In this document: in pieces, positions 1-64,000 of the stretch | Layout: every line of letters starts with the position of its first letter | Position numbering within the stretch: the first letter of the stretch is position 1 | From: Leeuwenhoekiella blandensis MED217 | Lineage (GTDB): Bacteria; Bacteroidota; Bacteroidia; Flavobacteriales; Flavobacteriaceae | Length of the DNA stretch: 64,000 nucleotides | Reading direction: 5' to 3' | Assembly (NCBI RefSeq): GCF_000152985.1 | Contig: NZ_CH672395.1 | Coordinates: 3,631,823-3,695,822 of the forward strand | The notes under the pieces: generated by a model | Database searches by the model: none | What the model was told of the DNA's origin: nothing | What the model saw: only the letters and a program-made list of their open reading frames with translations | Translations under genes and position numbers: made by a program

Positions 1-826
1 TGTTAGAGCTTACCGAACTTTCTAAAGCACGCATTACAGTAGTTCCTACTGCACAAACTTTACGATTCTCTCCAATAGCTTTATTGATGGTAGAAGTCGC
101 AGTTCTATCGATATACGCTTCCTCGCTGTCCATTTTATGCTTAGAAAGATCTTCAACCTCAACCGGGCTAAACGTCCCTAAACCTACGTGAAGTGTTACT
201 TCTGCAAAGTTCAATCCTTTGATCTCTAAACGCTTCAATAAGTGTTTACTAAAGTGTAAACCAGCAGTAGGAGCAGCAACCGCACCTTCGTTTTTAGCAA
301 AAATCGTCTGGTAACGTTCTGCATCTTCCGGCTCCACATCACGCTTGATGTATTTAGGAAGTGGCGTTTCTCCAAGTTCAGTCAATTTATTTCTGAATTC
401 CTGATACGAACCGTCATATAAGAAACGTAAGGTTCTTCCTCTAGAGGTAGTATTGTCAATTACTTCAGCAACTAGACTTTCATCATCACCAAAATACAAT
501 TTATTACCGATACGTATTTTACGTGCAGGATCTACAAGCACATCCCAAAGACGTGTTTCTGAATTTAATTCACGTAGCAAAAACACCTCGATACGCGCTC
601 CGGTTTTTTCTTTATTACCATAAAGACGCGCAGGGAATACTTTGGTATTGTTCAATACCATCACATCATTTGGCTCAAAATAGTCGATCAAATCTTTGAA
701 CAACTTGTGCTCTATAGTTTGTGTCTTGCGGTTAAGAACCATTAAACGCGCCTCATCTCTGTTTTCTGCAGGATACTCAGCAAGTAGTTCTTTAGGCAAA
801 TCAAAGTTAAAATGTGAAAGTTTCAT
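1..826 (-). CDS. queA: tRNA preQ1(34) S-adenosylmethionine ribosyltransferase-isomerase QueA (C-terminus cut off)
   Basis: Cytoplasmic enzyme that moves the ribosyl group of SAM onto 7-aminomethyl-7-deazaguanine in tRNA, giving epoxyqueuosine. About 275 residues are present and the C-terminal part lies outside the window. The translation opens [11 protein letters not shown] and shows family stretches such as [17 protein letters not shown], a central [13 protein letters not shown] block and GLGTFSPV. I take the ATG at 826. A second in-frame ATG six bases upstream (832) is equally possible and would add Met-Gly. A good promoter box lies about 40 bases upstream. The family call is firm; only the exact start is open. 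Confidence 0.93.
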
Positions 827-867
827 TCCCATGGGACCTCTGTTTTTTAGGTATTTAAAATAGCGTG

Positions 868-899
868 CAAATATACAACCTCAAGGTAGGGGTTGTCAA
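868..899 (-). promoter_or_regulatory. Flavobacterial promoter of queA
   Basis: On the minus strand the -7 box reads TATATTTG (868-875), a perfect TANNTTTG, with a TTG -33 element at 897-899, 21 bases further upstream. Transcription would start near 862, leaving a leader of about 35 bases. This is inferred from the published Bacteroidota consensus. Confidence 0.6.
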
Positions 900-961
900 G
901 TAAATCGACGATTAATTTGATCACCGCACTGACTGCCTGAATTTACAAGCGAAATGATGTG

Positions 962-2185
962 CTAAACCTCTGAAATCTTAAAGCCTAAAGCGTGTAGGTC
1001 TTCCCAGAAATCAGGATACGATTTATTGACCACTTCGGCATCTTCAAAAAGAATTGGAGCGCGCAAAGCGAAAGGCGCAAACGCCATAGCCATACGATGA
1101 TCCTGATAGGTTTTTATGGTCACGTCTGACTGAAAATTGGTTTCTCCTTCTAAATGCAAAGATTTATCGGTCACCGAAATATGCGCACCTAATTTTGTCA
1201 ATTCGGCTTTAAGCGCTTCCAGTCTATCGGTTTCTTTGATTTTTAATGTATGCAACCCATAAAGGTCACAACCAACGCCCAGACCATAACAGGTTACTGC
1301 GATCGTCTGCGCAATATCCGGACTGTTTGCCAAATCAAACTCTACACGTCTGGGTTTAGGTTTTTCAACTTTCTCAAGCGTTACAGCATTTGCTTCAAAA
1401 GTGGTTTCAACACCCAATTTCTGATATAATTCTGCCAATACAGAATCTCCTTGTAAGCTATTTTCTTTATAGCTTGAAATTTTCAGCTTTGCCTTATCAC
1501 AAAGCGCTACCAGACTGTAATAATACGACGCGCTACTCCAGTCTGATTCTACGACCATTTCTGAAACGTTGATCGCACCGGCTGGTTTAATATTAATCTG
1601 CTGCCCTTCAAAACTGCTTTCGATTCCTAACTGCGTAAGAAGCGATCGGGTCATTTCGATATAAGGTACAGAAGTGATCTGGCCTACGAGGTCAATTTCA
1701 ATTCCGTTAGGCAAAGAAGCGCCTACCATCATCAATGCAGAAATGTATTGACTGCTCACATTTGCAGCAAACGAGACTGTACTCTTGGTGAGTTTTTTTC
1801 CTTTGATCAAAAGCGGTGCGTAACCTTCATTATTCATATAGGAAATATCTGCACCCAAATCTCTTAACGCATCAACAAGTAAACCAATAGGACGCTCTTG
1901 CATACGCGAACTTCCTGTAAGGATGGTTTCTCTACCTTCAAAAGCAGCGAAATACGCCGTTAAAAAACGCATTGCGGTACCCGCGTGATGTATATCTACA
2001 GTCTTTTCTTTTGAAGCCAATGCCTTTTGCATAACCTGACTATCGTGACTGTTAGATAGATTTTCAATTTTAAAACCTCCGAACAAAGCTTGCAGCAAAA
2101 GCAATCTATTGCTCTCACTTTTAGAGCCTGTAATTTTTATTTCTCCGGCTAGTTGCGGTTCTTTTTGGTCGAGTTTGAGTATCAA
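962..2185 (-). CDS. aroA: 3-phosphoshikimate 1-carboxyvinyltransferase (EPSP synthase)
   Basis: Sixth step of the shikimate pathway: shikimate-3-phosphate plus PEP gives EPSP. Visible family motifs are GSKSESNR (20-27, substrate loop), HHAGTAMRFL, SSRMQERPI, the SSQYISALMM block, KETDRLEAL and YQDHRMAMAF near the C-terminus. The frame stays open to a TTG at 2305, but that would overlap the MazG gene by 89 bases and there is no ATG in the stretch. I chose the TTG at 2185, which gives 407 residues, the usual Bacteroidota length, and a 31-base gap to the upstream gene. The start is uncertain; the function is not. Confidence 0.9.
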   Translation of the reverse strand: MILKLDQKEPQLAGEIKITGSKSESNRLLLLQALFGGFKIENLSNSHDSQVMQKALASKEKTVDIHHAGTAMRFLTAYFAAFEGRETILTGSSRMQERPIGLLVDALRDLGADISYMNNEGYAPLLIKGKKLTKSTVSFAANVSSQYISALMMVGASLPNGIEIDLVGQITSVPYIEMTRSLLTQLGIESSFEGQQINIKPAGAINVSEMVVESDWSSASYYYSLVALCDKAKLKISSYKENSLQGDSVLAELYQKLGVETTFEANAVTLEKVEKPKPRRVEFDLANSPDIAQTIAVTCYGLGVGCDLYGLHTLKIKETDRLEALKAELTKLGAHISVTDKSLHLEGETNFQSDVTIKTYQDHRMAMAFAPFALRAPILFEDAEVVNKSYPDFWEDLHALGFKISEV

Positions 2186-2216
2186 AATGCGTGGTTTTGG
2201 TTGGTGGTTAATGAGC

Positions 2217-2552
2217 TTACTGAAGCTTCTTATTGTTGTGATGCCTTTCGTGATCTCTTTTGGTTTTAAGATCAAGCTTTTTATCAAAAGCTTCTTGCAG
2301 ATCAATACCGGTTTGATTGGCTAGACACAATACGACAAAAAGCACATCGGCAAGTTCTTCACCCAGGTCTTTATTCTTGTCGCTTTCCTTCTCGCTTTGC
2401 TCGCCATAGCGACGCGCAATAATACGCGCCACTTCACGTACTTCTTCGGTAAGCTGCGCCATATTGGTCAATTCATTAAAATAGCGAACGCCGTGATTAT
2501 TGATCCATTCATCAACTGCTTTTTGAGCATCATCAATTTTCATAGGTATCAT
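2217..2552 (-). CDS. MazG-like nucleotide pyrophosphohydrolase
   Basis: Short (111 residues) all-alpha NTP pyrophosphatase. The metal-binding signature is clear: EEVREVAR in the first helix pair and EELADVLFVV (the ExxD part) in the second, separated by an acidic/lysine-rich linker. Family members hydrolyse (d)NTPs to monophosphates for nucleotide-pool cleaning; the substrate cannot be told from sequence. The first ATG (2552) is used; an ATG three codons later (2543) fits homologues slightly better. It lies just upstream of aroA and may be cotranscribed with it. Confidence 0.85.
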   Translation of the reverse strand: MIPMKIDDAQKAVDEWINNHGVRYFNELTNMAQLTEEVREVARIIARRYGEQSEKESDKNKDLGEELADVLFVVLCLANQTGIDLQEAFDKKLDLKTKRDHERHHNNKKLQ

Positions 2553-2612
2553 CTTTATGAAGATGCTAAATTAAGGTAAAGCAAAAAAATTAACGCAAAC
2601 TCATACGGCTTA

Positions 2613-4601
2613 TTAAATACTTTTCTGAAGAATCACTTTTTCAGCTTCTTTAGTGATACGCAATTTGAAAAACTCTTTTAGGTCTAAGTAACTGTCAACA
2701 GGAATAAAATTATCTTTTAAATCAAACTTGGTCATCACCTGAAGTGTGTTTCCTGAATTGTTTATCGAATACGTAAAACTCCCCATATCACCGGGCAAAA
2801 CTATCCTAGATGCCTCGGGCAATTGCTGCACGGTATACCCTTGAGGCAACTTGATTGTGATATTTATATTTTGACTCACCGGATAATCAAATTCTACAGG
2901 AGTTAAACGTTCATCGGCCTTAAATGGATTTTCATCTAGTCTTAAAAACACTAACGGATTAAGATACATCTGGCCGGGAACTTGATCTACCGCTTGGTCT
3001 ATTACAAAATCAAGAGACTCGGTTATGGGCTTGTCTAAAAGTTCTAGCGATTCCATTTTATGATTTGTGATCTGATCTACTCCAAAGTAATCTACGCGCT
3101 CATTCTTCCAATCTACAAGGGATTTATTTCCTATTTGATGGCGTAATTCTAAAGCTTCTAAACTACTAAAACGCTGCTTCAAGACTCCGGTTAACTTTCC
3201 ATCCTCTGTCAATTCAGCAGAAATATAACTATCTCGCCTAGGACTTATCGTTTCTAATAAATCAAGCTCTTGAGAAACTCCCGCGGCATTGATCATTCTA
3301 CCTTTCCAGTTATAAACGCGAGTAGGTAAAATATTGGGCGCGCTCAGCTTATCTGTAGCGTCAAGCAAAGTGGTTTTTAGACCATTCCTGATTCCCACAA
3401 CTACATAATTATAACCTTCTCGGGTAGGATATAAAGGAATACCATATTGCTTTGTACTTATCAAAACCGGATTTGCCTGTACTCCGCATTCGCGTAAAAG
3501 CACCGTTAAAAGCAAGTTTATTTCGGCAACATCACCAGATCCTTTATCGTAGGCTTTATTCACACCATCTTCGGTAAATTTTCCGTAGTTCTCGTTCCAA
3601 GTTACTTTTGACTTTACATATTTTAACGCAGCATCAATACGCTCTTTAGTTCCGCTGTTATTTGCCACGATGCTTTCTGCTACTTTTTTTATAAAAGATG
3701 AAGGGTTCATTTGCCCTCCAAATTCTTTTGCTTTAAAAATAGATTTTGCAACCTCTTCCCATGTAGTCGCATATTCCTTTTTCTCCCCCTCATTAATTTC
3801 AGTCGAAATCAATTCATAAACAACACTCCAGCGATAATTTCTAGGATTCACCAAATACACCTCGTCTTTTATTGCGGGTATATCGGTATAAGTATATTCG
3901 GCAACCAGTTCTTTAAAACTTGCATAGGTAGATGTACCGTAACTATTTTGAAAACTGAAACCACCGTCTGCAACAGATTCTTTGGGCTTGATATCAAAAT
4001 AGCCTTTTCTAATTCTTCTAAACTGAAACATTCCAGGAGTTCTGATCTTGGCATAATAATTAACAACCGGTATAGACTCCTGAAGGACCAAATCATCAAT
4101 CTTATAGTATGGCGAAACTGTTTTGTAGCTCCATTCTACAACACTACCCACCTGCACATCCGGCATGGTAAATGTGGTTTCATCCCAGTGCTCTGAGCGC
4201 TCATTTTCAAATACACCTTCTTTATCGATTTTGGTCTTTTCAATTTTACCATCAACAAGGTTGTAAGTGACTGCTTCTATATCTTCTACGCGCTCTTTAT
4301 CACCATTGCTTTTATAACTCAAAATTTGCTTTGTTGCATAATCTAAACCTTCTTTAGAAAGGATCTTGATGCGCTCTGTAACCTCATTCACAAACATAAA
4401 ACCTGATGTGCTTTTATAGTCAACATAGGTTTCCCGAATTTTATTCAGATAAACCGCAGGAGCTAAAGAATCTTTGGCGTAGACTTTCATCTCAAGTTCC
4501 GCTTCAGAAACTTTATCAAGATCATAGTCCTGAGCCAAAAGCAATTGAACGCTCATCAATGCAACTACAAAGAGTGTGCTTTTCAGTCTTAGATGATTCA
4601 T
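2613..4601 (-). CDS. Exported DUF3857/transglutaminase-fold protein, catalytic residues lost (paralogue 3 of 3)
   Basis: Exported 662-residue protein with a signal peptide ending LLLAQD near residue 24. It has an N-terminal DUF3857 beta domain (about 50-240), a transglutaminase-like core (about 285-420) and a C-terminal beta domain. In the core the expected Gly-Asp-Cys reads GSGDV with Val358 at the cysteine position, and the His position is YNYVVVG. Only the Asp strand (LLDATDK, Asp414) survives. It is therefore probably not a cysteine-type enzyme and may be a binding or scaffold protein. It ends a run of three paralogues spaced 1-6 bases apart, clearly one transcription unit. Function unknown. 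Confidence 0.8.
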   Translation of the reverse strand: MNHLRLKSTLFVVALMSVQLLLAQDYDLDKVSEAELEMKVYAKDSLAPAVYLNKIRETYVDYKSTSGFMFVNEVTERIKILSKEGLDYATKQILSYKSNGDKERVEDIEAVTYNLVDGKIEKTKIDKEGVFENERSEHWDETTFTMPDVQVGSVVEWSYKTVSPYYKIDDLVLQESIPVVNYYAKIRTPGMFQFRRIRKGYFDIKPKESVADGGFSFQNSYGTSTYASFKELVAEYTYTDIPAIKDEVYLVNPRNYRWSVVYELISTEINEGEKKEYATTWEEVAKSIFKAKEFGGQMNPSSFIKKVAESIVANNSGTKERIDAALKYVKSKVTWNENYGKFTEDGVNKAYDKGSGDVAEINLLLTVLLRECGVQANPVLISTKQYGIPLYPTREGYNYVVVGIRNGLKTTLLDATDKLSAPNILPTRVYNWKGRMINAAGVSQELDLLETISPRRDSYISAELTEDGKLTGVLKQRFSSLEALELRHQIGNKSLVDWKNERVDYFGVDQITNHKMESLELLDKPITESLDFVIDQAVDQVPGQMYLNPLVFLRLDENPFKADERLTPVEFDYPVSQNINITIKLPQGYTVQQLPEASRIVLPGDMGSFTYSINNSGNTLQVMTKFDLKDNFIPVDSYLDLKEFFKLRITKEAEKVILQKSI

Positions 4602-4607
4602 TAAAAA

Positions 4608-6623
4608 TTAAATTTTTGTAAGTACGATTTTTTCATTTTGTTTGGTCACGATCATCTCATAGAACTTTTTTAGATCCTGATAGTAATCTGGAGCTATAAT
4701 TGAAGAATTGAGAGAAAAATCGGTAGAAATATTAATACTATTTCCCGATTGTGAAACCCGATAAGCAAATGAAGCAAGCTTGTCTGTCATATTATACAAA
4801 ACGCTTTCAGGAATACTTTCTACAGTGTATCCTTCTGGGATTTTAATATTAATGATGTAGCGATCTTTCCAAGGGTATCTAAAATCTATAGGATGTAAAC
4901 GCTCATCAGACTTAAAAGGATTTTCGTCTGTTGCTTTGTGCATTAATGGAGACACATAAAGCTTATCGCCTACTTCTTCAATACCGCTCAACAATTCAAA
5001 ATCATAAGCTACTTCAAGAGGCTCATAAACATTATCAAGATTCTCAAGCGCCAAGCCATCAAGCTCTATCCCAGAATACATGCCTTCAAAAGCTTTCAAT
5101 TGATCATCTTGAGAGCTCTCCCCAAATTTTTTCCTGAATAATAAACCGTAGTTACCAGTATATCTACTTTTTAAACTTCCTGTTGTGGTTAAATCAGCAT
5201 TGATCTCGGTACTGATCAAGGTGCTTTCTGTAGCGTGTGCCGAAGGATAAAGACTTACCCATTCTGAAGATCCATCTTCACGAATCATTCTACCATTCCA
5301 GTTTAATAAATTTTCATCCAGTAAATCTGGAGCGCCTTTCTTATTGGTCGCATCCAACAAAAAGATATGATCTTCTAATTTTGCTCCGGCGATCACATCG
5401 TTAAAGCCATTTCTCGTAGGATAGACCGGGATCCCATTATCTCGAGTGCTCAATATCACCGGGTTTGCATCTATCCCGGCATAACGCAACATACTTACCA
5501 ACATCAAATTAATATCTGCACTATTCCCTACTCCATTTTTATAAGCTTCTTTGACACCTTCATCTGCATAAACGCCTATGTAGTTGTTCCAAACCATTTT
5601 TTGCTTTACATATTCAAATATGCGTGTAAGCTTTTCTGATGGACTTGTCGCACCTGCTATAACTTCATCAATGGCATCATCAAAAAATCGCGTTGAATTT
5701 AGCTGACCTCCAAAATTATCAGAATCATAAATACTCTTAGAAACCGCTTCCCAACTACTGGACATAGTTTGTAGCGGCTCTCCCGGGAAATTGGTAAACG
5801 AAAGCTCAAAATTTAATGCCGCTTTGTAGTTGTCAATATTAGACGAGAATGCTTCTTCACGCATTGCCGGGATATCAGACGCGGTAACTTTATACCCTTT
5901 TCTTTGAAAATCTATTGTACGCGTCTCTAACCTTGGGCGGTCTTTGGTCTGAAAATTTCCTGTTGAAGATCCCTGTCTTACAGAATAATTTATGCGGTCT
6001 GCCTGACTTGTTTCTTCTACATTTAATGGCAGTAATCCTTTTCTGTGTAATTGATACACCAACCATTCTGGAGCATAAAAACTTACATCTACCTGATTTA
6101 CCGGAATTTCCTCCTGAAGCCTAATTTCGTCAATTGATGAATAATATGGAGAGGTTATTTGGTATTGAAACTCGATCACACAACCGGGCTTTAAATTGGG
6201 CATCGTAAACTTCTTCAAATCATAGAACTTGTTTTTCTCTTCTTCAAAGATTCCATCGTTGCGCAATTTGGTCTCTTCAATTTTACCATCTTCTAAGGTA
6301 TAGGTAACACCCTTTATCTTGCCTACACTTTCATTTTCTGAACCTCCCGTGTATATCGGAATATTTTGAGTCGCCCACTCAAAACCGTCAGAATTGTAAA
6401 TTTTAATACGCTCAAAAACTTCAGTAGTTAATCTAAAACCACTGTTTTGATAATAATCGAGATGTGAATATTGCTCTCTATACAAGATAGCCGCATCGCT
6501 TTCTGAGTCTTTTGGATGCGCCTCTTCCTGAAGTTCTTCTATAGAAACCTTCCCGAATCTAAAGTCTTGGGCAAAAGCTGTTGAGGCAACTAGCAAGAAG
6601 GCTAAAAGCGTAATTTTATGCAT
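4608..6623 (-). CDS. Exported DUF3857/transglutaminase-fold protein, catalytic residues lost (paralogue 2 of 3)
   Basis: Exported 671-residue paralogue of both neighbours; the signal peptide ends TAFAQD at about residue 20. Same order: DUF3857 domain, transglutaminase-like core, C-terminal beta domain with a segment DENPFKSDERLHPIDF that is nearly shared with paralogue 3. The core has VGNSAD where active members have GDC (Ser368 at the cysteine position) and FNDVIAG in place of the histidine strand; the Asp (FLLDATNK) is kept. It is probably inactive as a transglutaminase or protease. It resembles paralogue 3 more than paralogue 1, suggesting a recent duplication of the degenerate form. Confidence 0.8.
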   Translation of the reverse strand: MHKITLLAFLLVASTAFAQDFRFGKVSIEELQEEAHPKDSESDAAILYREQYSHLDYYQNSGFRLTTEVFERIKIYNSDGFEWATQNIPIYTGGSENESVGKIKGVTYTLEDGKIEETKLRNDGIFEEEKNKFYDLKKFTMPNLKPGCVIEFQYQITSPYYSSIDEIRLQEEIPVNQVDVSFYAPEWLVYQLHRKGLLPLNVEETSQADRINYSVRQGSSTGNFQTKDRPRLETRTIDFQRKGYKVTASDIPAMREEAFSSNIDNYKAALNFELSFTNFPGEPLQTMSSSWEAVSKSIYDSDNFGGQLNSTRFFDDAIDEVIAGATSPSEKLTRIFEYVKQKMVWNNYIGVYADEGVKEAYKNGVGNSADINLMLVSMLRYAGIDANPVILSTRDNGIPVYPTRNGFNDVIAGAKLEDHIFLLDATNKKGAPDLLDENLLNWNGRMIREDGSSEWVSLYPSAHATESTLISTEINADLTTTGSLKSRYTGNYGLLFRKKFGESSQDDQLKAFEGMYSGIELDGLALENLDNVYEPLEVAYDFELLSGIEEVGDKLYVSPLMHKATDENPFKSDERLHPIDFRYPWKDRYIINIKIPEGYTVESIPESVLYNMTDKLASFAYRVSQSGNSINISTDFSLNSSIIAPDYYQDLKKFYEMIVTKQNEKIVLTKI

Positions 6624-6624
6624 A

Positions 6625-8526
6625 TTATAGTTTTTTAATTAATACTTTTTGGTTATCCTGTTTTACAATTGATTTATAAAAATCTCGATACGTCTCATAG
6701 GCTGCTTTGTCATACTGGCCTTCATTGAATTTTAAAGATCTCTTATACAGAAGCTCAGAACCCTCCAGAAGATATTCGGTAGTATAAGAACCAAACGCTT
6801 CTTCTATTTTTTCGCCTTCAGGTAAAGCATCTACAGCGTATCCTTCGGGTACTTGAATACGGACTTCCTGATTCTGGATGGTTCCTCGTAGAATGATCAA
6901 ATCTGATTTTCGTTCAGCATATCTTGGAGGAATTGCGTCTCTAGTAAGCGCGAATGTATTAGGCCGAAGTAGAAAATCCTCACCTACTTTTGTCGCATAA
7001 TTTGAAGCCTCGGCTTTCATGCGCTCATCATATGTAATGCCCAAACGATCGTTATTAAGCTCAATCGCACTCACCGAAAGATTATTGATCGCATCAAATG
7101 TTGAGTAATAATGATCTGTAAGCTCCTTTTGATCCATGCGATCAAGCTGCATACGGCTGGAGTAATAAATCCCTTTTGAGGAGCGACTCAGACTTCCTTC
7201 TAATCCTCCGTTTACATCAAACTTAAAATCTGCATAAAGCTTTAACACATTTTGATCTTGCTCATACTTAGTGGTTCTCGCGAGTTTCCCGCCATCTTCG
7301 GTAAGTAATAAAACATCCCGGTCATCGGTAAATGTGCCCATATAACCAAATGGAGTTTCCTGACTTGTACATTCAAGAAATTTGATTTCGTCCCCCAACT
7401 GCACGCCTAAGATGGCATGATTTCCTTGTATGGCTACCACATCTGTCTCAAGAGACTCTTTACCGGGATCACCATATAAAACAGTATAGTAAGATTTGAT
7501 ACCTACCGCTTTAAGCAAACTTTGCGTGTAATTACTTAAGGCTTTACAATCACCATAGCCTAAGCGGTGTACATCTGAAGCATTCATAGGTTTCCAGCCG
7601 CCAATTTCTACCTGAACACTTATGTAGCGTACTTTATCTTGTACATATTGATAAATAGCTCGGGCTTTGGCCTCATCATCTTCTAGATTTGCAACTAAGG
7701 CACGCACTTCAGCTAGAGTAGCTTCATCTAGATCTTGCGTATCTTTTACCAGATCGTTGTACATCCAGCCTCCAAAATCCTTCCAGGTTTTAGCGATTCC
7801 GGGGACACCTTCAAGATAAAAACTATCAAAAAAACATTTTACACGTGGTACGCGTTTATCTAAAGCAGGTGAATGATATTCCCAGGTAATGGGTGCTATA
7901 TCCTTGGCGGTCCAAATCGTTCGATCTTCTAGTTCTTCTTTTTCAATAGCATAGCCTTCAAAATGCGTTTCTTTAATATGCGGTTTTTGTTCCTGCGGGT
8001 AGATTACCGTAAATTTTGAAAATTCCGTACCGCTATCATATTTAGATATAGGCATCCAAGGTCTGATAAAAGCGGTCGTCTCCGAGGTAGTTTCAGAAGT
8101 AAATTGGATTGTAAATGGGTAGGATGTTGGTGTGTAATCAAGATATAATACCCTTCTATCTTCATAAAGAGAACCTCCAGAAACTGCACTAAAATCCTTA
8201 AAATCGCGTTTTTTGATCTTATCCTTTTCCCGGCCGGCCATGTCGTAGATAACGGCCTCAATATCATTTACTTTGGAATTATTACCATAATACGCATACG
8301 CCGCTACATCACCTAAGCCCACCTTATTGTAAACCGTCACAACGCGTGAGATCGTTGTTTTCAATTTACCGGGATCTGATAAATCTAAGGTAATTTCTTC
8401 GTTCCTAAGTACGCTATCTGCTCCTTGGGAAAGTTCAGGATTGACGGTTAATGCAGAAAGCTCTAAATTTTGACTAAATGCCGTTGCACAGACAACATTT
8501 AGTATTAAGAATAATTTTTTTGCCAT
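6625..8526 (-). CDS. Exported DUF3857/transglutaminase-like protein with Cys-His retained (paralogue 1 of 3)
   Basis: First gene of the three-gene unit, 633 residues, signal peptide ending TAFSQN at about residue 20. The transglutaminase-like core (about 270-390) keeps the catalytic order: GYGDCKALS with Cys327, GNHAIL with His370, and FLECTSQ with Glu385 where many relatives have Asp. An N-terminal DUF3857 domain precedes it. Substrate unknown; known families with this fold act as peptidases, transglutaminases or amidases in the periplasm or at the surface. It is the only one of the three with a plausible active site, so it may be the working partner of the two that follow one base and about 2 kb downstream. 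Confidence 0.82.
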   Translation of the reverse strand: MAKKLFLILNVVCATAFSQNLELSALTVNPELSQGADSVLRNEEITLDLSDPGKLKTTISRVVTVYNKVGLGDVAAYAYYGNNSKVNDIEAVIYDMAGREKDKIKKRDFKDFSAVSGGSLYEDRRVLYLDYTPTSYPFTIQFTSETTSETTAFIRPWMPISKYDSGTEFSKFTVIYPQEQKPHIKETHFEGYAIEKEELEDRTIWTAKDIAPITWEYHSPALDKRVPRVKCFFDSFYLEGVPGIAKTWKDFGGWMYNDLVKDTQDLDEATLAEVRALVANLEDDEAKARAIYQYVQDKVRYISVQVEIGGWKPMNASDVHRLGYGDCKALSNYTQSLLKAVGIKSYYTVLYGDPGKESLETDVVAIQGNHAILGVQLGDEIKFLECTSQETPFGYMGTFTDDRDVLLLTEDGGKLARTTKYEQDQNVLKLYADFKFDVNGGLEGSLSRSSKGIYYSSRMQLDRMDQKELTDHYYSTFDAINNLSVSAIELNNDRLGITYDERMKAEASNYATKVGEDFLLRPNTFALTRDAIPPRYAERKSDLIILRGTIQNQEVRIQVPEGYAVDALPEGEKIEEAFGSYTTEYLLEGSELLYKRSLKFNEGQYDKAAYETYRDFYKSIVKQDNQKVLIKKL

Positions 8527-8573
8527 ATAAAAGATTGAATGGCAATATAATAAAATCTTAATATAATCTTAAA

Positions 8574-9026
8574 TTATTCCTTATTCTTCGAATCAATATT
8601 TATGGTGACTGGTCCGTCATTGATAAGTGCTACTTTCATATCTGCACCAAACTCGCCTGTTTTAACCTGTCGCTGAAGCTTTTGCGAGAGCATTCCTGTG
8701 AATTTTTCGTAAAGCGGAATCGCCTGATCTGGCTTTGCTGCTTTGATGAATGAAGGCCGGTTTCCCTTTTTGGTTGAGGCAAATAGAGTAAACTGACTTA
8801 TCAATAAAATCTCGCCACTTTTATCGAGAATACTTTCATTCATCAAGCCCTCGTCATCACTAAAAACACGCAGCCCTATAATTTTTGAAGTGAGCCACTC
8901 GATATCCTCTTCGGTATCTTCGGCAGTAATGCCTAAAAGAACGACAAAGCCTCGACCTATTTTACCTTTGATCACATTATTTATAGTGACTGAAGCTTCA
9001 CTTACTCGTTGTATAACAACACGCAT
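8574..9026 (-). CDS. dtd: D-aminoacyl-tRNA deacylase
   Basis: 150-residue cytoplasmic proofreading enzyme that removes D-amino acids (and glycine mischarged on tRNA-Ala) from tRNA. It opens with the family N-terminus MRVVIQRVSEASV and has both active-site signatures: SQFTLFAST (77-85) and GPVTINID (138-145). Standard length. It starts 11 bases after the stop of rsgA, on the same strand, so the two are likely cotranscribed. Confidence 0.95.
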   Translation of the reverse strand: MRVVIQRVSEASVTINNVIKGKIGRGFVVLLGITAEDTEEDIEWLTSKIIGLRVFSDDEGLMNESILDKSGEILLISQFTLFASTKKGNRPSFIKAAKPDQAIPLYEKFTGMLSQKLQRQVKTGEFGADMKVALINDGPVTINIDSKNKE

Positions 9027-9037
9027 ACCTTTTTGTT

Positions 9038-9991
9038 TTAAGAGTTTTGATCGTAGACATTACGACGGTAATTTTCTTCATCACCTTCAATGATCTGCTT
9101 ATAACTCTGATATCTTGACCAGTGCAGTTCATCATGTTCTAGGGCTTCTTTTACAGCACATTTAGGTTCTTCTAAGTGCAAACAATTATTGAATTTACAC
9201 TGCTCTTTAAGCGCAAAGAATTCAGGAAAATAATCGCCCAACTCTTCCTTTTCCATATCAACTACCCCAAAACCTTTGATCCCCGGAGTATCAATAATTC
9301 GGGCATCAAAACTAAGGTCAAACATTTCTGCAAAGGTTGTTGTGTGCTGACCTTGCATATGCTGGTCACTGATCGCCTTGGTTTTAAGATCAAGAGCCGG
9401 CTCAATTGCGTTAACAAGAGTTGATTTACCCACACCACTATGACCCGAAAACATACTGGTTTTTCCTGTCATCAGTTCTTTTACCTGATCAATATTTTTA
9501 CCGGTTTTTGCTGAAATGCCAATGCAGGTATACCCGATTTCACGATACATTTCTGCGAGGTATTTTACCTCACCAAATTCTTCAGCAGAAAGGGTATCTA
9601 CTTTATTAAAAAGTAAAATCGCTTCGATTCCATAAGCTTCACAAGTCACCAGAAAGCGATCTATAAACGCCGTAAATGTAGGTGGATTATTTAGCGTAAT
9701 GATTAAAAAGCAACGATCGATATTTGCAGCGATTATGTGCGTTTGTTTTGAAAGATTGACCGATTTGCGAATGATATAGTTTTCACGATCCTCAATCCCC
9801 TTGATCACACCGGTCACAGCATCGCTTGTTTCTTCAAGCTCAAAAACCACACGATCTCCAACAGCTACAGGATTGGTACTCTTAATACCCTGAATTCTAA
9901 AGCGTCCTTTGATGCGGCAATCATAAAAATTGCCGTCTGCATCTTTTACACTATACCAACTGCCTGTTGATTTATAAACTGTTCCTTTCAA
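9038..9991 (-). CDS. rsgA: Small ribosomal subunit biogenesis GTPase RsgA
   Basis: Circularly permuted GTPase that assists late 30S maturation. The order of motifs proves the permutation: N-terminal OB domain, G4 NKVD (129-132), SAKTG, then G1 GHSGVGKST (183-191) and G3 DTPG (234-237). The C-terminal zinc site uses Cys265, Cys270, His272 and Cys278. Length 317 is normal. The start is TTG (9991); the resulting MKGTVYKSTGSWY matches the family beginning and no ATG is available, so TTG is probably genuine. dtd follows 11 bases downstream. Confidence 0.95.
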   Translation of the reverse strand: MKGTVYKSTGSWYSVKDADGNFYDCRIKGRFRIQGIKSTNPVAVGDRVVFELEETSDAVTGVIKGIEDRENYIIRKSVNLSKQTHIIAANIDRCFLIITLNNPPTFTAFIDRFLVTCEAYGIEAILLFNKVDTLSAEEFGEVKYLAEMYREIGYTCIGISAKTGKNIDQVKELMTGKTSMFSGHSGVGKSTLVNAIEPALDLKTKAISDQHMQGQHTTTFAEMFDLSFDARIIDTPGIKGFGVVDMEKEELGDYFPEFFALKEQCKFNNCLHLEEPKCAVKEALEHDELHWSRYQSYKQIIEGDEENYRRNVYDQNS

Positions 9992-10072
9992 AAAAACTTT
10001 TTACTAATTTAATCCTGTAAAACTACTTTATTTAAAAATAACTAAAATCACTTATCTCTAAAATCCTACAGT

Positions 10073-10531
10073 ATGAAAATCAAAACTACACTTCTTCTAT
10101 TACTTAGCTTACTAAGTCTACCACTTTGCGCTCAAGTGATGGAATATCAAACCGTAACCGTAATCGAATCTATCATCCCTAACGGAATTGGCCGCTCTAG
10201 AATGATCTCTACCGAAGCTGAACGTGACTACAAAGAGTTTACCAGCGAACGCTCTGAAGAAGATAACTCCAGAAACAAATCAAGTCGAGGGGACATTCGC
10301 GTAAAGAATTTTGAAGAAACCAAGCTGCTTAATTTTTTCAACTTGGGCGGAATACGTTTTCAAAACATCGCAGCAAATGATGCTGTAGTGACCTCAAAAA
10401 TCAATGCGATGGCTGAAGAAGGCTGGGAACTCGCATTTGTAAACAGTGGTGTAGAAAGCTACGGCGGTAAAGATGATGAAAACGGAATTTATGTTACCCG
10501 CTATATTTTTAAAAGACCAAAACAGGAATAG
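10073..10531 (+). CDS. Small exported protein, DUF4177-like
   Basis: 152 residues with an obvious signal peptide (leucine-rich core, cleavage after LPLCAQ, residue 21). The mature part has a polar, Glu/Arg/Ser-rich middle and a C-terminal segment INAMAEEGWELAFV followed by YIFKRPKQ. That recalls the GWEL pattern of the DUF4177 family of small hypothetical proteins. No enzymatic motif is seen. It stands alone between divergent and convergent genes and ends before a strong bidirectional terminator. Function unknown. Confidence 0.65.
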   Translation: MKIKTTLLLLLSLLSLPLCAQVMEYQTVTVIESIIPNGIGRSRMISTEAERDYKEFTSERSEEDNSRNKSSRGDIRVKNFEETKLLNFFNLGGIRFQNIAANDAVVTSKINAMAEEGWELAFVNSGVESYGGKDDENGIYVTRYIFKRPKQE

Positions 10532-10537
10532 TAAACT

Positions 10538-10601
10538 ACCTCAGGGCAAGCCCACGATGCATTGATTGAAAACGAATTTTCAATTTCGAGGCAAGCCTCG
10601 G
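10538..10601 (+). repeat. Dispersed intergenic repeat, copy A
   Basis: The stretch holds two blocks, ACCTCAGGGCAAGC (10538-10551) and CAATTTCG-AGGCAAGCCT (10581-10598), separated by a less conserved spacer containing GAAAAC. The same two blocks, in the same order and with similar spacing, recur in inverted orientation at 33111-33171. It lies between a gene and its terminator. Confidence 0.55.
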
Positions 10602-10682
10602 AGTATTAAACTCCTTTGGCAGAGCCAATAAAAACACCAAGAGATAAGACTAGCAGGTATTTTACCTGTTGGCGTTGTCAAT

Positions 10683-10711
10683 AAAAAAGGCGCTCACTGA
10701 GCGCCTTTTTT
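10683..10711. terminator. Bidirectional terminator between the DUF4177-like gene and the aromatic operon
   Basis: GGCGCTC-ACT-GAGCGCC stem flanked by A6 on the left and T6 on the right, so it can stop transcription from both sides. It sits between a plus-strand gene and the 3' end of the minus-strand aromatic operon. Confidence 0.85.
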
Positions 10712-10732
10712 ATATTTACTATGTATAAAAGC

Positions 10733-11824
10733 CTAAGCTTCTTCCATTCTAGAAATTTTCTTCTGGTGATTGATCGATTCTTGGTGAATCGCTTTGAAAA
10801 CACGTAGAATAAATTCTTCACTCAAGTTGTGCTTCTCTCCTTCTAAGATCATTGCACCTAAAATCTCATTCCATCGTTTAGACTGAAGGATTGCAACGTT
10901 ATTTTCAGTTTTAAGTTCGCCTATAGCATCAGCGATCTTCATACGCTTCCCTAAACTTTCGATCAATTGATGATCAACTACATCGATCTGTGTACGCAGC
11001 GTATTCAGTTTATTATTGAATTCAGCAGCTGTCCCTTCTTCTTTACGAATTTTTAGATCTTTCATAATCTGCACCAAACTCGCCGGTGTGATTTGCTGTT
11101 TAGCATCACTCCACGCATTATCTGGATCGTAGTGGGTTTCAACCATGATTCCGTCGTAATTAAGATCAAGACCGGTCTGGCATAGATCAAAAATAATATC
11201 ACGACGCCCGGCGATATGTGATGGATCTAAAATTAATGGAAGGTCCGGAAACTGGTTTTGTAAATCAACAGCAACTTGCCATTCTGGATTGTTACGGTAA
11301 CGGGTTTTCTCATAGGTTGAGAAACCTCTGTGAATCACACCAAGATTTTTAACATCCTGCGTATAAAAACGCTCCACAGCCCCTAACCATAAAGCCAGAT
11401 CAGGATTCACCGGGTTTTTAATAAGAACTGTTTTATCTGTTCCTTTAAGCGCTTCTGCAATTTCTTGAATATTGAAAGGAGAAACGGTGGTACGTGCACC
11501 AATCCATAGAATATCTACATCGTGTTTTAACGCAAGCTCTACGTGATTAGGATTTGCAACCTCGGTAGTTGTAAGCATACCGGTTTCCTCTTTAGCTTTC
11601 TGAAGCCATTTCAAACCTAGCGCTCCCACACCTTCAAACATTCCCGGGCGGGTACGTGGTTTCCAGATTCCTGCTCTAAAAACAGTAGCATCTGTGTCTT
11701 TTAGCTCATGAGCAATTTTTAATACTTGCTCTTCAGTTTCTGCGCTACAAGGACCTGCGATTACAAGCGGATGATCCAGATTGAAAGCGTCTAACCAGTT
11801 TCTAAGTTCTTTCTTATTTTCCAT
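10733..11824 (-). CDS. Bifunctional 3-deoxy-7-phosphoheptulonate synthase / chorismate mutase
   Basis: N-terminal DAHP synthase (about 1-255; GPCSAETEEQ at 24-33, KPRTRPG at 55-61, DPSHIAGRRD near 200, VETHYDPD near 228) condenses PEP and erythrose-4-phosphate. A C-terminal type II chorismate mutase (about 268-355; LRTQIDVVDHQLIESLGKR) makes prephenate. This fusion order is common in Bacteroidota. It commits carbon to the shikimate pathway and steers chorismate to Phe/Tyr, which fits the operon. I chose the ATG at 11824 (363 residues); a TTG three codons upstream is possible. Last gene of the aromatic operon, 28 bases after tyrA. Confidence 0.92.
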   Translation of the reverse strand: MENKKELRNWLDAFNLDHPLVIAGPCSAETEEQVLKIAHELKDTDATVFRAGIWKPRTRPGMFEGVGALGLKWLQKAKEETGMLTTTEVANPNHVELALKHDVDILWIGARTTVSPFNIQEIAEALKGTDKTVLIKNPVNPDLALWLGAVERFYTQDVKNLGVIHRGFSTYEKTRYRNNPEWQVAVDLQNQFPDLPLILDPSHIAGRRDIIFDLCQTGLDLNYDGIMVETHYDPDNAWSDAKQQITPASLVQIMKDLKIRKEEGTAAEFNNKLNTLRTQIDVVDHQLIESLGKRMKIADAIGELKTENNVAILQSKRWNEILGAMILEGEKHNLSEEFILRVFKAIHQESINHQKKISRMEEA

Positions 11825-11852
11825 ATTCAACAAATTTACAGCTTTTAGCTGA

Positions 11853-12713
11853 TTACGATAATCCTTTAAGTATTGATTTTATGTGGTTTGTATTGTGCAT
11901 TTCATTAAAAACCTCTTCATAATTTTCGGCTTCTAGAACATTTTTGAAATGCGTTAAATTATTGATGTATTCGGTTAAGCTTTCCAGCACGTTAGCCTTA
12001 TTTTCTTTAAAAATAGGCGTCCAGGTTGCCGGATTACTTTTTGCCAGACGTACTGTGGAAGCAAATCCACTGCCTGCCATATCAAAAATATCTTTTTCGT
12101 TTTTCTCCTTTTCGATCACGGTTTTCCCCAGCATAAAGCTGCTGATGTGTGACAAATGCGAAACATAAGCAATATGCTTATCGTGCGAATGCGGATTCAT
12201 ATACCGAATTTGCATAGACAAGGCTTCAAAAATTTGCATGGCCTTTGCCAATAGATCTTCACGCGTTTGCTCTACCTCGCAAAGAATCATGGTTTTGTTT
12301 TTATACAAATTCTCGATCGCTGCTGAAGGTCCCGAAAATTCAGTTCCTGCAATGGGGTGTGCTGCCAAGAATTGATTGCGCTTGGGATGGTCTTGAACCG
12401 CATCACACACGCTGCCCTTAGTAGAACCCACATCCATCACCAAAGCATTGGGTGCAATCGCGTCTAAAACCGGTGGTAAAAATAAATTGGCTTGATCCAC
12501 AGGAATCGCCAAGATCACCAAATCTGCTTGGTTGATCGCTTCAAATCGTGCCGGATGATCGATCACGCCCAGACCAACGGCTTCATCCAGATGATCGTCA
12601 TTGTTATCAACCCCATAGATGGTACTCTCTGGCAACACGCGTTTTAAGTCACGTGCCAACGAACCTCCAATAAGTCCGATTCCTAGAACGAATATGTTTT
12701 TAAAATCTTCCAA
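11853..12713 (-). CDS. tyrA: Prephenate dehydrogenase
   Basis: NAD(P)-dependent oxidative decarboxylation of prephenate to 4-hydroxyphenylpyruvate, the tyrosine branch. The Rossmann motif GIGLIGGSLAR is at 11-21, followed by the conserved DVGSTKGSV, HPIAGTEFSG and the helical half with SHDKHIAYVSHLSH. 286 residues, without the extra C-terminal ACT domain seen in some relatives. The start is TTG (12713) and overlaps the end of the aminotransferase by 14 bases, indicating translational coupling in the operon. Confidence 0.92.
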   Translation of the reverse strand: MEDFKNIFVLGIGLIGGSLARDLKRVLPESTIYGVDNNDDHLDEAVGLGVIDHPARFEAINQADLVILAIPVDQANLFLPPVLDAIAPNALVMDVGSTKGSVCDAVQDHPKRNQFLAAHPIAGTEFSGPSAAIENLYKNKTMILCEVEQTREDLLAKAMQIFEALSMQIRYMNPHSHDKHIAYVSHLSHISSFMLGKTVIEKEKNEKDIFDMAGSGFASTVRLAKSNPATWTPIFKENKANVLESLTEYINNLTHFKNVLEAENYEEVFNEMHNTNHIKSILKGLS

Positions 12714-13848
12714 TGGCTTCTTTAATTTTATCTTCGGTTACACAAAGTGAAAAGCGAATGTACCCGGCTCCTTGTGAACCGAAAATACTTCCCGGCGTAA
12801 TAAACACGCTTTTATTGATCAAAATATCATCGATAAAAGCTTCGGCAGCTCCTGCTCCTTCGGGTAGTTTTGCCCAGACAAACATGCCAGCTGCATTTTT
12901 ATCGTAAGTGCACCCCAATACATCTGCCAGCTTCCATACTTGCTCACGGCGTTTTTCATAAATGGCGTTCAAGCCGTCGAACCACGCTTCTCCTTCAGTC
13001 AATACGGCTGCTGCGCCCTTTTGAATTCCGTAGAACATTCCGCTATCCATATTACTTTTTACAGTAAGCACCGTGCTTACATAGTCTGCAGCACCAAGCA
13101 ACATCCCAACACGCCATCCGCTCATATTGAAAGACTTACTCAAAGAGTTCAACTCAATAGCTACTTCTTTTGCTCCCGAAACGCTTAAAATGCTCTGCGG
13201 ATTTTCATTAAGAATGAAACTGTATGGATTGTCGTTTACTAAAAGAATCTCATTTGCTTTTGCAAACGCCACAAGCTTCTCAAAGTCGGCAGTAGTCGCT
13301 TTTGCTCCTGTAGGCATATGCGGATAGTTTACCCACATCAATTTCACCTTACTCAAATCTCTTTTTTCCAGAGCTGAATAATCAGGCATCCAATTATTTG
13401 AAGCGTCCAGATTGTAATAAACCGGCTCAGCTTCAACCAAACGCGTTACCGAAGTATAGGTTGGATACCCTGGATTCGGAATCAACACCTCGTCTCCCGG
13501 ATTCAGGAAAGCCATGCTGATGTGCATTATGCCTTCCTTTGATCCCATCAAGGGTAAAATTTCGTCTTCAGGATTTAGCGTTACCGCATATCGCTTTTGA
13601 TAAAAATCTGCCATAGCCTCAGTAAGCTGAGGAAGTCCTTTGTAACTCTGGTATTGATGTGCAGGCCCATCTACCAGCGAACTTGTCAAAGCTTTAATGA
13701 CGTGTGGCGGCGGAGCCAGATCGGGACTACCAATACCCATATTGATTATAGGTTTCCCGGCAGCTGCAAGAGCACGCACTTCTTTTAGCTTACGCGAAAA
13801 GTAGTACTCAGAAGTTTGGTTAAGCCTGTTAGCCGATGCTATAATCAT
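12700..13848 (-). CDS. Class I/II pyridoxal-phosphate aminotransferase of the aromatic operon
   Basis: 382-residue fold-type I aminotransferase. PLP lysine is Lys238 in NSLSKSFNMSGWR, with the cofactor-binding Tyr/Asp segment VNDNPYSF and the motif NYPHMPTGA, where the usual Asn-Asn reads His-Met. Position between pheA and tyrA strongly suggests it transaminates phenylpyruvate and 4-hydroxyphenylpyruvate (or prephenate). By sequence alone it could also be taken for an aspartate or LL-diaminopimelate type enzyme. It overlaps pheA by 4 bases and tyrA by 14 bases. Confidence 0.85.
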   Translation of the reverse strand: MIIASANRLNQTSEYYFSRKLKEVRALAAAGKPIINMGIGSPDLAPPPHVIKALTSSLVDGPAHQYQSYKGLPQLTEAMADFYQKRYAVTLNPEDEILPLMGSKEGIMHISMAFLNPGDEVLIPNPGYPTYTSVTRLVEAEPVYYNLDASNNWMPDYSALEKRDLSKVKLMWVNYPHMPTGAKATTADFEKLVAFAKANEILLVNDNPYSFILNENPQSILSVSGAKEVAIELNSLSKSFNMSGWRVGMLLGAADYVSTVLTVKSNMDSGMFYGIQKGAAAVLTEGEAWFDGLNAIYEKRREQVWKLADVLGCTYDKNAAGMFVWAKLPEGAGAAEAFIDDILINKSVFITPGSIFGSQGAGYIRFSLCVTEDKIKEAIGRF

Positions 13849-14669
13849 GATTTTCTGTTTTTATATTCACCAAGAATTTTAAATTCCTGAGCCATAATAT
13901 CTAATAGTTTTTTAGCCTTTTCAAAATCTGCATAATCCTCAAAGGTTACATCTACGAAAAACGAATATTTCCAAGGCGTTTCAATGACTGGGAGCGACTG
14001 AATCTTGGTCAGATTGAGCCTGCAATCACTCATTACATTTAAAACCGCAGCGAGGCTTCCGCGTTTGTGATCGGTCAAAAATTTAACCGAAGCTTTATCG
14101 GGAACATCTGCCTCTGTACGTCCGTTAGTATTCAGCACAAAAAAGCGTGTTGAATTGTCTTTAATGGTCTGAATATCGTGAGCGATGACATCTAACCCAT
14201 AAATTGAGGCCGCTGTAGTTCCGGCAATAGCCCCTATTCCTTTCAAGTTTCCATCAGCAATTCGCTTTGCAGCACCTGCAGTATCATCATCTTCTACCAG
14301 CCTAATGTGTTCTTTATCCTTAAAGAATTCTTTACACTGCAAAAGCGCCATAGGATGCGACCACACTTCGTGAATATCTTCAAGCTTCTGGCCCGGCATC
14401 ACCATTAAATTTTGACTTATGGCTAAGTAGCGCTCTCCTTCAATATTTAAATTATGATGATCGAGTAAAGCATAATTGGGGATAATGCTTCCTGCAATAG
14501 AATTTTCAATCGCCATTACCGCATCGGTCGCCTCTCCCCTTATAAGTCTATTCACCAACTCTTGAAAGCTATTGCAATCAATCACTTCAACATCTTCACT
14601 AAAAAAATCCTGAGCGACTTTATGGTGAAAAGACCCTTTAATTCCTTGTATGGCTACTTTGTGTTTCAA
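13845..14669 (-). CDS. pheA: Prephenate dehydratase
   Basis: Converts prephenate to phenylpyruvate. The catalytic half carries VMAIENSIAGS and the essential Thr-Arg-Phe in NSTRFFVLN (Thr174). A C-terminal ACT domain (about 195-274, GSLAAVLNVMSDC) would bind Phe. Its usual ESRP-like motif reads QSLP here, so sensitivity to Phe may differ. Length 274. The start is a TTG at 14669 with no nearby in-frame ATG. First structural gene of the aromatic operon, preceded by the attenuator-like leader at 14692-14824. Confidence 0.92.
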   Translation of the reverse strand: MKHKVAIQGIKGSFHHKVAQDFFSEDVEVIDCNSFQELVNRLIRGEATDAVMAIENSIAGSIIPNYALLDHHNLNIEGERYLAISQNLMVMPGQKLEDIHEVWSHPMALLQCKEFFKDKEHIRLVEDDDTAGAAKRIADGNLKGIGAIAGTTAASIYGLDVIAHDIQTIKDNSTRFFVLNTNGRTEADVPDKASVKFLTDHKRGSLAAVLNVMSDCRLNLTKIQSLPVIETPWKYSFFVDVTFEDYADFEKAKKLLDIMAQEFKILGEYKNRKS

Positions 14670-14691
14670 CTGTTTAGCTTCGGTTTATAAC

Positions 14692-14720
14692 AAAAAAAAT
14701 CCCGATTTTTTAAATCGGGA
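14692..14720 (-). terminator. Attenuator terminator in the leader of the aromatic operon
   Basis: On the minus strand a perfect 9-bp stem TCCCGATTT / AAATCGGGA with a 3-base loop (14700-14720) runs into eight T (14692-14699), only 23 bases before the pheA start codon. A terminator placed directly in front of the operon it belongs to makes sense only if it is conditional. Its left arm (UCCC, 14717-14720) can alternatively pair, within GGUCCC (14717-14722), with GGGGCC (14760-14765) at the end of the leader ORF, which would block the hairpin. Confidence 0.8.
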
Positions 14721-14752
14721 CCCTATATGATATTGTAATACTATACGTTACT

Positions 14753-14824
14753 CTATAGCGGCCCCATCTCTTTCCAGAAGAAAAAGAAGTAATAGCGGTT
14801 ATAAAAATAAAGTACGTTAGACAT
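14753..14824 (-). CDS. Phe/Tyr-rich leader peptide of the aromatic operon
   Basis: Short ORF of 23 codons from ATG 14824 to TAG 14753, upstream of the terminator and of pheA. Ten of 23 residues are aromatic: Tyr-Phe-Tyr at 6-8, and Tyr-Tyr-Phe-Phe-Phe-Phe-Trp at 11-17; the last residues are KEMGPL. Such a run of regulatory codons, followed by a terminator and an alternative pairing segment, is the arrangement of ribosome-mediated attenuators like pheL or hisL. The operon makes exactly these amino acids. A promoter-like CTAAAGTA on the plus strand (14845-14852, read TACTTTAG) deviates from the consensus. Confidence 0.8.
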   Translation of the reverse strand: MSNVLYFYNRYYFFFFWKEMGPL

Positions 14825-15098
14825 GTGTTTCTTTTATTATGCTGCTAAAGTAACTAATTAATTAAGAACAGCTTTAAAAGCCTTCTATTTTTACAGATAT
14901 CCAATCATTATCGCCCAATGATTAAATAAAACAGAATATAACCCAAAGATTAAGGTTCTTTATTAGAAGATTTTCTACAAAGACATTCATCTTGCGCTGC
15001 GCATACTACGACATAAGTAATTTTAAGGTTTTAAAAACAGTAGGCTGAAGGCTAAATGTGTAATTTTAGACTTTAAACCTGCTCCAATTCTACATACT

Positions 15099-15992
15099 AT
15101 GTCTATTAAGGTATCTCAGGTATCTAAATTTTACAACGACCAAAAGGCACTGGATGAAGTCTCTTTTACTGTAAACAAAGGCGAAGTCACCGGTTTCTTG
15201 GGACCAAACGGCGCAGGAAAGAGTACGATGATGAAAATCTTGACCACGTATCTCAAAGCTTCATCAGGAACGACCAGCGTAAATAACTTTTCAACCCAGG
15301 AAGAAGCTTTAGCCGTGAGACGCAGTGTGGGATATTTAGCTGAAAATAATCCGCTGTATCCTGAAATGTACATCAGAGAGTATTTAAAATTACACGCTGA
15401 CTTGAACAAAGCGCCTAAGGAGCGTATTGAAACTGTAATCGAACTCACCGGATTACAACCCGAGATTTCTAAGAGAATAAAACAGCTAAGTAAAGGATAT
15501 AAACAACGCGTAGGTTTGGCCGCAGCATTGATCCACGATCCTGAAGTACTTATTTTAGACGAACCCACAACCGGACTAGACCCTAATCAGCTGCGGGAAA
15601 TACGCGCGCTCATAAGAACTGTAGGCAAATCAAAAACGGTCTTACTTTCTACGCATATCATGCAAGAAGTAGAAGCCGTGTGTGATCGTGTAATAATCAT
15701 CAATAAAGGAAAAATCGTAGCAGATAAAAAACTGGAAGAACTCAATACCAGTACAGAGCAAATCATTGTCGTAGAATTTGATTACCGCATAGAGATCGAA
15801 TTATTGCAGCAACTAGATCGTGTAGCAGAAGTAACCAATACCATTGGTTTTGTATACGAAATGACCTTTGATACCTCGCAAGATATGCGCCCGGCTATTT
15901 TTGATTTTGCTCACGATAACGGCTTAAAAATTCTCCAGCTTAATAAAAAGAATACTTCGCTTGAACAGCTTTTTCAGCAACTCACAAACTAA
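15099..15992 (+). CDS. gldA: Gliding-motility ABC transporter ATP-binding subunit GldA
   Basis: 297-residue ABC ATPase: Walker A GPNGAGKST at 35-43, signature LSKGYKQR, Walker B VLILDEPTTGLD, and the H-loop STHIM. The N-terminus MSIKVSQVSKFYNDQKALDEV and the length are those of GldA, which with GldF/GldG forms an ABC transporter needed for gliding and surface movement in Flavobacteriia; GldF/G are not in this window. The C-terminal 80 residues after the ATPase are typical of the family. A 7-bp inverted repeat (AATCATT/AATGATT) at 14903-14923 is the only structure seen in the upstream gap. Confidence 0.85.
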   Translation: MSIKVSQVSKFYNDQKALDEVSFTVNKGEVTGFLGPNGAGKSTMMKILTTYLKASSGTTSVNNFSTQEEALAVRRSVGYLAENNPLYPEMYIREYLKLHADLNKAPKERIETVIELTGLQPEISKRIKQLSKGYKQRVGLAAALIHDPEVLILDEPTTGLDPNQLREIRALIRTVGKSKTVLLSTHIMQEVEAVCDRVIIINKGKIVADKKLEELNTSTEQIIVVEFDYRIEIELLQQLDRVAEVTNTIGFVYEMTFDTSQDMRPAIFDFAHDNGLKILQLNKKNTSLEQLFQQLTN

Positions 15993-15998
15993 CTCCCC

Positions 15999-17054
15999 AT
16001 GGTTTTATATGCCTTTGCCCTCTTTTTAATTGTCATTGCCCTTCTTCCCTTAACGCAGGGTACGCATTGGATCATTAGAGGCTGGGATTTTATTCGCGTA
16101 CAAACATCGGTCTTACAAATTGTGATCCTTGGCTTGATCCTAGGACTGGAATTTCCACAGAGCCCTTGGCAGTATGTTGTGTTCATCAGTCTGATCATTA
16201 CGCTCGGTTTTCAGCTGTATGTAGTTTTTCCGTATACCAGCTTTTTTCCGCGGAAGCATAAAAAGCCAGATAATGCCGAAATGCTTAATAAGATAAGTCT
16301 GTTAAGCGCTAACGTTTTACAAACAAACCGGGAATACCATAAACTTATCGAGCAGGTTAACCTACACCAACCCGACCTTTTACTGGTTATGGAAACTGAC
16401 AAAGGCTGGGAAAATGGCTTAAAAGAACTTGAAGAAGATTATCCTAATGTAGTGCGTGTTCCTCTTGATAATTTCTACGGAATGCATTTGTACAGCAAGT
16501 ATGAACTCTCTGAAACCCAAGTAAATTATTTGGTTGAAAAAGATGTACCGTCAATTTTTACCAAAGTGCATCATGGCGGCGCGACTCCCGTAGAATTGAT
16601 CTGCGTACATCCTGCACCTCCGAGTCCAACTGAAAATGAAACTTCAGAAGAACGCGATGCAGAATTATTGATCGTGGGCAAAGCTGTGCGTGTTCTAGAA
16701 GATAACCATCCTATTATTGTTTGCGGGGATTTGAACGATGTGGTTTGGTCTAGAGTAAGTAGGCTTTTTGCTAAAGTAACCGGACTCATAGACCCACGTA
16801 TTGGGCGGGGATTATTTCCTACGTTTCACGCCGATTATTGGTATCTCAGATTCCCAATAGATCATTTATTTCATTCTACCAATGTTACGGTAGACACGAT
16901 GCAGCGCCTTCCAAATATTGGTTCTGACCATTACCCGATGTTTTTTACCTTCTGGTTAGAAAACGGGAAACCTATTGAAACTCCAGAAGTGGAACAGGAA
17001 GTAGAACAAGAAGTTGAAGAGCGCATTGACGAAGGTTTAGAGCGTGCAGAGTAA
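15999..17054 (+). CDS. Membrane-anchored endonuclease/exonuclease/phosphatase (EEP) family protein
   Basis: 351 residues. Three hydrophobic segments in the first 80 residues anchor it in the inner membrane. The EEP domain follows (about 95-320): SANVLQTNREY with the first Asn, VMETDKGW with the metal Glu, ICVHPAPPSP, the central CGDLNDV, and the terminal SDHYPMF with catalytic His. Proteins of this layout are annotated as nuclease or phosphodiesterase; the substrate is unknown. The C-terminal tail is a Glu-rich repeat (VEQEVEQEVEER). It starts 6 bases after gldA, so the two are cotranscribed. Confidence 0.85.
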   Translation: MVLYAFALFLIVIALLPLTQGTHWIIRGWDFIRVQTSVLQIVILGLILGLEFPQSPWQYVVFISLIITLGFQLYVVFPYTSFFPRKHKKPDNAEMLNKISLLSANVLQTNREYHKLIEQVNLHQPDLLLVMETDKGWENGLKELEEDYPNVVRVPLDNFYGMHLYSKYELSETQVNYLVEKDVPSIFTKVHHGGATPVELICVHPAPPSPTENETSEERDAELLIVGKAVRVLEDNHPIIVCGDLNDVVWSRVSRLFAKVTGLIDPRIGRGLFPTFHADYWYLRFPIDHLFHSTNVTVDTMQRLPNIGSDHYPMFFTFWLENGKPIETPEVEQEVEQEVEERIDEGLERAE

Positions 17055-17074
17055 ACGACCTAACTGAGGCTCTT

Positions 17075-17186
17075 AAAAAAGAAAAAGCCTCCTTGCGGAG
17101 GCCAATACCAGATCAAATGTTCAATATGAACGAGTCCCTAAACCCAATCTGGCAAAATCATATTCAGGGGCTAGCACCTTAAGTAC
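17075..17186 (-). ncRNA. Candidate small non-coding RNA with its own promoter and terminator
   Basis: On the minus strand a -7 box TATTTTTG (17192-17199) precedes about 110 bases with no ORF, ending in a terminator: GCCTCC-GCAA-GGAGGC (17087-17102) and a T tract. Inside are a 7-bp stem GCCAGAU/AUCUGGU (17147-17153 with 17107-17113), a small hairpin GUUCA/UGAAC (17119-17131), and CCCUGAA (17163-17169), which can pair with UUUAGGG (17136-17142) to form a pseudoknot across the first stem. No -33 TTG is seen. The transcript leads into no gene, so a riboswitch role is unlikely. A flavobacterial 6S-type RNA is one option to test. Confidence 0.5.
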
Positions 17187-17262
17187 TTGTACAAAAATAA
17201 AATAATTATTATTAAAAATTATTTTAAATCTGCTAAAAATGATTTTTAATATCTACGGAAAT

Positions 17263-17300
17263 AAAAAATGCATCTTTTACTTTTAAAAGATGCATTTTTT
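17263..17300. terminator. Bidirectional terminator downstream of the NhaP-type antiporter
   Basis: AAAAAATGCATCTTTT and its complement AAAAGATGCATTTTTT form a long stem around a 6-base loop just 3' of the antiporter gene. It can act on both strands and separates that gene from the small-RNA candidate. Confidence 0.8.
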
Positions 17301-17316
17301 ACAATCTAGGAAGTAT

Positions 17317-18579
17317 TTAGTGACTTGAAGATTCTGAAACCTGACTTACCCCTAACTTTTTAATGATCGTACCTACAGAAAGCCCTTGAACCAAAATAGA
17401 GAACACCACTATAACATAGGTAATTACTAGAAATAAATCCCGATGCATTTCTTGTGTAAGACTAAGCGCTAAAGCTATAGAAATACCTCCGCGCAAACCT
17501 CCCCAAGTCATGATAACATCAGTACGCGGTACAAAATCGAGGTGTTTTTCAAAGAAATTTATAGGTAAGAGTAAAGAAATATATCTACACAAAAGCACCA
17601 CAGGAATCGCTATTAAACCAGCAATCACCGCACTTAATTCAAAACTCAGCACCAAGAGTTCCATCCCGATGAGTACAAAGAGAATGGTATTTAGAAGTAT
17701 ATCTACCAACTCCCAAAATTTATCTACATAGGTTTCGGTAAGTTGAGACATTGTCGTCTTACGCACTGTATCATTACCTACCACCAAACCGGCAGTGACC
17801 ATGGCCAGAGGCGCAGATAAATGCAATCGCTGTGCGATCACCGTACCTCCCATCACCGCCGCAAGTGTGATGATCACTTCAATATCATAATCATCTATAG
17901 ATTTGAGAAGTTTGTATGCTATCCAGCCTATTGCAAGTCCTAAACCAATTCCTCCTAAAACCTCCAAACCAAAAAGCTCCAAAATATCTACCGGAGTCAC
18001 CGCTTCGGTTGAACCGGCTATTTTGAAAAGCGTAAGAAAAACAACAACGCCTACACCATCATTAAAGAGAGACTCTCCAACAATTTTTGTTTCTAACTTT
18101 TTGGGCGCTCCTGCTTTTTTCAAAATCCCTAAAACTGCAATAGGATCGGTAGGCGAAATTAACGCACCAAAGAGTAAACAATAGATGAAAGCGACTTCAA
18201 AACCTAAAAGCATCAACACATAATACATCGCCCCTCCTACCAAAAAGGTCGAGGTGAGAACACCAACTGTGGCAAACACCATAACCGGCCAGCGCTGTAA
18301 GCGGAGTTGCTCAAAATTGGTATGTAAAGCTCCCGCAAAAAGCAGAAAACTAAGCATTCCGTCTAGCAGTACTTTTTCAAAATCTATACTGTTTATGATC
18401 TCCTTTTCTGCCTCTAACAGGGTATCATCATAATAACTCAATCCTAAAACCCCAAGTGTAAACAAGAGGGTAATGAGCATAATTCCTATGGTGTTAGGGA
18501 GTTTTAGAAAGCGTAAATTAATGTAGCCAAATGCCGCAGCAAGACCAACCAAAATTGCGGTTATGAGGTAAAAATCCAT
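17317..18579 (-). CDS. Sodium:proton antiporter, CPA1/NhaP type
   Basis: 420-residue inner-membrane protein with about 12 hydrophobic segments. CPA1 hallmarks are visible: [12 protein letters not shown] in the fifth/sixth region and [14 protein letters not shown] with the ion-binding Asn-Asp pair, then [14 protein letters not shown] near the C-terminus. It should exchange Na+ (or K+) for H+, useful in a marine cell. It is the last gene of the minus-strand run starting at the SDR gene, 8 bases after the VOC gene. Its role relative to those genes is unclear. Confidence 0.88.
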
Positions 18580-18587
18580 CCTGTACG

Positions 18588-19067
18588 TTATAATTTATTA
18601 GTGTTCACTTCTATCCAATACCCATCAGGATCTGTTAAGTAGATTTGTCTTACGCCGTCTGGCCTGGTATTGGTCGTATTTGCTTCGCCCGGCCAATTTT
18701 CAAAAGGAACATTGTGTTCTTTCAAGAAAGTCATAAAAGCATCCAGATCATCTACATTCAATGCCAGATGCACACCTTTGTGCGGCGTAAAATCTTCCTC
18801 ACTTTCTATAAGATGAATTTGCACTTTATTATCTAGCGCAAACCATCTGAATTTAGGCCCCAGCCCAGCATTATAAATTTCAGGCAGCCCTAGAATGCTG
18901 CTATAAAACTTTGCTGATTTATCAAGGTCTTTAACCAGCAAAGCATCGTGATCTTTAGTAAACTTAAAATTTTGAGCGGTTGTAGTATTCATTGTAACAA
19001 GTGCTAGAACGAGAAGTATCGTTGATTTTATCAAAAAACCTTTAGACATAAAACTAATAAATTTCAT
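18588..19067 (-). CDS. Exported VOC-family (glyoxalase/dioxygenase fold) protein
   Basis: 159 residues: a hydrophobic N-terminal signal (cleavage likely after NTTTAQ, about residue 32) and one vicinal-oxygen-chelate domain. Metal-ligand candidates are His in KDHDALLV, His in QIHLIE or GVHLALNV, and Glu in WIEVNTNK. Family members include glyoxalase I, dioxygenases and resistance proteins, and the substrate cannot be inferred. Export of a VOC protein is somewhat unusual. The ATG at 19067 overlaps the GH63-like gene by 14 bases; an ATG at 19049 would give a shorter signal. Confidence 0.75.
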
Positions 19068-21687
19068 TAATCATATTAGCGATCAAAGCAGTCCATCCCG
19101 TTTGATGAGATGCTCCAATACCTCGACCGGTATCTCCGTGAAAATACTCATAAAACATGACTAAATCTTTAAAGTGAGGATCCTTGTAAATCTCGCTGTG
19201 CTGTGCATTTACAGGACGATCTCCGTTTTCATCGGTTTGAAAAAGTGTGAGTAAGCGCTTCATCAAGTCATTGCGAATCTCATTTAAGCCTAAGATGTTG
19301 CCGCTGCCGGTAGGGTACTCGACTTCAAGATTTTTTCCGTAGTAATCTCTAAATTCTTTAATCGCTGTTACAAATAAGTAATTAAACGGCATCCAGACAG
19401 GACCACGCCAATTGGAATTACCTCCAAACATAGAAGACTCAGACTCTGCCGGCTCGTATTTAATCTCGTAATTAGTGCCGTTGATGTCTATTTTATAGGT
19501 TTCCTCGTGAATTTTTGACAAGGAACGTAGCCCGTGATCACTTAAAAATTCGTCTTTATCAAAAACTGCCTTCAACATAATCTCCACGCGCTCTTTAGGC
19601 ACAAGCGCCAGAAGCAAATCAGATTCTTCTGAAAACTCCTGAATAACCTGATATTTTAGGTTTGCCTTTCTGTATTTTCTAAACCAGTTTACACTGTATT
19701 TAAAATTGGGCAGGCGGTCTAACGTTTCTTTACTGATATGCAGCACGGCGATAAGCGACATAATCCCAACGATAGAGCGTACTTTGATCGGCTGAAAACT
19801 TCCGTCTTCAAAAACCAGTTTATCATAGAAAAAGCCTTCCTCTTCATCCCACGTACCTTCGTAATCTTCATTCAGCTTATTTAAAGCTTCAGCAATAAAA
19901 ATAAAATGGCCAAAAAATTTGGTCGCCATCTCCTCATATGAAGGATCTTCAAAAGCAATTTTGATACTTATCTCGAGCATATTCAGGCAATACAACGCCA
20001 TCCACGAGGTACCGTCAACTTGCTCTAAATGTGCATTACCGGGAATTCCGCTACTGCGATCAAACACTCCGATATTATCAAGGCCCAAGAATCCACCTTG
20101 AAACACATTATTTTGTCTTCGATCTTCTTGATTCACCCACCACGTAAAATTGAGTGACAACTTGTTGAAGATACGTTTAAGGAAGTCAATATCCTGTTTG
20201 CCTATCGTATCCCGCTCAATCTTATAAATCTGAAGCGCTGCAAATGCCTGTGTGGGCGGATTCACATCGCTAAAATTCCATTCATAAGCCGGAATTTGCC
20301 CATTGGGCGCCATATACCACTCTTTTGTAAAAAGCAACAATTGCTTTTTTGCAAACTCGGGATCTACATACGCCATAGTGATGCAATGAAAAGCGCTATC
20401 CCAAGCAGCATACCAAGGATATTCCCACTTATCGGGCATAAGATGAATGTCGTGGTTGCGTAGCGTTTTCCAGTTACTATTTCTACCTGATTTGCGTGCT
20501 TCAGGCGGGGTAGACACTTTGGGATCACCCTTAAGCCATTGCTCCACTTCGTAGTTATAATATTGCTTTGACCATAAAAGACCGGCAAAAGCCTGGCGCT
20601 GGATCCCTTTTGCCTCCACATCTTTAATTTGATTCACGCCCTCATAAAAATCGACACATTCCTGATAACGCTGCGTAAAAAGCGTATCAAAATCTGCTGA
20701 AAAAGCATTAGTCAAGGTTTCGGTGGTTAGCCTTAATTTAAAGACTACGGTCTCTCCTCCTTTTAATTTACGCTTATAATGCGGGGCAAACTTGGTTCCT
20801 TCCTGTTTCTTTTTCGCAAGGCGAAAATCTTTATTGATGACCGCCGTATGGAAAAAATCTTTCTTATAAGGATGATCATTAGGCTGAAGATAAAGTCGCT
20901 CGTCATTGGTTTCGTTTTCTGTAAATAACAGATGATCTGGCGTCTCAAAGTAGAAATTGTAATCCCCCGTATACGGATGCTTTACATGTACCGAATTTTT
21001 ATCATCTTCATTCTTTGTGATCGAAGGTTTAAACGGCATATCTCTAAAACTCCAAAAATTGCGTATCCAGAGCTGAGGAAGTACGTGCAGTTTTGCTTTT
21101 TTAGTATTGCGGTTCGTCACAGAGATCTTCACACAAATATCCTTAGGACCGGCTTTTGCATATTCTGTAACTACATCAAAATACGCGTTATTGTCAAAGA
21201 CACCCGTGTCTATAAGTTCGTATTCTTCTGCTTTGCGATCGCGTTTTTGATTTTCACGCACTAAATCTCCGTAAGGAAACTTTGCCTGCGGATATTTATA
21301 CAGATGCTTCATGTACGAATGCGTAGGCGTATTTTCTAAATAGTAATACTGCTCCTTCACATCTTCGCCGTGATTCCCTTCAGGGCCGGTAAGACCAAAC
21401 AAGCGCTCTTTTAAAATCGCGTCGTTACCATTCCATAGCGCTAATCCAAAGCATACGTTGCAATACTTATCTGTAAAACCGGCTAAACCATCTTCTCCCC
21501 AACGATATACGCGACTACGGGCGTGATCGTGCGGAAAATAGCCCCAAGCATCTCCTTGCGGACTATAATCTTCGCGCACCGTACCCCACTGTCTTTCACT
21601 TAAATAAGGCCCCCATTGCAACCAATCTTCCTGATTGGAATAATGTGCATCAAGCCGTTTCTGTTCTTCTGTATTTTTTTTATCCAT
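19054..21687 (-). CDS. Large (alpha/alpha)6-barrel glycoside hydrolase, GH63/MGH-like
   Basis: 877 residues, no signal peptide, so cytoplasmic. Blocks typical of GH63-type proteins: DHARSRVYRWGEDGLAG near the N-terminus, LWNGNDAILKERLFGLTG, then the barrel with YAAWDSAFHCI (candidate catalytic Asp) and WRGPVWMPFNY, HQTGWTALIANM near the end. Known relatives cleave alpha-glucosides or mannosylglycerate/glucosylglycerate, so a compatible-solute or glucoside substrate is possible but not shown. It overlaps the SDR gene upstream by 8 bases and the VOC gene downstream by 14 bases: one tight operon. Confidence 0.8.
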   Translation of the reverse strand: MDKKNTEEQKRLDAHYSNQEDWLQWGPYLSERQWGTVREDYSPQGDAWGYFPHDHARSRVYRWGEDGLAGFTDKYCNVCFGLALWNGNDAILKERLFGLTGPEGNHGEDVKEQYYYLENTPTHSYMKHLYKYPQAKFPYGDLVRENQKRDRKAEEYELIDTGVFDNNAYFDVVTEYAKAGPKDICVKISVTNRNTKKAKLHVLPQLWIRNFWSFRDMPFKPSITKNEDDKNSVHVKHPYTGDYNFYFETPDHLLFTENETNDERLYLQPNDHPYKKDFFHTAVINKDFRLAKKKQEGTKFAPHYKRKLKGGETVVFKLRLTTETLTNAFSADFDTLFTQRYQECVDFYEGVNQIKDVEAKGIQRQAFAGLLWSKQYYNYEVEQWLKGDPKVSTPPEARKSGRNSNWKTLRNHDIHLMPDKWEYPWYAAWDSAFHCITMAYVDPEFAKKQLLLFTKEWYMAPNGQIPAYEWNFSDVNPPTQAFAALQIYKIERDTIGKQDIDFLKRIFNKLSLNFTWWVNQEDRRQNNVFQGGFLGLDNIGVFDRSSGIPGNAHLEQVDGTSWMALYCLNMLEISIKIAFEDPSYEEMATKFFGHFIFIAEALNKLNEDYEGTWDEEEGFFYDKLVFEDGSFQPIKVRSIVGIMSLIAVLHISKETLDRLPNFKYSVNWFRKYRKANLKYQVIQEFSEESDLLLALVPKERVEIMLKAVFDKDEFLSDHGLRSLSKIHEETYKIDINGTNYEIKYEPAESESSMFGGNSNWRGPVWMPFNYLFVTAIKEFRDYYGKNLEVEYPTGSGNILGLNEIRNDLMKRLLTLFQTDENGDRPVNAQHSEIYKDPHFKDLVMFYEYFHGDTGRGIGASHQTGWTALIANMINEIY

Positions 21688-22498
21688 TTGTTGTAAATCC
21701 TGGATAGCACGTCATCCCCCCATCTACAAAAAGGGTCGTACCATTAATATATTCTGATTCGTCTGAAGCCAACCACGCTGCAGTACTCCCCACATCCTCC
21801 GGCACACCTAATCGCTTATACGGGATAAGCTTGAATAATTTATCTGTCGCATTCTCACTATCCCAAGCATCCTTGTTGATGTCTGTTTTGATAAATCCCG
21901 GAGCAATGCTATTGCAGCGCACTTTTAGTGGCGCATACTCTTGACAGATACTTTCCATCAACATATTAATCGCTCCTTTGGAAGCCGCATAATTGGCGTG
22001 ACCTGCCCAAGGCACAATTTGGTGTACAGAACTCATATGAATGATTTTCCCCAAAGACTTTGAAACGCCCTCTCGCATTCCTCGACGCATAAACTCTTTA
22101 ATAGCTTCTCTGGCGCATAAAAACTGTCCGGTTAAATTTACGTCAATTACCAGTTGCCAGTCCTTTAAGGTCATCTCGTGCAGTGCAGCGTCTTTTTGCA
22201 AACCACTATTGGCGACCAGAATATCAACAGTCCCGAATTTTTCAATAGTTTTTTTGAACATCGCTTTCACATCATCTTCTTTGCTTACATCACATTGAAA
22301 TATGATTGCTTCACCACAGGTGTCGTCAGCGTTGATTTGATCTGCAACCTCTTGCGCTTCCTTTTCAGAAGAATTATAGTTCACCACAACATTGGCTCCA
22401 TCTCTTCCCAGAGCGAGTGCTACAGACGCTCCTATACCCGTACTTGAGCCGGTGACAATTGCTGTTTGATTTTTGAGTCGTTCATTAGGTTTTTGCAT
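21680..22498 (-). CDS. Short-chain dehydrogenase/reductase, glucose 1-dehydrogenase-like
   Basis: 272-residue classical SDR: cofactor motif TGSSTGIGAS (16-25), NSG at 97-99, active site Ser156/157, Tyr170 and Lys174 in the YAASK motif, and a C-terminal DGGMTCYPGF that matches sugar (glucose 1-) dehydrogenases. Asn-Tyr-Asn-Ser after the second strand suggests NADP acceptance. Coupled to a glycoside hydrolase, it could oxidise the sugar that enzyme releases. First gene of the operon. Confidence 0.82.
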   Translation of the reverse strand: MQKPNERLKNQTAIVTGSSTGIGASVALALGRDGANVVVNYNSSEKEAQEVADQINADDTCGEAIIFQCDVSKEDDVKAMFKKTIEKFGTVDILVANSGLQKDAALHEMTLKDWQLVIDVNLTGQFLCAREAIKEFMRRGMREGVSKSLGKIIHMSSVHQIVPWAGHANYAASKGAINMLMESICQEYAPLKVRCNSIAPGFIKTDINKDAWDSENATDKLFKLIPYKRLGVPEDVGSTAAWLASDESEYINGTTLFVDGGMTCYPGFTTNG

Positions 22499-22598
22499 TT
22501 TGGTTGGTTTTATCGTTCCTTAAATTAAACAAAGTATTTTAAACCTAAGTTACTGCAACCTGATGAAGTGTAAATTGCTCTTAACGTTATTTAATACT

Positions 22599-22649
22599 GG
22601 ACGATCCTAAAAGTAACGGACTACAATCGCCAAGAATCGTCCTTTTTTT
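22599..22649 (+). terminator. Orphan plus-strand terminator-like hairpin in the 22499-22778 gap
   Basis: GGACGAT (22599-22605) pairs perfectly with ATCGTCC (22636-22642), directly followed by seven T. The loop is about 30 bases. No plus-strand gene lies upstream, so it would end a short transcript beginning in the gap, or is incidental. No perfect TANNTTTG box was found for it. Confidence 0.35.
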
Positions 22650-22723
22650 GATGCAATAGTTTAGTAAACCGGCCTATAAATTAAATTCTTAAAAAATAGC
22701 TTCAAACTAATTGTCAAATCCAT

Positions 22724-22754
22724 AAAAAAAGCCACTCTAGGGAGTAGCTTTTAT
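22724..22754 (-). terminator. Terminator of the serine hydrolase gene
   Basis: On the minus strand AGCTACTC and GAGTGGCT form a stem with one mismatch around CCTA, followed by seven T. It lies just 3' of the serine hydrolase. Confidence 0.65.
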
Positions 22755-22778
22755 TTTAACTATTTTAACAGTATCGTA

Positions 22779-24074
22779 TTACAAATTTACAGCCAATCTA
22801 TCGGTCTCAAGTCCTTCAATTGGCGCATTCATAATTTCTTCAACGATCTTATGAAGCTCAGGAATTACTGAACTTGCTAAAGGCGTCAAACTATTAAACA
22901 ATACACAAATACCTAGATCTTCTTCAGGGAAGATAGCGATCTCATTTCTAAAGTCACTTACACTCCCTCCGTGGTGAATCATTTTAGATTCGGCACCGGT
23001 TTCAGCATCAATAAACTCGTGCACACGCCATCCATAAGCGTATGACGATCTCAAGTGTCCTTTCCAGCGCTGATAGTATTTACCGGCATCAGGAATTTCG
23101 ATTTCCGGCTTAAACACTTCTGACAATGTTGTAGAATCTGCGATATACTTGTTATGTCCCAGCAAAAAACGCATCCATTTACCCATATCGTCTGCACTGG
23201 CGTTTACACCACCTGCGGCTACGGCATTAAAATACTTCTTGTTCACCGGTAGACGACGCCAACCCTTCCACGTGCTTTTATGTGGAAATGCAAAATTATT
23301 TGTCCCTACCATCGCTTCATAGTCGGTTGAAGCGGTAGTCATATTCAGCGGTGTGAAAATTTTATTCTGAAGTAATTCTTGTAAGGTTTGCCCTGTGGCA
23401 GCTTGCATCATTTGACCGCTCATCGCAAACATCGCATTCTGATAACTATATACTAGTCCAGGTCTCGTATACGTATTGATCACATTAAAGCGCGCCGCGA
23501 TTTTTTGTAGTGACAAGCCATCTTCTACCAGATTGGTATAACAATGATACGGAACACCGCTCGTATGTGATAGCACATTGGATAGTGTGATCGCTTGGGC
23601 GTTGTTTTTATCTTTTAAACTGAAGTTAGGCACCGCATCTATAAGCTTGTCATCCCAGTTTAAATTCCCTTCCTGAACTTCGATTCCGGCTAAAACACCT
23701 GTAAAACCTTTTGAAAGCGAGCCCAGTCTAAAAACGGTTTCTGCGTTTACCGAATCTTTTTTATAAACATTTCGTTTACCAAATCCAGATTCTAAAATAA
23801 TCGAATCACCACTAACAATACTCACTCCGGCGCCTATGATCAAACGCTTTCTAATCGCATCTTTAAAATAAGAATCAACCGCTTCTTCTAAAGCTTTCTT
23901 GCGCAGTTTATAGGCATGCGCCTCTTCTTTTTGCTTAAGAACGGCTAACGGACTCAAAGCGTGAGCTTCTGATGTTTCTGAGATTGTTTGAGAATGGAAC
24001 TGCGGTCTAGTAAATGCAAAAACAGCAATAAGAACTAGAAAAGTACCTACTACGAGAGATTTTCTTACGATCAT
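22779..24074 (-). CDS. Class C beta-lactamase-family serine hydrolase
   Basis: 431 residues with an N-terminal hydrophobic signal/anchor (about 6-22) and a penicillin-binding-like domain. The catalytic Ser-x-x-Lys is S119-K122 (SLSK), the Tyr-x-Asn is Y211-N213, and the third motif reads HHGG in MIHHGGSVSDF, typical of esterase/peptidase-type members and not of true cephalosporinases. It probably acts on peptides or esters in the periplasm. Monocistronic, with its own promoter at 24133-24160 and terminator. Confidence 0.85.
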   Translation of the reverse strand: MIVRKSLVVGTFLVLIAVFAFTRPQFHSQTISETSEAHALSPLAVLKQKEEAHAYKLRKKALEEAVDSYFKDAIRKRLIIGAGVSIVSGDSIILESGFGKRNVYKKDSVNAETVFRLGSLSKGFTGVLAGIEVQEGNLNWDDKLIDAVPNFSLKDKNNAQAITLSNVLSHTSGVPYHCYTNLVEDGLSLQKIAARFNVINTYTRPGLVYSYQNAMFAMSGQMMQAATGQTLQELLQNKIFTPLNMTTASTDYEAMVGTNNFAFPHKSTWKGWRRLPVNKKYFNAVAAGGVNASADDMGKWMRFLLGHNKYIADSTTLSEVFKPEIEIPDAGKYYQRWKGHLRSSYAYGWRVHEFIDAETGAESKMIHHGGSVSDFRNEIAIFPEEDLGICVLFNSLTPLASSVIPELHKIVEEIMNAPIEGLETDRLAVNL

Positions 24075-24132
24075 TTAAATTCAGAGTCTTGAAATTCAGG
24101 GATTCAATTTTAATATTTTTTTAAGAAAAACA

Positions 24133-24160
24133 CAAATTTATCAGCCTCCAAAGGTCTCAA
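24133..24160 (-). promoter_or_regulatory. Promoter of the serine hydrolase gene
   Basis: Minus-strand -7 box TAAATTTG (24133-24140) and TTG (24158-24160) with a 17-base spacer, a full match to the flavobacterial consensus. The leader would be about 55 bases. Confidence 0.6.
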
Positions 24161-24283
24161 CCCACTCATTGCGCATAACTTAGGACAGGAAGCTTTATTT
24201 AGTAACTAGGGATTTGAGAAAATCGTATAAATGTTAATCATTTTAACATTTAACAAGAATGTTTACAGGAAAGGTATAAAACC

Positions 24284-24312
24284 AAAAAAGGCTTCCATTT
24301 CTGGAAGCCTTT
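24284..24312 (-). terminator. Terminator of tRNA-Val
   Basis: Minus strand: AGGCTTCCA-GAA-TGGAAGCCT (24290-24310), a perfect 9-bp stem, followed by T6, starting directly after the tRNA 3' end. Confidence 0.85.
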
Positions 24313-24313
24313 G

Positions 24314-24388
24314 TGGGCGCGAAGGGATTCGAACCCCTGACCCCTTGGGTGTAAACCAAGTGCTCTGAACCAACTGAGCTACGCGCCC
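24314..24388 (-). tRNA. tRNA-Val (anticodon TAC)
   Basis: 75-base cloverleaf: acceptor GGGCGCG/CGCGCCC, D arm with AGCTCAGTTGGTT, anticodon stem CTTGG/CCAAG closing the loop TTTACAC (anticodon TAC, reads GUA/GUG), and T arm GGGGTTCGAATCCC. The CCA end is not encoded. A lone tRNA gene with its own promoter and terminator. Confidence 0.97.
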
Positions 24389-24404
24389 TTGCTGTTAGCG
24401 GATG

Positions 24405-24433
24405 CAAATATAAACCAATTTTTAAGTTCGCAA
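24405..24433 (-). promoter_or_regulatory. Promoter of tRNA-Val
   Basis: Minus strand: TTG (24431-24433), 18-base spacer, TATATTTG (24405-24412). A textbook flavobacterial promoter; it supports use of this consensus elsewhere in the window. Confidence 0.75.
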
Positions 24434-24451
24434 AGCCTTTTTTGAAAAAAA

Positions 24452-25675
24452 TTAAATTATTTCTGCAACCACAAAAGTGCTCCCTCCCACAAACACCAGA
24501 TCCTCAGTATTTGACGCGTTTTTAGCAGCTTCCAAAGCCTCTGAAATTTTTTTGAAATTTTTTCCGTGTAGATCAAATGCAGCTGCTTTTTGCTGCAAAT
24601 CTTCTTCAGAAAGTCCTCTCGGCACATCCGGTTTGCTGAAATAATACGTCGCTTCTTTTGGGAATAATGGTAGAATGCTCCCTAAATCTTTATCTGAAAC
24701 CACTCCTAAAACGATATGCAAGTGCTTATAAGGCTCTTCTTCCAGTTGACGCATCACATAAGTCAGGCCTTCTTTGTTGTGCCCGGTATCGCAAACTATC
24801 TTAGGATTGGATTCCTGTATAATTTGCCAGCGTCCCAACAAACCGGTATTGCTTACCACATTCTTTATCCCGACAACCAAGGCTCGATTACAAACCGTGA
24901 ACGCCGTTCTTTCATTTAAAACCGCCACTGCCTGTTGCACAGTTGCTTTATTTTTTTGTTGATATGCGCCTTTGAGTTCGCTTTCTAAGTTAGTAAACTC
25001 ATAATCTGAAGCATAAACTATAGGTGCATTGCTTTTCTCTGCAGCAGTGTCAAAAACGGCTGTAGTTTCCTCTTGACGTTCACCGATCACCACTGGAATA
25101 TTCGGTTTAATTATTCCGGCTTTTTCTCCTGCAATTGCATTTAAGGTATCTCCTAGAAAAGCGGTGTGATCTAAACCAATGTTAGTAATCACCGATAATT
25201 CTGGCGTGATGATATTTGTTGAATCTAACCTTCCGCCGAGGCCTACTTCAATAATTGCTACATCCACTTGTTGCCTTTTAAAGTATTCAAAAGCCATCCC
25301 GACGGTAAGTTCAAAAAAAGAAAGCTGATTGGCTTCTATAAAAGACTTATGCGCTTCAACAAACTCAACAACGAAGTTTTCCTCCGCCATCTTCCCGTTG
25401 ACGCGTATACGCTCTCTAAAGTCTTTTAAATGCGGTGACGTATGTAATCCCGTCTTGTAACCTGCTTCTTGCAGCACAGAAGCCAGCATATGACTCGTTG
25501 AGCCTTTACCGTTGGTTCCGCCTACGTGAATTGATTTAAAGGTGTTTTGTGGATTATTTAGATAATTGCATAGCTTGGTAATGTTACCTAAATCTTTTTT
25601 GAATGCCGAAGCGCCCTGTCGCTGAAACATAGGCAAGCGCTCAAACATATACTGCAGCGTCTGCTGATAGTTCAT
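24452..25675 (-). CDS. folC: Bifunctional folylpolyglutamate synthase / dihydrofolate synthase
   Basis: 407-residue Mur-ligase-type enzyme that adds glutamate to dihydropteroate and folates. The ATP-binding loop is HVGGTNGKGSTSHML, followed by GLHTSPHL, EVGLGGRLDSTN and NIGLDHTAFLG, and the C-terminal domain with DTGHNKEG. Cytoplasmic. Its ATG at 25675 shares one base with the stop of the TonB gene, so it is the last gene of the exbB-exbD-tonB-folC unit, a recurring Bacteroidota arrangement. Confidence 0.95.
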   Translation of the reverse strand: MNYQQTLQYMFERLPMFQRQGASAFKKDLGNITKLCNYLNNPQNTFKSIHVGGTNGKGSTSHMLASVLQEAGYKTGLHTSPHLKDFRERIRVNGKMAEENFVVEFVEAHKSFIEANQLSFFELTVGMAFEYFKRQQVDVAIIEVGLGGRLDSTNIITPELSVITNIGLDHTAFLGDTLNAIAGEKAGIIKPNIPVVIGERQEETTAVFDTAAEKSNAPIVYASDYEFTNLESELKGAYQQKNKATVQQAVAVLNERTAFTVCNRALVVGIKNVVSNTGLLGRWQIIQESNPKIVCDTGHNKEGLTYVMRQLEEEPYKHLHIVLGVVSDKDLGSILPLFPKEATYYFSKPDVPRGLSEEDLQQKAAAFDLHGKNFKKISEALEAAKNASNTEDLVFVGGSTFVVAEII

Positions 25676-26508
25676 TATTCTGAAAGACTAAACTTATATA
25701 CGATCTTACCGATTTGTCGTGAAGGTGCATCAGAGTCCGGATTGAATTTGGTAGCCAATGCAGCAGCTTTTGCAGGATCAAGCAAACACCGGCTGTTGTT
25801 GGTTGTTCCACGCACTCCTGGCGTTGCTTTGATCACATTTCCGTTACGATCTACCTCAATACTCACGACCACGATTCCGGCTTCATTACAATCTTGAACG
25901 CGTTTTGGTTTACTCAAAGCCTTACGACCGCCGAGTTGATAGTTTCCGTCGCCATCAAGACCTTTACCGTTACCGTAATAACTTGAAGCATTAGGATCGC
26001 CGTTAGGGTCTCCTTTATCTCCGGCCTGATTGTCATTACCTTCACCTCCTCGTTCTGTTCCCGAGCTTTTGGGTCCGTTTAAAATACTAGACAAAGCATC
26101 TGTAGTAGATTTATCTGGTTTAGGGTCAGGTTTTTTTGCCTCAACCGGTTTGGTTTCGGTTTTCTTAGGCTGCTCTTCAACCGGCTTTTTCTCTTCCTTT
26201 TTAGGCTCTTCTTTGATAACCGGCGCTTCTTCGGTTTCTTGCGTCACTACCTCCTCTTTCACTTCAGGTGCTTTTTCTACTTGAGGTGGTTCTGGCGTGG
26301 TGTTTCGCGGAGCAGATTCAACTGCAGCTTGCGGCTGAATATTACCTGAACCTACATCTGAAGTTCCAAAATTTATAGCAATTCCACTTTCTGGCGGTGG
26401 GTCTAGATAAGTGAGTCCGGCAAAAAACAACAAAATCAAAAACAAGGCATAGATGATGCTTGTTAATGTAAATGATTTGCGTTTATGTTTTGTATCTAAA
26501 AAGCTCAA
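25675..26508 (-). CDS. TonB-like energy transducer
   Basis: 277 residues: one N-terminal membrane helix (about 14-32, IIYALFLILLFFAGLTY), a long Pro/Glu/Lys-rich periplasmic spacer (about 60-140), a Gly/Asn/Asp-rich stretch, and a TonB-C/TolA-like end (GIVVVSIEVDRNGNVI...). It couples the proton motive force of ExbBD to outer-membrane receptors, or serves a Tol-like role. The start is TTG (26508), as no in-frame ATG is near. It follows exbD by 69 bases. Confidence 0.85.
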   Translation of the reverse strand: MSFLDTKHKRKSFTLTSIIYALFLILLFFAGLTYLDPPPESGIAINFGTSDVGSGNIQPQAAVESAPRNTTPEPPQVEKAPEVKEEVVTQETEEAPVIKEEPKKEEKKPVEEQPKKTETKPVEAKKPDPKPDKSTTDALSSILNGPKSSGTERGGEGNDNQAGDKGDPNGDPNASSYYGNGKGLDGDGNYQLGGRKALSKPKRVQDCNEAGIVVVSIEVDRNGNVIKATPGVRGTTNNSRCLLDPAKAAALATKFNPDSDAPSRQIGKIVYKFSLSE

Positions 26509-26577
26509 GACGCCATAGTTTTAGGAATACTGAAATTCAAAAACCGAACCAAATGATGTATTTGATTCGGTTTTGTA

Positions 26578-26970
26578 TTAGTTAGGCCTTACAGCCAGAA
26601 CGATTTTATATTTATTGCGATTGGCAATATCCATTACCGAAACAGCTTCTTCAATAGGAACACCTTCTTCTGCTCTTAAAATAATGGTAGGCTCTTCAAC
26701 CCCTGAAAGTTCACTTTTGATAAACGATTCTAAGTTGTTAGGCAAAACGCGTTCTTTATTCACATAAATATCCAGATCCTTAGTAATACTTACTGAAAGA
26801 TTTTGCTGGTTACTCGTTTTTCCTTTCGCCTTTGGCAAAATAAGGTCAAGCGCATCTGGTGTAATGGCAGGAGAAGTTAGCAGAAAGAATACCAACAACA
26901 GAAATACAATATCTGTCATGGAACTCATACTAAATTCCGGACTTACTTTATTTCTTCCGCGTAGGTTCAT
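26578..26970 (-). CDS. ExbD/TolR family biopolymer transport protein
   Basis: 130 residues: short cytoplasmic N-terminus MNLRGRNKVSPEFS, one membrane helix with the proton-path Asp (MTDIVFLLLVFFLLTS), and the periplasmic ExbD domain. It pairs with the ExbB-like channel one base upstream. Standard length and clear family assignment. Confidence 0.93.
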   Translation of the reverse strand: MNLRGRNKVSPEFSMSSMTDIVFLLLVFFLLTSPAITPDALDLILPKAKGKTSNQQNLSVSITKDLDIYVNKERVLPNNLESFIKSELSGVEEPTIILRAEEGVPIEEAVSVMDIANRNKYKIVLAVRPN

Positions 26971-26971
26971 A

Positions 26972-27676
26972 CTAAACCGGTTCGTTTAACATATCTAAGA
27001 AATCAACCGCTGTAGCTTCCATCTGATGCACCACTTTGTCTGTGCGCACGACCAAGTGATTGTATCCAATATAGGCGATAATACCTACGATAAGACCTGC
27101 AACGGTTGTCGTCATCGCTGTATAAATACCTTCTGCAAGGTTACCCATTTCTGCCTGACCGCTGCTGGTTGCCAATTGATGAAAAGCAAGTACCATCCCG
27201 ATCACCGTTCCTAAAAATCCAATCATAGGCGCAGCACCGGCAATTGTAGCCAATACACTTACGTTTTTCTCCAGACGATAGACTTCAAGACGTCCTGAGT
27301 TCTCGATTGCTGTATTGATATCTTCTAACGGACTCCCGATTCGGCTGATGCCTTTTGCGGTTAATCTTGAAACCGGACTGTTTTGCTGTGCACAAAGCAC
27401 TTTTGCTGCTTCGATCTTACCGTTAGCGACGTTGTCTTTAATTTGATTCATAAAGTTGCTATCCATTCCGGATGCAGCTTTAATCGCAAATAAACGTTCA
27501 AAATAGATATAGATCGCTACAAAAAGCAGCACAAAAAGCACGAGTATAATAATCTGCCCCGGTAATCCACCGCTCATCAATAGATCAAAAAGCGATAACG
27601 TCTTTTCTACCGGTTCTTCTTCGGCAGCAAGTGATGGTAAGTTTTCAGCACCTTCTTGCAACAAGAGTGTAAGCAT
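26972..27676 (-). CDS. MotA/TolQ/ExbB proton channel family protein
   Basis: 234 residues with three membrane helices: about 37-60, then a pair around 145-215 carrying APMIGFLGTVIGMVLAFHQL and AMTTTVAGLIVGI, the conserved channel segments. Together with ExbD and TonB it makes the inner-membrane energising complex. First gene of the unit. AACG and CGTT half-sites at 27698-27715 are a possible but unproven regulatory dyad. Confidence 0.92.
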   Translation of the reverse strand: MLTLLLQEGAENLPSLAAEEEPVEKTLSLFDLLMSGGLPGQIIILVLFVLLFVAIYIYFERLFAIKAASGMDSNFMNQIKDNVANGKIEAAKVLCAQQNSPVSRLTAKGISRIGSPLEDINTAIENSGRLEVYRLEKNVSVLATIAGAAPMIGFLGTVIGMVLAFHQLATSSGQAEMGNLAEGIYTAMTTTVAGLIVGIIAYIGYNHLVVRTDKVVHQMEATAVDFLDMLNEPV

Positions 27677-27753
27677 AGTTTTCTTAATTAGTTATGAAGT
27701 TAACGTGCAAAAGCGTTTTAAATTATATGCCTGAATATTCGTTTTATAAAATT

Positions 27754-29226
27754 CTATAAGAACATATACACTCCAAGCAATCCTACACCTCCTAATACAA
27801 TAGTATACGGAAGTGCCATTTTTACCATTCTTCCGTAAGAAAGATTGATTAACGGAGCCAATGAGGAAGTTAATAAGAATAAAAATGCTGCCTGACCGTT
27901 AGGCGTTGCCACACTAGGAAGGTTAGTACCTGTATTGATCGCTACCGCTAAGTGATTGAATTGCTCACGGGTGATATTCCCCGCATCAAAGGCTAATTCA
28001 ACTTCATTGATATATACGGTAGCCACAAATACGTTATCACTGATCATAGATAAAATTCCGTTTGCTAAGTAGAACATAGAAGGCTGGCTATCAGGATCCA
28101 TCTCAAGTACATACTCAATAATCGGAGTAAACAAATGTTGGTCGTGAATCATCGCAACCACTACAAAGAATACTACTAAAAGTGCCGTAAACGGAAGCGC
28201 TTCTTCAAAAGCCTTACCTAAACTGTGCTCGTCTGTAATACCCATAAATGCCGTTTGAACTACAATTAAGAATAAACCGATAAATCCTACCGGAGCTAAG
28301 TGTAATGCCAAACTAAGAATTAAAAGAATTGCTGAAATACCTTGAATCCAAAGACCGAAGGATTCCTTTGGTGTTCTTTTCTCATCAACTTCAGCGGTAT
28401 AGTTTTCTATAATAGTACGGGCTACATCAGGAAGCTTATCTCCAAAACCAAATAGTTTAGTCTTTTCAAGAATAAAGGTTGTAAGCAAACCACACACTAA
28501 AACAGGAATTGTAATTGGCGCCATACGCTCAAAAAACTCAATGAATTCCCAGCCCATTTTTTCACCGATCAATAAGTTTTGCGGTTCTCCTACCAGTGTA
28601 CACACACCACCAAGAGCAGTACCTACAACACCGTGCATAATCAAACTACGTAAGAAACCTCTAAACTGCTCGAGCGTTTCCCCACTCAGCGCTTCCCTAT
28701 CAGGTATGCTGTCGGCGTCATAGTCGGCGTTTTCCATTGAGTGAATTTTATGATATACACCATAGAATCCAACTGCAACACTAATCAAAACTGCGGTTAC
28801 GGTTAATGCATCTAAAAAGGCTGAAAGCACTGCTGCAAGAAAAACAAACAGCATAGATAACACTACCTTAGACTTAATTTTAGTAAACACCTTGGAGAAG
28901 ATGTACATCAGCATAGGCTTCATAAAGTAGATACCGGCAACCATAAATACCAGTAATAACACCACTTCTAGGTTTTGATCTACTTCTTCATACGCTGCTT
29001 CAGGACTGGTAAGCCCAAGGATCAAGGCTTCTAAAGCTAAGATACCTCCAGATTGTAAAGGATAGCATTTTAAGGCCATTGCCAGGGTAAAAATAAATTC
29101 ACCTATAAAAAGCCAAGCGGTTACCATAGGTCCTAAAACATAGTAAGAGATGACATTAAATATCAAGAAAGCAATCATTGCCATCTTAAACCAGCGTGGG
29201 CTACTACCCAAAAAGTACTTTAACAT
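27754..29226 (-). CDS. nhaB: Na+/H+ antiporter NhaB
   Basis: 490-residue inner-membrane antiporter with about 12 helices. It follows the enterobacterial NhaB closely in stretches such as [27 protein letters not shown] and [12 protein letters not shown], with the Asp thought to take part in Na+ exchange. It expels sodium, as expected in a marine bacterium. Preceded by the Glu/Leu-type dehydrogenase with a 36-base gap. Confidence 0.93.
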
Positions 29227-29262
29227 TTGTATTTGTTTGTTGGTTAATTATTTCTATTAAAA

Positions 29263-30489
29263 TTAAACGAGCTGCTGTAACGCAAGCTCAAAAGCAGTTT
29301 TACTCAAATTTTGCTTACTGCTGTTGTGTTTATATGTTTTTTCTATTGCATTCTTTATCGTCAGGGACGTATCGTTGAAAATAGCCTCATCGGTCATTTG
29401 TACACGACGCTCCATAAAATAAGCAAAAACGCGAGCCATCCCACAGTTTGATATAAAATCAGGAATCACCGAAACTTTTGAATCGGTATGCTCCATTATG
29501 GGGCCAAAGAAAATCTCTTTATCTGCAAAGGGTACATTTGCTCCGCAAGAAATGACTTCTAATCCTGCTTCGATCATCGTATCGATTTGTGCCTGAGTCA
29601 CTAATCTTGAAGCTGCACAGGGAGCAAAAATCTCTGTTTTAATTTCCCAAATGCGCTTATTTACCTCTTCAAAAGAAATGAGATTCTCGGCTACCAATTT
29701 ATTGCCCTTTTTATTCAAGAACAAATCTTTTATTTCCTCAAAAGAAAAACCTTCTTCATTTATAAGTCCGCCACCGGCATCAATGATCCCAACGATCTTC
29801 GCTCCTTGTTGCGCCAAATAGTACGCTGCTGCAGAACCTACATTACCAAAACCCTGGATTACGGCACGCTTCCCTTCTAAATTTCCTCCGTAAATATCAT
29901 AAAAATGACGTGCAGCTTCAGCAACCCCATAACCGGTGATCATATCTGCAACGGTATACTTTCTGGAAACATCTGGAGAAAATGCTGAATTTTCAAGCAC
30001 CTTAATCACGCCTTGACGCAGCTGACCTATGCGATTGATCTTATCGGCTTCGGTAGGTTTAAAATGCCCGTTGAAGACTCCTTCTTGTGGATGCCACACT
30101 CCGCTTTCTTCGGTAATCGGAATCACTTCGTGAATTTCATCTACATTGAGATCTCCCCCGGTTCCGTAGTAACTTTTCAGCAAAGGAGAAACAGCTGCAT
30201 ACCAGCGCTCAAGCACTCCTTTTTTTCTGGGGTCTGAAGGATCGAAATTAATTCCGCTCTTAGCTCCGCCAATCGCCGGGCCAGACACGGTAAACTTCAC
30301 CTCCATCGTTTTGGCAAGTGATAAAACTTCGTTTCGATCAAGTCCCACACGCATACGCGTTCCTCCACCGGCTGCTCCGCCTCTAAGCGAATTAATCACC
30401 GTCCAGCCTTCGGCTTCGGTCTCGGGATCGTTCCAGTGAAATACAATTTCAGGCTCTTTATTCTCGTAACGTTTTAGTAAATCTTTCAT
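29263..30489 (-). CDS. Glu/Leu/Phe/Val dehydrogenase family protein
   Basis: Amino-acid dehydrogenase of 408 residues. The glycine-rich loop GGAAGGGTRMR, catalytic-lysine region GPAIGGAKSGINFDP, GTGGDLNVDE and the NAD motif GFGNVGSAAAYYL are all present. It deaminates an amino acid (Glu or a branched-chain one) oxidatively or works in reverse; the length is close to NAD-dependent glutamate or leucine dehydrogenases of Bacteroidota. I use ATG 30489; a TTG precedes it immediately. Confidence 0.88.
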   Translation of the reverse strand: MKDLLKRYENKEPEIVFHWNDPETEAEGWTVINSLRGGAAGGGTRMRVGLDRNEVLSLAKTMEVKFTVSGPAIGGAKSGINFDPSDPRKKGVLERWYAAVSPLLKSYYGTGGDLNVDEIHEVIPITEESGVWHPQEGVFNGHFKPTEADKINRIGQLRQGVIKVLENSAFSPDVSRKYTVADMITGYGVAEAARHFYDIYGGNLEGKRAVIQGFGNVGSAAAYYLAQQGAKIVGIIDAGGGLINEEGFSFEEIKDLFLNKKGNKLVAENLISFEEVNKRIWEIKTEIFAPCAASRLVTQAQIDTMIEAGLEVISCGANVPFADKEIFFGPIMEHTDSKVSVIPDFISNCGMARVFAYFMERRVQMTDEAIFNDTSLTIKNAIEKTYKHNSSKQNLSKTAFELALQQLV

Positions 30490-30509
30490 CAAATAATCTA
30501 GAGGGTTAG

Positions 30510-30517
30510 CAAATATA
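30510..30517 (-). promoter_or_regulatory. -7 box of the Glu/Leu-type dehydrogenase
   Basis: TATATTTG on the minus strand, a perfect TANNTTTG 20 bases before the start codon. No TTG -33 element at the usual distance. Confidence 0.4.
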
Positions 30518-30555
30518 ACGACTTAGGTGGTTTTCCCTATCGTTTTCATATTAAT

Positions 30556-31626
30556 TTAAGGTGAATACAGTAAACCTGCACAATGATCTTTTGAAGCACC
30601 TGTCACACACTTTAATACATTATTAGTATTGCGCAAGCGCAAGACTCCCATAAACGCAAAAATGAGTGCTTCTTTAAATTCTATAAGCTTCGCTTTTGGA
30701 ATAAAAAGTGTGTTTTGCATCAACTTTTGAGTACTTTCTATCAAATAGGTATTGTAGGCACCGCCACCGGTAACTAATATTCCATTTTTCTTGGAAGTCA
30801 ACTGCTTAAAAGCTTCAGCCAGCTGCACACTTATATGCGCTGTAAACGTCGCAATCTTATCTTCTACCGAAATCTCATAGGTTTGAAGTATAGGAAAAAT
30901 TTCGGCCTTAACCCATTCTAGGCCTAAAGATTTTGGAGCGGCTTCTTTATAAAAAGGTAGTTCGTTAAGTGCAGCCAGCAGTTCTGGACTCACGGTTCCC
31001 TTACGCGCAATAGCGCCATCACGATCAAAAGGTTCTCCGAGTTCACGCGTTAACTGATTGAGCACAATATTCGCCGGACAAATATCAAAAGCGATACGCT
31101 CTTCCCCATTCTGAAAAGATAAATTAGCGAAACCACCAATATTTAAACACGCATCGTATTTATGAAATAAAAGTTGGTCTCCAATAGGTACCAAGGGCGC
31201 ACCTTGACCACCTAAAGCAACATCTTCTACTCTAAAATCACAAACCACAAGTTTCTCGCAAAGCCTTGCCAGCTCCGAACGATTACCTATTTGATAGGTA
31301 AGCCTCTTTGCCGGCTGATGCAGAATGGTATGACCGTGAGAAGCGATCGCATCTATGTGCTTTAACGGATTTCTAGCGCTAAAGTCTTGGATCAATTGCG
31401 CTAAATATGCGGTGTATTCCCTATCTAAATCAACCAGCTCATCTTTAGAAAATGCTACTGCATCCCGCAAACGCGCTACCCAATCCTCATCATAGGCCAC
31501 AGTCTCACAAGCAAGCAACTCATACTCCCAGTTTTGCGTTTTAGTGAAACGCACATAAGCCAGATCAACCCCGTCGAGAGAGGTCCCACTCATAACACCG
31601 AGCATCAAATATGTAGTTGAATTCAT
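30556..31626 (-). CDS. anmK: Anhydro-N-acetylmuramic acid kinase
   Basis: 356-residue sugar kinase that cleaves the 1,6-anhydro ring and phosphorylates it to MurNAc-6-phosphate during peptidoglycan recycling. The N-terminus GVMSGTSLDGVDLAYV is the ATP-binding signature; IASHGHTILHQP, NIGGFANLSF, FDICPANIVLN and GTGGGAYNTYL-type blocks follow. Single gene, divergent from the acyl-CoA dehydrogenase over a 219-base AT-rich gap in which no perfect promoter was found. Confidence 0.93.
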   Translation of the reverse strand: MNSTTYLMLGVMSGTSLDGVDLAYVRFTKTQNWEYELLACETVAYDEDWVARLRDAVAFSKDELVDLDREYTAYLAQLIQDFSARNPLKHIDAIASHGHTILHQPAKRLTYQIGNRSELARLCEKLVVCDFRVEDVALGGQGAPLVPIGDQLLFHKYDACLNIGGFANLSFQNGEERIAFDICPANIVLNQLTRELGEPFDRDGAIARKGTVSPELLAALNELPFYKEAAPKSLGLEWVKAEIFPILQTYEISVEDKIATFTAHISVQLAEAFKQLTSKKNGILVTGGGAYNTYLIESTQKLMQNTLFIPKAKLIEFKEALIFAFMGVLRLRNTNNVLKCVTGASKDHCAGLLYSP

Positions 31627-31845
31627 AAAATTAATTGCGGTTATCCTTAAAAACTAGCTGTAATTATAAAGATTATTTAAATTACAGCATATTTATCATT
31701 ACTTTTTGAATTTTCTATAAATAAATTCGTTTATTTTACCAAATATTATGCAAGCATAGTAAATTGCTTGTTACTATCTTATTTTATTCAAAAAAGCCGA
31801 TAAGTTAAGAAAACGATATAGTACAATTTAAAAGCACAAGTTAAT

Positions 31846-32988
31846 ATGGACTTTAGTTTAAGCGAAGAGCATATAATGATACGCGACGCCGCTCGTGAGT
31901 TTGCTCAAAATGAACTGTTACCGGGCGTTATAGAGCGCGATGAGAAGCAACATTTCCCAAAAGAATTGATCAAAAAGATGGGAGATATGGGCTTTTTAGG
32001 CATGATGGCTCCTACCGAGTTTGGCGGCGGTGGCATGGACACGATCTCGTATGTTTTGGTAATGGAAGAATTATCGAAGATAGACGCCTCAGCATCGGTA
32101 ATCGTTTCGGTAAATAACAGTCTCGTAAATTATGGTTTAGCCACTTATGGCTCTCAAGCTCAAAAAGAAAAATACCTTTCCAAATTAACTACAGGTGAAA
32201 AACTAGGAGCTTTCTGTTTGAGTGAGCCCGAAGCCGGTAGTGATGCTACTTCTCAAAAAACCACTGCCATAGATCAAGGCGATCATTATATTCTTAACGG
32301 AACCAAAAACTGGATTACCAATGGCGGCTCTGCAGATTATTATCTTGTGATCGCACAAACCGATAAAGAAAAGAAACACCGCGGCATCAACGCATTTATC
32401 GTTGAAAAGGGTTGGGAAGGTTTTGAGATAGGACCTAAAGAACAAAAATTAGGAATTCGTGGAAGCGACACACATTCCCTCATCTTTAACGACGTAAAAG
32501 TACCTAAAGAAAATAGAATTGGGGAAGATGGCTTCGGTTTTAAATTTGCTATGAAAACGCTAAGCGGTGGACGCATTGGTATTGCGGCTCAGGCACTTGG
32601 GATCGCAGCAGGCGCTTTTGAGCTTGCCCGTGACTATTCAAAAGTGCGTAAAGCTTTTGGTACCGAAATTTGTAATCACCAAGCTATCGCATTCAAGTTG
32701 GCCGATATGCAGGTTGAGATCGAAGCGGCCCGTCATATGGTGATGAAAGCAGCCTGGGATAAAGATCAAGGAAATAACTACGATATTTCGAGCGCCATGG
32801 CAAAGCTACACGCCTCAAAAGTAGCAATGGATGTCACTGTCGAAGCAGTACAGGTTCACGGCGGCAATGGTTTTGTAAAAGAGTATCACGTAGAACGTCT
32901 TATGCGTGATGCCAAGATCACACAGATTTATGAAGGAACTTCAGAAATTCAAAAAATTGTGATTTCTCGCGGATTACTCAGCGATTAA
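31846..32988 (+). CDS. Acyl-CoA dehydrogenase (short/medium chain type)
   Basis: 380-residue FAD enzyme that introduces the alpha,beta double bond into acyl-CoA. Signature FCLSEPEAGSDA, WITNGGSADYY, and QIYEGTSEIQ with the catalytic Glu are all visible, and RDAARE near the N-terminus. Length and motifs match butyryl-CoA-type members; chain length is not decided by sequence. Monocistronic, ended by a strong terminator. Confidence 0.92.
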   Translation: MDFSLSEEHIMIRDAAREFAQNELLPGVIERDEKQHFPKELIKKMGDMGFLGMMAPTEFGGGGMDTISYVLVMEELSKIDASASVIVSVNNSLVNYGLATYGSQAQKEKYLSKLTTGEKLGAFCLSEPEAGSDATSQKTTAIDQGDHYILNGTKNWITNGGSADYYLVIAQTDKEKKHRGINAFIVEKGWEGFEIGPKEQKLGIRGSDTHSLIFNDVKVPKENRIGEDGFGFKFAMKTLSGGRIGIAAQALGIAAGAFELARDYSKVRKAFGTEICNHQAIAFKLADMQVEIEAARHMVMKAAWDKDQGNNYDISSAMAKLHASKVAMDVTVEAVQVHGGNGFVKEYHVERLMRDAKITQIYEGTSEIQKIVISRGLLSD

Positions 32989-33025
32989 ATCAGCTCTGGA
33001 TAGTATATACTTGATCCTACTTATG

Positions 33026-33060
33026 AAAAAGCCTTGAGCACGATGTCTCAAGGCTTTTTA
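33026..33060 (+). terminator. Terminator of the acyl-CoA dehydrogenase gene
   Basis: GCCTTGAG ... CTCAAGGC (33031-33053), 8-bp stem, followed by T6 and preceded by A5. It sits 40 bases after the stop codon. Confidence 0.85.
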
Positions 33061-33085
33061 TTGGCACCCCTAAGGGTTAAATATG

Positions 33086-33171
33086 CCGAGGCCTGCCTTT
33101 GTCGGCAGACAGGCTTGCCACGAAATTGCACATTTGTTTCCAAACAATAACTCAAGAGCTTGCCCTGAGGT
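33086..33171 (-). repeat. Dispersed intergenic repeat, copy B
   Basis: Inverted relative to copy A at 10538-10601. On the minus strand it reads ACCTCAGGGCAAGC (33158-33171), a spacer with GGAAAC, CAATTTCG-TGGCAAGCCT (33111-33128), then an extra inverted segment CTGCCGAC ... GGCAGGC and a CCTCGGC end. The insertion after GCAAGCCT makes it longer than copy A. Confidence 0.55.
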
Positions 33172-33223
33172 GGCTTACTTTAAACTTCTGTTCATCTAGG
33201 GTACATTCTGAAATGTTGAACGA

Positions 33224-33784
33224 TTAAAATGAATATCCTAGTCTTAGAAAAATATCGGGTAGAAAATAATAGGGATCTGCACTTAGATAAGGCTCTTCAA
33301 GATTGGCCGCTACTCCTGCTCCCAATCCCAACTCAAAACTGAAATGTTGTCCATAAACACGCCGCATTCCGGCATTGAAAGTAACACCTGCTGAAGAAAC
33401 AACGTCTATAGTATCTTCGCTTGAAATGGAAAATAAATCGGGAAGCAATGCAAACTTCAGACTTAAAAAATCTGCAGAATTCCCGGCTATCGACTTTCCT
33501 TTGCGCACTCTTCTATTTAAATTGCGGTACCAACGCGGCTCGATGCGCAGCACCGGAAGGAGTGCGTAATCAAAAGTATCGCCTGCTCCCCAAAAACCAC
33601 CGTCAAAGCCAAGTTCAGAACGCAAAGCAACTGACGAAGTTAATCGCGATTCATTGTGAGCCCATATTCCGAGTAAACCCGTTTGAACTCCCCAAACCGA
33701 TTTTTCTACAGCGATCTGAGTAGGTTCTTGAGCCTGAAGATTTGCAGTAAACACTACAAACAGAAAAAATACTACTTTATACAT
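33224..33784 (-). CDS. Predicted outer-membrane beta-barrel protein
   Basis: About 186 residues from ATG 33784 (a further ATG at 33811 would add nine residues that spoil the signal peptide). The signal peptide MYKVVFFLFVVFTANLQAQ is clear. The mature part alternates hydrophobic and polar residues (SVALRSELGFDGGFW, FSFELGLGAGVAANL) and ends with a C-terminal Phe in LRLGYSF, the usual last strand of an outer-membrane barrel. Small-porin or OmpA-barrel-like. Function unknown. Confidence 0.7.
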   Translation of the reverse strand: MYKVVFFLFVVFTANLQAQEPTQIAVEKSVWGVQTGLLGIWAHNESRLTSSVALRSELGFDGGFWGAGDTFDYALLPVLRIEPRWYRNLNRRVRKGKSIAGNSADFLSLKFALLPDLFSISSEDTIDVVSSAGVTFNAGMRRVYGQHFSFELGLGAGVAANLEEPYLSADPYYFLPDIFLRLGYSF

Positions 33785-33834
33785 ATTTATTATTTTCAGC
33801 AATATATACAATTATTCTAAAGAATTTCTTCCAT

Positions 33835-33864
33835 AAAAAAAGCCCATTGAAAAATGGGCTTTTT
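33835..33864. terminator. Terminator downstream of the galactose-type symporter
   Basis: AAGCCCATT-GAAA-AATGGGCTT with A and T runs on both sides; on the minus strand it stops the symporter gene. Confidence 0.85.
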
Positions 33865-33884
33865 GATAACGTATTAGACCGTCT

Positions 33885-35468
33885 CTATTTTGCGAAATAG
33901 ATGTAAATACCTACCACAATTAAACAGATCACAAGCCCTACTTGATTTACATATTTGTACGGTTCTATCGAAACTTTTTTGGTGTACTCCAGTACGAAAG
34001 GCTCTTTTCTTGGAGCAATTTTTCCTATGATCAACATAATAATGATATTGGTCACAAATAGAATGGCCATCACGTGTAAATAATGTGGATAATTCTCTTC
34101 TCCAAAATAAGGCTTCATCACAAACTGACTGATGATGTATAGAATAGAACCTGACACGATTCCTATTTTTGCGGCAATCGCCGGTACGCGTTTTGTAAAA
34201 TACCCTACCACGATAATGGTAAAAATCGGAATACTATAAATACCATTGATCTCTTGCAAATAACTGAATAAACTTCCTGCATTTGCAATCAAAGGAGCGA
34301 TGAACATCGCTGCAAGTGCCAGGCAAACCCCAAAGATCTTCCCATATTTTACAACCACGCTTTCTGATGCTTCTTTATTGATATGTTGCTTGTAAATATC
34401 AATACCGAACAAGGTTACAGAACTATTCAACACACTGTTAAACGAACTCAAAATTGCTCCAAACAATACCGCTGCAAAGAAGCCCATTAAAGGTTTTGGC
34501 AACACTGCACGCACCAATTCTGGATACGCTAGATCACTGCTGTCAAGTCCGCCTTCAAAATAATAATACGCGATCATTCCCGGCAATACGAGAATAATAG
34601 GACCTAAAATCTTCAAGAACGCAGCAAGCAAAAGTCCTTTTTGACCTTCAGCTAAACTTTTTGCTCCCAATCCTCTTTGAATAATTTGCTGATTAGTTCC
34701 CCAATAGAAAAGTTGCACAAGCATCATTCCTGTAAAAATAGTTGCAAAAGGCACTTCTTGGCCAGGCTCTCCGGTAGAATCAAAACGCTCAGGATTTGCA
34801 TCTACTAATGTACTTAAACCCTCTAGAACGCTTCCGTCACCAATAGCCATCAAACCAAAAACAGGAATCATGACACCTCCAATAATCAAACCTACGGCAT
34901 TAATACTGTCTGAAACTGCAACTGCTTTCAATCCGCCAAAAACCGCATAAATAGAACCGATGATCCCGATTCCCCAAATACAAATAACCAGCGCTGTGGT
35001 ATCAGAAACGCCCAGCAAAGTAGGTACGTCAAACATTCCGCTTATGGCAACAGATCCTGAATATAAAATCACCGGAAGCAACACCACCACATAGCCGGTT
35101 AAAAACAAGCCGGAGGTTATGGTCTTGGTTGTGGTATCAAAACGTTCTGCCAAAAATTGAGGTACGGTAGTAATTCCTCCTTTTAAATATCGCGGCAATA
35201 AGAAAATCGCAGTCACTACAATAGATAAAGCTGCAAGCGTCTCCCACGCCATAACTGAAAGTCCATCTTTATAAGCACTACCGTTAAGTCCCACGATTTG
35301 CTCGGTAGAAAGGTTGGTGAGTAATAGTGAACCTGCAATTACACCTGCGGTTAAACTTCGCCCTCCTAAAAAATACCCATCTGAAGTTGACTCATCAGAC
35401 TTTCGCACAGCCAACCATGAGATGACTGCTACTAAAATTGTAAATGCTAAAAAGGAAATTAATGCCAT
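33885..35468 (-). CDS. Sodium:solute symporter, probably Na+/galactose (vSGLT-like)
   Basis: 527 residues and about 14 membrane helices. The SSS signature region and the opening YFLGGRSLTAGVIAGSLLL, TNLSTEQIVGLNG and the later GAILSSFNSVLNS resemble the Vibrio sodium/galactose transporter. Divergent from galK-galT, next to galE and galM, so galactose (or a close sugar) is the likely load. Ends with one helix after a charged loop (ARKEPFVLEY). Regulated together with the gal genes, judging by the shared intergenic region. Confidence 0.85.
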   Translation of the reverse strand: MALISFLAFTILVAVISWLAVRKSDESTSDGYFLGGRSLTAGVIAGSLLLTNLSTEQIVGLNGSAYKDGLSVMAWETLAALSIVVTAIFLLPRYLKGGITTVPQFLAERFDTTTKTITSGLFLTGYVVVLLPVILYSGSVAISGMFDVPTLLGVSDTTALVICIWGIGIIGSIYAVFGGLKAVAVSDSINAVGLIIGGVMIPVFGLMAIGDGSVLEGLSTLVDANPERFDSTGEPGQEVPFATIFTGMMLVQLFYWGTNQQIIQRGLGAKSLAEGQKGLLLAAFLKILGPIILVLPGMIAYYYFEGGLDSSDLAYPELVRAVLPKPLMGFFAAVLFGAILSSFNSVLNSSVTLFGIDIYKQHINKEASESVVVKYGKIFGVCLALAAMFIAPLIANAGSLFSYLQEINGIYSIPIFTIIVVGYFTKRVPAIAAKIGIVSGSILYIISQFVMKPYFGEENYPHYLHVMAILFVTNIIIMLIIGKIAPRKEPFVLEYTKKVSIEPYKYVNQVGLVICLIVVGIYIYFAK

Positions 35469-35493
35469 AAAATAATCTTTAGATTAGCTACAC

Positions 35494-35540
35494 CGTTGTA
35501 GTTGCTGTAGCTACAACGTTTTTCAAAAAAGGCAAAGGTA
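35494..35540 (-). promoter_or_regulatory. Promoter box and leader hairpin of the symporter gene
   Basis: Minus-strand -7 box TACCTTTG (35533-35540). Between it and the start codon (35468) lies a perfect 8-bp inverted repeat CGTTGTAG / CTACAACG with a 9-base centre (35494-35518), inside the expected leader. It could be an RNA hairpin or a protein site. Confidence 0.4.
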
Positions 35541-35727
35541 GCTTTTTCAAATTGCCCGCTTTTATTTTTATGTTTTAAAAATGTCAAAATCCTACAAAAA
35601 TGCGTCAATTTTCATTCACAACAAGAATTTATGACGTGAATTTTAGATTTAGATTTTCAGCCCAGAGAATGCTCCCCAGAAAATGCGGTAAGGAGAAGCT
35701 TCAGCTATAAAATATTATCGCTTCAAA

Positions 35728-35833
35728 ATGAATCAATTAATTCATTCTTCAAGTCCATCGCATAACAATTCTGAAAAATACTTATAATATTTATTAAACG
35801 TAAAATTTACATTTAATATTATTTGTATCTTTG
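35728..35833 (+). promoter_or_regulatory. galK promoter with putative LacI-family operator
   Basis: The 405-base gap 35469-35873 carries, towards galK, a -7 box TATCTTTG (35826-35833) and, just upstream where the -33 element would be, a 27-base dyad (35792-35818) pairing 12 of 13 positions: TATTAAACGTAAA-A-TTTACATTTAATA. A second, weaker dyad ATGAAT...ATTCAT lies at 35728-35745. The first dyad has a near-copy before the HAD-galE genes (41023-41047). The rest of the gap shows nothing recognisable. Confidence 0.6.
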
Positions 35834-35873
35834 ACATTCAATAACAGCAACAAGCTAAATCACCTACGGTATT

Positions 35874-37040
35874 TTGGAAAATCTAATAGCTACACAGTCG
35901 CCCGAGCACACCGCACAATTAGGAGCTTTTCGTGCAGAAGTAATCATCAACTCTCCGGGGAGGGTAAACTTGATTGGTGAACACACCGATTATAATAATG
36001 GTTTTGTGATGCCCACCGCGATCGACAAAACGATCCAGTTTCATTTAAAAAAGAATGGAACCACATCTCAATGTCGTATAAACAGTCTTAATTACAACAC
36101 CAGCTATACCTACGACCTCCACAAGGCAACCACAGATGATGCCGAGTGGACGCACTATATCATTGGTGTGACCGAAGAGATTAAAAAGTTGGGCAAAACA
36201 CTCGCCGGCTTTGACTGCATGATGTACAGCAATCTGCCTATGGGAGCCGGGATTAGTTCTTCGGCTGCTTTAGAATGCGGTCTGGCAAAAGGTCTTAATG
36301 AATTGTTTGATCTTGGTCTAACCGATTTGGAGATCATCAAATTATCGCAAATGGCAGAGCATAATTATGTAGGAACCAAGTGCGGTATTATGGACCAGTT
36401 TGCTTCGGTGATGAGTAAAGAAAATCACGTGATTCAATTAGACTGCGAGAGCTTAGATTACAAATTGCTTCCGTTTGCGATAGAGCCTTATAAATTATTA
36501 TTGCTTAATACTAATGTTTCTCACAGTTTATCTACAAGCGAATACAATGTACGCAGAGCGGAATGTGAAGCGGGCGTTAGCTTACTACAAAAATGGTATC
36601 CTGAGATTTCTTCGCTGCGTGATGTAACTTTAGAGCAATTGCAAAAACATCAGGACGCATTTGAACCTGTCGTTTTTAAGCGTTGTGAGTATGTCCTAGA
36701 AGAAAATCAGCGTGTTGAAGCAGCTGCCAAAGCTTTAAAGGAAGAAAATCTGGAAGAATTTGGTAAGCTTATGTACGGTTCACATGAAGGACTTCAGCAT
36801 AAATATGAAGTAAGCTGTAAAGAGCTGGATTTCCTTACCGATTTTTCTAAAAACCACGATGCCGTTTTAGGCTGTCGTATGATGGGTGGCGGTTTTGGCG
36901 GCTGTACGATAAACCTAATTCACGAAGACGAAATTCTAGCGTATATTGAAGCAGCCGAAAAAGCATATCGCAAAGAATTTAATATCAAGCTTACCGCATT
37001 TACTGCAATGCCGGCAAATGGCGGAAAACGTATTCAATAA
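35874..37040 (+). CDS. galK: Galactokinase
   Basis: Phosphorylates galactose to galactose-1-phosphate, first committed step of the Leloir pathway. GHMP-kinase signatures: PGRVNLIGEHTDYNNG near residue 28, the ATP loop MGAGISSSAALECGL, and GGGFGGCTINL near the end. 388 residues from a TTG start; no ATG lies close, and the length is normal. First gene of galK-galT-lacI. Confidence 0.95.
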   Translation: MENLIATQSPEHTAQLGAFRAEVIINSPGRVNLIGEHTDYNNGFVMPTAIDKTIQFHLKKNGTTSQCRINSLNYNTSYTYDLHKATTDDAEWTHYIIGVTEEIKKLGKTLAGFDCMMYSNLPMGAGISSSAALECGLAKGLNELFDLGLTDLEIIKLSQMAEHNYVGTKCGIMDQFASVMSKENHVIQLDCESLDYKLLPFAIEPYKLLLLNTNVSHSLSTSEYNVRRAECEAGVSLLQKWYPEISSLRDVTLEQLQKHQDAFEPVVFKRCEYVLEENQRVEAAAKALKEENLEEFGKLMYGSHEGLQHKYEVSCKELDFLTDFSKNHDAVLGCRMMGGGFGGCTINLIHEDEILAYIEAAEKAYRKEFNIKLTAFTAMPANGGKRIQ

Positions 37041-37056
37041 ACAAATAAGCCTCACT

Positions 37057-38094
37057 ATGGTAGATTTTAATGATAATTCACACAGACGTTATAATATTTT
37101 AACCGGAGAATGGATTTTGGTCTCTCCTCATAGAACCAAACGCCCCTGGCAAGGAAAAGAGGAAGATGTCACTGTTGAAGAGCGCCCCTCGTATGATCCT
37201 AAATGTTATTTATGCCCGGGTAACGAGCGCGCCGGAGGTCATCAAAATGAGGATTACAAAGAGCCTTGGTCGTTTGTTAATGATTTTGCAGCCCTAAAAA
37301 ATGATGTCCCTCAGGCAAAATTTAAGTCGGGTTTATTGAAAGCAGAATCGGAAAGTGGAATTTGCAAAGTGGTTTGTTTCTCGCCAGATCACTCGCTCAC
37401 CTTACCGGTAATGGAAACCGAAAATATTGACAAAGTAATTGCGCTTTGGCAAAAAGAATATCGCGAATTGGGCAAAAAAACCGATATCAATCACGTGCAG
37501 ATTTTTGAAAATAAAGGAGCCGTGATGGGGTGTAGTAATCCGCATCCACACGGGCAGATCTGGGCACAACGCACCATCCCGCAAGAAGTAGCAAAGAAAA
37601 ACAAACAACTACGAGAATATTGGAGCAATAACGGCGTTAGTCTTCTAGCTGAATATTTAAAGGAAGAATTACAACTTAAAGAGCGCATCGTTGTAGAAAC
37701 AGAACATTTTGTAGCTTTAGTTCCGTACTGGGCGGTATGGCCTTATGAAGTAATGATCGTTCCAAAAAAACAGCATAAAACGATTTTAAGCCTTTCTGAA
37801 GAAGAGCGTAAAGATTATGCAAAGATCATTAAAGCGGTGACTATTAAATACGATAATCTGTTTAAGACTTCATTCCCGTATAGTTCAGGAATTCACCAGG
37901 CGCCTACAGATGGTCAAGATTGGGACTGCTGGCATTTTCATATGTCCTTCTATCCTCCATTACTGCGCTCGGCAACGGTTAAAAAGTTTATGGTAGGTTA
38001 TGAAATGTTTGCAACTCCACAAAGAGACATTACTGCAGAGATGGCTGCCGAAACTTTACGTAATTTAGCAGACACACATTACACTAAAGAGTAA
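37057..38094 (+). CDS. galT: Galactose-1-phosphate uridylyltransferase
   Basis: 345 residues. Exchanges UMP between UDP-glucose and galactose-1-phosphate. Zinc cysteines Cys50 and Cys53 in CYLCPGN, the active-site NPHPHGQIWA with nucleophile His165, and the C-terminal HQAPTDGQDWDCWHFHMSF are all present. The frame is open further upstream into galK (to 36946), but MVDFNDNSHRRYN is the family start and leaves a 16-base gap. Cotranscribed with galK and lacI. Confidence 0.95.
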   Translation: MVDFNDNSHRRYNILTGEWILVSPHRTKRPWQGKEEDVTVEERPSYDPKCYLCPGNERAGGHQNEDYKEPWSFVNDFAALKNDVPQAKFKSGLLKAESESGICKVVCFSPDHSLTLPVMETENIDKVIALWQKEYRELGKKTDINHVQIFENKGAVMGCSNPHPHGQIWAQRTIPQEVAKKNKQLREYWSNNGVSLLAEYLKEELQLKERIVVETEHFVALVPYWAVWPYEVMIVPKKQHKTILSLSEEERKDYAKIIKAVTIKYDNLFKTSFPYSSGIHQAPTDGQDWDCWHFHMSFYPPLLRSATVKKFMVGYEMFATPQRDITAEMAAETLRNLADTHYTKE

Positions 38095-38095
38095 C

Positions 38096-39106
38096 ATGCC
38101 AACTAAAACTACATTAAAAGGAATTGCTGAACATTTGAAATTGTCGATTTCGACCGTTTCAAAAGCACTTGCTGATAGCCCTGAGATTAGTGAATCAACA
38201 AAACTCTTGGTCAAAACAGCTGCAAGACAACTTAAATACCGTCCTAATGCAATGGCACGCGGTCTTAAAAGCAGCCGAACCAACACGCTAGGCGTTGTGA
38301 TTCCGAATATCATGCATAACTTTTTTGCAAAAGTTATTGTGGGTATGGAAGAAGAAGCCACCAAAAACGGCTATAGTTTGGTCACCTGTATTTCTAACGA
38401 ATCTCTAGAAAAGGAAAAGCAAAGTCTCAATATGCTTAGCGATGTTTCGGTAGATGCGATTATCATAAGTCTCACTTCAGAAACACAAGAAACCAACGAA
38501 ATAGAACATCTTAATGATATTTTGCATTATGATATTCCGATGGTAATGTTTGATCGCGCCAATACAGATGTTGCCTGCGATAGTGTAGTGATCAATGATT
38601 TTTCTGGAGCGTTTGAAGCTGCCAGCTATCTGTTTAATACCGGCTGTAAAAACGTAGGCTTTCTTTCTACTTTAAGCAACACTTCGGTGGGAAATAAAAG
38701 ACTCGCGGGATATCAAGCCGCCGTTTCTAAAGAAGAAGGTGCGGTTCCTAAAGTTTTATATACCAAACTAGCAACGCTGGAACAAGATTTAGGAACTTTT
38801 CTTGACAAGAATGAAATAGATGCTTTGATCACGACAGATGAATCGAGCGCGATCTATGCAATGAATACGATTCGTACCAAAGGGCTGGAAGTTCCTAATG
38901 ATGTAAGTGTGATAGGATTTACTGATGGAACGCTGGCGCGCAATTATTTCCCTTCGGTTACCACTGTAAAACAACAAGCGGAAATCATGGGAAAAAAAGC
39001 GATTGAAATCGCGATACGAAACATCAATGCTAAAGAAAAGCAAGCTCCCCAACAAGAAGTTATAGAAACCGAATTGGTCATCAGAAACAGTACGCGCAAG
39101 CTGTAA
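38096..39106 (+). CDS. LacI-family transcriptional regulator of the gal genes
   Basis: 336 residues: N-terminal LacI helix-turn-helix (TLKGIAEHLKLSISTVSKAL) with hinge helix NAMARGLKSSRTNTLG, then a periplasmic-binding-protein-like effector domain. It begins one base after the galT stop and so is coexpressed with the genes it likely controls. Two candidate operators lie before galK (35792-35818) and before HAD-galE (41023-41047). The effector is probably galactose or a phosphorylated derivative (inference from context). Confidence 0.9.
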   Translation: MPTKTTLKGIAEHLKLSISTVSKALADSPEISESTKLLVKTAARQLKYRPNAMARGLKSSRTNTLGVVIPNIMHNFFAKVIVGMEEEATKNGYSLVTCISNESLEKEKQSLNMLSDVSVDAIIISLTSETQETNEIEHLNDILHYDIPMVMFDRANTDVACDSVVINDFSGAFEAASYLFNTGCKNVGFLSTLSNTSVGNKRLAGYQAAVSKEEGAVPKVLYTKLATLEQDLGTFLDKNEIDALITTDESSAIYAMNTIRTKGLEVPNDVSVIGFTDGTLARNYFPSVTTVKQQAEIMGKKAIEIAIRNINAKEKQAPQQEVIETELVIRNSTRKL

Positions 39107-39125
39107 ATTTTCAGTTTTCACAAAT

Positions 39126-39161
39126 AAAAAAAGCCCAAAATCAGATTGATTTGGGCTTTTT
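39126..39161. terminator. Bidirectional terminator between lacI and galE
   Basis: AGCCCAAA / TTTGGGCT 8-bp stem flanked by A7 and T5, placed between two convergent genes. Confidence 0.85.
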
Positions 39162-39185
39162 CAGTTTTTCAAACCGGTCATTCAA

Positions 39186-40208
39186 TTATTTAATGCCGCG
39201 TACTTTTTTCTCCCATTTCCAGGCAGAATCCAGTGCATCAGCAAGTGTTAATTCTGATTTCCAACCAAGTTCGTTATTGGCATGTTCTGTGTCTGCATAA
39301 GCTGCAACCACATCGCCTTCTCTTCGATCTACGATTTTATAAGGTAATTTGACTCCTGAAACTCTTTCAAAAGTCTCAATAACTTCAAGAACAGAACTTC
39401 CTGTTCCGGTTCCTAAATTAAAGACTTCGTAATTGGTTTTATTCTCATGTTCTACCAAGCGGGTCAATGCTTTTACGTGAGCTTTAGCCAAGTCAACCAC
39501 GTGAATGTAATCGCGTACACACGTACCGTCTTCGGTAGGATAATCATTTCCAAACACACTAAGCTCGTCACGCAATCCTGCAGCAGTTTGCGTTATAAAT
39601 GGCACTAAATTCTGCGGAACGCCTAGCGGCAACTCGCCTATCTCTACACTTTCATGTGCGCCTATAGGATTAAAATAGCGCAATGCAATGGCATTGAAAT
39701 TCTCGTAAACCTTGGCCGTATCTCTAATGATCTCTTCACCGATTTGCTTGGTGTTTCCGTAAGGTGATTCTGCTGGTTTTACGGGTGCATTTTCAGTAAT
39801 AGGAAGTTCATCGGCTTGGCCATAAACCGTACATGACGAACTAAAAATAAAGTTAGCTGAAGCTTTTTCTGTGAGTTCTTTCAACAAATAAACTAACGAG
39901 CTTAGATTGTTTTCATAATACAGCAACGGCTTATGAACACTCTCTCCAACTGCTTTAGAAGCAGCAAAATGAATCGCTCCGCTTACGTCTGCATATTTTT
40001 TAAAAAAAGCTGAAACGGCATTGCGATCTCTTAGATCCAGTTTTTCAAATTCTGGCTTCTTGCCGGTGATGGCTTCAATACCATCTAAAACCTCTTCAGA
40101 AGCATTAGATAGATCATCAATTACAACGACCTCATATCCTGCATTCTGCAATTCGACTACGGTGTGCGAACCTATAAATCCGAGTCCGCCGGTTACTAGT
40201 ATTTTCAA
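39186..40208 (-). CDS. galE: UDP-glucose 4-epimerase
   Basis: 340-residue extended SDR that interconverts UDP-galactose and UDP-glucose. NAD motif GGLGFIGSH at the N-terminus, the active-site YGNTK (Tyr-x3-Lys) and GTCVRDYIHVVDLA are visible. The start codon is TTG and overlaps the HAD gene by four bases, so it is translationally coupled to it. It closes the Leloir pathway with galK, galT and galM of this window. Confidence 0.95.
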   Translation of the reverse strand: MKILVTGGLGFIGSHTVVELQNAGYEVVVIDDLSNASEEVLDGIEAITGKKPEFEKLDLRDRNAVSAFFKKYADVSGAIHFAASKAVGESVHKPLLYYENNLSSLVYLLKELTEKASANFIFSSSCTVYGQADELPITENAPVKPAESPYGNTKQIGEEIIRDTAKVYENFNAIALRYFNPIGAHESVEIGELPLGVPQNLVPFITQTAAGLRDELSVFGNDYPTEDGTCVRDYIHVVDLAKAHVKALTRLVEHENKTNYEVFNLGTGTGSSVLEVIETFERVSGVKLPYKIVDRREGDVVAAYADTEHANNELGWKSELTLADALDSAWKWEKKVRGIK

Positions 40209-41011
40209 AATTCTGCTACTTTATTTTCAACAGAAAGCTTTTCTAAAGCCTCGTCGATGTTAAAATCCTTAAGTGAGTCAATAATCATATCAGGCCCAAA
40301 AGCATATGTGCCGATATCTTTCTGCTTAGAAACTCCAGAAAGCGTTAGGATCGTTTTATATCCCATTTGGATAGAACCTAGAATATCGGTATCCATCGTA
40401 TCTCCAATGACAATAGTTTGATCTGTAGTCAAGCCTAACTTTTTACGCGCAGCGCGCATCATCACCGGACTTGGTTTTCCTACCGAAAAAGCTTTACGCC
40501 CGGTGGCTTCTTCGATCATTTTCACGATCGCTTTGATCCCTAGGTTAGACCAACCGATTTTCTTTGGCGATGGATCTAAATTGGTAGCGATCAATTTAGC
40601 GCCACCAAGAATCATGTCTACCGCATTATTAGCCATTTCTAAAGTGAAATTTCGGCCTTCTCCTACAACCACATAATCAGGATCTTGGGTCACCAAGCTG
40701 TATCCATTTTCATGTAAACTACTTAAAAGTCCTCCTTCACCCAGAACATAAGCTGTTCCATTAGGCTTTGTAAAGCCTAAAAACCAAGCCGTTGCCATCG
40801 CGCTGGTGTACACATTATCTTCTTTAATGTGAATTCCCATGGGGCGTAATTTATTTACGACATCAATAGGACTACGCTGGCTGTTATTGGTCATAAACAA
40901 GAACGGAATTTCCCGATCCTGTAATGTTTTTATAAATGTATCTGCTCCCGGAATCAAGTCATTACCGCTGTAAATGACTCCGTCCATATCTATTAAAAAT
41001 CCTTTATCCAT
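40205..41011 (-). CDS. HAD-IIA (NagD-like) sugar-phosphate phosphatase
   Basis: 268 residues, cytoplasmic. Motif I DMDGVIYSG (nucleophile Asp8), motif II FMTNNSQRS, motif III Lys in GKPSPVMM, motif IV GDTMDTDILG. The long cap between II and III makes it HAD-IIA like NagD, PLP phosphatase or glycerol-phosphate phosphatase. In front of galE and behind glpK-glpD it might clear sugar- or glycerol-phosphate overflow, but that is a guess. A candidate operator lies 12 bases before its start. Confidence 0.85.
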   Translation of the reverse strand: MDKGFLIDMDGVIYSGNDLIPGADTFIKTLQDREIPFLFMTNNSQRSPIDVVNKLRPMGIHIKEDNVYTSAMATAWFLGFTKPNGTAYVLGEGGLLSSLHENGYSLVTQDPDYVVVGEGRNFTLEMANNAVDMILGGAKLIATNLDPSPKKIGWSNLGIKAIVKMIEEATGRKAFSVGKPSPVMMRAARKKLGLTTDQTIVIGDTMDTDILGSIQMGYKTILTLSGVSKQKDIGTYAFGPDMIIDSLKDFNIDEALEKLSVENKVAEF

Positions 41012-41022
41012 TGGGCTATTTA

Positions 41023-41047
41023 TTTAAGCGTAAAAATAACGTTTAAT
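41023..41047 (-). promoter_or_regulatory. Second putative gal operator, before HAD-galE
   Basis: On the minus strand ATTAAACGT-N4-TTTAC-N2-TTAA; 19 of 24 positions equal the galK-side dyad with identical spacing. It lies between the fusion gene and the HAD start, so it can only serve the HAD-galE pair. Confidence 0.55.
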
Positions 41048-41077
41048 TATTAAGAGGTAGAAAGCTTAAGCAGAAAA

Positions 41078-44000
41078 TTAGCTAAGAATCTCAGATTCAT
41101 AAAAATGCGTCGCATCGTAAATCAATTCGTCAAGCTTCTTGTTTTCAAAAGCCACTCGTGCTTCATCCCAATCTAAGTAATTGACAAAATCCTGAACTGC
41201 AATATGACGGTATTGAGCTACGGTCTCGATGTTAAAATACAGTCGGCCGGTACGACGCACAAAGAAATCTGCAAGACTGTTAGTCATTTCATAATTTACA
41301 CTGTACCACAATTCGGCGCGCAATAGCCGATCATTTACATCTGCATCTCTAAAGTAATTGATCTTGTTTTTAATGATATCGGTTTGCTTTCCGTAAGTTG
41401 AAACGAGATACCAAGCTTTAAACGCTGCATTCTCAATTTGAAGAAAATCTAATTCCTGCTCCAGATACTTTTGGTAATCTTCAACCTCTTGAGTATTACG
41501 CATCGCGTGGGAAGTCAATGCGATGTGTTGCGTTCGCGACTCATCGTAGGTTTTGCCAAACTTCTCTTTAAGTCGCTTACTTACGGTTTCATTAACGCGT
41601 TGCGCCATTTTACGGTATCCGGTAAGCTTTCCTCCGGCAATAGAGATCAGACCACTTTTACTGATGAAGGTCTCATCCTTTCGCGATAATTCTGAAGGAT
41701 CTTTCTCATCCTCGTGAATCAATGGACGCAGCCCTGCCCAGCTCGACTCGATGTCTTCTTCGGTCAAATTTATATCTGGAAAAGTCCCGTTTACGGCATT
41801 GAGCAAGTACTTAGTATCGGCTTTAGTTGCCACTACGCGATCTAAGCTCCCGGAGTAATTGGTATCTGTGGTTCCCACATAAGTCACTCTTCCCCGCGGA
41901 ATTGCAAAGATCATTCGGCCGTCTGGTACGTCAAAATAGAGCGATTGATGTACGGGTAATTTTTCTTTCGGAAAGACCAAATGCACACCTTTTGTCAAAT
42001 GCAAATGCTTGTTATTCATCGACTGGTCTTTCTTCCGTAGCTTATCAACCCAGGGTCCTGTCGCAGAAACAAAAGTTCTTCCTTCTACTTCAAAGGTTTT
42101 TCCTGTGTTGTGATCCTTGCAGTTTACTGCGGTGATCTTGCCTTTGTAGTTGTAGACAAAATCTTCCATCTCACAATAATTGAGACAAATTGCACCAAAG
42201 CCGGCTGCTTTTTTCATCAGCTCTACCGTAAGTCGCGCATCATCTGTACGGTATTCTGCGTAAAAACCTCCTCCCAATAACGTGCTTTCATCAAGTATGG
42301 GTTCGCGCTCAAGAGTTTCTTCTTTGGTCAACATACGTCGCTTATCATCATCGTCTACATTAGCTAGCAAGTCATAAACTTTAAGTCCGATAGAAGTCAA
42401 GAACTTACCATATTGCCCACCTTCAATAAGCGGCAGTAGCATTTTCTCCGGTACGACAAGATGCGGCGCCAACTTGTGTACGATGGCGCGCTCAGTCCCT
42501 GATTCTTTAACCAGACCGATTTCCATCTGTTTTAAATAACGCAGACCGCCATGTACCAATTTGGTACTTTTATTACTGGTTCCTGAGGCAAAATCATTTT
42601 TCTCGATCAGGCAAACGCTCATACCACGGGTCGCTGCGTCAAGCGCGATCCCGGCTCCGGTAACTCCGCCACCAATAATGACCAGGTCAAATTTTTTCTT
42701 CTTCGCCTTTTTGATATAGCGTTTACGGTCTATGATACTGAAACGCAATTGTTTCTTTTCTTTCTCTACCGCCTCTGCATACCCCGAACGTGTACGCATC
42801 ACCGCAAGCTCCCAACCTTGTTGTTTATGATTGCGCTCACGCACGCCCATCTTTGGTTCAAAAACCTGATCTGCAGTGCGTAAACCGGCAATATCCTTTT
42901 GGGTCCAAATACCCACTTTGATACCCGCTAATAAGGCTGCACCCCAGGCGGTAACTTCTAACATTTCTGGGCGGTCAACCTGCGCATCTAAAAGATCTGC
43001 CTGAAACTGCATCAGGTAATCATTAGCACAAGCACCACCGTCAACCTTCAAGGTTTTTATTTGCTTGCCGCTGTCTTCTTCCATCGCTTTGATCAAGTCG
43101 GTTACTTGATATGCAAGCGCTTCCACAGTAGCTTTCACGAGTTCTTTACGACCCGTAGAAAAGGTTAAACCTTGAATACTTCCTTTGGCGTTTCCGTCCC
43201 AATAAGGCGCTCCAAGACCGTTGAATGCAGGAACAAAAAACAGGTCTTCAAGCGGCGGAATACTTTGACAAATTGCATTGGTTTCTTCGGCATTCTCAAT
43301 AATTCCTACCTGATCCCGCAACCATTGAATGGAAGCTCCTCCTACAAAAACACTTCCTTCTAAAGCATATTTTGGTGTTTTATCTTCAAGCGTACAGCAC
43401 AAGGTTGTAATGAGTCCGTTTTTAGAAAACGAAGGTTTTTTCCCCGTGTTCAACAGCATAAAACAACCCGTTCCATACGTGTTTTTTGCCATTCCTGACT
43501 TATAACCACCCTGACCAAAAAGTGCCGCCTGTTGATCTCCGGCAACTCCGTAAATAGGAAATTCAGCATCTTGAAAGCTTATTGCTCCAAAATCTGAAGA
43601 TGATGGCTGTACTTTAGGCAACATGGTTTTGGGGATTGTTAATTCTTCAAGCAACTCTTCATCCCAAGTCAAATCTTTAATGTTGTACAACATCGTTCGG
43701 CAAGCGTTGGTGTGGTCGGTGACGTGTTTGCCTGTGAACTTGTAGATCAACCAACTGTCTACCGTACCAAAAAGCAAATCGCTAGCTTCGGCCTTCTCAC
43801 GTGCACCTTCAACATTATCGAGAATCCACTTTATTTTGGTTGCCGAAAAATAACTGTCGATTACAAGTCCGGTATTTTTCAGAATATATCTTGAAAGTCC
43901 GCGCTCCCGTAACCCTTCACAAATGGCTTCGGTACGTTTATCTAACCAGCAAATCGCGTTGTATACCGGTTTGCCCGTTTTTTTATCCCAAACAATAGTG

Positions 44001-44254
44001 GTCTCACGCTGATTGGTAATCCCAATTCCCTTTATAGCATCTAACGGAACGTTTGCCTTTGTGATCACCGCTTCAAAAACTTCTTTCTGATCTTGAAAGA
44101 TCATCTCAGGATCGTGCTCTACCCAACCTGATTTCGGGTAATATTGTTTCAATTCCTTTTGCGAAATAGCAACAACCTTACCGTGCTCATCAAATAAAAT
44201 GGCCCGAGTACTGGTTGTGCCCTGATCAAAAGCGATGATGTGTGAAGTATCCAT
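41078..44254 (-). CDS. Glycerol kinase-glycerol-3-phosphate dehydrogenase fusion (GlpK-GlpD)
   Basis: One uninterrupted 1058-residue frame. Residues 1-498 form a complete glycerol kinase: FDQGTTSTRA (9-18), ITNQRETT (79-86), WLDKRTE, GVAGDQQAALFGQ with Asp240, and VDGGACANDYLM. Residues 504-1058 form an FAD-dependent glycerol-3-phosphate dehydrogenase: DLVIIGGGVTGAGIALDAA (523-541), TSNKSTKLVHGGLRYL, and SWAGLRPLI. The join (about 499-522, near 42700-42760) is a short Lys/Arg-rich linker. Together: glycerol to G3P to dihydroxyacetone phosphate, with electrons to quinone. Usually these are two genes. It starts right after galM, with no facilitator gene nearby. Confidence 0.93.
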   Translation of the reverse strand: MDTSHIIAFDQGTTSTRAILFDEHGKVVAISQKELKQYYPKSGWVEHDPEMIFQDQKEVFEAVITKANVPLDAIKGIGITNQRETTIVWDKKTGKPVYNAICWLDKRTEAICEGLRERGLSRYILKNTGLVIDSYFSATKIKWILDNVEGAREKAEASDLLFGTVDSWLIYKFTGKHVTDHTNACRTMLYNIKDLTWDEELLEELTIPKTMLPKVQPSSSDFGAISFQDAEFPIYGVAGDQQAALFGQGGYKSGMAKNTYGTGCFMLLNTGKKPSFSKNGLITTLCCTLEDKTPKYALEGSVFVGGASIQWLRDQVGIIENAEETNAICQSIPPLEDLFFVPAFNGLGAPYWDGNAKGSIQGLTFSTGRKELVKATVEALAYQVTDLIKAMEEDSGKQIKTLKVDGGACANDYLMQFQADLLDAQVDRPEMLEVTAWGAALLAGIKVGIWTQKDIAGLRTADQVFEPKMGVRERNHKQQGWELAVMRTRSGYAEAVEKEKKQLRFSIIDRKRYIKKAKKKKFDLVIIGGGVTGAGIALDAATRGMSVCLIEKNDFASGTSNKSTKLVHGGLRYLKQMEIGLVKESGTERAIVHKLAPHLVVPEKMLLPLIEGGQYGKFLTSIGLKVYDLLANVDDDDKRRMLTKEETLEREPILDESTLLGGGFYAEYRTDDARLTVELMKKAAGFGAICLNYCEMEDFVYNYKGKITAVNCKDHNTGKTFEVEGRTFVSATGPWVDKLRKKDQSMNNKHLHLTKGVHLVFPKEKLPVHQSLYFDVPDGRMIFAIPRGRVTYVGTTDTNYSGSLDRVVATKADTKYLLNAVNGTFPDINLTEEDIESSWAGLRPLIHEDEKDPSELSRKDETFISKSGLISIAGGKLTGYRKMAQRVNETVSKRLKEKFGKTYDESRTQHIALTSHAMRNTQEVEDYQKYLEQELDFLQIENAAFKAWYLVSTYGKQTDIIKNKINYFRDADVNDRLLRAELWYSVNYEMTNSLADFFVRRTGRLYFNIETVAQYRHIAVQDFVNYLDWDEARVAFENKKLDELIYDATHFYESEILS

Positions 44255-45265
44255 TTATAAAAATTTATACGTGATGGTATGCTTATACTGTGCTCCCGGC
44301 TTTAAAACCGTAGATGGAAAATTGGGATGATTGGGCGTATCCGGGAAAAACTGCGGTTCTAAACACAAAGCCGGTGAAGGCCCTTGAATCGTTCCTGTCT
44401 TATTTTCTATTTTTTCAATTCCGTTGGCGCTGTAAAACTGGATTCCCGGTTGGGTGCAATACAATTCTAATTTAGGTGTGCCCGAAGGCGCCGCGAGTAC
44501 GGCAGCCGGCACTTCTTTACTGTATTTTTCTAAAACATAATTGTGATCGAAACCGCCTTCAAGTTGTTCAAGTGGCTGTTCTAAAATACTGAGTTCGCGC
44601 AAGTCAAACGGCGTATTCTCAACCGGTTTTACACTTCCGTCAGGAACGTTTTGCTCTGTTTTTGGTAAAATTCCTTCTCCATTGATCAACAGTTGATGCT
44701 TTGCAATTCCTTCTCCGCTTGACGGATTCAGATTGAAATATTCATGACGGGTTAGATTCACAACAGTTTCTTTGTCAGTTGTGGCTTCTAAGCGCATTTC
44801 AAGCGCATTTTCTCCAGTCAGTTTAACAAACATTTTAGTCTCCAAATTCCCGGGATAACCTTCTTCACCATCTTTACTCAAATAGGAAAAAACCACCTCA
44901 TCTTCTAGTTCAGCAACCTCCCAAAGCTTTTTCCCAAAACCTTCAAAACCGCCGTGAAGATGATTTGTTCCTTCGTTGGCACTCAAAGCGACTTTTTTCC
45001 CGTCGAGGCTCACGGTAGCATTAGCGATTCGGTTTGCGCTTCGACCTACTAATTGTCCCATAAAAATCTGATCTTCTTCATAGGAATGCAAATCGTTATA
45101 CCCCAAAACCACATCAGTAAAACCGTCGCCATCAGGAACAATTAATCGTTGTAAAATCGCGCCATAGGTGATAAAATGCGCTTCCATTCCAGACGTATTT
45201 TTCAGTTTTACGCTTAAAACCGGGCGTCCATCTTCTGTTGTATCAAAGGGTTCTATTGTAATCAA
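44255..45265 (-). CDS. galM: Aldose 1-epimerase (galactose mutarotase)
   Basis: 336 residues of the beta-sandwich mutarotase fold. It brings beta-galactose to alpha-galactose for GalK. Family blocks: GRSANRIANATV, NHLHGGFEGFGKKLWEV with a catalytic His, LTRHEYFNL with the second His, and GFDHNYVLEKY. The C-terminal Glu is in CLEPQFFPD. The start is TTG. It is followed by the fusion gene with no gap, so the two are cotranscribed. No signal peptide is present. Confidence 0.93.
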   Translation of the reverse strand: MITIEPFDTTEDGRPVLSVKLKNTSGMEAHFITYGAILQRLIVPDGDGFTDVVLGYNDLHSYEEDQIFMGQLVGRSANRIANATVSLDGKKVALSANEGTNHLHGGFEGFGKKLWEVAELEDEVVFSYLSKDGEEGYPGNLETKMFVKLTGENALEMRLEATTDKETVVNLTRHEYFNLNPSSGEGIAKHQLLINGEGILPKTEQNVPDGSVKPVENTPFDLRELSILEQPLEQLEGGFDHNYVLEKYSKEVPAAVLAAPSGTPKLELYCTQPGIQFYSANGIEKIENKTGTIQGPSPALCLEPQFFPDTPNHPNFPSTVLKPGAQYKHTITYKFL

Positions 45266-45385
45266 AGGAAAGTTGTTTTTAAAGCTAAATATATAAAATA
45301 CTAAAGGGAAACTGCGCTTATTTAAACAGGTCTTTTTGAAGCAGACTATAATTCACGAGCTTCACATTTTTATAAAAATCAAACC

Positions 45386-45436
45386 AAAAAAAGGCTTTCT
45401 TCGTAAGTTTTACCAGAAATAAGGATCAGCCTTTTT
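45386..45436 (+). terminator. Terminator-like hairpin just upstream of the rhodanese gene
   Basis: AAAAAGGCT (45388-45396) and AGCCTTTTT (45428-45436) form a 9-bp stem over a 31-base loop, ending 11 bases before the ATG at 45448. As a plus-strand terminator it would precede the arsenosugar locus; it might also stop transcription on the other strand. Significance uncertain. Confidence 0.35.
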
Positions 45437-45447
45437 AAAACTATTTC

Positions 45448-45933
45448 ATGAAATTCAAATTGCTCGTTGTGCTTTTAATTCCGTTTATAGGTTTTTGTCA
45501 GAAAAAATCTATCGACAAGTTGCTGGACACCTATAATACCCGCAGCATACCATACATTTCTGTACAGCAGCTCAAAATGAACACTGAAGCTTTTGCTATT
45601 TTAGACACGCGAAAAAAGGAAGAATTTGACGTAAGCCATCTTCCCGGAGCCGTTTGGGTGGGAGAAAAAACTGAAGATGCATTCTTAGACTCTTTAATGA
45701 ATTCAAAAAAACCGGTAGTGGTCTATTGCTCGGTGGGAATTCGCAGCGAAGATTTTGGCGAAAAACTTGCGCGTAAAACCGGCAAAACCGTGAATAACCT
45801 CTACGGCGGAATTTTTGCCTGGAAAGATGCAGGCTTTAAAATCGTGGATGCTAAAGGCAAAACCACTCAAAAAGTACATACCTTTTCAAAAAATTGGGAA
45901 GATTATTTAAGGACGGGAATCCCGGTTCATTAA
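45448..45933 (+). CDS. Exported rhodanese-like protein
   Basis: 161 residues, signal peptide ending IGFCQKK (about 18). One rhodanese domain with LDTRKKEEFDVSHLPGAVWV and active-site loop YCSVGIRS (Cys94), the sulfurtransferase nucleophile. Function in the periplasm is unknown; other rhodaneses move sulfur or reduce arsenate-like oxyanions. First gene of the arsenosugar-type run, 29 bases before the next gene, which hints at a role there. Confidence 0.8.
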   Translation: MKFKLLVVLLIPFIGFCQKKSIDKLLDTYNTRSIPYISVQQLKMNTEAFAILDTRKKEEFDVSHLPGAVWVGEKTEDAFLDSLMNSKKPVVVYCSVGIRSEDFGEKLARKTGKTVNNLYGGIFAWKDAGFKIVDAKGKTTQKVHTFSKNWEDYLRTGIPVH

Positions 45934-45962
45934 ATTTGACTTTTATCAATTAACAACATTCA

Positions 45963-46643
45963 ATGGGTCTATTAAGCAAAAAAGACACCGATTCTGAAAA
46001 AGATTTCGAGACAGAATTTCATTTCCCTACCTCAGATAAAGCCCTTTTGATCTTTACCCGTAATCCCGAATTAGGTAAAGTAAAAACCCGACTTGCCGGC
46101 GGTGTAGGCGATGCTGCTGCGCTTGAGATCTATAAATTTTTGCTTCAGCATACGGTTAGCATCACCCAAAATTTAAGCCTAGATAAACAGGTTTTTTATT
46201 CTGAAAAAATACGTGCTTCAGATTATTGGGATGAAAACACGTTTAGCAAAAAACTCCAGCACGGTGATGATCTGGGAGCTCGAATGCAAAAAGCATTTTC
46301 AACTGCTTTTGCCAGCGGTTATAAAAAAGCGATCATCATTGGCAGCGATATGTATGACCTTTCTCAAAAAGATCTAGAAGAAGCATTTTCAGCGCTTGAT
46401 GATCACGATTTTGTGGTTGGTCCGGCTGAAGACGGCGGGTATTATTTACTCGGAATGACCTTCCTAAAGCCAGAACTTTTCAGCAATAAAACTTGGGGGA
46501 CCGAAACCGTTCTTAAAGACACGCTTGCCGATTTAAGTTCAGAATCTGTTAAATTGCTAGAAACCCGTAATGATGTAGACTATTACGAAGACATAAAAGG
46601 TATCGAGGCCTTCAAGCCTTTTTTACCAGAACATTTGAAATAA
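45963..46643 (+). CDS. DUF2064/TIGR04282-type glycosyltransferase of the arsenosugar locus
   Basis: 226 residues. Nucleotide-sugar fold: LLIFTRNPELGKVKTRLA (the Arg and Lys-Thr-Arg that contact the nucleotide), GSDMYDL as DxD-like motif, and GPAEDGGYYLLGM. NCBI names this family 'TIGR04282 arsenosugar biosynthesis glycosyltransferase' because it recurs beside ArsS and ArsM. It could attach a sugar or glycerol unit to the arsenoribose. Cytoplasmic, no signal. Family call firm; reaction inferred from context. Confidence 0.85.
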   Translation: MGLLSKKDTDSEKDFETEFHFPTSDKALLIFTRNPELGKVKTRLAGGVGDAAALEIYKFLLQHTVSITQNLSLDKQVFYSEKIRASDYWDENTFSKKLQHGDDLGARMQKAFSTAFASGYKKAIIIGSDMYDLSQKDLEEAFSALDDHDFVVGPAEDGGYYLLGMTFLKPELFSNKTWGTETVLKDTLADLSSESVKLLETRNDVDYYEDIKGIEAFKPFLPEHLK

Positions 46644-46650
46644 AAAATCC

Positions 46651-47463
46651 ATGAAAAAATTTATTGAAGAATCTGCGCAGTTTTTAAAAGAGCGCGGTTT
46701 TGAAGCTCCCGAAATCGGTATCATTTTAGGCACCGGTCTTGGCCAATTTGTAGACAAAGTTGAGATCATCAGCTCGGTGAGTTACAACCACATTCCCAAC
46801 TTCCCAACCGCCACGGTTGAATTCCATACCGGGAAATTGATCTACGGAACCTTAGGCGGAAAAAAAGTGATCGTGATGCAAGGACGTTTTCATATTTATG
46901 AAGGCTACACCCTGCGCGATGTGAGCTACCCGGTGCGTGTTATGAACGAACTCGGCATAAAAAAACTACTCATCAGCAATGCAGCCGGAGCGATCAACCT
47001 CAACTTTAAAAAAGGCGAGATTATGCTTATCGAGGATCATATCAACCTGCAAGGCGGTTCCCCGCTAGCTTTTAAAGGGGTTGAGCAATTAGGTTCACGT
47101 TTTACTGATATGAGTGCACCTTACGATGCTGAAATGCGTGGTATTTTAAAAGATATCGCAAAGACAGAAGGAATTACGCTGCACGAAGGTGTTTATGCAT
47201 CTGTAGTTGGCCCACAACTAGAAACCCGTGCTGAATATAGATTTCTTAAGATCATTGGCTCTGACACGGTTGGGATGAGTACCGTGCCTGAAGTGATCGT
47301 GGCCAATCACCTCGATTTGCCGGTTGCAGCAGTTTCTGTAATTACCGATGAGTGCGACCCCGAAAATCTAGCGCCTGTAGACATTCAGGATATTATGGCT
47401 GCCGCCGGAAAAGCAGAGCCCGATATGGTTACACTTTTTACGCAGCTCATTGAAAAACTTTAG
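46651..47463 (+). CDS. Purine nucleoside phosphorylase with MTAP-like specificity residues
   Basis: 270-residue trimeric PNP/MTAP family enzyme: phosphate-binding GTGLGQF, GRFHIYEGY, and GPQLETRAEYRFL (Glu191 for the purine), VGMSTVPEVIVA. At the place of Asn243 in human PNP (SLITNK) this protein has Asp233 (SVITDE), as in methylthioadenosine phosphorylase; by simple alignment the 5'-hydroxyl-binding His257 is Gln246. Thus it may prefer adenosines altered at C5', including an arsinoyl-adenosine. Starts 7 bases after the glycosyltransferase. General purine salvage is the alternative. Confidence 0.85.
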   Translation: MKKFIEESAQFLKERGFEAPEIGIILGTGLGQFVDKVEIISSVSYNHIPNFPTATVEFHTGKLIYGTLGGKKVIVMQGRFHIYEGYTLRDVSYPVRVMNELGIKKLLISNAAGAINLNFKKGEIMLIEDHINLQGGSPLAFKGVEQLGSRFTDMSAPYDAEMRGILKDIAKTEGITLHEGVYASVVGPQLETRAEYRFLKIIGSDTVGMSTVPEVIVANHLDLPVAAVSVITDECDPENLAPVDIQDIMAAAGKAEPDMVTLFTQLIEKL

Positions 47464-47551
47464 GGTTTTTCCGCATTAAAAAAACCACAACACAATTATC
47501 TCCGTAACTACTCATGTAGTTATGCTTTTTATAACTCAAAACAAAAAACAA

Positions 47552-47890
47552 ATGGCTAATAACAATTATTACGACCCGGCAGACCTGAGAAAATTTGGTA
47601 AGATCACCGAATGGAGCGAGGAACTGGGCACAAAATTCTTTGATTACTACGGAAAAGTTTTTGAAGAAGGTGCACTTACCGCACGAGAAAAAGCCCTTAT
47701 TGCGCTTGCCGTTGCGCACACCGAACAGTGCCCGTATTGCATCGATGCTTATACCAAAGACACTTTGCAGCGCGGCGTGACCAAAGAACAAATGATGGAA
47801 GCCATTCACGTAGGTGCTGCGATCAAGAGTGGCGCTACCCTCGTACACGGTACAATGATGATGAATAAAGTGAATAAGCTAGAAATGTAG
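47552..47890 (+). CDS. AhpD-like protein of arsenosugar loci
   Basis: 112-residue carboxymuconolactone-decarboxylase-fold protein with the redox pair Cys60-Pro-Tyr-Cys63 (EQCPYCIDAYTKD) and a following helix with HVGAAIKSG. The family is listed as 'arsenosugar biosynthesis-associated peroxidase-like' (TIGR04169). It may supply thiols or reduce arsenic or peroxide. The frame is open from 47522, but MANNNYYDP preceded by an A-rich leader is a better start. An 18-base perfect dyad TAACTAC-TCAT-GTAGTTA (47505-47522) lies in the gap before it. Confidence 0.85.
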   Translation: MANNNYYDPADLRKFGKITEWSEELGTKFFDYYGKVFEEGALTAREKALIALAVAHTEQCPYCIDAYTKDTLQRGVTKEQMMEAIHVGAAIKSGATLVHGTMMMNKVNKLEM

Positions 47891-47960
47891 CACTTAGACC
47901 GTATTTGTTTAAACTTAATCCTATCTTAGACGCTATTGAAAAAGAAAAATAAACGCTTTT

Positions 47961-49028
47961 ATGCCTGTTACTGAAACAAAAAAATCCCTACATAAACGTC
48001 ACGACGATCTTGCTCAAGCCAATAAACAGCTTGAGATTTTATCCAGTGGAATTTTTGCCGATGGCGAACTCCCTACGTTTGCCGAGAAGATCAAAGAGAC
48101 CAACCAATTTCCGTTACGACCTAAAAAACTGGAGATCCTTCAGATCAATGTGGGATATATGTGTAATCAGGTGTGTGAGCATTGTCACGTAGATGCCGGT
48201 CCCGATCGTAAAGAAATAATGACTTGGGAAACGATGGAGCAGTGTCTCGAAGTGATCAAAAACACGGGCGCGCACACGCTTGACCTTACCGGCGGTGCGC
48301 CTGAGATGAACCCTAATTTCAGACGTTTTGTAGAAGAAGCGAGTAAAGCAGGCATTAAAGATTTTATCGTGCGCAGTAACTTGACGATCATTCGCGCCAA
48401 TAAGAAATACCACGATCTGCCGGAGTTTTTCAAAAAACACAATGTGCACGTAGTGAGCTCGATGCCGCACTGGACGCGTGGTAAAACCGATAAGCAACGT
48501 GGTGAAGGTGTTTTTGACAAGTCGATCAAAGCCTTACAGGAATTAAATGCGGTTGGCTACGGAATGCCGGACAGTGACTTGCGCTTGGACCTCGTGTACA
48601 ATCCTAACGGTGCTTACCTTCCTTCTGATCAAGCAGGAATGGAAAAGGATTTCAAAAAAGCCCTGATGGAAGATTTCGGTATTCAGTTTCATAATCTGTT
48701 TGCGATCACCAATCTTCCTATCGCACGTTTTTTGGACTACTTGATAGCTTCAGAAAACTACGAGGATTATATGTACCAACTTGTTGAGGCTTATAACCCG
48801 GCTGCGGTGGCGAATGTGATGTGTACTAATACGATCTCGATTAGTTGGGACGGCTGGTTGTACGATTGTGATTTCAATCAAATGCTGGATTTAAAAGTAA
48901 ATTCAAAAGTGAAGCATATTTCAGAATATAATGAGGATGTGCTTAACGATCGTAACATTATCATTTCTCAGCATTGCTACGGCTGTACTGCCGGCGCAGG
49001 AAGTAGCTGTCAGGGAACTGTAGCTTAA
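47961..49028 (+). CDS. arsS: Arsenosugar biosynthesis radical SAM protein ArsS
   Basis: 355 residues. Radical-SAM cluster Cys68-x3-Cys72-x2-Cys75 in YMCNQVCEHCH, followed by DLTGGAPEMNP for SAM binding. The C-terminal extension is cysteine-rich (LYDCDFN, SQHCYGCTAGAGSSCQG) as in the ArsS family. In Synechocystis the ArsS product is 5'-deoxy-5'-dimethylarsinoyl-adenosine made from dimethylated arsenic and SAM. With ArsM downstream it forms the synthetic core of the locus. Confidence 0.95.
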   Translation: MPVTETKKSLHKRHDDLAQANKQLEILSSGIFADGELPTFAEKIKETNQFPLRPKKLEILQINVGYMCNQVCEHCHVDAGPDRKEIMTWETMEQCLEVIKNTGAHTLDLTGGAPEMNPNFRRFVEEASKAGIKDFIVRSNLTIIRANKKYHDLPEFFKKHNVHVVSSMPHWTRGKTDKQRGEGVFDKSIKALQELNAVGYGMPDSDLRLDLVYNPNGAYLPSDQAGMEKDFKKALMEDFGIQFHNLFAITNLPIARFLDYLIASENYEDYMYQLVEAYNPAAVANVMCTNTISISWDGWLYDCDFNQMLDLKVNSKVKHISEYNEDVLNDRNIIISQHCYGCTAGAGSSCQGTVA

Positions 49029-49073
49029 TTCAACATAAAATAACCAAAAGCACGCGTTGCATTTACCGCTTTA

Positions 49074-49754
49074 TTGAATACTAAAACCGCCATATTAATT
49101 TTTGCCCGCTCTGCGGAAGAAGACGCGCGACACAAGTCGATGCATAATGGCGTGCAACTCTTTGAAGCGCTCAATCGGCAGACTTTAAAAACGGTAAAAC
49201 AAAGCGGACTCCCCTTCTTTACTTATTCTGAAAAGAATCAAAAAGGCTCCACGTTTGCTGAACGCTATACACAAGCCTTTACAGAAATTTATGACTTGGG
49301 CTATGACAATGTCATCAGTATTGGGAATGACAGTCCGCATTTAACTAAGCAGCATTTACTTACCGCCGCAAGCGAATTGCAAAACTGCCCAATGGTCATA
49401 GGTCCTTCCGTTGATGGTGGGTTTTATTTGATGGGACTGAACAGAGCGCATTTTAATGCACAAGCGCTTTTAGAACTGCCTTGGCAGACTTCAAAACTCA
49501 CGCAAATCATTCTTAGAAAAGTGCGTGAGCAAAAGATTCAAGCTAAAACCCTTGAGGTACTGCACGACTTAGATTCAGCTTCAGATATTGCGCCGCTTTT
49601 ACATCGTGGGCAACTTCCATATTTAATCAAAAAACTGCTTTTACGCATACATTACAGAGGGACGCGACCAATCACCAACCAAAAGTTCTTCTTTGATGCC
49701 TTTCAGTATCAAAACTACTTCAACAAAGGTTCTCCGGTTAGTTTAAGTATTTAG
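49074..49754 (+). CDS. Divergent second DUF2064 protein
   Basis: 226 residues, TTG start at 49074 (no nearby ATG). Shares with the first DUF2064 gene the SIGNDSPHL and GPSVDGGFYLMGL segments, but at the N-terminus the nucleotide-contacting 'PxxGxxKTRL' is replaced by ARSAEEDARHKS. An extra C-terminal tail carries KKLLLRIHYRGTRPITN. Either it uses another donor or it is a non-catalytic partner. It starts 45 bases after arsS. Confidence 0.75.
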   Translation: MNTKTAILIFARSAEEDARHKSMHNGVQLFEALNRQTLKTVKQSGLPFFTYSEKNQKGSTFAERYTQAFTEIYDLGYDNVISIGNDSPHLTKQHLLTAASELQNCPMVIGPSVDGGFYLMGLNRAHFNAQALLELPWQTSKLTQIILRKVREQKIQAKTLEVLHDLDSASDIAPLLHRGQLPYLIKKLLLRIHYRGTRPITNQKFFFDAFQYQNYFNKGSPVSLSI

Positions 49755-49824
49755 GACAAAACCATTTGTCTCGCGGTATGCTGTACAATCAAGCCGCTTT
49801 CCTTTACTAATCAGAAACAAAAAA

Positions 49825-52800
49825 ATGAAATACCTTTATTTTGGGCTCATGCTCTTGCTGTGTGCAGTTGCCAATAGCCAAACTACCATTTCGGGTACGG
49901 TAACCACTGCAAGCGACGGGACGACCGTACCGTTTGTAAATGTCATTGCCGTAAATACCGATGCTGCTACGATAACCGATGAAAACGGAATGTTTTCTCT
50001 AGATGTTCCTGCTACAGCCAACGAACTACGCTTTTCAGCAATTGGCTTCATCACCCAAACCGCATCAATCAACGGGCGAACTACTATCAATATCATTTTA
50101 CAAGAATCTACTACAGACCTCGACGAAGTGGTCATCACGGCGCTCGGTCTCGAGCGCGAGACTAAAGAGTTGGGCTATGTAGTGCAAACCATCGAGGCAG
50201 AAGAAGTTTCTGCGGTAAAAGCGCCTAACTTCCTCGACAATCTTGCCGGAAAATTAGCCGGGGTTACGGTTTCACAAGGTGCAACCGGCGTGGGTTCTTC
50301 TTCAAAGATCACCATTCGCGGTGAGGCTTCCTTTTCAAACAACAATCCGCTGTTTATCGTTGACGGAACACCCATCAATAACAACACGGTTTTTAATGAA
50401 AGTAACGAAGCGGCAGCCGGTTTTCAAGAGATCGATTTTGGTAACGGCGCCATGGAAGTCAATCCCGACGATATTGCTTCGGTGAGTGTGCTTAAAGGCC
50501 CAAGTGCCGCAGCGCTTTACGGCACGCGCGCATCAAATGGTGTCATTATTATCGAAACTAAAAACGGAAGTCAAAGCAAAGGTTTAGGCATCAGCATCAA
50601 CACTTCGGTTTTTGTAGATACGCCTTTTAAACTTCCTGAATTTCAAAATCAATACGGGCAAGGAAATTCCGGTCAGTTTGAATTTGTTGACGGTTTAGGT
50701 GGCGGGGTCAACGACCTCATCTCCTATTCTTGGGGACCGCGTTTAGATCAAGGCTCCTTGATAGCGCAATTTGATTCACCTGTAACTTTACCTGACGGAA
50801 CGATCGTTCGTGGTGGAGATACTTCGCTTTACAACGGGATCGCCATCACACCAACAGCCTTCAGTTCGCATCCCGATAACCTGAAAGATTTTTACGAGAC
50901 CGGTGTGACCACGATCAATAATGTGGCGATAGGCAGCGGTTTTGACAAAGGAAACTATCGTATTTCGTTTACCGATTTACGTAGCGAATCGATCATTCCC
51001 GGAGTAAATCTGGACCGTCAAACCGTCGCTACCAAACTGAATTTTAAACCGACTGACAAAACCACGTTTAATGCTTCTATCAGTTATGTCAATTCCGGGA
51101 GTGACAACCGCCCATCTAACGGCTACGGAAGTGAGAACGTCAATTATGCGCTTGTGGCTTGGGGACCGCGCTCGCTAGACATTAACAGCTTGCGTCAATA
51201 TTGGCAACCGGGATTAGAAGGTGTGCAGCACTACTCCTTCAACTATACGTATTTTGACAATCCGTTTTTTACGATGTATGAAAACCGGAACTCCTTCAAC
51301 CGGGACCGGGTTTTTGGAAATATTTCTATCAAACAGCAAATCACAGAAAATCTCAGCCTTTCGTTGCGTTCCGGAATGGATTATTCTTCAGAAACGCGCC
51401 AGCTGCGTCGTGCTTTCAGCGCTAACCGTTTTAAAAATGGAGGCTACGCCGAGCACGATGTTTTTTATCGCGAGATCAACACCGATTTCTTACTGAATTA
51501 CAACAACATCTTTGGCGACTTTTCTCTTGATGTTTCGCTGGGCGGAAACCGTCTGGATCAAAAAGCCAGCACCAAACAGTCACAAACGGTGAATCTTGCG
51601 CAACCGGGAATTTTCAATCTGAATAATGCTGCTTCGCCAATTGATGTGTTTCAATTTGAATCAAATAAGCGCATCAATTCTTTCTACGGAATAGCAAAAC
51701 TGGGCTATCGCGACTTTCTATTTTTAGACCTTACCGGCCGTAACGACTGGTCAAGCGCGCTCGCCACGCCGTTTTCGGTAGATGGGACTTCGTTCTTTTA
51801 TCCTTCGGCTTCGGCGAGTTTTATTCTTTCTGAAGTTACTGAATTACCCAAAGCTTTTTCCTATGCGCAACTTCGCGCGAGTGTAGCTCAAGTGGGTAAC
51901 GATACGCAGCCTTATCAAACCAGCGGTGCGTTTATTTCGCAAACCGCTTACAATGGGCAACCCGCCTTCAGCAATCAAAATTTTATACCAAACGCTAATC
52001 TGAGACCTGAGCAAACTACGTCGTATGAAGTAGGTGCCGACATCAGATTTCTTAAAGATCGCATTCGATTAGATGCGACGTATTACAATGCGTTAACTAA
52101 AGATCAGATCATTTCGCTACCCATCGCGATCTCCTCGGGATACAATCAGCAAGTGGTGAATGGCGGTGAAGTGCGTACGCAAGGGGTCGAACTTATCGCA
52201 GATCTAACACCGATTTTAACCGCTAATTTTAAATGGAATACTACGTTCAACTTTAGTAGCAATACGTCGAGAGTGGAAAGTCTACCGCAATCTGACGGAA
52301 GGCTAACTTTAGCCTACAGCCGAATTTACGACAGTGCCAACCAGACGGTTTGGTTTCAAGTAGAAGAAGGCGGAAAAATTGGCGATATCTACGGAACCGG
52401 CTATCAAAAAACCGAAGACGGACAGTTTATACTAACTCCTTCCGGTAGCTATATTGCAGACAATAATCTCAAAAAAATAGGAAACTACACCCCTGACTTT
52501 ATGCTAGGTTGGAACAACTGCTTCAGCTATAAAAACTGGAGTTTGAGTTTCTTGTTTGACTGGCGACAAGGTGGCGAACTCGTTTCACGCACTCGAGCGC
52601 TGGGAACTGTAGGTGGTCAACTTGCAGAAACAGCCAATCGCCCGGAAGCAGGTATTGTTCCGCAAGGTGTGGTCAATACAGGCACAGCAGAAAATCCGCA
52701 GTATGTGCAAAATACCACAGCGGTTTCAGCAGAAACCTATTACCGCCAATTTTACGATCGTAACCACGAAGAAAACAATGTTTATGATGCTTCGTATTTA

Positions 52801-53040
52801 AAACTGCGTCAGTTTTCAGTGGGATATACCTTTAATCTAAAGGATGGCTTTTTAGGCTTGAGTAACGGGATGGACATCGATCTGGCTCTTGTGGGGCGTA
52901 ACCTCTTTGCCTTTTCAGAAATACCACATTTTGATCCTGAGCAACTCGCAGTGCAAGGCAGCGGCTTTATAAGCGGTGTTGAAGATATGAGCTACGCCAC
53001 CACGCGCAGTATTGGTTTAAAAGCAGGCTTTAATTTCTAG
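49825..53040 (+). CDS. SusC/RagA-family TonB-linked outer-membrane receptor
   Basis: 1071 residues: signal peptide (to ANSQ, about 19), N-terminal carboxypeptidase-like beta domain (about 20-100), plug domain with NLAGKLAGVTVSQGATGVGSS and VLKGPSAAALYGTRASNGVI, and a 22-strand barrel ending AGFNF. It imports, with a SusD lipoprotein and TonB energy, nutrients too large or rare for porins. Its place between arsS and arsM suggests an arsenic-containing or related organic substrate; that is inference only. Confidence 0.92.
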   Translation: MKYLYFGLMLLLCAVANSQTTISGTVTTASDGTTVPFVNVIAVNTDAATITDENGMFSLDVPATANELRFSAIGFITQTASINGRTTINIILQESTTDLDEVVITALGLERETKELGYVVQTIEAEEVSAVKAPNFLDNLAGKLAGVTVSQGATGVGSSSKITIRGEASFSNNNPLFIVDGTPINNNTVFNESNEAAAGFQEIDFGNGAMEVNPDDIASVSVLKGPSAAALYGTRASNGVIIIETKNGSQSKGLGISINTSVFVDTPFKLPEFQNQYGQGNSGQFEFVDGLGGGVNDLISYSWGPRLDQGSLIAQFDSPVTLPDGTIVRGGDTSLYNGIAITPTAFSSHPDNLKDFYETGVTTINNVAIGSGFDKGNYRISFTDLRSESIIPGVNLDRQTVATKLNFKPTDKTTFNASISYVNSGSDNRPSNGYGSENVNYALVAWGPRSLDINSLRQYWQPGLEGVQHYSFNYTYFDNPFFTMYENRNSFNRDRVFGNISIKQQITENLSLSLRSGMDYSSETRQLRRAFSANRFKNGGYAEHDVFYREINTDFLLNYNNIFGDFSLDVSLGGNRLDQKASTKQSQTVNLAQPGIFNLNNAASPIDVFQFESNKRINSFYGIAKLGYRDFLFLDLTGRNDWSSALATPFSVDGTSFFYPSASASFILSEVTELPKAFSYAQLRASVAQVGNDTQPYQTSGAFISQTAYNGQPAFSNQNFIPNANLRPEQTTSYEVGADIRFLKDRIRLDATYYNALTKDQIISLPIAISSGYNQQVVNGGEVRTQGVELIADLTPILTANFKWNTTFNFSSNTSRVESLPQSDGRLTLAYSRIYDSANQTVWFQVEEGGKIGDIYGTGYQKTEDGQFILTPSGSYIADNNLKKIGNYTPDFMLGWNNCFSYKNWSLSFLFDWRQGGELVSRTRALGTVGGQLAETANRPEAGIVPQGVVNTGTAENPQYVQNTTAVSAETYYRQFYDRNHEENNVYDASYLKLRQFSVGYTFNLKDGFLGLSNGMDIDLALVGRNLFAFSEIPHFDPEQLAVQGSGFISGVEDMSYATTRSIGLKAGFNF

Positions 53041-53070
53041 GGCTTGAAGCCTATCAAAACTAGTTAGAAG

Positions 53071-54513
53071 ATGAAAAACACGATATATACAATTCTAATC
53101 TTGAGTCTGAGCTTTTTTACGGCTTGCACCACAGATTTTGAAGAAAAAAATACCAATCCCAATGCACCGGTTAGTGTGCAACCGGGATTACTTTTACGCC
53201 AGGTTATTTATGATTTTGGCGAGCAAATGAGCTATGAAGGTTTTGCCGCAGGCGATCTCCTTTCGCAGCATCGCACGGCTTTAGACTTTAACCTCTTTGA
53301 CCGTCACGCATTAAAATCGCCGCAATTGGGTGGAAATCCTTGGCCTGTTTTTTACACCAATCTTAGAGACAACGAACTCTTGCTTAAACAGGCTCAGGAA
53401 GTTGAAACCTTTAAGGTTTATGAAGGGCCGGCATTGATTCTCAAAGCGTATATGGCACAAGGCCTTACCGATTTGTTTGGCGATATACCCTATTTTGAAG
53501 CATTTAATGGAATTGATGGAACCGTCACCGCACCTTATGATGCTCAAGAAGACATCTATTTAGCAGAAGGCGGAATTCTGGACAACCTAGATCAGGGGAT
53601 TGCCGCGATCAATGCCTACTCCGGCGCTGTGGCTCTAGAAGGCGATCTGTTTTTTGAGGGAGACCTCAGCAAATGGGTACAGTTTGCAAACTCCTTAAAG
53701 CTAAAAGCCTTGATGCGTATTTCAAATCAGGAAGATGTAGCGGCCGCTATCGCTTCGATTTATGCCGAAGGAAATTTCATAACTACTAATGCAGATAATG
53801 CTGTTTTTGATTTCACTTCAAGTGCTCCTAATAGTTTTCGCTTTGCGCAATTGCGGGCAGGAGATTTCAACAACTTTGTGCTTTCTGAAACTATGGAGGA
53901 TATTTTGACTGATCTTGATGATGATCGTATTTCGGTATTTTTCCGTCCTTTTGCCAATTCGACTTCCGGTGAATTTAACGGACTCATCAACGGAATTGAT
54001 GCCTCACAAACTTCGATCGAACCTGCTAATTATTCGTTGGCAGGAACGCTTTTCCGTGAGAACACTGCACAATTAGACGCTAATTTTATGACCGCTTGGG
54101 AAACACACTTTATCCTCGCGGAAGCTGCAGAAAAAGGTTTTATAAACGCTGATGCCGAAACCTTATACAATCAAGGTGTTCAGTTGGCTTTTGATTATTG
54201 GCTGACCGATCTTCCAGCAGATTACTTGACCGGCTCGGCTGCGTATCACGCTGCAGGAACCAAACCTATACAACAGATTATCACGCAAAAATGGATCGCT
54301 AACCTCATCAATGGCTATGAAGGTTGGATCGAATGGCGTCGCACCGGCTTCCCGGAATTTAGACCGGTAGCAGCAAGTTTGAATGACGGGATCATTCCTG
54401 TGCGTATGCCGTACCCGGCAGAAGAGCAAGCTTTGAATGCAGATAATTATCAGGCTGCGGCAGCAGCCACAAACGACAACAGTTTAAACAGTCCCGTTTG
54501 GTGGGATAATTAA
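53071..54513 (+). CDS. SusD/RagB-family surface lipoprotein
   Basis: 480 residues with lipobox LSFFTAC (Cys19) and an Asn-Pro-Asn start after it, as in SusD-like proteins. The TPR-like helical scaffold and the C-terminal INGYEGWIEWRRTGFPEF are family features. It caps the SusC barrel at the surface and binds the substrate. Gap of 30 bases after SusC. It lacks an obvious polysaccharide-utilisation setting: no glycoside hydrolase lies near it. Confidence 0.92.
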   Translation: MKNTIYTILILSLSFFTACTTDFEEKNTNPNAPVSVQPGLLLRQVIYDFGEQMSYEGFAAGDLLSQHRTALDFNLFDRHALKSPQLGGNPWPVFYTNLRDNELLLKQAQEVETFKVYEGPALILKAYMAQGLTDLFGDIPYFEAFNGIDGTVTAPYDAQEDIYLAEGGILDNLDQGIAAINAYSGAVALEGDLFFEGDLSKWVQFANSLKLKALMRISNQEDVAAAIASIYAEGNFITTNADNAVFDFTSSAPNSFRFAQLRAGDFNNFVLSETMEDILTDLDDDRISVFFRPFANSTSGEFNGLINGIDASQTSIEPANYSLAGTLFRENTAQLDANFMTAWETHFILAEAAEKGFINADAETLYNQGVQLAFDYWLTDLPADYLTGSAAYHAAGTKPIQQIITQKWIANLINGYEGWIEWRRTGFPEFRPVAASLNDGIIPVRMPYPAEEQALNADNYQAAAAATNDNSLNSPVWWDN

Positions 54514-54523
54514 AATTACCAAT

Positions 54524-55861
54524 TTGGATATAGCAATTTGGCAGTGGATCTTGATCATCGCGTCTAGCGTGACGCTCTTTTTCCTTTCGCCTTTGGCAAA
54601 AACAACCGATGATTTTTTTAAAGCGACGCATCGCAAGAAGGCGCCCAATACCCTTATGCTTACCGGTAGTTTGATCATTTCTTGGATCTTTGCCAAGAGT
54701 ATTACCAATGCGGCCAATCTGGGATTGGAATTTGGCATTGTGGGTGGTGTTGCTTATGCCGCATACTATTTCTCGTTTATAATGGCGGGTATTATCATTT
54801 ATTCGCTGCGTACGCGTGGTGGCTTTACCAGTTTGCATCAGTTTCTTACCTCGCGCTTCGGTAAAAATGCAATGCGTGTGTTTTCCGTGTTGATCGCGAT
54901 ACGATTGTTTAATGAGGTTTGGAGCAATACGATGGTGATCGGTAGTTATTTTGGCGATATTGGCAGCACTCCATATTACGCCTCGATTATTGTTTTTACG
55001 CTGTTAACGCTTGCGTATTCGCTAAAAGGTGGCTTGAGCAGTTCGATCTTTACCGATGTTTTGCAGATGGGCCTTTTTGGGATCTTACTGTTTGTAATTT
55101 TAGGAAGTATTTATTCATCTACAAACTTTACAGTCACGGACACGCTTCAATCTGGAGTTTGGAGTTTTGATACCGGTTTAAATTTACTCTTTGCTGCGCT
55201 TATTCAAAGTTTGAGTTATCCGTTTCACGATCCTGTTTTGACAGACCGCGGCTTTTTAAGTTCGCCAAAAGTCACGCTTAGAAGTTTTCTTTGGGCAGGT
55301 ATTTTAGGAGCGATCTGTATAGTGCTTTTCAGCATTATTGGGGTTTATGCTAAAGCGATGGGAATGCAAGGCCAGGCGGCTGTAGAAGTAGGAAAAGCTT
55401 TTGGTAGCGTGATCTTGTTGATCATCAATTTTATAATGATCACTTCAGCAGCTTCGACTTTAGACTCTACGTTTTCATCTTTTTCTAAACTGGCAGCAGT
55501 AGATTTAAAACTAGGTGAAAGCATCAGTTTTGGTCGACTGGCAATGTGTGTACTTGTGGTTCTGGGAACGATCCCTATCTTTTTAGATGCTGAAATTTTA
55601 TCGGCAACAACCATTTCAGGAACAATGGTTATTGGCCTTACGCCTATATTCCTATTTTGGAAACTCCCCGCTCCCAAACTCAGTTTTTACCTGAGTGTTT
55701 TTTGCGGGATCGGTTTTGGGTTTTTACTGGTTTTTAAGCTTATTCCCGATTGGTGCGTTCTAACGGAAGGCCGTTATGCCGAGCTTTTATGGGCCAACAT
55801 TTGGGCGGCGGGATGTTGTTTAATTTTATATATGATACCGGCATGGATAAAACTGTGGTAG
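54524..55861 (+). CDS. Sodium:solute symporter of the arsenosugar locus
   Basis: 445 residues, about 12-13 membrane helices, SSS fold (TRGGFTSLHQFLTSRFG, YSLKGGLSSSIFTDVLQMG, ITSAASTLDSTFSSFSK). Only distantly like the galactose-type symporter at 33885. It begins with TTG 10 bases after SusD and overlaps the next gene by 19 bases, so it is part of the operon. It is likely the inner-membrane importer for what SusCD brings in. Confidence 0.85.
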   Translation: MDIAIWQWILIIASSVTLFFLSPLAKTTDDFFKATHRKKAPNTLMLTGSLIISWIFAKSITNAANLGLEFGIVGGVAYAAYYFSFIMAGIIIYSLRTRGGFTSLHQFLTSRFGKNAMRVFSVLIAIRLFNEVWSNTMVIGSYFGDIGSTPYYASIIVFTLLTLAYSLKGGLSSSIFTDVLQMGLFGILLFVILGSIYSSTNFTVTDTLQSGVWSFDTGLNLLFAALIQSLSYPFHDPVLTDRGFLSSPKVTLRSFLWAGILGAICIVLFSIIGVYAKAMGMQGQAAVEVGKAFGSVILLIINFIMITSAASTLDSTFSSFSKLAAVDLKLGESISFGRLAMCVLVVLGTIPIFLDAEILSATTISGTMVIGLTPIFLFWKLPAPKLSFYLSVFCGIGFGFLLVFKLIPDWCVLTEGRYAELLWANIWAAGCCLILYMIPAWIKLW

Positions 55862-56670
55862 ATCTGGGCAACCTTAACGGAAAGGTGCTTTTGTTTGGCG
55901 GAGTGTACAGCAATCTTCAAGCTTTAGAAGCGCTGAAGCATATTGCCGAAGCGAAACACATCGCACCACAAAATTGCCTGTGCACAGGGGATATTGTGGG
56001 GTATTGCGCACAACCCGAAGAAGTCGTACAACTTTTTAAAATTTGGGGAGCGCAAAGTATTTTAGGTAATGTAGAGATCCAATTGCGAGATGGCGCAGAA
56101 GATTGCGGCTGTGATTTTAGAAAAGGTTCGCGCTGTGATGGGTTTAGTCAAATGTGGTTTCCTTATGCACAAAGTAAACTCAGTAAAAGTTCGTTAGATT
56201 TTATTGCCACTCTACCTGACCATATACAATTCCGCTTTGCAGATAAAAAGTTCGTGATGGTTCACGGCGACTATTTTAATGTTTCAGAATTTGTTTACAA
56301 GTCGACCGAGTGGTCCCTTAAACAGAAAAACTTTGATGCAACCGGTGCCGATGCGATCATCGCCGGTCATTGCGGTTTACCCTTTAATCACAGTAAGAAT
56401 GAAAATCTCTGGCTCAATCCCGGAGTGATCGGAATGCCGGCAAATGATGGGAGTCCGCACGTGTGGTATGCGATCTTAGAAGAGCAGGATGGGCAATTTG
56501 AGTTTACGCATCACACGATGGATTACAATTACAAATTGGCCAACCAACATATGCAAACCGACTTTTTACCGCAGGAATACGCCCGAACCCTGATCACCGG
56601 AATTTGGGACAACACCGAAATTTTGCCGGCATACGAAAGCGGCTTGCAAGGTTTTGGCATTCAACTTTAA
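55843..56670 (+). CDS. Calcineurin-like phosphoesterase fold protein with altered metal site
   Basis: 275 residues from ATG 55843; the frame is open further upstream (to 55750), but that would lie inside the symporter gene. YfcE-like order of motifs, but the first, normally Asp-x-His-x-Asn, reads GGVYSN (19-24), and the last, normally GHTHxP, reads GHCGLP. GD (49-50), GNVE and HGD (141-143) remain. Seven-plus cysteines stand out, three in EDCGCDFRKGSRC (88, 90, 98). It may hydrolyse phosphate from a sugar or nucleoside, or bind metal or arsenic. Recurs in arsenosugar loci according to context. Confidence 0.75.
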   Translation: MDKTVVDLGNLNGKVLLFGGVYSNLQALEALKHIAEAKHIAPQNCLCTGDIVGYCAQPEEVVQLFKIWGAQSILGNVEIQLRDGAEDCGCDFRKGSRCDGFSQMWFPYAQSKLSKSSLDFIATLPDHIQFRFADKKFVMVHGDYFNVSEFVYKSTEWSLKQKNFDATGADAIIAGHCGLPFNHSKNENLWLNPGVIGMPANDGSPHVWYAILEEQDGQFEFTHHTMDYNYKLANQHMQTDFLPQEYARTLITGIWDNTEILPAYESGLQGFGIQL

Positions 56671-56696
56671 AGGTATTAATCTAAAAAAACGAAATT

Positions 56697-57665
56697 ATGA
56701 GCTATTTAGAAACCACCAAAAATGTATATCGTGACGCTGCACTCACTCCAGATATTGGACTTTGTTGCACCACAAATCCCATTTGGGAATTACCTGGATT
56801 GAAAATCCCTAAGATTATGCAAGAGATGAATTACGGCTGTGGAAGCACCGTAAATGCGCGTGATCTTACTAATGATCCAAGGGTTCTTTATGTAGGCGTA
56901 GGCGGGGGAATGGAGCTTTTACAATTTGCTTACTTCTCGCGCCAAAAAAGCGGCGTGGTAGGCGTTGATGTGGTGGATGAAATGCTCGAAGCTTCGCGTA
57001 AAAACTTTGAGGAAGCTGAAGAGTTGAATCCTTGGTTCAAGAGTGAGTTTGTAGATCTTAAAAAGGGAGACGCGCTTCACTTACCTGTGGAAGACAACAG
57101 CATCGATGTAGCAGCTCAAAATTGTCTCTTCAATATTTTTCAAGCCGAAGAATTGAAAAAAGCGATTGAAGAAATGTACCGTGTACTGAAACCTCACGGC
57201 AGACTCGTAATGAGCGATCCTACTTGTGAGCAGGAAATGAATGAAACGCTACGCAACGACGAGCGCCTACGTGCATTATGCCTAAGCGGAAGTTTACCCA
57301 TAAAAGAATATGTAAAAGCACTTACTGATGCCGGTTTTGGCACTATCGAAATCCGTGCGCGCAAGCCGTATCGCATTCTCGATCCTAAAAACTACCCGAC
57401 AGACGAACTCATCTACATCGAATCGATTGAGGTGGCAGCGATTAAAGATCCTATGCCCGAGGATGGTCCGTGTATCTTCACCGGAAAAGCTGCCATCTAT
57501 TACGGCGCAGAAGATTATTTTGATGATAAAAAAGGCCACGTTTTATTGAAAAACCAACCATTGGCCGTGTGCGATAAAACCGCCGGTGCGCTTGCTGCTT
57601 TGGATCGTGACGATATATTTATTAGTGAAAGCACTTTTCACTATGACGGTGGCGGATGCTGCTAA
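56697..57665 (+). CDS. arsM: Arsenosugar-type arsenite S-adenosylmethionine methyltransferase ArsM
   Basis: 322 residues. Class I methyltransferase with LYVGVGGGMELLQFA (64-78) and VVGVDVVDEML. Arsenic-binding cysteines of the family: Cys48 in NYGCGST, Cys143 in AQNCLFNIF and Cys195 region, plus the N-terminal Cys23-Cys24 pair; the C-terminus ends with Cys321-Cys322. It methylates As(III) to mono- and dimethyl forms, the substrate for ArsS. Last gene of the locus, followed by a strong terminator. Confidence 0.95.
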   Translation: MSYLETTKNVYRDAALTPDIGLCCTTNPIWELPGLKIPKIMQEMNYGCGSTVNARDLTNDPRVLYVGVGGGMELLQFAYFSRQKSGVVGVDVVDEMLEASRKNFEEAEELNPWFKSEFVDLKKGDALHLPVEDNSIDVAAQNCLFNIFQAEELKKAIEEMYRVLKPHGRLVMSDPTCEQEMNETLRNDERLRALCLSGSLPIKEYVKALTDAGFGTIEIRARKPYRILDPKNYPTDELIYIESIEVAAIKDPMPEDGPCIFTGKAAIYYGAEDYFDDKKGHVLLKNQPLAVCDKTAGALAALDRDDIFISESTFHYDGGGCC

Positions 57666-57693
57666 CCGCCGGCTTGCAGCCATAGATAAAAAT

Positions 57694-57724
57694 AAAAAGC
57701 CCCGCGATGCGGGGCTTTTTTAAA
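57694..57724. terminator. Terminator ending the arsenosugar locus
   Basis: AAAAAGCCCCGC-GAT-GCGGGGCTTTTTT: a 12-bp GC-rich stem with A/T flanks, effective on both strands; convergent lipoprotein gene on the other side. Confidence 0.92.
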
Positions 57725-57735
57725 TTCATTTATTT

Positions 57736-58230
57736 CTACAGATCAAAATCGAAAAAATAAGCCTTCTCTTGCTTAGAATCATACCAAAAATATTTGTTAT
57801 AATTTTTACCATTGGTCCAACTATACTTTTGCAGTTCTACAATACGTTGTTTATCCCACCAATGAAAATCGTGCTGGATATTGAAAGCATTATCTGAATT
57901 AGTAGTGTCTATTTCGAAGTTATGAACTTCAATTATTTTTTGTGCGGTTTCTTCGTTACAATTGAAAGAAAACATATAATCTGAATCGATTCCAATGACG
58001 TCGTCAAAACAATAAATATTCTTTACATCGTCACTCAACTTGACTTTTAAAAATTCTTTAAAGCGTCTTTTATTGGCTGGAGTATCACTCAATTCAGAAT
58101 TAAAAGTAGGAAACAACTCATCCAAAAATTGTTCTTTCTTTTGGCTAAGCTTATCACAGGATAAGTTGCAACTAATTAGAAAAAGGCAAAGAAGATATGT
58201 GAATAAGGATTTCATTGATTTTTTTATCAT
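57736..58230 (-). CDS. Hypothetical lipoprotein
   Basis: 164 residues with a signal peptide and lipobox (LFLISC, Cys21; a second Cys25 follows). The mature part is acidic and aromatic-rich (NKYFWYDSKQEKAYFFDFDL at the end) with no recognised domain. It follows era by three bases. Function unknown. Confidence 0.6.
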   Translation of the reverse strand: MIKKSMKSLFTYLLCLFLISCNLSCDKLSQKKEQFLDELFPTFNSELSDTPANKRRFKEFLKVKLSDDVKNIYCFDDVIGIDSDYMFSFNCNEETAQKIIEVHNFEIDTTNSDNAFNIQHDFHWWDKQRIVELQKYSWTNGKNYNKYFWYDSKQEKAYFFDFDL

Positions 58231-58233
58231 CCA

Positions 58234-59163
58234 TTACTTCCCATTGTATCCAAAGCGACGCAACTCGCGCTCGCTGCTGCGCCAGTCTTTGTTGACTTTT
58301 ACATAGAGTTCTAAATGCACTTGTTTGCCAAAGAAAATCTCGAGATCCTTTCGAGCTTCTACGCCTATGCGTTTTAGCGCCGCACCTTTATGACCGATGA
58401 TGATTCCCTTTTGACTATCGCGCTCCACCATAATGATGCTGCGCATTCTAATGATATTTTCTTCTTCAACAAACTCTTCGGTATCGATCTCTACAGAATA
58501 CGGAACTTCTTTTTTGTAATGCATCAAGATCTTCTCGCGAATGATCTCATTTACAAAAAAGCGCTCGGGTTTATCGGTCAACGCATCTTTTGGGTAAAAT
58601 GGTGGCGACACCGGTAAAGCATCAAGAATACGATCAAACACCTGACTTACACCAAAATCTTCCAAAGCTGAAATAGCAAAAATCTCTGCATTCGGAACCT
58701 TTTCTTGCCAATGCGTGCGGCTGGCTTCAAGCAGCTCTTCATTACCTTTATCGATCTTGTTGATGAGCAGCAACACCGGAATATCAGTATTGCGAATTTT
58801 ATTGAAGAAGTCTTCGTCTTTCAACTCTTTTTCGCCCAACTCAACCATATAGATCAACACATCGGCATCCTCAAAAGCCGACTTTACAAAGTCCATCATC
58901 GACGCTTGCAGCTCGTATGCGGGTTTTATAATTCCCGGAGTATCGCTAAAAATCGCCTGAAAATCATCACCATTCACGATACCTAAAATACGGTGGCGCG
59001 TAGTTTGCGCTTTTGAAGTTATGATCGAAAGGCGCTCGCCCACGATCGCATTCATCAAGGTAGATTTACCCACATTTGGGTTTCCGATGATGTTTACAAA
59101 ACCAGCTTTATGCGGTTTGTTTTCGGCTTCAGATTGCAATGGATTATTATTTTGAGCTTCCAA
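58234..59163 (-). CDS. era: GTPase Era
   Basis: Ribosome-assembly GTPase of 309 residues: G1 GNPNVGKST (27-35), G2 TTR, G3 DTPG, G4 NKID, and a C-terminal KH domain (GHKGAALKRIG) that binds 16S rRNA. The start is TTG 59163 with a 20-residue polar extension; no ATG is available before the G1 motif. Promoter box at 59193-59200. Confidence 0.95.
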   Translation of the reverse strand: MEAQNNNPLQSEAENKPHKAGFVNIIGNPNVGKSTLMNAIVGERLSIITSKAQTTRHRILGIVNGDDFQAIFSDTPGIIKPAYELQASMMDFVKSAFEDADVLIYMVELGEKELKDEDFFNKIRNTDIPVLLLINKIDKGNEELLEASRTHWQEKVPNAEIFAISALEDFGVSQVFDRILDALPVSPPFYPKDALTDKPERFFVNEIIREKILMHYKKEVPYSVEIDTEEFVEEENIIRMRSIIMVERDSQKGIIIGHKGAALKRIGVEARKDLEIFFGKQVHLELYVKVNKDWRSSERELRRFGYNGK

Positions 59164-59192
59164 GATTGAGGTATTTTTGAGGTTTTAAGCTG

Positions 59193-59200
59193 CAAAGATA
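59193..59200 (-). promoter_or_regulatory. -7 box of era
   Basis: TATCTTTG on the minus strand, 30 bases before the start; perfect TANNTTTG, no TTG at the normal distance. Confidence 0.4.
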
Positions 59201-59297
59201 CGGTTTAAAATCAGCGTTTGAGATTTTGTGAGGAAGGGAAAATGTGAGTATCCCGTAATCAGAGATTCAAGATTTTGAAATGGATGAAATTTGTGAG

Positions 59298-59317
59298 ATT
59301 TCCGCCTTTGCGGAAAT
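59298..59317. repeat. Short hairpin element in the era-GIN gap
   Basis: ATTTCCGC-CTTT-GCGGAAAT, perfect 8-bp stem with a GTGAG lead and ATGAC end. It has the look of the short palindromic repeats dispersed in many genomes, but only one copy is seen in this window and no T run follows. Confidence 0.4.
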
Positions 59318-59334
59318 GACTAAAGCGCTTCGCA

Positions 59335-60093
59335 CTACTCAAATATTAATCGACCGGTATAAGTCTCCTCAACCTCAACAATGGGCGGACGGTTGACTGA
59401 AATTAAATCACCCGTGCTTAAAACACTTCCGCGCAAGGACTGAATGGGATTTACGATCACTTTATTGGTTCCGCGGTGATAGATATTGGCATTTTGAATG
59501 GCAAAATTTTCACCTTCAAAACGAATATCGCCTTCAAGAAATTCAATAGTTGCTGTTTCGGCTGCACCGGAAATAAAGAAATTGCTGAGTCCGTTTGCCG
59601 TGATGTTGAGCGTATTCACATCAAGCTCCAACCTAAAATCACCGTCTTTATGATAAAAGTCTTCTTCTTCAACATCTTCGCTGGTCAGGGTTAACGAGTC
59701 AAAAGACAATACGCCATCGCTTTGCACTTCATATCCTGAAGCATTACGGATTTCGGTCAGCTCTGGAGTCGTTACATAAACTTTGCTGATGTTGTAGTCG
59801 CGCACGAGATTGCAGCCGTTGTCGTTAAACAGTGTAAGAACACCATCGGTAACGCTTACTTCGATATCATCGACCAGATTTTCACCTGTGGCAAGTACTA
59901 CTTTTTGCGTCTCTCCCTGTTTTACAATAAGCTGCAAACGCTCTTCAACAATGATCTTAGAAAATGCTTCTACCGGGATTTCGTGCTCGATGCGTTCCCC
60001 TTCTGCCTGAAAACAATTGAGTCCCTTTTCTGAGTTACAGGAGAGAAAAAAGATAAGGCTAAAAGATAGAAGCAGGTAATTTTTCACTGACAA
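59335..60093 (-). CDS. GIN-domain (DUF2807) lipoprotein
   Basis: 252 residues with lipobox (IFFLSC, Cys19). After it lies a DUF2807 right-handed beta-helix type domain (FSKIIVEERLQLIVKQGETQKVVLATGENL...), with regular hydrophobic/polar strands. Surface or periplasmic; related domains occur in head-like adhesin proteins, function unknown. TTG (60093) or GTG (60087) start; no ATG. Confidence 0.75.
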   Translation of the reverse strand: MSVKNYLLLSFSLIFFLSCNSEKGLNCFQAEGERIEHEIPVEAFSKIIVEERLQLIVKQGETQKVVLATGENLVDDIEVSVTDGVLTLFNDNGCNLVRDYNISKVYVTTPELTEIRNASGYEVQSDGVLSFDSLTLTSEDVEEEDFYHKDGDFRLELDVNTLNITANGLSNFFISGAAETATIEFLEGDIRFEGENFAIQNANIYHRGTNKVIVNPIQSLRGSVLSTGDLISVNRPPIVEVEETYTGRLIFE

Positions 60094-60173
60094 GAGTTTC
60101 TGTGGAATTATTATAATGCAATTTATAGTTTAAAATCTGGCTGATTCTAAATCAAGGAATTTTAATTTTGAAA

Positions 60174-60692
60174 TTAACGCTTTAATCCTATTATCGGAAA
60201 TGTAATCAAAACATCTACATTTTCTCCATTATGCTTACCCGGAATAATTCCTTTAAGTTTCTTAAGCGCCATTATTGCCGATAATTCAGCCTCGGGAGAA
60301 CCACCCTCAGCAACAATAAATACAAAATCTCCTTCAGAATCTATTTTACATCGAATATTAAGTTTGTATTTCCCTGGGATGGAAATGGTGCTATCATCAA
60401 AATATTTTGAAACCCCAGAAGCTAGAAATCTTGAAAAACAAATACGTTGCTCTTTTCTTGAGTCTTCTTTCAAACACCTTTTAGTTGCAGCACTATGATC
60501 TAAATCCTGATTTTTAACCGCTATGCTATTCTTCATTTCTTCAAGAATTGCTTCCAGATCAAAATTTTCGGACTCAAAGTCTTTAGCTTGAATAATCTTT
60601 GCTTCTTCCCCTTTTCCTATAGAAACGCTTTGAGACAATACATCAAAGAAAGGAATTAATAGAAGTATGGCGAAAATTGTCTTCCTGCACAC
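60174..60692 (-). CDS. Small exported protein with TonB-C-like end
   Basis: 172 residues from a GTG start, signal peptide ending DVLSQ (about 21). The C-terminal 70 residues (YKLNIRCKIDSEGDFVFIV ... IPGKHNGENVDVLITFPI) parallel the TonB-C end of the BlaR1-like protein at 62043, with the same PGK-x-GE-x-V pattern. It lacks a membrane helix, so it is not a full TonB. A -7 box TATGTTTG is at 60709-60716 on the minus strand. Confidence 0.6.
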   Translation of the reverse strand: MCRKTIFAILLLIPFFDVLSQSVSIGKGEEAKIIQAKDFESENFDLEAILEEMKNSIAVKNQDLDHSAATKRCLKEDSRKEQRICFSRFLASGVSKYFDDSTISIPGKYKLNIRCKIDSEGDFVFIVAEGGSPEAELSAIMALKKLKGIIPGKHNGENVDVLITFPIIGLKR

Positions 60693-60798
60693 AGTTGAAT
60701 AGTTTCATCAAACATAAACATCTCAATTACAAAAACCTACTAGTTTTTTGTAAGCAATTTCAAATACTATTGTTTTGTATACTCAGCATCGGCATTGC

Positions 60799-62019
60799 TT
60801 ATTCTTCCTCTTCGCCTTCAGCCATAAAGATCTCTTCATTAAGCTTATCTCGACGTTCTTGAGCAAGCCTTAAGACAGGGTCATATTTAGCATACTCGCC
60901 TTTCTCGTATTTTTTAATAAAGTCCTCGTAGAGTTTGAGCACCGCCCGGCGGTCTTCATAATAATTGTCTGCGATAATGGCTTTGGTATATTCTGCGTTT
61001 TTATTTTCGGGTTTCTCTTCTAAAGACCGGTTGACGTACTTCATGGCGTTTTTCCAGTCTTTCTTCATCTCATACGTACGCGCCAAAGTATAATACTCTT
61101 CATCAAGCGGAAGATCTTTATATAAAACGGCAAACAACCCGTGCGTTTCAGCCGATTTTAGATCGGCAGTATGATTGTACAATTTGGCAAGTGTCGCGTG
61201 GAGATACCAGTCTTCTGGAGAAAACTTTAAAGCTCCCAGATATTGTTCAACAGACTTCTCATATTTGCGCTTTTTATAATACAAATTCCCTAGTTTTTCT
61301 CTGATGAATTGGGTGTCTTGCCCAAGCGCGAGTAATTTCTCAAACCACTCGATGCCTTCTTCATTCCATCCTTTGTAATAATAACTTTGCGCAAGTGTGC
61401 TGATGATCTCAACATTGGTGGGATAACTTTCTAGAGCTTTAAACGCCAGTCTTTCAACTACGGGATAATCCTTCCGTTTTAGATACGAGGTAGCAACTTG
61501 AGCGAGTGCTTTTTGATGGGTACTGTCTAATGCCACAGCTTTTTCATAGTCTTCTAAAGGTTTATGCACTTTTGCTATTTTTTGCTTCAGAATACTATCA
61601 GGTTCTTTTATTGAAATTGTGCTGGGACGATTTTCATTAGCCCTTCCGCGCTGGTAATAAAAGTCTGGATTGGTTTGATAAACTGAAATTAAAGCTGAAA
61701 AAACACTATCTGCTTCTTTAAATTGACGTTTGGTGATAAGCAGTTTTCCATACTCATTCATCGCGATAACCTCATCTGTACTTGTTGCTGCCAATTTATA
61801 ATTGGTCAGCGCGTCATCCAGAGTTCCTTTTGCCTGATGGGCCCGTGCCAACTTTAAATAGACCTGCTCGTTTTTATTAGCAATTTGCTCATATTGCGCA
61901 ATGGCCTTGCTGTAGTTACCCACGGCATATAAACTATCTCCAATGGCCAAAGCCGAAACTTCTTGTGCTTCGGCCCGGCTGGCTAGTACTAAAAATAAAA
62001 ATAAATAAAAACTGCGCAT
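60799..62019 (-). CDS. Exported tetratricopeptide-repeat protein
   Basis: 406 residues, signal peptide ending SRAEAQ (about 19), then tandem TPR helices throughout (SKAIAQYEQIANKNEQVYLKLARAHQAKG; KSVEQYLGALKFSPEDWYLHATLAKLY). It likely serves as a protein-binding scaffold in the periplasm. It lies 23 bases after the BlaR1-like gene and is probably cotranscribed with it, so it may be a partner or target. Confidence 0.82.
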   Translation of the reverse strand: MRSFYLFLFLVLASRAEAQEVSALAIGDSLYAVGNYSKAIAQYEQIANKNEQVYLKLARAHQAKGTLDDALTNYKLAATSTDEVIAMNEYGKLLITKRQFKEADSVFSALISVYQTNPDFYYQRGRANENRPSTISIKEPDSILKQKIAKVHKPLEDYEKAVALDSTHQKALAQVATSYLKRKDYPVVERLAFKALESYPTNVEIISTLAQSYYYKGWNEEGIEWFEKLLALGQDTQFIREKLGNLYYKKRKYEKSVEQYLGALKFSPEDWYLHATLAKLYNHTADLKSAETHGLFAVLYKDLPLDEEYYTLARTYEMKKDWKNAMKYVNRSLEEKPENKNAEYTKAIIADNYYEDRRAVLKLYEDFIKKYEKGEYAKYDPVLRLAQERRDKLNEEIFMAEGEEEE

Positions 62020-62042
62020 GGAGCTGTTTTAGGGTTTTAAAT

Positions 62043-63518
62043 CTACTGTGTTTGAAAAATAATAGGCAATGAATACAGTACATTTACTGCCTCTCCACGC
62101 TGTTTGCCCGGAGTCATATTGGGCAAAGTACTTACGACACGTATAGCCTCCTCTTCTAATTTAGGATGAGGTCCTCGAGAAGCTACATCGGTAACTCGAC
62201 CATTTTTATCAATTTTAAAGCGCACATAAATCCTGTTGATACCCTTAAGTCCTAATTCTTTACCCAATTTGGTATTAAAACTTGTATTTACGTGTCGAGC
62301 AACTTGTTCAGACATGCATTTTTTACGCTCCTCATTGGTTTGCAGACTTTCACATCCCGGGAAAACCGGTACTTCATCTACAACGGCATAAGGAACATCA
62401 TTAAGTACTTTTTGACTTTGAGTTTCTACCACTTCAATGACCTCTATGCCTTCTCCCACAAGAGCCTCATCTAGCATAACATTATTAGGTTTTGATGGGG
62501 CTGGTGGAGGAGGTGGTAAAGCCTTTTGATTTGCCTTCTTAAAAAGATTACTTACAAGTTCACGTTCTTCTGTACTTATCTCTTCTTTAGCGTCCAAAGT
62601 TGCCTCCAGATCTGCTACTTGCTCTTCAAGGGTAAGTGCTGCTTTATTTTCGGCAAGGCCGTTGTCATCGGTACATCCTACGTAGGTTAGAATTCCCGCA
62701 ATGATGGGGATCAGGACTAAGTATTTGAGCCCGGCTCTTTGTTTACTTTGTTTTTGTAACATAACTATTCGTTTTTTGATTAATGAATGATTGAAAAATG
62801 TATTGATGAATGAAATATGTTGCGTACCAAAAGCAGTATTTAATAACTGATTGTAATAGGCTTTCATTTCGGTTTTGCGCATTGCCTGAGCATCTGCGAT
62901 AAATTCGTGTATTTCAGCTAGTTTATTTTGATAGATATACACCAACGGATTGAACCAAAACACCACACGCATCAACTCAAATAGCATCAAGTCGAGACCG
63001 TGCCAGTGTTTGAGATGCACCTCTTCGTGCGCCATAATGTGCGCTTTCGCTTCAGCATTGATATTTTCACCAATAAAAATGGTTCCCATAAACGTAAAAG
63101 CGGCATCGCTGTTGGGTATGGTGATCATCTTAGGCGTTGTATCATTTTTACGCTTAAACCTAAAGTAGCGCTGAATCTCCTGATATTTTCTGAACAGCAT
63201 TCCCGTGCTGAAAAACACGCCGGCTGCATAAAGTAATAGATAGATACTCCAGTCTGTTTCTTGTGGTACCGGTGCAGCTGCGACCTCACTTGCTTCGGCA
63301 GTTACCACCACTTCTGGTAAAAAGAATATGTTTTCGCGCAGCGGAATTTGATTCTGAAACAATTCAAATTGCATAAAGGGCAATAAAAAGGCCAATAGCG
63401 CTGTGCTTATCAAATAAATTCTATTGATATTGAAGAAGGTTTCTTTGCGAAACCAAAGCTGGTACACAGCTAAAAACAAGGCCTGAAAAACAATAACTTC
63501 GAGTATATATCTTACCAT
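62043..63518 (-). CDS. BlaR1-like M56 metallopeptidase with C-terminal TonB domain
   Basis: 491 residues. N-terminal membrane helices (about 1-50, 90-110), a cytoplasmic M56 peptidase loop with zinc motif His164-Glu-Glu-Val-His168 in AHEEVHLKHW, a further helix near 270, then a Pro-rich linker (KALPPPPPAPSKP) and a TonB-C domain at the end where BlaR1 has a penicillin sensor. As in BlaR1/MecR1, the peptidase probably inactivates the BlaI-type repressor encoded just upstream. The signal sensed may involve the cell envelope. Confidence 0.85.
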   Translation of the reverse strand: MVRYILEVIVFQALFLAVYQLWFRKETFFNINRIYLISTALLAFLLPFMQFELFQNQIPLRENIFFLPEVVVTAEASEVAAAPVPQETDWSIYLLLYAAGVFFSTGMLFRKYQEIQRYFRFKRKNDTTPKMITIPNSDAAFTFMGTIFIGENINAEAKAHIMAHEEVHLKHWHGLDLMLFELMRVVFWFNPLVYIYQNKLAEIHEFIADAQAMRKTEMKAYYNQLLNTAFGTQHISFINTFFNHSLIKKRIVMLQKQSKQRAGLKYLVLIPIIAGILTYVGCTDDNGLAENKAALTLEEQVADLEATLDAKEEISTEERELVSNLFKKANQKALPPPPPAPSKPNNVMLDEALVGEGIEVIEVVETQSQKVLNDVPYAVVDEVPVFPGCESLQTNEERKKCMSEQVARHVNTSFNTKLGKELGLKGINRIYVRFKIDKNGRVTDVASRGPHPKLEEEAIRVVSTLPNMTPGKQRGEAVNVLYSLPIIFQTQ

Positions 63519-63520
63519 AA

Positions 63521-63880
63521 CTAGTCGTCTTTATTAATTTCTTTTAAAATAGATTCGAGTTCACTCGCGCTCATTTCTTTCTTTTTCACAAAGAAGGAAA
63601 CCATGCTTTTGAAGCTTCCGTTAAAATAATCATTGACCATTTTAGACATCGAAGCACTGCTGTACTCTGATTTTTTCACTAACGGAAAATAAATATGACC
63701 TCTACCCTGCTTCTTAAATCCTACAAACTCTTTGGTCTCCAGAATACGTACGATTGTTGAGACTGTATTATACGCCGGTTTTGGCTCAGGCATCACCTCT
63801 AGCATCGCTGCTACATTGGCTTCACCAAGATCCCACAGGATCTGCATTACTTCTTCTTCGGCTTTGGTTAACTGTTTCAT
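63521..63880 (-). CDS. BlaI/MecI/CopY-family repressor
   Basis: 119-residue winged-helix repressor: LTKAEEEVMQILWDLGEANVAAMLEVM, NTVSTIVRILETKEFVGFKKQGRGHIYFPL, then the dimerisation helices. It is two bases from the BlaR1-like gene and is expected to bind its own promoter at 63922-63961. Unlike BlaI of staphylococci, no beta-lactamase is adjacent. Confidence 0.92.
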   Translation of the reverse strand: MKQLTKAEEEVMQILWDLGEANVAAMLEVMPEPKPAYNTVSTIVRILETKEFVGFKKQGRGHIYFPLVKKSEYSSASMSKMVNDYFNGSFKSMVSFFVKKKEMSASELESILKEINKDD

Positions 63881-63921
63881 AATTTACTGTTTAGGGAATT
63901 AATTTTGCGTGTTGAACATTT

Positions 63922-63961
63922 CAAATATAACTAATTAATTAGTTAAACTAACAAATTAGTT
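63922..63961 (-). promoter_or_regulatory. Promoter of the blaI-blaR1 unit with two palindromic operators
   Basis: Minus strand: TATATTTG (63922-63929) and TTG (63952-63954) with a 22-base spacer. AACTAATTAATTAGTT (63929-63944) is a perfect 16-base palindrome; AACTAACAAATTAGTT (63946-63961) repeats its half-sites AACTAA-N4-TTAGTT, 17 bases centre to centre. The pair covers the promoter, as expected for autorepression. Confidence 0.7.
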
Positions 63962-64000
63962 AATTAATTTTCATAAAAAATCCTGTAGACCAGTATTTAC

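Follow-up and report, generated by a model that had tools for sequence, protein, structure and literature searches.

Leeuwenhoekiella blandensis MED217 carries, on the minus strand of the 64,000-nucleotide stretch of DNA analysed here (the window), an operon for the phenylalanine and tyrosine branches, which also encodes the one DAHP synthase that the genome was found to have, and we are confident, if short of certain, that this operon is controlled by a ribosome-mediated transcription attenuator, whose leader most likely acts as a sensor of Phe/Tyr starvation. The parts of the attenuator, their conservation, pairing and spacing, the exchange of Phe and Tyr in its leader and the change of leader codons with the pathway can be seen in the sequences compared, and the strongest support for reading them as an attenuator comes from recoded leaders in genomes that lack pheA.

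The leader and the aromatic operon in the window

The operon runs in the order pheA, class I/II aminotransferase, tyrA and DAHP synthase/chorismate mutase, and is preceded on the same strand by a leader ORF, a gap of 28 nt and a terminator ending in T8, directly before pheA. The features, in the direction of transcription, are as follows.

14845..14852, minus strand: promoter -7-like element TACTTTAG, presumably of the Bacteroidota type (from its sequence and the family comparison)
14753..14824, minus strand: leader ORF MSNVLYFYNRYYFFFFWKEMGPL followed by a stop codon, with putative control codons Tyr11 to Phe16; the unit occurs in 147 of 149 family loci
14807..14814, minus strand: segment 1, leader codons 4-6, UACUUUAU, predicted 5' arm of the 1:2 helix (from folding and a group test against swapped and shuffled sequences)
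14766..14788, minus strand: predicted inner hairpin, Phe codons 13-16 with Lys-Glu codons (from the minimum free energy fold and a comparison of 71 loci)
14754..14765, minus strand: segment 2, GGGGCCGCUAUA, 5' arm of the antiterminator (from sequence, arm-swap test and energies)
14749..14756, minus strand: predicted 3' arm of the 1:2 helix, AUAGAGUA, which spans the stop codon (from folding)
14717..14727, minus strand: segment 3, UAUAGGGUCCC, common to antiterminator and terminator (from sequence, arm-swap test and energies)
14692..14724, minus strand: intrinsic terminator (3:4) with T8; its consensus structure has both-sided changes in 8 of 9 pairs
13845..14669, minus strand: pheA, prephenate dehydratase (PF00800), TTG start as listed
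12700..13848, minus strand: class I/II aminotransferase (PF00155, a domain match)
11853..12713, minus strand: tyrA, prephenate dehydrogenase (NF006307, above cut-off)
10733..11833, minus strand: DAHP synthase-chorismate mutase fusion (PF00793 and PF01817 above the Pfam cut-offs, below the NCBIfam equivalog cut-offs)

The 23 codons of the leader (14824-14753) include 5 Phe, 4 Tyr and 1 Trp. The terminator stem, TCCCGATTT-AAA-AAATCGGGA followed by T8 (14720-14692), is a perfect helix of 9 bp, which grows to 13 pairs with its AU/GU extension, and GGGGCC at 14765-14760 within the leader can pair with GGUCCC at 14722-14717, giving an alternative helix of 6 bp that a UAUA:UAUA pairing can lengthen. 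A preliminary description of this DNA had given the ORF and its aromatic content correctly to the base, and the perfect terminator with T8, the alternative helix and its UAUA extension were all found again where it had placed them.

Among the 624 ATG ORFs of 12-40 codons on both strands of the window, the leader alone reaches 40% aromatic residues, a share attained by 27 of 18,313 ORFs in a Markov simulation of 20 windows; on these grounds, together with its conservation, a chance origin of the leader was rejected. The idea that the terminator marks the end of the upstream gene was also rejected, since that gene is divergent. The -7 element TACTTTAG, which we assign to the Bacteroidota type on what we take to be the consensus, lies 28 nt ahead of the leader ATG. 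Of 144 family loci, 136 have a TAnnTT[TA]G motif in the 50 nt preceding their leader ATG, and 5 have one in the control stretch, which lies 100-150 nt upstream.

PF00793 has two matches in the genome, KdsA (L254) and the operon's own DAHP synthase, and a search of the genome for a class II DAHP synthase found none, so that the operon carries the only DAHP synthase found, a point missing from the preliminary description; two PF00793 matches are also what most of the 199 family genomes hold. The order pheA, aminotransferase, tyrA, DAHP synthase-chorismate mutase is kept in 111 of the 116 loci with enough sequence, and the PheA of the window matches that of Leeuwenhoekiella palythoae, the nearest named relative given, at 97%. 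Just downstream of the DAHP synthase gene, a strong hairpin with a T-rich flank (10681-10713, listed on the plus strand) probably marks the end of the operon.

Leader ORF, terminator, 2:3 helix, 1:2 helix and codon placement, by which attenuators of the trp/his/phe type are recognized, are all present in the sequence, and from them we infer translation of the leader, stalling and readthrough. A ribosome would begin on the leader soon after transcription starts. With charged tRNA-Phe and tRNA-Tyr plentiful, it would reach the stop codon and cover segment 2, and the terminator (3:4) would form. Were tRNA-Phe or tRNA-Tyr short, the ribosome would stall with one of codons 11-16 in its A site, covering segment 1 and with its front edge ending just before segment 2; segment 2, left free, would then pair with segment 3 ahead of the synthesis of segment 4, letting polymerase enter pheA-tyrA-aroG. 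On an untranslated leader the 1:2 helix would hold segment 2, and the terminator would form. In other leaders of the family, Trp codons may add a third input.

The spacing is consistent with such stalling. In the window, Phe16 lies 11 nt and Trp17 8 nt from GGGGCC, and in 111 of 146 family loci the distance from the last aromatic codon to the arm, with the best helix counted as the arm, is 9-11 nt, about the length by which a ribosome overhangs at its front. With a ribosome modelled at Tyr11, Phe13 and Phe16, the 2:3 region folds at -20.3, -18.8 and -19.0 kcal/mol, respectively, against -13.8 kcal/mol for the terminator alone, and once the stop codon is in the A site, the terminator is the only fold left. 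Codons 11-16, which the preliminary description had named as the stall window, are therefore the right ones according to the model, as stalls there fold the antiterminator and a ribosome at the stop does not. A modelled stall at Trp17 weakens the antiterminator (-11.5 kcal/mol), and is predicted to come too late to act in the window.

Over 71 loci, the mean ddG between 2:3 and 3:4 ranged from -0.4 to 0.2 with the ribosome at positions -5 to -1 and rose to 1.1 at position 0, 6.1 at +1 and 9.7 at +2, the 2:3 region losing parity with 3:4 once the ribosome passes the last aromatic codon. The equilibrium fold keeps the terminator in 53-56 of the 71 loci for stalls at -5 to -1 and, for a stall at position 0, in 66 of them; the choice must therefore be kinetic in most genomes, and the window is a case in which the antiterminator wins outright at equilibrium.

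Conservation and pairing across the family and the class

PheA turned up in 178 of the 199 family genomes. The 149 loci examined exclude the weakest PheA matches and a listed place lying at the edge of a contig. A script that looked through the 500 nt ahead of pheA called an ATG ORF rich in Phe and Tyr, with an intrinsic terminator after it, in 146 of the 149 loci, and a 147th carries its leader 510 nt upstream (L112, seen in L274); from the other two, L133 and L146, the unit is absent. When the script was run again with its score changed slightly and the ORFs capped at 40 residues, it called 145 of 149. The same script called nothing on the opposite strand (0/149), inside pheA (0/149) or 500-1000 nt upstream (0/59), and the unit was present in all four additional loci from the family. 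The preliminary description had proposed looking upstream of pheA in other Flavobacteriaceae for an aromatic ORF and a terminator, and both are there in 147 of 149 loci; because of this conservation we regard the leader ORF as real. Ten Leeuwenhoekiella sequences keep the Tyr-Tyr-Phe4 cluster and the arms, with Trp17 replaced by Ile in one; their early leader codons vary, as does the pairing predicted for these.

In L112/L274, the ~500 nt between the leader terminator and pheA hold repeated hairpin-like stretches of the form ATCCCGC...GCGGGAT.

Outside the family, in the order and the class, the unit was found in 37 of 56 loci and was absent from 19. Of the 37, the script called 35, and two that it had missed (L191 and L236) were recognized by eye; two artefacts, a 118-residue ORF (L158) and an ORF without a start codon (L245), were removed from the count, and the opposite strand gave one call in 56. 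The arms differ there and partly still match (GACCGC:GCGGTC, CCTGCC:GGCAGG, CCCGGC:GCCGGG, TCCCGC:GCGGGA), pairing at six of six positions in 16 of 35 loci, a count of native arms alone.

We also built a covariance model, R1, whose one helix is the terminator, the rest of its score coming from leader sequence, and which its source genomes match by construction. At E<2e-4 it matched 51 of 60 family genomes. Among these 60, pheA is present in 51 genomes, 49 of which had such a match. Twenty matched places were fetched, and several of those with E>0.001 resemble ordinary terminators. A search for GGGGCC over the whole genome proved too unspecific.

Alignments were made with MAFFT and a DNA aligner. 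RNAalifold recovered only the terminator from alignment A1, because segment 2 is shifted between clades there, and for the same reason the pairing was tested without that alignment, in windows placed from the leader peptide and with swapped arms as the control. An exact Watson-Crick 6-mer complementary to the left terminator arm was present in the leader window of 58 of 146 loci, compared with 4.4% for the arm of another genome and 0.3% for shuffled sequence, and allowing GU pairs raised these figures to 112 of 146, 26% and 6.6%. Among non-redundant loci the exact match held in 22 of 71 (swapped arms 3.6%) and the match with GU in 45 of 71 (swapped 24.8%). A first count of the 2:3 helix had picked the best helix and was hence biased, shuffles attaining the observed score in 8%. 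An exchange of CCC and CTC arms on the tree gave five contrasting pairs overall, two of them on supported branches, and a sign test was not significant.

The 1:2 helix, absent from the preliminary description, folds in the window at -17.3 kcal/mol (codons 4-6 with the stop region). Judged from the 71 loci it is a group effect: the mean score was 15.5 for native sequences versus 12.5 for both swapped and shuffled ones (p ~1e-11, relatedness not corrected), a strong helix was found in 35 of 71 loci as 35 different helices, and the native helix fell in the top tenth in only 37% of the loci against swapped sequences and in 42% against shuffles. The inner hairpin, which pairs Phe codons with downstream codons of the Lys/Arg type, had a mean score of 14.4 in native sequences, 12.1 in swapped and 11.9 in shuffled ones over the same number of loci. 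As the 1:2 helix holds the antiterminator strand, an untranslated leader should terminate, and modelling such leaders gave the terminator fold in 70 of 71 loci.

Amino acids probably sensed through the leader codons

Phe and Tyr both occur in all 146 family leaders. The position just before the last aromatic one is aromatic in every leader (146/146) and each of the next two in 144 of 146, and on the PheA tree Phe and Tyr have switched at least 12 to 21 times per position, with other residues rare at the control positions. Such exchange is to be expected of a leader on which shortage of either amino acid can stall the ribosome.

Genomes of the family that lack pheA show what becomes of the leader when the pathway differs. 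PheA is missing from 21 of the 199 (20 listed, with G165 inferred to be the unlisted one), and PF00800 was found in none of the 21. Sixteen keep the DAHP synthase-chorismate mutase gene, and 14 loci (L279-L292) were usable, having at least 400 nt upstream of it. In seven of the 14, a leader and a terminator precede the DAHP synthase gene, now with Trp in the leader (MIITVQKHPILIRWRHSLNCC, MFRVITHLVSCNWWLQLKNCR, MTTRSNFWWHHITN, MIMKPIYNFSKAWWHMFQNIR, MKTAHKNNSTIWWYIDQR, MYNTSLYWWHPYKL and MTNNNTWWSNSKFYLKR). Trp-Trp occurs in six of these seven versus none of the 146 pheA leaders, and Phe plus Tyr number 0-3 per leader versus at least 6. A match to the terminator arm of 6-7 bp was found in five of the seven and one of only 4 bp in L281 and L283. 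In a quick DAHP synthase tree the seven fall in two groups, which therefore count as two recoding events and not seven. The other seven loci (L285-L290 and L292) have no leader/terminator unit before the DAHP synthase gene.

Two of the pheA-less loci, L286 and L287, carry one in-frame stop each in the DAHP synthase-chorismate mutase gene, and in L286 the ORF MRLFSYNSQSFYFIS, with a weak terminator, may be the remnant of a Phe/Tyr leader.

A second kind of leader was found directly before the gene for a short phenylalanine hydroxylase. In both of the pheA-less genomes concerned (G042 and G089) this gene is preceded by a Tyr-rich leader and a terminator; the leaders, MKNLNNTYYYYPILTRRIGQ and MKTNRIYTIYMYTFYHRWRAR (loci L259/L298 and L301), hold four Tyr each, with 0 and 1 Phe, and are apparent tyrosine attenuators. 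No such leader precedes the short hydroxylase gene in the five genomes that have it together with pheA (0/5), and among long-form hydroxylase genes, of which 19 of 23 given loci were viewed, no Tyr-rich leader with a terminator was seen, a few of the 19 loci having short ORFs with two or three Tyr. Both the Trp and the Tyr leaders were chosen by eye from listed short ORFs, and their arms were judged on the native sequences alone. These examples speak for codons that report whichever product is still made, and for the ability of Tyr codons to sense.

Whether the leader also reports shortage of Trp is a question on which we incline a little towards no. Such a third input would make sense because the operon holds the only DAHP synthase detected in the genome, and 94 of the 146 leaders contain Trp. 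It accounts for 95 of 3447 leader residues, its usual places, counted from the last aromatic codon, being -5 and -9/-10, and Trp-Trp leaders occur where the DAHP synthase is kept without pheA. Against this, 52 of the 146 leaders have no Trp and its presence has changed at least 25 times on the tree; the model predicts no effect of Trp17 in the window, which lies 8 nt from the arm; and trpE in this genome has a Trp leader and terminator of its own (MKNKTVNTWWWISQQ, L256:1302-1419), which match Bacteroid-trp (RF01692) with 56 bits, the cut-off being 49.

An attenuator that answers to Phe alone, the Tyr codons being merely tolerated neighbours one base away from Phe with no sensing of Tyr, seems unlikely to us. 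Phe does prevail at the three positions nearest the arm (123, 131 and 121 of 146), and the account of the Corynebacterium glutamicum aroR leader in PMC11802643 has it responding to Phe and not to Tyr; as a Phe-Tyr-Phe leader can thus answer to Phe only, Tyr codons by themselves do not prove Tyr sensing. However, Tyr is found in every one of the 146 leaders and occupies position -3 in 112, the operon makes Tyr too, and the two pheA-less relatives described above have Tyr-rich leaders and terminators before phenylalanine hydroxylase.

Control of the same terminator by a riboswitch, a T-box or an RNA-binding protein, with no need of leader translation, we consider most improbable. A terminator between promoter and pheA would suit any system of premature termination, but no riboswitch or T-box of Rfam matched positions 14500-15150 at E values up to 1, where the two matches obtained, the rimP leader (23.6 of 47 bits) and NsiR1 (19.3 of 39 bits), were far below their cut-offs, and such control predicts neither aromatic codons 9-11 nt before the arm nor the different codons of pheA-less genomes. 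That the ORF encodes a functional small Phe/Tyr-rich, perhaps membrane, peptide whose gene ends near a terminator by coincidence has barely any credibility left, for although the peptide is hydrophobic and conserved across the family, Phe and Tyr interchange at the control positions, its 3' codons match the terminator arm, and Trp- or Tyr-rich versions appear where the downstream gene set differs.

Known attenuators and implications for the Bacteroidota

The mechanism proposed for these leaders is classical, textbook ribosome-mediated attenuation. In Escherichia coli, pheL-pheA (RF01859) likewise has a Phe-rich leader and a terminator before pheA, with stalling picking the antiterminator; the leader in the window differs in having both Phe and Tyr codons, in its probable control of pheA, an aminotransferase, tyrA and DAHP synthase, and in belonging to a different phylum. 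RF01859 has no match in 14500-15150 at E values up to 1, and of ten loci scanned only L234, from the Flavobacteriales outside the family, matched it, with 34.3 bits and below the 55-bit cut-off.

The Bacteroid-trp leader RNA (RF01692), listed in the motif table of PMC2864571, is a peptide-leader RNA of the Bacteroidota like ours, and the trpE gene of the same genome has one; it differs in its Trp codons, its arms and its operon, and gave no match to the pheA leader of the window or to the other pheA leaders scanned. In C. glutamicum, the aroR leader precedes the aroF (DAHP synthase) operon, where Phe limitation acts and Tyr limitation does not (Neshat et al. 2014, as related in PMC11802643). 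According to that source it has a Phe-Tyr-Phe leader peptide and ribosome-mediated attenuation as well; it is actinobacterial and responds to Phe only, whereas the leader in the window has a long aromatic cluster and would control both branches. For Flavobacterium psychrophilum, PMC9723704 (2021) mentions a structured 5' element ahead of pheA that is also conserved outside the genus, in other genera, and has no Rfam match, and it suggests leader-peptide attenuation for amino-acid operons in general. This pheA element is very probably the same as that in the window, judging by the main-text passages of that paper, which give no sequence, codons or arms for it and no role for Tyr or Trp.

The preliminary description had called a combined Phe/Tyr leader for such an operon in a flavobacterium little described. 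This holds for the two-amino-acid reading, which is new, and less so for the element itself, given the pheA 5' element of PMC9723704 and the precedent of aroR in the part of the literature at hand. Beyond PMC9723704, the literature searched yielded no Phe/Tyr leader in Bacteroidota, though an earlier mention in comparative genomics is possible; nor did it contain the anatomy presented here, a reading of two amino acids, the distribution of the unit across the class or the recoding of its codons.

Two further leaders with terminators were noticed. In L270, a Thr/Ile-rich leader (MRQSNITTTIITSIP) resembles that of the threonine operon, and the gene downstream of it is presumably an aspartokinase/homoserine dehydrogenase. 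In L277, a Met- and Cys-rich leader (MNKNLNIMCRCMMCINYAGDTIV) with a possible antiterminator arm is possibly a Met/Cys attenuator, and precedes what we take to be an O-acetylhomoserine sulfhydrylase gene.

To our knowledge, the control of amino-acid synthesis in Bacteroidota is poorly charted. On balance, and by a modest preference, we suggest that the Bacteroidota possess an old, recodable aromatic leader sensor, which answers to either Phe or Tyr, and in many species to Trp as well, and which sits on the operon of the sole DAHP synthase; its codons would change with the pathway, becoming Trp-Trp in lineages that lose pheA, and phenylalanine hydroxylase would acquire a Tyr leader where it becomes the sole source of Tyr. 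If this suggestion is true, the leader codons predict which amino acid a lineage must still make. The proposed attenuator itself offers a concrete, family-wide mechanism for the control of the aromatic pathway, and an unusual one, in that two and perhaps three amino acids would be monitored by a single leader and its terminator. The pheA-less genomes amount to a natural experiment, the sensor codons changing along with the enzymes. The system makes it testable how a single leader weighs several amino acids, and may offer, from sequence alone, a hint of auxotrophy in uncultured species.
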